The notes below the pieces were generated by a model that was not told the DNA's origin, searched no databases, and was given only the letters and a program-made list of their open reading frames with translations. A DNA stretch of 13,499 nt from contig SKMG01000389.1 in the NCBI GenBank assembly GCA_007121175.1, forward strand, positions 1 through 13,499, in the 5' to 3' direction. The position numbers were made by a program, and so were the translations under genes. This DNA comes from Trueperaceae bacterium (GTDB lineage Bacteria; Deinococcota; Deinococci; Deinococcales; Trueperaceae). Each line of letters starts with the position of its first letter. Within the stretch, counting starts at the first letter, position 1. Shown here in pieces: positions 1 through 13,499 of this stretch.

Positions 1-479
1 CGATCCACGCGGTGGTGGTGCCGAACTACCTCACCATGAACTCGCTCGGCTTGCTCGACACGCGCGTCGCGATGATGCTCCCGTTCTGGGCCAGCGGTTA
101 CGCCGTGTTCCTGCTCCGGCAAGCCTTCCGGCAAGTGCCACGCGACTTCGAGGACTCGGCGGTGATCGATGGCTGCAGCGGGCCACGTTTCCTCTGGCAT
201 GTGCTGCTCCCGCTCGCGAATCCGACCGTGATCGCCTTCTCCATGATCAGCATCGTCACGCACTGGAACGACTTCCTCTGGCCGCTCATCGTCACCGACA
301 CGCCCGCGGTCCGCACGCTGACGATCGGCCTGGCGATGTTCGTCCAGCAGGAGAGCGGGGCTGACTGGCCAGTGCTGATGGCGGGCACGGTGTTCGTGAC
401 GCTGCCGCTGCTGATCATGTTCCTCGTGTTCCAACGCAAGTTCATCGAGAGCTTCATGTTCGCCGGGCTCAAGGGCTGA
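1..479 (+). CDS. Sugar ABC transporter permease, C-terminal part (5' end outside window)
   Basis: Inner-membrane permease subunit of a carbohydrate ABC importer of the MalG/UgpE/AraQ type (family knowledge). The reading frame is open from base 3, so the N-terminus lies to the left of the window and 158 codons are visible. The cytoplasmic EAA loop that docks the ATPase is recognisable as EDSAVIDG followed by FLWHVLLPLANP. Hydrophobic membrane segments flank it, and the protein ends in the usual FAGLKG-type tail of this subfamily (FMFAGLKG). The sugar cannot be told from this fragment. Its binding protein and partner permease would be expected just upstream. A 151-bp gap separates it from the lipid genes, so it probably closes its own operon. 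Confidence 0.9.
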   Translation, partial: IHAVVVPNYLTMNSLGLLDTRVAMMLPFWASGYAVFLLRQAFRQVPRDFEDSAVIDGCSGPRFLWHVLLPLANPTVIAFSMISIVTHWNDFLWPLIVTDTPAVRTLTIGLAMFVQQESGADWPVLMAGTVFVTLPLLIMFLVFQRKFIESFMFAGLKG

Positions 480-630
480 CGCCGGCGGCAGGAGCCTGGC
501 GGCGGCGTCCTGAGAGCGGTGGTAGCGAAAGCGAGCGTGGGTGTGTCGGCCAATCATTGCGCCGCAGGCGGTGCGCCGGCGCGCGCGTCCCAGAGCCCAA
601 CCCGGATGGGCGCGGCGCCGAAGGCGTGCT
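480..630. other. Intergenic gap between permease and spt-like gene
   Basis: 151 bp with no convincing gene. It holds only short imperfect inverted repeats (for example CAGGA at 489-493 with TCCTG at 508-512, and GCCCA at 595-599 with TGGGC at 607-611). I see no good -35/-10 pair. The promoter of the lipid operon should lie here but cannot be placed from sequence alone. Confidence 0.5.
620..624 (+). promoter_or_regulatory. Ribosome binding site deciding the spt-like start
   Basis: GAAGG with 6 nt before the ATG at 631. The upstream in-frame ATG at 541 would add an Arg-rich, non-conserved leader. The later ATG at 694 has no Shine-Dalgarno match at a workable distance. The site therefore favours 631. 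Confidence 0.6.
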
Positions 631-1938
631 ATGGTCACGCAGAACTCGGCGCACGGGGAGGGGCTCCTGTCACACACGGTCGACACGCTCACGATGGGCC
701 AACAGCCGGTCGAAGCCTCCGAACCCGAACGGACGCCCAACCGGCCTGAGCGCGACGTCTTCGCCAAGGCGTACCGGTACACGCGGGCGGAGGAGGCCAC
801 CGCCCTCGGGCTCCATCCCTACTTCCGTGCGATCGCCGCTCAAGACGGCGGCGTGGTGACGGTCGACGGGCGCGAGATGATCATCACCGGGTCGAACGAC
901 TACCTCGGTCTGACCCAAGATCCTCGACTCAAGCGCGCTGCCAGGGCCGCGCTCGACGACTTCGGCACTTCGTGCACGGGCTCGCGTTTCCTGACCGGCA
1001 CGCTGACACTCCACGAAGAGCTCGAGCTGCGCCTCGCCGCATTCATGCGCAAACCGGCTGCCTTGACCTTCAGCGCCGGTTTCTTGGGATCGCTCTCGGT
1101 CGTCGCGGCGATCGCCGGCCGCCACGACATCCTCTACTACGACCGCGAGAACCACGCCTCGCTGGTCGACGGCGCGCGGCTCTCCTTCGCGACCCTGCGC
1201 AAGTTCGAGCACGGCGACATGGACGACCTAGAGCGGCACCTCGCCCGCGACGCCTCCCGCGGCGGCGGGCGCCTGATCGTCACTGACGGCGTGTTCTCGA
1301 TGAGCGGGCACATCGCCAAGCTACCCGAGATCGTCGCCCTCGCGCGCCGCTACGGGGCGCGGGTGATGGTCGACGACGCCCACGCCTCGGGCGTCCTCGG
1401 CCCGACCGGCCGTGGAACCGCCGAGCACTTCGGCCTCGAAGCGGAGGTCGATCTGATCCTCGGCACCTTCTCGAAGTCCTTCGCATCGGTCGGTGGGTTC
1501 ATCGCGGGCGAGGCCAAGGTCGTCAACTGGATCAAGCACATGGCGCGGCCGTTCATCTTCACCGCCGCGCTGCCCGCCATGCAGATGGCCGCAGTGCTCG
1601 AGGCGCTCGAGATCATGGACGCCGAGCCGTGGCACCGGGAACGGCTCTGGGACAACGTCGGCCTGCTGCACGGCGGTCTTGCGGCACTCGGCTTCGACAC
1701 GCTCGGCACCGAGAGCCCGATCGTGCCCATCCTCATCGGGCCCGACGACCTCGCGATGGCCTTCTGGCGCTCAGCCTGGGATGCCGGCGTGTTCACCACG
1801 CCGGCCCTGCCGCCGAGCGTGCCCGCCGGACGGGCCATCGTGCGCACCAGCGTCAACGCCAACCACACGCGTGAGCAGCTCGAGCGGCTGTTGGAGGTGT
1901 TCGCCGTGGCCGGCCGGGGCCTCGGAGTGATCGCATGA
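631..1938 (+). CDS. spt: Serine palmitoyltransferase-type alpha-oxoamine synthase (PLP enzyme)
   Basis: Predicted to condense an amino acid, most likely L-serine, with a long-chain acyl thioester, giving a 3-keto long-chain base in the cytoplasm; this is the first step of sphingolipid synthesis. The 435-aa protein is a fold-type I PLP enzyme of the AOS family. Visible landmarks: GSNDYLGL (87-94), TGSRFLTGTLTLHEELE (116-132), stacking His175 in ENHASLVDG, DGVFSMSG (219-226), Asp249 and His251 in DDAHASGVLG, and Schiff-base Lys282 in GTFSKSFASVGGF. That last motif resembles SPT-like members more than BioF or KBL (from memory, no alignment). Residues 1-40 are a non-conserved extension; an ATG at 694 would give 414 aa, close to the usual SPT length. 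No biotin or threonine genes are nearby, and the next two genes fit ceramide synthesis. Biotin synthase or another AOS activity is not excluded. Confidence 0.8.
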   Translation: MVTQNSAHGEGLLSHTVDTLTMGQQPVEASEPERTPNRPERDVFAKAYRYTRAEEATALGLHPYFRAIAAQDGGVVTVDGREMIITGSNDYLGLTQDPRLKRAARAALDDFGTSCTGSRFLTGTLTLHEELELRLAAFMRKPAALTFSAGFLGSLSVVAAIAGRHDILYYDRENHASLVDGARLSFATLRKFEHGDMDDLERHLARDASRGGGRLIVTDGVFSMSGHIAKLPEIVALARRYGARVMVDDAHASGVLGPTGRGTAEHFGLEAEVDLILGTFSKSFASVGGFIAGEAKVVNWIKHMARPFIFTAALPAMQMAAVLEALEIMDAEPWHRERLWDNVGLLHGGLAALGFDTLGTESPIVPILIGPDDLAMAFWRSAWDAGVFTTPALPPSVPAGRAIVRTSVNANHTREQLERLLEVFAVAGRGLGVIA

Positions 1939-1964
1939 ACGCCCACTTGCGAGGGCGCGCATGA
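1935..1964 (+). CDS. Nine-codon mini-ORF bridging spt-like and acyltransferase genes
   Basis: ATG at 1935 overlaps the TGA of the spt-like gene (ATGA). The frame runs nine codons (MNAHLRGRA) and stops at TGA 1962-1964, which overlaps the ATG of the next gene at 1961 (again ATGA). Both overlaps are seen directly. Whether it is translated, for example to couple the two genes, is inference. It could be chance. Confidence 0.25.
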   Translation: MNAHLRGRA

Positions 1965-3172
1965 GCGCCGGCCGGGCGGTGCAGCCGAGACCGCGGGGCA
2001 CCGCGCCGCGGCGGAAGAGCTCGGCGCTCGCCGCAGCGCACTCCACGCACCCGGCGGCGGGGACCGTCGAGGTGAGGGCGGTCACTCGCCGCAGCGACCT
2101 TCGCAGCTTCATCGAGTACCCTTTCACACGCTATCGGCACGATCCGTACTGGGTCGCGCCGCTGCTCATCAACGAGTGGCAGCGCTTCGACCCGAAGAAG
2201 AACCCGTTCTTGCAGCACGCCCGTATCGAGCCTTTCCTGGCCGAGCGCGACGGCCGCGTGGTGGGGCGCATCGCCGCGATCGACGACGACCACCACAACG
2301 CCACGCACCGCGACGACCTCGCTTTCTTCGGTTTCTTCGAGGCCGCCGACCAGCAGGCGGCGCATGCGCTCCTGGCCGCCGTGGAGTCGTGGGCCAGAAG
2401 CCTCGGACGCGCCTTGCTGCGAGGTCCGGCCAACCCCAGCATGAACGACGGCTCGGGCTTCCAGATCGACGCGTTCGACACCGTGCCGTTCGTGATGATG
2501 CCCTACAACCCGCCCGACTACCCGCGCTACGTCGAAGCCGCGGGCTACGGCAAGGTCAAGGACCTCTACGCCTGGCACTTCGAGGACGCGCCAGACCTCG
2601 CTCTCAGGATCATCCGGCTCGCCGAACGCGTCGAGCGCCGCTATCGACCCACCGTCCGGCCCCTCGACCCGAAGCACTTCGAGCGCGACCTCGGCCTGCT
2701 CAAGCGCATCTACGCCGAAGCCTGGCAGGACAACTGGGGTTTCGTCCGGTACACCGATGCCGAGTTCGACCACTTGGCGTCGGAGCTCAAGCTCATCATC
2801 GATCCCGAGATCAACCTGTTCATCGAGCTCGGCGGCGAGGTCGCCGGCGTCGCGATCAACCTGCCCGACATCAACCAGGCCCTCCAGAAGGTCCGCGGCC
2901 GGCTCCTGCCCTTCGGCATCTTCACCCTGCTCAACCGGCGCCGGCACATCGACCGGACCCGCCTGCCGATTCTCGGCATCCTGCCGCCGTACCGCATGAA
3001 GGGCCTCGAGCTGGTGCTGATCAAGGAGTCGCTGCTCCGCTGGAGGGCGCGCGGTTACCGCAGCTGCGAGTGCTCGTGGGTGCTCGAGGACAACGAGGCG
3101 ATCAACGCCGGCATCCGTGCCACCGGCGGCCGGCTCTACAAGACCTATCGGCTCTACCAGAAGCCGCTCTAG
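1961..3172 (+). CDS. bcerS: Large GNAT-fold acyltransferase, probable bacterial ceramide synthase
   Basis: Probable N-acyltransferase that would put a fatty acyl chain on the amine of the 3-keto base made by the preceding gene. The protein is 403 aa. Residues 1-34 are an Ala/Arg/Pro-rich non-conserved leader and the conserved core starts near VEVRAV (36-41). Family-like blocks are DPYWVAPLL (61-69), DPKKNPF (77-83), GRVVGRIAAIDDDHHN (98-113), FFGFFEA (122-128), GPANPSMND (155-163), MMPYNPPDYP (179-188), and a C-terminal GNAT-like region with LPPYRMKGLE (341-350) and VLEDNEAINAGIRATGG (374-390). This matches my memory of the large uncharacterised GNAT family to which the Caulobacter ceramide synthase was assigned. 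GAGGG at 1951-1955 serves the ATG; GTG at 2072 is a possible shorter start. The one-nt gap to the next gene shows an operon. The exact substrate is inferred from the neighbours. Confidence 0.7.
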   Translation: MSAGRAVQPRPRGTAPRRKSSALAAAHSTHPAAGTVEVRAVTRRSDLRSFIEYPFTRYRHDPYWVAPLLINEWQRFDPKKNPFLQHARIEPFLAERDGRVVGRIAAIDDDHHNATHRDDLAFFGFFEAADQQAAHALLAAVESWARSLGRALLRGPANPSMNDGSGFQIDAFDTVPFVMMPYNPPDYPRYVEAAGYGKVKDLYAWHFEDAPDLALRIIRLAERVERRYRPTVRPLDPKHFERDLGLLKRIYAEAWQDNWGFVRYTDAEFDHLASELKLIIDPEINLFIELGGEVAGVAINLPDINQALQKVRGRLLPFGIFTLLNRRRHIDRTRLPILGILPPYRMKGLELVLIKESLLRWRARGYRSCECSWVLEDNEAINAGIRATGGRLYKTYRLYQKPL

Positions 3173-3173
3173 G

Positions 3174-4112
3174 GTGCTCGTCCTGGTCACCGGCGCCACC
3201 GGCTTCGTGGGCAGCCACGTGGCCGAGGCGCTCGTCGCACGCGGCTTCGATGTCGCTGCGACCGTGCGGCCGACGAGCGACCAGCGCTGGCTGGTGGGCC
3301 TGCCCCTTACGAGGCGGCAGCTCGACTTCGGCGCACCCGAGCGGCTCGCGCAGGCGCTCGACGGCGTCGAGGCGCTCGTCCACGTCGCCGGCATCACCCG
3401 CGCGAGGCGTGACGCGGACTACCGGAGCGTCAACGCCGACGGCACGCGCGCCGTGCTGCAGGCCGCGGCGGCAGCAGGCGTGAAGCGCTGCGTCCTGATC
3501 TCGTCGATGGCGGCTCGTGGGCCCGACGGTGCACAGGGGCCGCAGAGCCCATACGGACACTCGAAACTGGCGGCCGAGCACGTCGCCGCGAGCTTCGAAG
3601 GCAGGCTTGCGATCGACGTGCTACGGGTCGCCGGGGTGTACGGTCCGCGCGACACCGACCTGCTGCCGCTGTTCCGCTTGGCTCGCAGCGGAGCGCTGCT
3701 CCTGCCGCCGCGCGCGGGCCGGCTGCAGCCGGTGTTCGCCGCCGACGTGGCCGAGCTCGTCACCGGACTGATCGAGCGCCGCCTAGGCTTCGGACCCTGG
3801 CCGGTGGCCGAAGCGCGCTCCTACGGCTGGGACGAGCTGGCCGAGCTGCTCAGCGCGGCGCTCGGCCGTCGGGTGCGCTCGCTGCACGCGCCGCGAGCGG
3901 TCTTCCTGGCCGCCGCCGGTGCCTCCGAGGGGGTCGCGGCGCTGCTCGGCAGCGCACCGACGCTCGACCGCCGGCGGGCGCTCGACATCACCGACAGCTA
4001 CACCTGCGACGTCTCGGCGACCGAGTCGGCGTCGGGTTGGTGTGCCCGCACCGGGCTGGCGGAGGGACTCGAGCGCACCGTGCGCTGGTACCGCGAGCGC
4101 GGCTGGCTCTAG
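3174..4112 (+). CDS. cerR: NAD(P)-dependent epimerase/dehydratase-family reductase, probable ceramide reductase
   Basis: Extended short-chain dehydrogenase/reductase. In this context it probably reduces the 3-keto group of the acylated long-chain base to give a ceramide, as proposed for CerR in Caulobacter. The GTG start one nt after the previous stop gives 312 aa and places the Rossmann motif [10 protein letters not shown] at residues 6-15, the normal N-terminal position. An earlier in-frame ATG at 3117 would only add a translation of the upstream gene's end. Catalytic features: Ser110/Ser111 in [10 protein letters not shown] and Y127-x3-K131 in [19 protein letters not shown] (151-162) is the usual substrate-loop block of this family. 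Its stop overlaps that of the converging isomerase gene. A sugar or steroid-type epimerase function is possible by sequence alone; the operon position is the argument for ceramide. Confidence 0.72.
4109..4112. other. Overlapping convergent stop codons (CTAG)
   Basis: The palindrome CTAG holds TAG of the plus-strand reductase gene (4110-4112) and TAG of the minus-strand isomerase gene (4109-4111). No bases are left between the two genes for a separate terminator. Confidence 0.95.
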
Positions 4113-5734
4113 CCGCTGCCGATCGCCACCTCGCCGCACAGGTGCACGCTCACCCCCAGTTCCGCGAACGCTGCGGCCTTGGCTCCAAGGGCGCGGTCGG
4201 CATCGCCGGCCGACGGGGCGTACGCGACCTGGACGTGATTCGCCTGGTGCCGCGCCATCATCGCATCGCGGCTCACGCCGTGCAGCACCGCGTGCATGAT
4301 CGGCCACTCGGGCGTGGTGGCGTCGCGGCGCCGGCGCGTCTCCTGGTCGGGCAGTGCCACAGCGCTGCCGCGGCCGAGATCGAGGTGGAGCGCTCCGCCC
4401 TCGACGAACGCCCGCGACCAGACGAACTCACCGGGCCTGCACACGCCGGCGAGGGTGCTGCCGCCGAGCGGGAAGTACATCGCGGGCTGCCGGTGACCCT
4501 CGGCGCCGGCGTAACCGCCCTGGAGGTGCGACGCGGGAACGGCGCCCGAGATCTCGAAGACCCACACGAAGTCGTCGAGACCCTCGCCGCGGTAGTGCTC
4601 GCCCCAGCGCAGGTCGTGCAGTGTCGTCGAGGGATCGAAACCGAGCTCGTGCCAGACGCGGTTCGTCACCAGGGCGTCGAGCGCGGCGCCCTCGTCGACC
4701 TCGTTGAAGTGCGGCAGCGCCCGACCGGGGTACAGCTCGCGCGTGCCCTCGGCGTCGAACACCGGCGGCCGGTTGGGATCGTTGAGCAGCCCTTCGACCA
4801 AGTCGCTCGCGGGCGCCATGTCCTTGAGGCCCTGCTGGTACTGGATGCCGATCGCGTCGCAGCCGAAGCGGTCGGCGATGCGCAGCGCCGCGACGTACAT
4901 CCGGCACTGCTCGAGCACCTGCGCGTCGGTGAGCTCGCTCGACTCGTCGCTGCCGGTGAAGAAGGTCATGCCGGCGTCATCGAGCCAGGCGCGCACGGCC
5001 AGCGCGTCGGCGTCCGCGACGGTGCGCATCTCCGCGACCAGCGCCGACTGGCTCAGGCGCTCCTTGTAGATGCCGAGCGCATTGAGCAGCTCGTCGTCGA
5101 TGATGGCGTTGTACATGCCCATGCAGCCCTCGTCGAAGACCCCCAGGATCGCCTTGTCGCGATCCAAGCCGGCGGCGAGGCGGCGCCCGAGCTCGCGCGC
5201 AGGGGCATCGAGGGCGTCCGGATCGAGCGGACGCACGTGGCTCAGGTCATGCCGCACGCTGCGGTGCGCGATCCACTCGCGCAGGCCGGCCAGGAACGCC
5301 TGATCGTCGAAGCGCTCGCTCCACAGGCGGCTGTAGGGGACCCCGGCCTTGGTCAGCGAGCCGCTCAGGTTCAGCATGCCGACCAGTCCCGGCCACTGTC
5401 CGCTCCAGTTCGCGACCAGCAGGATCGGCGCGCGGTGGCTCCGGAGGCCCGCGAGCAGGTGATGCGAGTACTGCCAGACAGCCACCGCCACCACCACCGG
5501 CTGATCGCGCGGGATCTGGGCAAACACGTCCATGCCCATCCGCTGGCTGGAGATGAAGCCGTGACCCTGGTCGACGTCGAGTGGGTGGGCACGCCGCAGC
5601 TCGACGCCCTCGGTCGCGAACGCCGCAGTGAGGTCGCGCTCCATCGCCGATTGGGCCGGCCAACCGGCGCGGTTGGCAGCGACGCGCAGGTCGCCGCTGG
5701 CGACGAGGAGGGCCTGTCGGATCGGACGTTCCAT
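4109..5734 (-). CDS. L-fucose/L-arabinose isomerase-like protein
   Basis: Cytoplasmic protein of the FucI/AraA-type isomerase family, which interconverts aldoses and ketoses with a divalent metal. The chosen start gives 541 aa; GAAGGG lies 8 nt upstream, and an ATG 15 codons earlier lacks such a site. Visible blocks: [10 protein letters not shown] (201-210) with candidate metal ligand Glu202, [14 protein letters not shown] (292-305), [13 protein letters not shown] (344-356), and NHVQVAYA near the C-terminus with His500 in the place of the family's C-terminal metal His. The 541-aa length is slightly below that of E. coli FucI (about 590). No kinase or aldolase of the classical fucose pathway is adjacent; instead a DapA-type lyase is divergently transcribed. 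The substrate may therefore not be fucose, and some relatives are uncharacterised. Metal-ligand assignments are by pattern only. Confidence 0.72.
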
Positions 5735-5742
5735 CGCTACAT

Positions 5743-5748
5743 CCCTTC
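5743..5748 (-). promoter_or_regulatory. Ribosome binding site of the isomerase-like gene
   Basis: GAAGGG on the minus strand, 8 nt before the ATG at 5734. It supports this start over the ATG 45 bp further upstream. Confidence 0.6.
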
Positions 5749-5774
5749 GTGTGCGCGCGCTGAAGCGCACGTCC

Positions 5775-5780
5775 AGCATA
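5775..5780 (-). promoter_or_regulatory. Possible -10 box for the isomerase-like gene
   Basis: TATGCT on the minus strand, about 40 bp upstream of the start codon. It matches four of six consensus bases. No -35 box is visible at 16-18 bp, so this is a weak call. Confidence 0.25.
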
Positions 5781-5795
5781 CGTCGCGCTCGCCGA

Positions 5796-5821
5796 CCGGC
5801 CGCCTAGCGCCTGGCGGCCGG
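5796..5821. repeat. Perfect 9-bp inverted repeat in divergent control region
   Basis: CCGGCCGCC at 5796-5804 and GGCGGCCGG at 5813-5821 form a perfect 9-bp stem with an 8-nt loop (TAGCGCCT). It has no T-run, lies between divergent genes and sits upstream of both starts. It may be an operator, a leader hairpin or an insulating structure. Its role is unknown. Confidence 0.5.
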
Positions 5822-5842
5822 CGACTCCCGCTCGGGCCTTCC

Positions 5843-5858
5843 TGTGGTACGGACCACA
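5843..5858. promoter_or_regulatory. Candidate operator, inverted repeat TGTGGT-N4-ACCACA
   Basis: Perfect 6-bp arms separated by ACGG, ending 6 bp before the TTGACA box of the plus-strand promoter candidate. The TGGT...ACCA core resembles sites of FadR-subfamily GntR regulators of sugar-acid catabolism (family knowledge). No regulator gene lies in the window, so the assignment is inferred. Confidence 0.45.
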
Positions 5859-5864
5859 CGCACC

Positions 5865-5894
5865 TTGACACCCTCGGCGGCCCAACGCGATGAT
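5865..5894 (+). promoter_or_regulatory. Candidate sigma70-type promoter for aldolase and transporter genes
   Basis: TTGACA (5865-5870) is a perfect -35 box. GATGAT (5889-5894) lies 18 bp further on and matches four of six -10 bases. Transcription would start near 5901, leaving a leader of about 65 nt before the ATG at 5967. Confidence 0.5.
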
Positions 5895-5953
5895 CGCTTG
5901 GTCAGCGCCATGGCGGAGTCCGAGCCGGTCGGGCTCGCTTCGTCGCGCCGACC

Positions 5954-5960
5954 GGGAGGG
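5954..5960 (+). promoter_or_regulatory. Ribosome binding site deciding the aldolase start
   Basis: GGGAGGG with 6 nt before ATG 5967. It rules against the longer in-frame starts at 5844 and 5910, which would add a non-conserved leader. Confidence 0.8.
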
Positions 5961-5966
5961 ACACCC

Positions 5967-6884
5967 ATGCGCATCCACGGTGTGGTCGCGCCACCACCGA
6001 CACCGCTCGATCGCGACGGCATCGAGCTCGACCTCGCGGCGATCCCCAGGGTCGTCGAGTACCTCGCGGCGGGCGGCGTCCACGGCGTCTTCGTGAACGG
6101 CACCACCGGCGAGGGCTCGCTGCTCACGGTCGACGAGCGTGAGCGCACCGCCGAAGCGTTCGCCGCCGCGGCGAGGGGCCGGCTCGCGATGATCGTCCAC
6201 GTCGGCGACGCCAGTACCAGCGTTGCGGTACGGCTGGCCAGGCACGCTTCCTCGGTCGGTGCAGACGGCGTTGCCGTGGTCGCCCCGTTCTACTTCGAGC
6301 ACGACCAGGAAGCCTTGGAGCGCCACGTGCGGGCGGTCGCCGAGGCGACCGCACTGCCGACCTTCCTGTACGACATCCCGGCCCGCACCACCAACAGCTT
6401 CGGTCTCGAGCTCACCCGCCGGCTCTACCGGGACGGGATCGTGGTCGGCTCCAAGGACTCGAGCGGTAACCTCCCGCGGATGCTGGACATGCTCGACCTA
6501 GGTGGGTTCCAACTCCTGACCGGCGCCGACTACCTGGCGCTCACGACCTTGCAGGCCGGGGCCTCGGGGCTCGTGACCGGTCCGGGCTGCGTCTTCCCCG
6601 AGCCGTTCGTGAGGCTGTGGGACAGCTTCGAGAGCGGCGACCTCGCCGAGGCTGCACGCTGGCAGCGTGCGGTGCTGATGACGACGCGGGTGCTCGCCTT
6701 CGGCGGCGATCTGCCACTGCTGAAGGCTGCTCTGGGACTCGTGGCCGGCGGCCTCGGCGGCCCCCGCATGCCGCATGCCGAGACGCCGCCGGAGCGGCTC
6801 CGAACGGTCGTTGGTCAACTCGCCGACATCGCCGAGAGCTTCGGCCTGCGCGAAGCGAGCGAACGCTTCGCAGGCCACCGTTGA
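5967..6884 (+). CDS. DapA/NanA-family aldolase or dehydratase (dihydrodipicolinate synthase superfamily)
   Basis: Class I lyase of the dihydrodipicolinate synthase/N-acetylneuraminate lyase superfamily: a TIM barrel using a Lys-pyruvate Schiff base, acting in the cytoplasm. The 305-aa length is normal for the family. Key residues: GTTGE at 45-49, Tyr135 in FLYDIPARTTN (DapA Tyr133 equivalent) and Schiff-base Lys163 in GSKDSSGNL. Position next to a carboxylate transporter and opposite a sugar isomerase suggests a catabolic role, such as cleaving or dehydrating a 2-keto-3-deoxy sugar acid, rather than lysine synthesis. No other lysine genes are visible. The true substrate cannot be read from the sequence. 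A strong inverted repeat is embedded in the last codons. Confidence 0.88.
   Translation: MRIHGVVAPPPTPLDRDGIELDLAAIPRVVEYLAAGGVHGVFVNGTTGEGSLLTVDERERTAEAFAAAARGRLAMIVHVGDASTSVAVRLARHASSVGADGVAVVAPFYFEHDQEALERHVRAVAEATALPTFLYDIPARTTNSFGLELTRRLYRDGIVVGSKDSSGNLPRMLDMLDLGGFQLLTGADYLALTTLQAGASGLVTGPGCVFPEPFVRLWDSFESGDLAEAARWQRAVLMTTRVLAFGGDLPLLKAALGLVAGGLGGPRMPHAETPPERLRTVVGQLADIAESFGLREASERFAGHR
6843..6876 (+). terminator. Strong stem-loop inside the 3' end of the aldolase gene
   Basis: GGCCTGCG (6843-6850) plus AAGCG (6853-6857) pair with CGCTTCGCAGGCC (6864-6876), giving 13 pairs with a 2-nt bulge and a 6-nt loop. It ends 5 nt before the stop codon. No T-run follows, so full termination is doubtful; attenuation or 3' protection is possible. 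Confidence 0.35.
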
Positions 6885-6903
6885 CCGTCCACTTCCCGGT
6901 CCG

Positions 6904-6929
6904 CCTTCGTCCGCGCGCGGACCCGAAGG
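6904..6929. repeat. Bulged inverted repeat between aldolase and tctC
   Basis: CCTTCG (6904-6909) and CGAAGG (6924-6929) flank the self-complementary TCCGCGCGCGGA (6910-6921), with CC (6922-6923) unpaired. It could be an operator, or a GC-only terminator that lowers read-through into the transporter genes. No T-run is present. Confidence 0.4.
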
Positions 6930-6974
6930 GGGGTGATCGTACCGACCTGCCGTCGCCCTGAACCACCGTTGGCT

Positions 6975-6995
6975 CCGGCCGCCCCCGGCGGCTGG
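6975..6995 (+). other. Leader stem-loop upstream of tctC
   Basis: GCCGCC (6978-6983) and GGCGGC (6987-6992) form a 6-bp stem around CCC, extended to 9 pairs through one G-U pair. It lies 15 nt before the AGGAGG site of tctC. It may stabilise the 5' end of the transporter message (inference). Confidence 0.35.
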
Positions 6996-7025
6996 CTGAC
7001 CTACTCTCACAGGAGGACTCAACGC

Positions 7026-7982
7026 ATGAAGCGTATGTTGACACTGCTCGCCGCCCTCGCACTCGCCGGTGCCGCCCTGGCGCAGGCCTTCCCCACCCGC
7101 CCCATCACCTTCACAGTGCCGTGGTCGCCCGGCGGCGGCACCGACACCGCCTCGCGCACGCTCGCGGCGATGCTCAACGAAGGGCTCGGCGTGACCGTCA
7201 ACGTCGTCAACCGCACCGGCGGCGGCGGCGTCGTCGGACACCTCGCGCTGGCGCAGGCGCAGGCCAACGGCTACACGATCGGTGCCATCACGGTCGAGAT
7301 CACCATGCTGCCGCACATCGGCCAGACGGATCTCACCTACGAGGACTACACCCCGCTGGGCCTGATGATCAACAACCCCTCCGCGGTCAGTGTGCGGGCC
7401 GACGCGCCCTGGGAGACGCTCGACGAGTTGCTCGAGCACATCCGCGCCAATCCCGGCGAGCTGCAGGCCTCCGGCACCGCCATGGGGGGCATCTGGGATC
7501 TCGCGCGCATCGGCATGCTCGACGTTGCGGGGATCGACCCCGACGCCATGCCGTGGGTTCCGAGCCAGGGCGCCGCGCCGGCGTTCCAGGAGCTCTTGGC
7601 CGGCGGCGTCGACGTGGTAACGGCCGCGCTGGCCGAGGCCGCGCCGCTGATGCAAGCCGGTGAAGTGCGCGTGCTGGGCGTGATGGCGCCCGAGCGCATC
7701 GGCCGCTTCCCCGACGTCCCTACCCTCACCGAGCTCGGGCTGGAATGGAGCATCGGTGGCTGGGCCGGCGTGGCCGCGCCCGCGAACATCCCTGACGAGG
7801 TGCGCGCCGTGCTGGCCGAGGCGATCGAGGAAGCGATGGCGTCGCCCGAGTTCGTCGACCCGCTGACGCAGGCCGGTTTCACCCTCCAGCCGATGAACGC
7901 CGACGAGTTCTCGACGTTCGTCCAGACACAGCACGAGGTCAACGGCCGCCTGCTGCGGCTTGCCGGCGTGGTCGAGGACTAG
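7026..7982 (+). CDS. tctC: Tripartite tricarboxylate transporter substrate-binding protein (TctC/Bug family)
   Basis: Periplasmic solute-binding protein that captures a carboxylate and delivers it to the TctAB membrane proteins. The 318-aa product starts with a signal peptide (MKRMLTLLAALALAGAALA, likely cut after residue 19); there is no lipobox Cys. The mature start QAFPTRPITFTVPWSPGGG (20-38) is typical of Bug proteins, followed by NRTGGGGVVGH (62-72), one of the ligand-binding loops. AGGAGG at 7011-7016 lies 9 nt before the ATG. In-frame sequence upstream, from 6933, lacks such a site and would disrupt the signal peptide. Bug proteins bind diverse di- or tricarboxylates, aromatic acids or sugar acids; the ligand is not known here. 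It is first of three tightly packed transporter genes. Confidence 0.93.
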   Translation: MKRMLTLLAALALAGAALAQAFPTRPITFTVPWSPGGGTDTASRTLAAMLNEGLGVTVNVVNRTGGGGVVGHLALAQAQANGYTIGAITVEITMLPHIGQTDLTYEDYTPLGLMINNPSAVSVRADAPWETLDELLEHIRANPGELQASGTAMGGIWDLARIGMLDVAGIDPDAMPWVPSQGAAPAFQELLAGGVDVVTAALAEAAPLMQAGEVRVLGVMAPERIGRFPDVPTLTELGLEWSIGGWAGVAAPANIPDEVRAVLAEAIEEAMASPEFVDPLTQAGFTLQPMNADEFSTFVQTQHEVNGRLLRLAGVVED

Positions 7983-7983
7983 C

Positions 7984-8433
7984 GTGGAGCGGCCCCGGGT
8001 GTCCGATGTCGTGTTCGGCGCGGCCTTCGCCCTCGCCGGGATCCTGATCTGGGTCGAGACGCGCGGTTTCCCGACGCTGCGTGACGGACACCCGGGGCCG
8101 GCGCTCTTCCCCGGCCTCGTGTCGATCGCCCTCGCCATCTGCGGCGCGGCACTGCTGGTCGGCGGCCTGCGGCAGCCCCGGCGGCTCGCCGCGGAGTACC
8201 GCAGCCTCAGCGTGCCGATCGCTCCCTTGTCGAGGGTAGCGCTGGTCGTCGTCTTGGGGCTCCTCTACCCGCTGCTGCACGCCCAGATCGGCTTCGTGCC
8301 GACCTCGGCCGCGCTGATCTTCGGCGTTGCCGTCGTCTTGCGCGCCAACCTCCTGGTGGCGGCGGTCACGACCGCGGCGAGCACCGCGATCATCTACTAC
8401 GCCTTCACCCGAGCGCTCGGAGTGCCGCTGTGA
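7984..8433 (+). CDS. tctB: Tripartite tricarboxylate transporter small membrane subunit (TctB)
   Basis: Small inner-membrane subunit that pairs with TctA. The GTG start lies one nt after the tctC stop and gives 149 aa with four or five hydrophobic helices (roughly 8-25, 41-61, 84-100 and 103-140, the last probably two). The N-terminal HPGPALFPGLVS motif (36-47) is characteristic of TctB. Sequence conservation in this family is low, but order and size fit. The gene ends in GTGA, so its stop overlaps the tctA start by 4 nt, indicating translational coupling. Confidence 0.9.
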   Translation: MERPRVSDVVFGAAFALAGILIWVETRGFPTLRDGHPGPALFPGLVSIALAICGAALLVGGLRQPRRLAAEYRSLSVPIAPLSRVALVVVLGLLYPLLHAQIGFVPTSAALIFGVAVVLRANLLVAAVTTAASTAIIYYAFTRALGVPL

Positions 8434-9905
8434 CCGAACTCTTCACCTGGCCTGCCCTGGTGGCCCTGGCGGCCGGCGGTCTGTACGGCGCCGTGTTCGG
8501 CTCCGTCCCGGGCCTGACCGCGACCCTGGCCGTGGCGCTGTTCATCCCGATCGCTTTCTTCCTCGATCCGATCCTGGCGCTCCCCGCCATCATCTCGATC
8601 TCGGCGGTCGCAATCTACGCCGGCGACGTCGGCTCGGTCATCGCCAAGATCCCCGGCACGCCGGCGTCGGCGGCCTACGTCGAGGAGCTGCACGGGCTCT
8701 CGCGCCGGCGCGGGCCCGGCTACGGACTCGGTATCAGCGCCATGGGTAGCGCCGTGGGCGGCATCATCGGCACGGCGCTGCTGATCTTCAGCGCCACCAG
8801 CCTCGCGGCAGTCGCCAAGAACTTCTCTTCGTTCGAGTATTTCTGGATCGCCGTGCTCGGCCTCACCGCCGGCATCTTCGCCTCGAGCGGCTCGTCGCTC
8901 AAGGCGCTCGTATCGCTGCTCATCGGCGTGATGTTCTCGACCGCGGGCATCGATCCCACGCTCGGCTATGCCCGCTTCGACTTCGGCAACCCGAACCTGC
9001 TCGGCGGGCTCAACTACATCGTCGCGATGATCGGCCTGTTCGGCTTCAGTGAAGTGCTGCAGAACGTCTTCGCCCGGGGCGAGGTGGCCGGCACCATGCC
9101 GGCCGACAAGGGCGCGCCGCTGCGCCAGTTCTTCGTCCGGCCGGTGCTGCTGATGCTGCGCAACAAGCTGCTGGTCGTGCGGTCGTCGCTGATCGGGACC
9201 TTCGTCGGCTTCCTGCCCGGCGCCGGGGCCGACATCGGCGCGTGGGTGGCGAGCTCCTTCGAGAAGCTCTCCGGCCGCCGCGGCGACGCCGATACCGAGG
9301 AGGAAGACCGCGTGGTGCTCGCGGGTACCAGCAGCAACAACGCAGCGGTCGCGAGCGCCTGGATCCCGGCGCTGTCTCTGGGGTTGCCCGGCGACACGGT
9401 TACGGCCATCGTGTTGGGCGTGTTCATGATGAAGGGCATCACGCCGGGGCCGATGCTGTTCGAGCAGCAGGCGACGCTGGTGTGGTCGCTGTTCGGCGCC
9501 TTCCTCATCGCCAACCTCGTGCTGCTGCCGCTGTTCGGCTTCCTGACCGCACGGATCGCCACCGTCGTGGTGCGCATCCCACTGAACTTGCTGCTCGGCG
9601 TCATCGCCGGACTCTGCGTGGTCGGCGCGTATGCCATCAACAACAACCCGTTCGACGTCTTCGTGATGGTCGCGATGGGCGTGTTCGCGTTCCTGCTGCG
9701 CATCGGCGGCTTCCCGCTGGCGCAGGTGGTGCTCGGCATGGTGCTGGGCCCGATCCTCGAGCAGAACTTCATGGTCAGCGCCATCAAGTCGCGCTGGGAC
9801 CTCATGGCGTTCTTCGACCGGCCGATCGCGATCGGCCTGATGATCGGGACCGTCATCGTCATCGCCATCGGCGTCCGCATCAAGGCCCGCGCCGCGCGCG
9901 CCTAA
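8430..9905 (+). CDS. tctA: Tripartite tricarboxylate transporter large membrane subunit (TctA)
   Basis: The 12-helix-type permease of the TTT system, 491 aa, close to the usual 500. It uses ion gradients to import the carboxylate bound by TctC (family knowledge). Family motifs: GAVFGSVPGLTATLAVAL (20-37), IPGTPASAA (73-81), FLPGAGADIGAW (252-263), GTSSNNAAVASAWIPALSLG (292-311) followed directly by LPGD and later KGITPGP. The GTG start shares four bases with the tctB stop. The gene ends in TAA. Nothing is truncated, so the transporter set is complete. Confidence 0.95.
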   Translation: MTELFTWPALVALAAGGLYGAVFGSVPGLTATLAVALFIPIAFFLDPILALPAIISISAVAIYAGDVGSVIAKIPGTPASAAYVEELHGLSRRRGPGYGLGISAMGSAVGGIIGTALLIFSATSLAAVAKNFSSFEYFWIAVLGLTAGIFASSGSSLKALVSLLIGVMFSTAGIDPTLGYARFDFGNPNLLGGLNYIVAMIGLFGFSEVLQNVFARGEVAGTMPADKGAPLRQFFVRPVLLMLRNKLLVVRSSLIGTFVGFLPGAGADIGAWVASSFEKLSGRRGDADTEEEDRVVLAGTSSNNAAVASAWIPALSLGLPGDTVTAIVLGVFMMKGITPGPMLFEQQATLVWSLFGAFLIANLVLLPLFGFLTARIATVVVRIPLNLLLGVIAGLCVVGAYAINNNPFDVFVMVAMGVFAFLLRIGGFPLAQVVLGMVLGPILEQNFMVSAIKSRWDLMAFFDRPIAIGLMIGTVIVIAIGVRIKARAARA

Positions 9906-9932
9906 CGTCGCGACACGCTCCACGGCTGGCGA

Positions 9933-9953
9933 CGGCGGCGATGCGCGCCGCCG
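9933..9953 (+). terminator. GC-rich hairpin after tctA
   Basis: CGGCGGCG (9933-9940) and CGCCGCCG (9946-9953) form a perfect 8-bp stem with a 5-nt ATGCG loop, 28 bp after the tctA stop. No T-run follows, so an intrinsic terminator is possible but unproven. The rest of the 134-bp gap (9906-10039) shows no clear promoter; TAGGTT at 9978-9983 is a weak -10 candidate. Confidence 0.4.
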
Positions 9954-10039
9954 ACACGGCCGCGCGGTCGCGTCGGCTAGGTTGGGGGTAGGCAGACACC
10001 CCACCGGCTCGCGGTCACGAAGGTGACGAAGGACTCGAG

Positions 10040-12382
10040 ATGGACAACCGGCAGCGCTACCTGGGACTCGCTACGCTCGTCGTGCTCGTCGCGCTCGTCG
10101 CCTGCGGCGCGCCGAGCCCGACTACCCATTCTCTCGACGTCGCCATGTTCGGCACCGGCGTGGGCACGGTCACGAGCAACCCGCCAGGCATCGACTGCGG
10201 CGAGGAGTGTCGGGCGAGCTTCGCGGCCAGTAGCACGGTGACGCTGATCGCCTCGCCGGCCGACGGCAGCGTCTTCGTCGGCTGGTCTGGGTGTGACAGC
10301 GTCGACGGCGAGGTATGCACCGTGGCCATGTCGAGCAATCGCTCGGTCACGGCGCGCTTTTCGCTCGACGAGCCCACCACGTACACTTTGACGGTCTCGA
10401 ATCTCGGAACCGGCAGCGGCACGGTGAGCAGCATCCCGCCAGGCATCGACTGCGGCGACGACTGCCAGGCGAGCTTCGTAGCCGGTGAGGTGGTCGTGCT
10501 CGAGGCGCTGCCCGCGCCGCACAGCTACGTCGCGAGCTGGTCTGGCTGCGCCAGCATCGACGGCAACCTCTGCAGCGTCGCGATGACGACCGAGCGCAGC
10601 GTCAGCGTCAGCTTCATGGCCGACGCGCCCCAGACCGGCGCCATTGGCGGAACGCTGATCTTCCCCGGCGTGATCGGTGTGCAGCGCTCGGCGGACGCGC
10701 TCGGGCCCGGCCGGACCGAACCCTCGCCGAGCTCGTCTCGAGTGCGGGTCGTGCCGGGAGAGATCGTCGTGCGGTTCGCGCCAGGCGCACCGCAGGTCTT
10801 CGGCACCATGCGCGTGGCGAACGTGACGCTGTCGCTGGCGCGGCGCCTCGCCGCTGCAGGGCTGGAGCTGTACCGCGCCGCGGGACTGTCCGAGGAGGAG
10901 ACCCTCGCGCTCGTTGCGGCGCTGCGCGCGCGGAGCGACGTGCTCGACGCCTTCCCGAACTGGGTGCTGAGCCCGCTCGCGACGCCCGATGACGAGTTCT
11001 TCGAGCTCCAGTGGCACTACGGGGCCATCGACCTGCCCGCCGCGTGGGACATCGAGGACGGAACGAGCCGCAGCGTGGTCGTCGCAGTCGTCGACACCGG
11101 CAGCTCGCGGCACCCGGACCTGCAGGCCAACCTGCTGCCCGGCTACGACTTCGTGGACGACGATGCCGACGCGACCGATCTCGGTGGGCTCACCAACTAC
11201 CACGGCACCCACGTCGCCGGCACGGTGGCCGCCGTGACCAACAACGCGATCGGCGTCGCCGGCGTGAACTGGGGCGCGAGAGTGGTACCGGTCCGGGTCA
11301 TCGGAGCGACCGGTCACGGCACCATGGTCGACGTCATCGACGGGATCATCTGGGGCGCCGGCAACCCTGCGGCCGAACCCGGACTGCCACCGAACCCGCA
11401 TCCGGCTCAGGTCGTCAACATCAGCGTCGGCGGCAACATCGGCGAGGCCTGCCCCCTGACGCTCGACTTCACCTTCGGCCAGCTCATCGACAGCGGTGTG
11501 GTGCTGGTCGCGGCGGCCGGCAACGACGGCGGCGACGCCCGGCACGTCTTCCCCGCGAACTGCGAGAACGTGATCGCGGTGGGCGCCACCGGACCGACGA
11601 ACCGGCGCGCGCCCTACTCCAACTACGGCGCCGTGATCGACCTCATGGCGCCAGGCGGCGACACCTCCAAGAGCATCGACATCGGCGGCGAGCGGATCTT
11701 CGCCGGAGTGCTCAGCACCACGACGACCGATTCCACCGATCGATACGGCTACGGCACCTTCCAGGGAACCTCGATGGCGGCGCCGCACGTGTCCGGCGTG
11801 GCGTCCCTGATGCTCGCCGCCGATCCCGAGCTGACCGTCGACGAGGTCCGGACGCGGCTCGCGGCCAGCGCCCGGCCGCTCGACGCTGCCGCTTGCGAGC
11901 GTCCGTCCGGCGCGGACTGCGGGGCGGGCCTGATCGACGCCGCAGCCGCCCTGAGCGTCGACCCAGTCGATCCGACGCCGCCGCCGGTCGAGCCGCCGCC
12001 GCCAGTGGAGCCGCCTCCGGAACCGATCGAGGTCCCCACCTACGTCGTCGCCTTCTACTGCGTAGCCCGCGGCACCGACCCCTGCTTCGAGTTCGACTTC
12101 GAGCGGACTGGCGAGCTGGTGGTGCCGACGAACTCCAACGAGGTGCCCTACACCGTCACCGGGCTCGAGCCCGGTACCTACCTGGTGGCTGCCTGGCAGG
12201 ACCTCGACCAAGACCTGGTGGTCGACCCGGGCGAGCCGTTCGGCCAGCACCCCGAGCTGATCGACATCGCGCCGGGCGAGTTCCGGACCGGCGTCGAGAT
12301 CCACATGGAGCCGTTCACCATCTCAGGCGTAGGCGAGCCTGCGCTGCACGAGTCGTTGCAGCAGTTCCTGTCGCAGCCGTAG
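10040..12382 (+). CDS. Subtilisin-like (S8) serine protease lipoprotein with N-terminal Cys-rich repeats
   Basis: Exported serine endopeptidase of 780 aa. A lipobox signal (hydrophobic stretch, then LVAC, Cys22) predicts a membrane-anchored lipoprotein. Two tandem repeats (about 31-110 and 116-195) resemble the divergent InlB-type B-repeat; each has four Cys in identical spacing (53/57/85/93 and 138/142/170/178). Residues 238-310 look like an I9-type propeptide (VPGEIVVRFAPG through LDAFPNWV). The catalytic domain shows Asp352 in VVDTGSS, His388 in YHGTHVAGT, Asn495 in AAAGND (oxyanion hole) and Ser578 in GTSMAAPHVSG. A Pro-rich linker (645-664) leads to a C-terminal domain with a calcium-loop-like DLDQDLVVDPGE (721-732). 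GAAGG at 10028-10032, 7 nt before the ATG, supports the start. All catalytic residues are present, so it should be active. The substrate is unknown. Confidence 0.93.
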   Translation: MDNRQRYLGLATLVVLVALVACGAPSPTTHSLDVAMFGTGVGTVTSNPPGIDCGEECRASFAASSTVTLIASPADGSVFVGWSGCDSVDGEVCTVAMSSNRSVTARFSLDEPTTYTLTVSNLGTGSGTVSSIPPGIDCGDDCQASFVAGEVVVLEALPAPHSYVASWSGCASIDGNLCSVAMTTERSVSVSFMADAPQTGAIGGTLIFPGVIGVQRSADALGPGRTEPSPSSSRVRVVPGEIVVRFAPGAPQVFGTMRVANVTLSLARRLAAAGLELYRAAGLSEEETLALVAALRARSDVLDAFPNWVLSPLATPDDEFFELQWHYGAIDLPAAWDIEDGTSRSVVVAVVDTGSSRHPDLQANLLPGYDFVDDDADATDLGGLTNYHGTHVAGTVAAVTNNAIGVAGVNWGARVVPVRVIGATGHGTMVDVIDGIIWGAGNPAAEPGLPPNPHPAQVVNISVGGNIGEACPLTLDFTFGQLIDSGVVLVAAAGNDGGDARHVFPANCENVIAVGATGPTNRRAPYSNYGAVIDLMAPGGDTSKSIDIGGERIFAGVLSTTTTDSTDRYGYGTFQGTSMAAPHVSGVASLMLAADPELTVDEVRTRLAASARPLDAAACERPSGADCGAGLIDAAAALSVDPVDPTPPPVEPPPPVEPPPEPIEVPTYVVAFYCVARGTDPCFEFDFERTGELVVPTNSNEVPYTVTGLEPGTYLVAAWQDLDQDLVVDPGEPFGQHPELIDIAPGEFRTGVEIHMEPFTISGVGEPALHESLQQFLSQP
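10180..10458 (+). repeat. Tandem domain repeat with a 24-nt exact DNA match
   Basis: Bases 10180-10203 and 10435-10458 are identical, offset by 255 nt (85 codons), inside the two N-terminal repeats of the protease gene. The shared block encodes PPGIDCG and part of the next codon. It indicates internal duplication, or recent gene conversion, of the repeat. Confidence 0.8.
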
Positions 12383-12393
12383 CCCTGGCGCGT

Positions 12394-12430
12394 CCGGCCC
12401 GTACCCGGGCGGCAGGGCGGTGAGGGCCGG
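12394..12430 (+). terminator. Possible terminator hairpins after the protease gene
   Basis: CCGGCCC (12394-12400) pairs with GGGCCGG (12424-12430). A competing small hairpin, GCCCG (12397-12401) with CGGGC (12406-12410), overlaps its left arm. The first stem starts 12 bp after the stop codon. There is no T-run, so the call is weak. Confidence 0.3.
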
Positions 12431-12482
12431 GCCTGGCCGGCGCGGCAGTGATCCTGGCGGGCCCGTGTTCCCCGCGACCCGG

Positions 12483-12488
12483 TACGAT
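12483..12488 (+). promoter_or_regulatory. TANNNT -10 box directly before the LRR gene (leaderless start candidate)
   Basis: TACGAT lies 6 nt before the ATG at 12495, the spacing expected if transcription begins at the start codon itself. No Shine-Dalgarno site is present upstream. This arrangement is common in Deinococcus. No clear -35 box is seen. Confidence 0.4.
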
Positions 12489-12494
12489 GCACCC

Positions 12495-13499
12495 ATGCAA
12501 CGGTACGGATCCTGGCTCGCTCTCACGGTCGTGATGGCGCTCCTGACGGCGTGCGCTCCCGTGGTGACGGCCCCGGTACGTGGCCTGGAGCACTGCCCAG
12601 CGCCCGACGCCAGCATCGAGTTCGCCGACGGCGGGCTCGCCGCCGCGATCCAGACAGCACTCGACCTGGACGCTCCCACCGTCAGCTGTCGCGAGCTCGC
12701 CCGGCTGCGGCGCCTCAACGCCAACGGGCTGGGCATCAGCGACCTGAGCGGTCTCGAATACGCCGTCAACCTCACGCGCCTGGACCTGCGCGCGAGCGAG
12801 GCCACAGACCTCTCGCCGATCGGCGCTCTCCCCCGCCTCGCCCGCCTCGACCTCCTCGGCGGCAGCGTCAGCGACCTGACGCCGCTCACTGGGCTGGGCG
12901 CGCTGACGAGGCTGGAGCTGCGCCGGACCGCCGTGTCAGACATCTCGCCGCTGGCGTCCATGAGCCGCCTACAGTATCTCGACCTGCGCAACCTCGACCT
13001 CGAGGACATCGCGCCGCTCGCGCGCCTCGAAGCCATCGAGACGCTGCTGCTCGAAGGCAACCGCATCTCGTCGCTCGAGGCCCTCGCCGGTCTGGAGCGA
13101 CTCGAGTCCCTCAACCTATCGGGCAATGTCGTGTCCGACGCCGGGCCGTTGCGGCAGCTCGTGGCGCTGCGCAGCCTGAACCTGCGTGGGAACGAGCTCG
13201 ACGACCTGACCTTCGCGTTCTTGCTGCCTCGCCTCGAAAGCCTCGACCTGCGCTCGAACCAGATCAGCGACGTCGCTGCGCTGGTCGGGCTCGAGACGCT
13301 CCGTACGCTGCTGCTCGGACGCAACCAGATCGACGACGTCAGAGCGCTCGAAGGGCTGGTCCGGCTCGAGCGCCTCGATCTCGAGCGCAACCTGGTCGCC
13401 TCGATCGAGCCTCTGCGCCCACTCACCGCGCTCGTGAACCTGAACCTCAGCCGTAACCAGGTCACCGACCTCACGCCGCTCGCACACCTCACCGAGCTC
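12495..13499 (+). CDS. Leucine-rich-repeat lipoprotein, internalin/SDS22-like (3' end outside window)
   Basis: Predicted surface lipoprotein: the signal peptide ends in the lipobox LTAC with Cys20. A short cap region (21-70, with Cys34 and Cys65) precedes leucine-rich repeats. Twelve repeats of exactly 22 residues run from residue 71 to 334 without a single insertion or deletion (consensus LxxLDLRxNxISDLxPLxxLxx, written with x for variable). This is the SDS22/internalin-A class, which forms a curved solenoid for binding proteins. The frame is open to the right edge, so 335 codons are visible and the C-terminus is missing. The start has no Shine-Dalgarno site but has a TANNNT box 6 nt upstream. 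The ligand is unknown. LRR lipoproteins of this type occur in many free-living bacteria, so no virulence role should be assumed. Confidence 0.9.
   Translation, partial: MQRYGSWLALTVVMALLTACAPVVTAPVRGLEHCPAPDASIEFADGGLAAAIQTALDLDAPTVSCRELARLRRLNANGLGISDLSGLEYAVNLTRLDLRASEATDLSPIGALPRLARLDLLGGSVSDLTPLTGLGALTRLELRRTAVSDISPLASMSRLQYLDLRNLDLEDIAPLARLEAIETLLLEGNRISSLEALAGLERLESLNLSGNVVSDAGPLRQLVALRSLNLRGNELDDLTFAFLLPRLESLDLRSNQISDVAALVGLETLRTLLLGRNQIDDVRALEGLVRLERLDLERNLVASIEPLRPLTALVNLNLSRNQVTDLTPLAHLTEL
12705..13496 (+). repeat. Twelve 66-bp coding repeats (LRR array)
   Basis: Period 66 bp, degenerate at DNA level but exact in length for all twelve units, encoding the 22-residue leucine-rich repeats. 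The array continues past the window edge. Confidence 0.85.

Follow-up and report, generated by a model that had tools for sequence, protein, structure and literature searches.

The window analysed here, a stretch of 13,499 nucleotides of contig SKMG01000389.1 from a Trueperaceae bacterium, carries three uninterrupted open reading frames on the same (+) strand. The first, spt (positions 631-1938, ATG to TGA), encodes an SPT-type alpha-oxoamine synthase of 435 amino acids. The second (1961-3172, ATG to TAG) encodes a predicted bCerS-type tandem-GNAT N-acyltransferase of 403 amino acids, and the third (3174-4112, GTG to TAG) a CerR-type extended SDR reductase of 312 amino acids. A spacer of 22 nt (1939-1960), which includes a GAGGG stretch before the ATG of bcerS, separates the first two genes, and a gap of 1 nt separates the second from the third. 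The adjacency and junction lengths given in an initial annotation of this DNA were thus confirmed, as was the Deinococcota-like host that it considered, since the source belongs to the Trueperaceae (Deinococcota).

The start of spt at 631 is uncertain because the frame is open upstream to position 541, and homology to related proteins begins at residues 9-42 in full-length matches. At its 3' end, the SDR gene overlaps a convergent gene (4109-5779) by 4 nt. The GC3 values of the three genes (0.89-0.92) can be set beside those of seven other measured genes (0.86-0.94). Pfam searches returned Aminotran_1_2 (198.8 bits), Acetyltransf_1 (23.6 bits, just exceeding its cut-off of 20.7) and Epimerase (90.5 bits) for the three proteins. 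The arrangement is not due to chance because the three genes recur together within the same genus, and they may be co-transcribed.

Relationships of the three encoded proteins

Comparisons with known systems used proteins from E. coli BL21(DE3) and from proteobacterial plasmid clusters as yardsticks. The window Spt is 39% identical to Spt of BL21(DE3) over 370 columns, and its best PDB matches are the Sphingobacterium SPT structures 8guh and 3a2b (368 bits), which are its closest solved relatives although they lie on a separate tree branch. Its best NCBIfam model, SerpalmtaseCFB, scores 442 bits against a cut-off of 640, and the other two SPT models also score below their cut-offs (375 versus 500, and 310 versus 670). 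Therefore, we call the protein SPT-type and not an equivalog of those models.

When compared with the S. multivorum SPT site, 15 of 17 positions are identical in the window Spt, including the PLP lysine motif GTFSKS, and residues N52, Y54, G80, S81, H138, S185, D210, A212 and H213 are retained. The corresponding sequences are S-V at positions 80-81 with GTLGKA in E. coli Kbl, VTFGKG in BioF, and A-V with ATLSKA in T. thermophilus 7poa. The GTFSKS motif is described as characteristic of SPT in a portion of PMC10196870; in our set it is not exclusive, and occurs in two of the three paralogs outside the SPT side, both with V at position 81.

The two differing positions, A79 (T in the window) and M271 (I in the window), both lie near the substrate. 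This raises the alternative that the same three reactions start from alanine, glycine or cysteate instead of serine, yielding 1-deoxyceramides or sulfonolipid-like N-acyl bases. Consistent with this, S. multivorum SPT is described as accepting alanine and glycine at low efficiency (a section of PMC10196870), and the window protein is also related to a cysteate acyltransferase of known structure (28eh). However, the 28eh score of 272 bits is clearly below that of the SPT structures, and T and I at these positions are also found in SPT-type enzymes of proteobacterial clusters, and we regard the use of another amino acid as unlikely.

In a tree from which L057_paralog, L111 and L117 were left out, 40 SPT-type rows fall on one side of a branch and six Kbl/BioF proteins plus three paralogs on the other (support 90/75). 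The first protein therefore appears, with moderate support, to fall with solved SPTs rather than with BioF/KBL. A grouping of the PLP enzyme with BioF/KBL had been named in the initial annotation as grounds for abandoning the ceramide interpretation; the best tree places the enzyme on the SPT side, but the AU test does not reject a tree in which the window-type enzymes are constrained to group with KBL/BioF (p-AU 0.084). If the enzyme were KBL/BioF-like, the product of the locus might be a different N-acyl amino-ketone derivative, for example a small-molecule natural product, and a trio followed by a condensation-domain gene in Streptomyces sp. NBC_01001 would suit such a role. This explanation seems very unlikely given the SPT-type residues and the tree position, given that the third enzyme shares a CerR clade with proteobacterial sphingolipid clusters, and given that two genomes of the window genus (G002 and G005) encode, in addition, a distinct protein placed with E. 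coli Kbl in the tree. Against the ceramide reading, a Nostoc protein assigned as an SPT from its similarity yielded no KDS (PMC8895605).

The GNAT protein is 32% identical to YghO of BL21(DE3) over 377 columns, with 368 of its 403 residues aligned. Among the matches listed, plasmid proteins of Roseomonas, Diaphorobacter, Sphingomonas and Pseudomonas are 33-39% identical over 91-92% of the query, and residues W255, N258, W259 and G260 of the GNAT protein are shared by all five proteobacterial CerS proteins compared. A structure prediction that took as input 39 sequences (the window protein, 21 of 120 listed proteins and 17 of the 25 loci) has low confidence at residues 1-31. The second protein is predicted to be a tandem-GNAT protein, and is homologous over nearly its whole length to CerS of proteobacterial sphingolipid clusters. 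Two further genomes (G007 and G023) hold bCerS-like proteins without any SPT-like match, and the family is therefore not confined to ceramide synthesis. The bCerS tree was built without rows L098 (cut) and L095 (fused).

The SDR protein carries the motifs TGATGFVG and YGHSK (the catalytic YxxxK), with WYRERGW near the C-terminus, and is 31% identical to CerR of BL21(DE3) over 289 columns. It falls inside a CerR clade of 20 rows (support 96/97). In a second tree, to which BL21 CerR was added and from which three rows were dropped, the clade comprises 21 rows (88/95, not starred). The SDR of L097 (G035) falls in this clade, and the bCerS-linked cyanobacterial SDR L120 falls outside it. The top-ranked plasmid matches are the reductase of a Rubrobacter trio and reductases from plasmids that also bear a bCerS-like gene. 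No obvious signal peptide was seen on the SDR by eye or by hydropathy; Caulobacter CerR is reported to be periplasmic (PMC11087976). Taken with the active-site residues and the homology to BL21 proteins, the trees uphold the Spt, bCerS and CerR identities initially proposed, with the position of Spt moderately supported.

A putative ceramide pathway and its known counterparts

The three genes quite likely encode a bacterial pathway for the ceramide backbone. In the first step, Spt would condense an amino acid (L-serine is the most likely one) with an acyl thioester, for which acyl-CoA is the probable candidate, and so form a 3-keto long-chain base. bCerS would then N-acylate this base with a second acyl chain, and CerR, using NAD(P)H, would reduce the 3-keto group to yield a dihydroceramide. 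We infer every catalytic step, the substrates and the order of the second and third steps from what was established directly, namely gene anatomy, homology, active-site residues, tree positions and recurrence of the genes as a unit. The order of reactions in bacterial ceramide synthesis is itself disputed, as indicated in parts of PMC11087976 and PMC11324152.

Homologues of Spt, CerS and CerR from the five-gene dihydroceramide set of Rhodobacteria (aasR, cerR, acpR, spt and cerS; C. crescentus and E. coli BL21) are all present in the window. Unlike in that set, the CerS-type gene of the window lies between spt and cerR. The statement that the Caulobacter genes occupy one region among other genes agrees with a portion of PMC11324152. 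A search of the surroundings of the locus returned no match to AasR or AcpR near the trio, and the description of the pathway as 'complete' is unproven.

The uninterrupted trio had been considered notable, but such trios are not rare, and were found in Rubrobacter, Streptomyces, Sphingobacterium and other records. Of the first six plasmid regions inspected, two carry such a trio. Among the 25 genome-contig loci, five (L100, L101, L102, L104 and L113) have spt, bcerS and an SDR gene adjacent in this order, where L100 is from the window's own genus and the first two called frames of L113 overlap by 167 nt. The trio on Rubrobacter radiotolerans plasmid NZ_CP007515, from another phylum, has the same order and similarly tight junctions as the window, with a GNAT protein 64% and an SDR 52% identical, and is followed by a gene annotated as LTA synthase family (Pfam Sulfatase).

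Distribution and reductase types in the Trueperaceae

Ceramides are fats once thought to be mostly eukaryotic, and Truepera (T. radiovictrix) is radiation-resistant. Among the papers listed by our literature searches, none described a sphingolipid in Deinococcota. PMC11334938 covers 38 phyla, of which Deinococcota may be one. The recipe for ceramide is already known in bacteria, and judging from sequence, what is new would mostly be the setting in a Deinococcota family and an exchange of reductases within that family.

Within the window genus, spt, bcerS and the SDR gene are contiguous in this order in G006 and G002. In G005 they lie on two unjoined contigs, one with bcerS followed by spt and the other with spt followed by the SDR gene. 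Across the 22 Trueperaceae genomes with an orthologous acyltransferase, the reductase beside spt-bcerS is of the CerR type in five, and 14 (including G018) have a different, OleD-like SDR (c2-type) in its place; G025 and G030 were assigned to this type from position and score only. Given the gene order in G005 and the other SDR in these 14 genomes, the proposal that gene order mirrors reaction order is weak.

At the G018-type locus (spt-bcerS-CPBP-SDR-GT28), Spt and bCerS are orthologous to those of the window. Unlike in the window, the other SDR occupies the place of the reductase, preceded by a CPBP-family gene and followed by a glycosyltransferase gene. A CPBP-family gene and a glycosyltransferase gene are present in each of the 12 OleD-like loci fetched of the 14. 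More broadly, the spt-bcerS pair of many other Trueperaceae genera heads a larger locus with a glycosyltransferase, often with additional genes for a flippase-like protein and an exporter of the FtsX/MacB type. These genes suggest that the ceramide of genera with the larger locus is probably glycosylated and moved outward. In the window genome, the trio lies apart from the glycosyltransferase match and the exporter match.

The trio is smaller than these loci, its neighbourhood differs within the genus (G002 and G005 versus G000 and G006), and no match to the GNAT gene was found in three of the seven genomes of the genus, which are 83-91% complete. Such features might be expected if the trio were an acquired block that has decayed or fallen silent and yields no product. 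However, the three frames are open with GC3 values like those of their neighbours, those catalytic residues that were compared in the first and third enzymes are conserved, and within the genus the three proteins share 57-83% identity. Decay or silence is thus extremely improbable, and we favour a working ceramide-backbone pathway.

If this pathway operates, ceramide lipids would be part of the envelope in a Deinococcota family. We tentatively suggest that Trueperaceae, including T. radiovictrix, could make glycosylated ceramides with iso/anteiso-branched chains, and that CerR and an OleD-like SDR with a CPBP membrane protein are exchanged behind the same Spt-bCerS pair. The exchange would then serve as a natural test of when and where the reduction takes place, both of which are disputed.

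As so read, the exchange is between SDRs of two different lineages: the window genus has CerR, and many other genera have the OleD-like SDR. A single reductase clade uniting the window genus with the c2 SDRs was rejected (p-AU 1.35e-59). Placing CerR and c2 as one clade versus other SDRs gives p-AU 0.166 with 48 rows, and p-AU 0.0196 with 46 rows (without L068_G013_13757, L136 and L120, and with BL21 CerR). For one scanned c2-type SDR, the best NCBIfam match is the OleD model, at 145 bits and under the cut-off of 580.

Identity of the three enzymes

The initial annotation proposed a compact candidate ceramide operon in the window, which spans the entire contig C87 (13,499 bases) and derives from a 2.55-Mb draft genome that is 78% complete. 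Three adjacent genes on the forward strand are borne out by the coordinates of spt (631-1938), bcerS, encoding the GNAT protein (1961-3172), and a cerR-type SDR gene (3174-4112), with junctions of 22 nt and 1 nt. Condensation would likely come first, followed by N-acylation and then reduction.

Assignment of the PLP enzyme to the SPT group rather than to BioF/KBL was evaluated by several comparisons. Among solved structures in the PDB, its top relative is the Sphingobacterium SPT (368 bits); Thermus thermophilus 7poa, named BioF/KBL, scores 295 bits and E. coli KBL 259 bits. An SPT model also ranks first in an NCBIfam scan in which all listed models score below cut-off. Of 17 aligned positions in the S. 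multivorum SPT site, 15 are identical, the differences being A79 to T and M271 to I (S. multivorum numbering). The GTFSKS motif is altered in 7poa and in both E. coli enzymes, Kbl and BioF, and G80-S81 is altered in Kbl and 7poa as well; GTFSKS is, however, also present in two of three paralogs that lie outside the SPT side of the tree. In the version of the tree with bad rows removed, a branch with support of 90/75 parts 40 SPT-type rows from the three paralogs and six KBL/BioF rows. Forcing the 25 window-type rows together with KBL/BioF costs 19.4 log units with a p-AU of 0.084, and this grouping is therefore not rejected. The site residues and, with moderate support, the tree favor an SPT-type enzyme, but the separation from BioF/KBL is not secured by the AU test.

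Pfam and NCBIfam matches of the third protein are general only (Epimerase; HpnA at 101 bits, cut-off 368). In a plasmid search with this reductase, the best 12 of 477 matching records, ranked by coverage times identity, were examined. The first nine of these 12 comprise the reductase of a Rubrobacter trio (52%), one from Sphingomonas (37%) that adjoins ACP and PLP enzyme genes, and six from Roseomonas plus one from Diaphorobacter (33-37%), although ranking by E-value differs, with some lower plasmid rows equalling some of these nine. All nine plasmids also carry a bCerS-like gene. The window SDR and such plasmid reductases share a CerR clade, which has 20 rows at a support of 96/97, or 21 rows at 88/95 once E. 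coli BL21(DE3) CerR is added and three odd rows are dropped; this agrees with the initial naming of the gene.

Ceramide genes have been reported in 38 phyla of Black Sea genomes, where they are 'often found clustered' (PMC11334938); Deinococcota is not named in its main text. Another study (PMC6801134) discusses sphingolipid genes of a whole community. The suggestion that sphingolipids are undescribed in Deinococcota holds for the papers listed in a literature search, none of which, judged by title and start of abstract, reports their production in this phylum. The window trio therefore represents a further example of a known gene set.

Two reductases behind one spt-bcerS pair

The window's host belongs to Trueperaceae, a family within Deinococcota, and 22 of the 37 genomes searched from this family match the GNAT protein at an E-value of 1e-100 or better. 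Across the order, matches occur in 30 of 61 genomes, including all four of a second family (41-42% identity); the remaining 20 genomes give a single weak match (2.1e-4). Separately, G007 (L093 7794-8918) and G023 (L094 3953-5092), both of the window's family, carry bCerS-like genes (36%), and a genome search yields no SPT-like match in either. Some members of this GNAT family may act on other substrates. In G006, from the window's genus, the contig with the trio holds another bCerS-like gene besides that of the trio (36%; L096 8254-9402; G006:C127:22148-23392), with one TAG within the match as scored.

A CerR-type reductase accompanies the pair in five of the 22 genomes (G000, the window's own, G002, G005, G006 and G035), with G005 and G035 counted from two separate contigs each. 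In 14 others, the pair is followed by c2, a different SDR for which the best NCBIfam model in a scanned example is OleD, below cut-off; 12 of the 14 were seen in loci that were fetched, in all of which a CPBP-family gene precedes c2, and G025 and G030 were assigned by position. The pair's locus in G016 is cut by a contig end, and a c2-like gene (39%) lies elsewhere in that genome. Neither reductase is found beside the pair in G014, which has a c2-like gene elsewhere (33%), or in G022, a single contig with adjoining spt and bcerS and no CerR or c2-like match above 39.1 bits genome-wide.

The 12 c2 reductases form a separate clade in the SDR tree (100/100), and placement of the window-genus reductases in one clade with c2 is ruled out (p-AU 1.35e-59). 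With a c2 query, the top match in four trio genomes is the trio reductase itself, at a weak score, and matches in G035 are weak too; other genomes of the family yield no match to the window reductase better than 4.4e-21. The bCerS tree pairs c2-type G015 with CerR-type G002 as sisters (100/99), and the SPT tree places G015 just outside the four window-genus rows (98/88 and 100/99). Either placement indicates that close relatives have different reductases. What a specialist might find unexpected here is this reductase swap inside a single family.

Acyl donor and related trios

Uchendu and colleagues favor acylation ahead of reduction (PMC11087976). The trio arrangement in the window, Rubrobacter and Sphingobacterium, all outside Rhodobacteria, departs from the pattern reported for that group. 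At 1e-4, AasR and AcpR gave no match in the window or in 38 further stretches of the same order, which together make up 39 of the 69 sequences searched and cover gene neighbourhoods only. Acyl-CoA is thus the more likely donor; it is also the one reported for Bacteroidetes (PMC11324152).

Among the closest trios outside Deinococcota is that of a Rubrobacter radiotolerans plasmid (L125 7710-13302). Its Spt and bCerS fall somewhere within the Trueperaceae clades, which gives a hint of possible transfer between phyla. This trio is followed by a gene annotated as LTA synthase family, which could add a phosphoglycerol head group. On a Streptomyces sp. NBC_01001 plasmid (L126 5766-10292), a trio with overlapping junctions precedes a condensation-domain gene, and the product is possibly a sphingoid-based natural product.

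Genes in the c2 loci and around the window trio

A GT28/MGDG-synthase-like glycosyltransferase is encoded in all 12 fetched c2 loci, along with an LPG_synthase_TM flippase-like protein (seven), FtsX/MacB permease (nine), MMPL protein (four) and UDP-galactopyranose mutase (three), in counts where some fetched stretches end short of the expected place of these genes. The window genome has a permease-ATPase pair on contig C199 (52% and 62%) and a glycosyltransferase on C71 (42%). From linkage in the c2 loci, the products of such genes might act on ceramide. In G018 (L067 7515-15310), the mutase sits between the glycosyltransferase and the flippase-like gene, which suggests a galactofuranosyl ceramide.

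In the window, a partial ABC permease gene lies upstream of the trio, and downstream the third gene overlaps by 4 nt with a convergent gene resembling fucose isomerase, for which the Pfam scores stay under their cut-offs. This convergent gene is followed by a DHDPS-family gene and the tripartite tricarboxylate transporter genes TctC-TctB-TctA; this segment (4109-9905) matches the order in G006 and has the appearance of a unit for uptake and catabolism, with no relation to the trio. The final segment (10040-13499) encodes a subtilase bearing a divergent InlB B-repeat domain and then an LRR protein truncated by the contig end.
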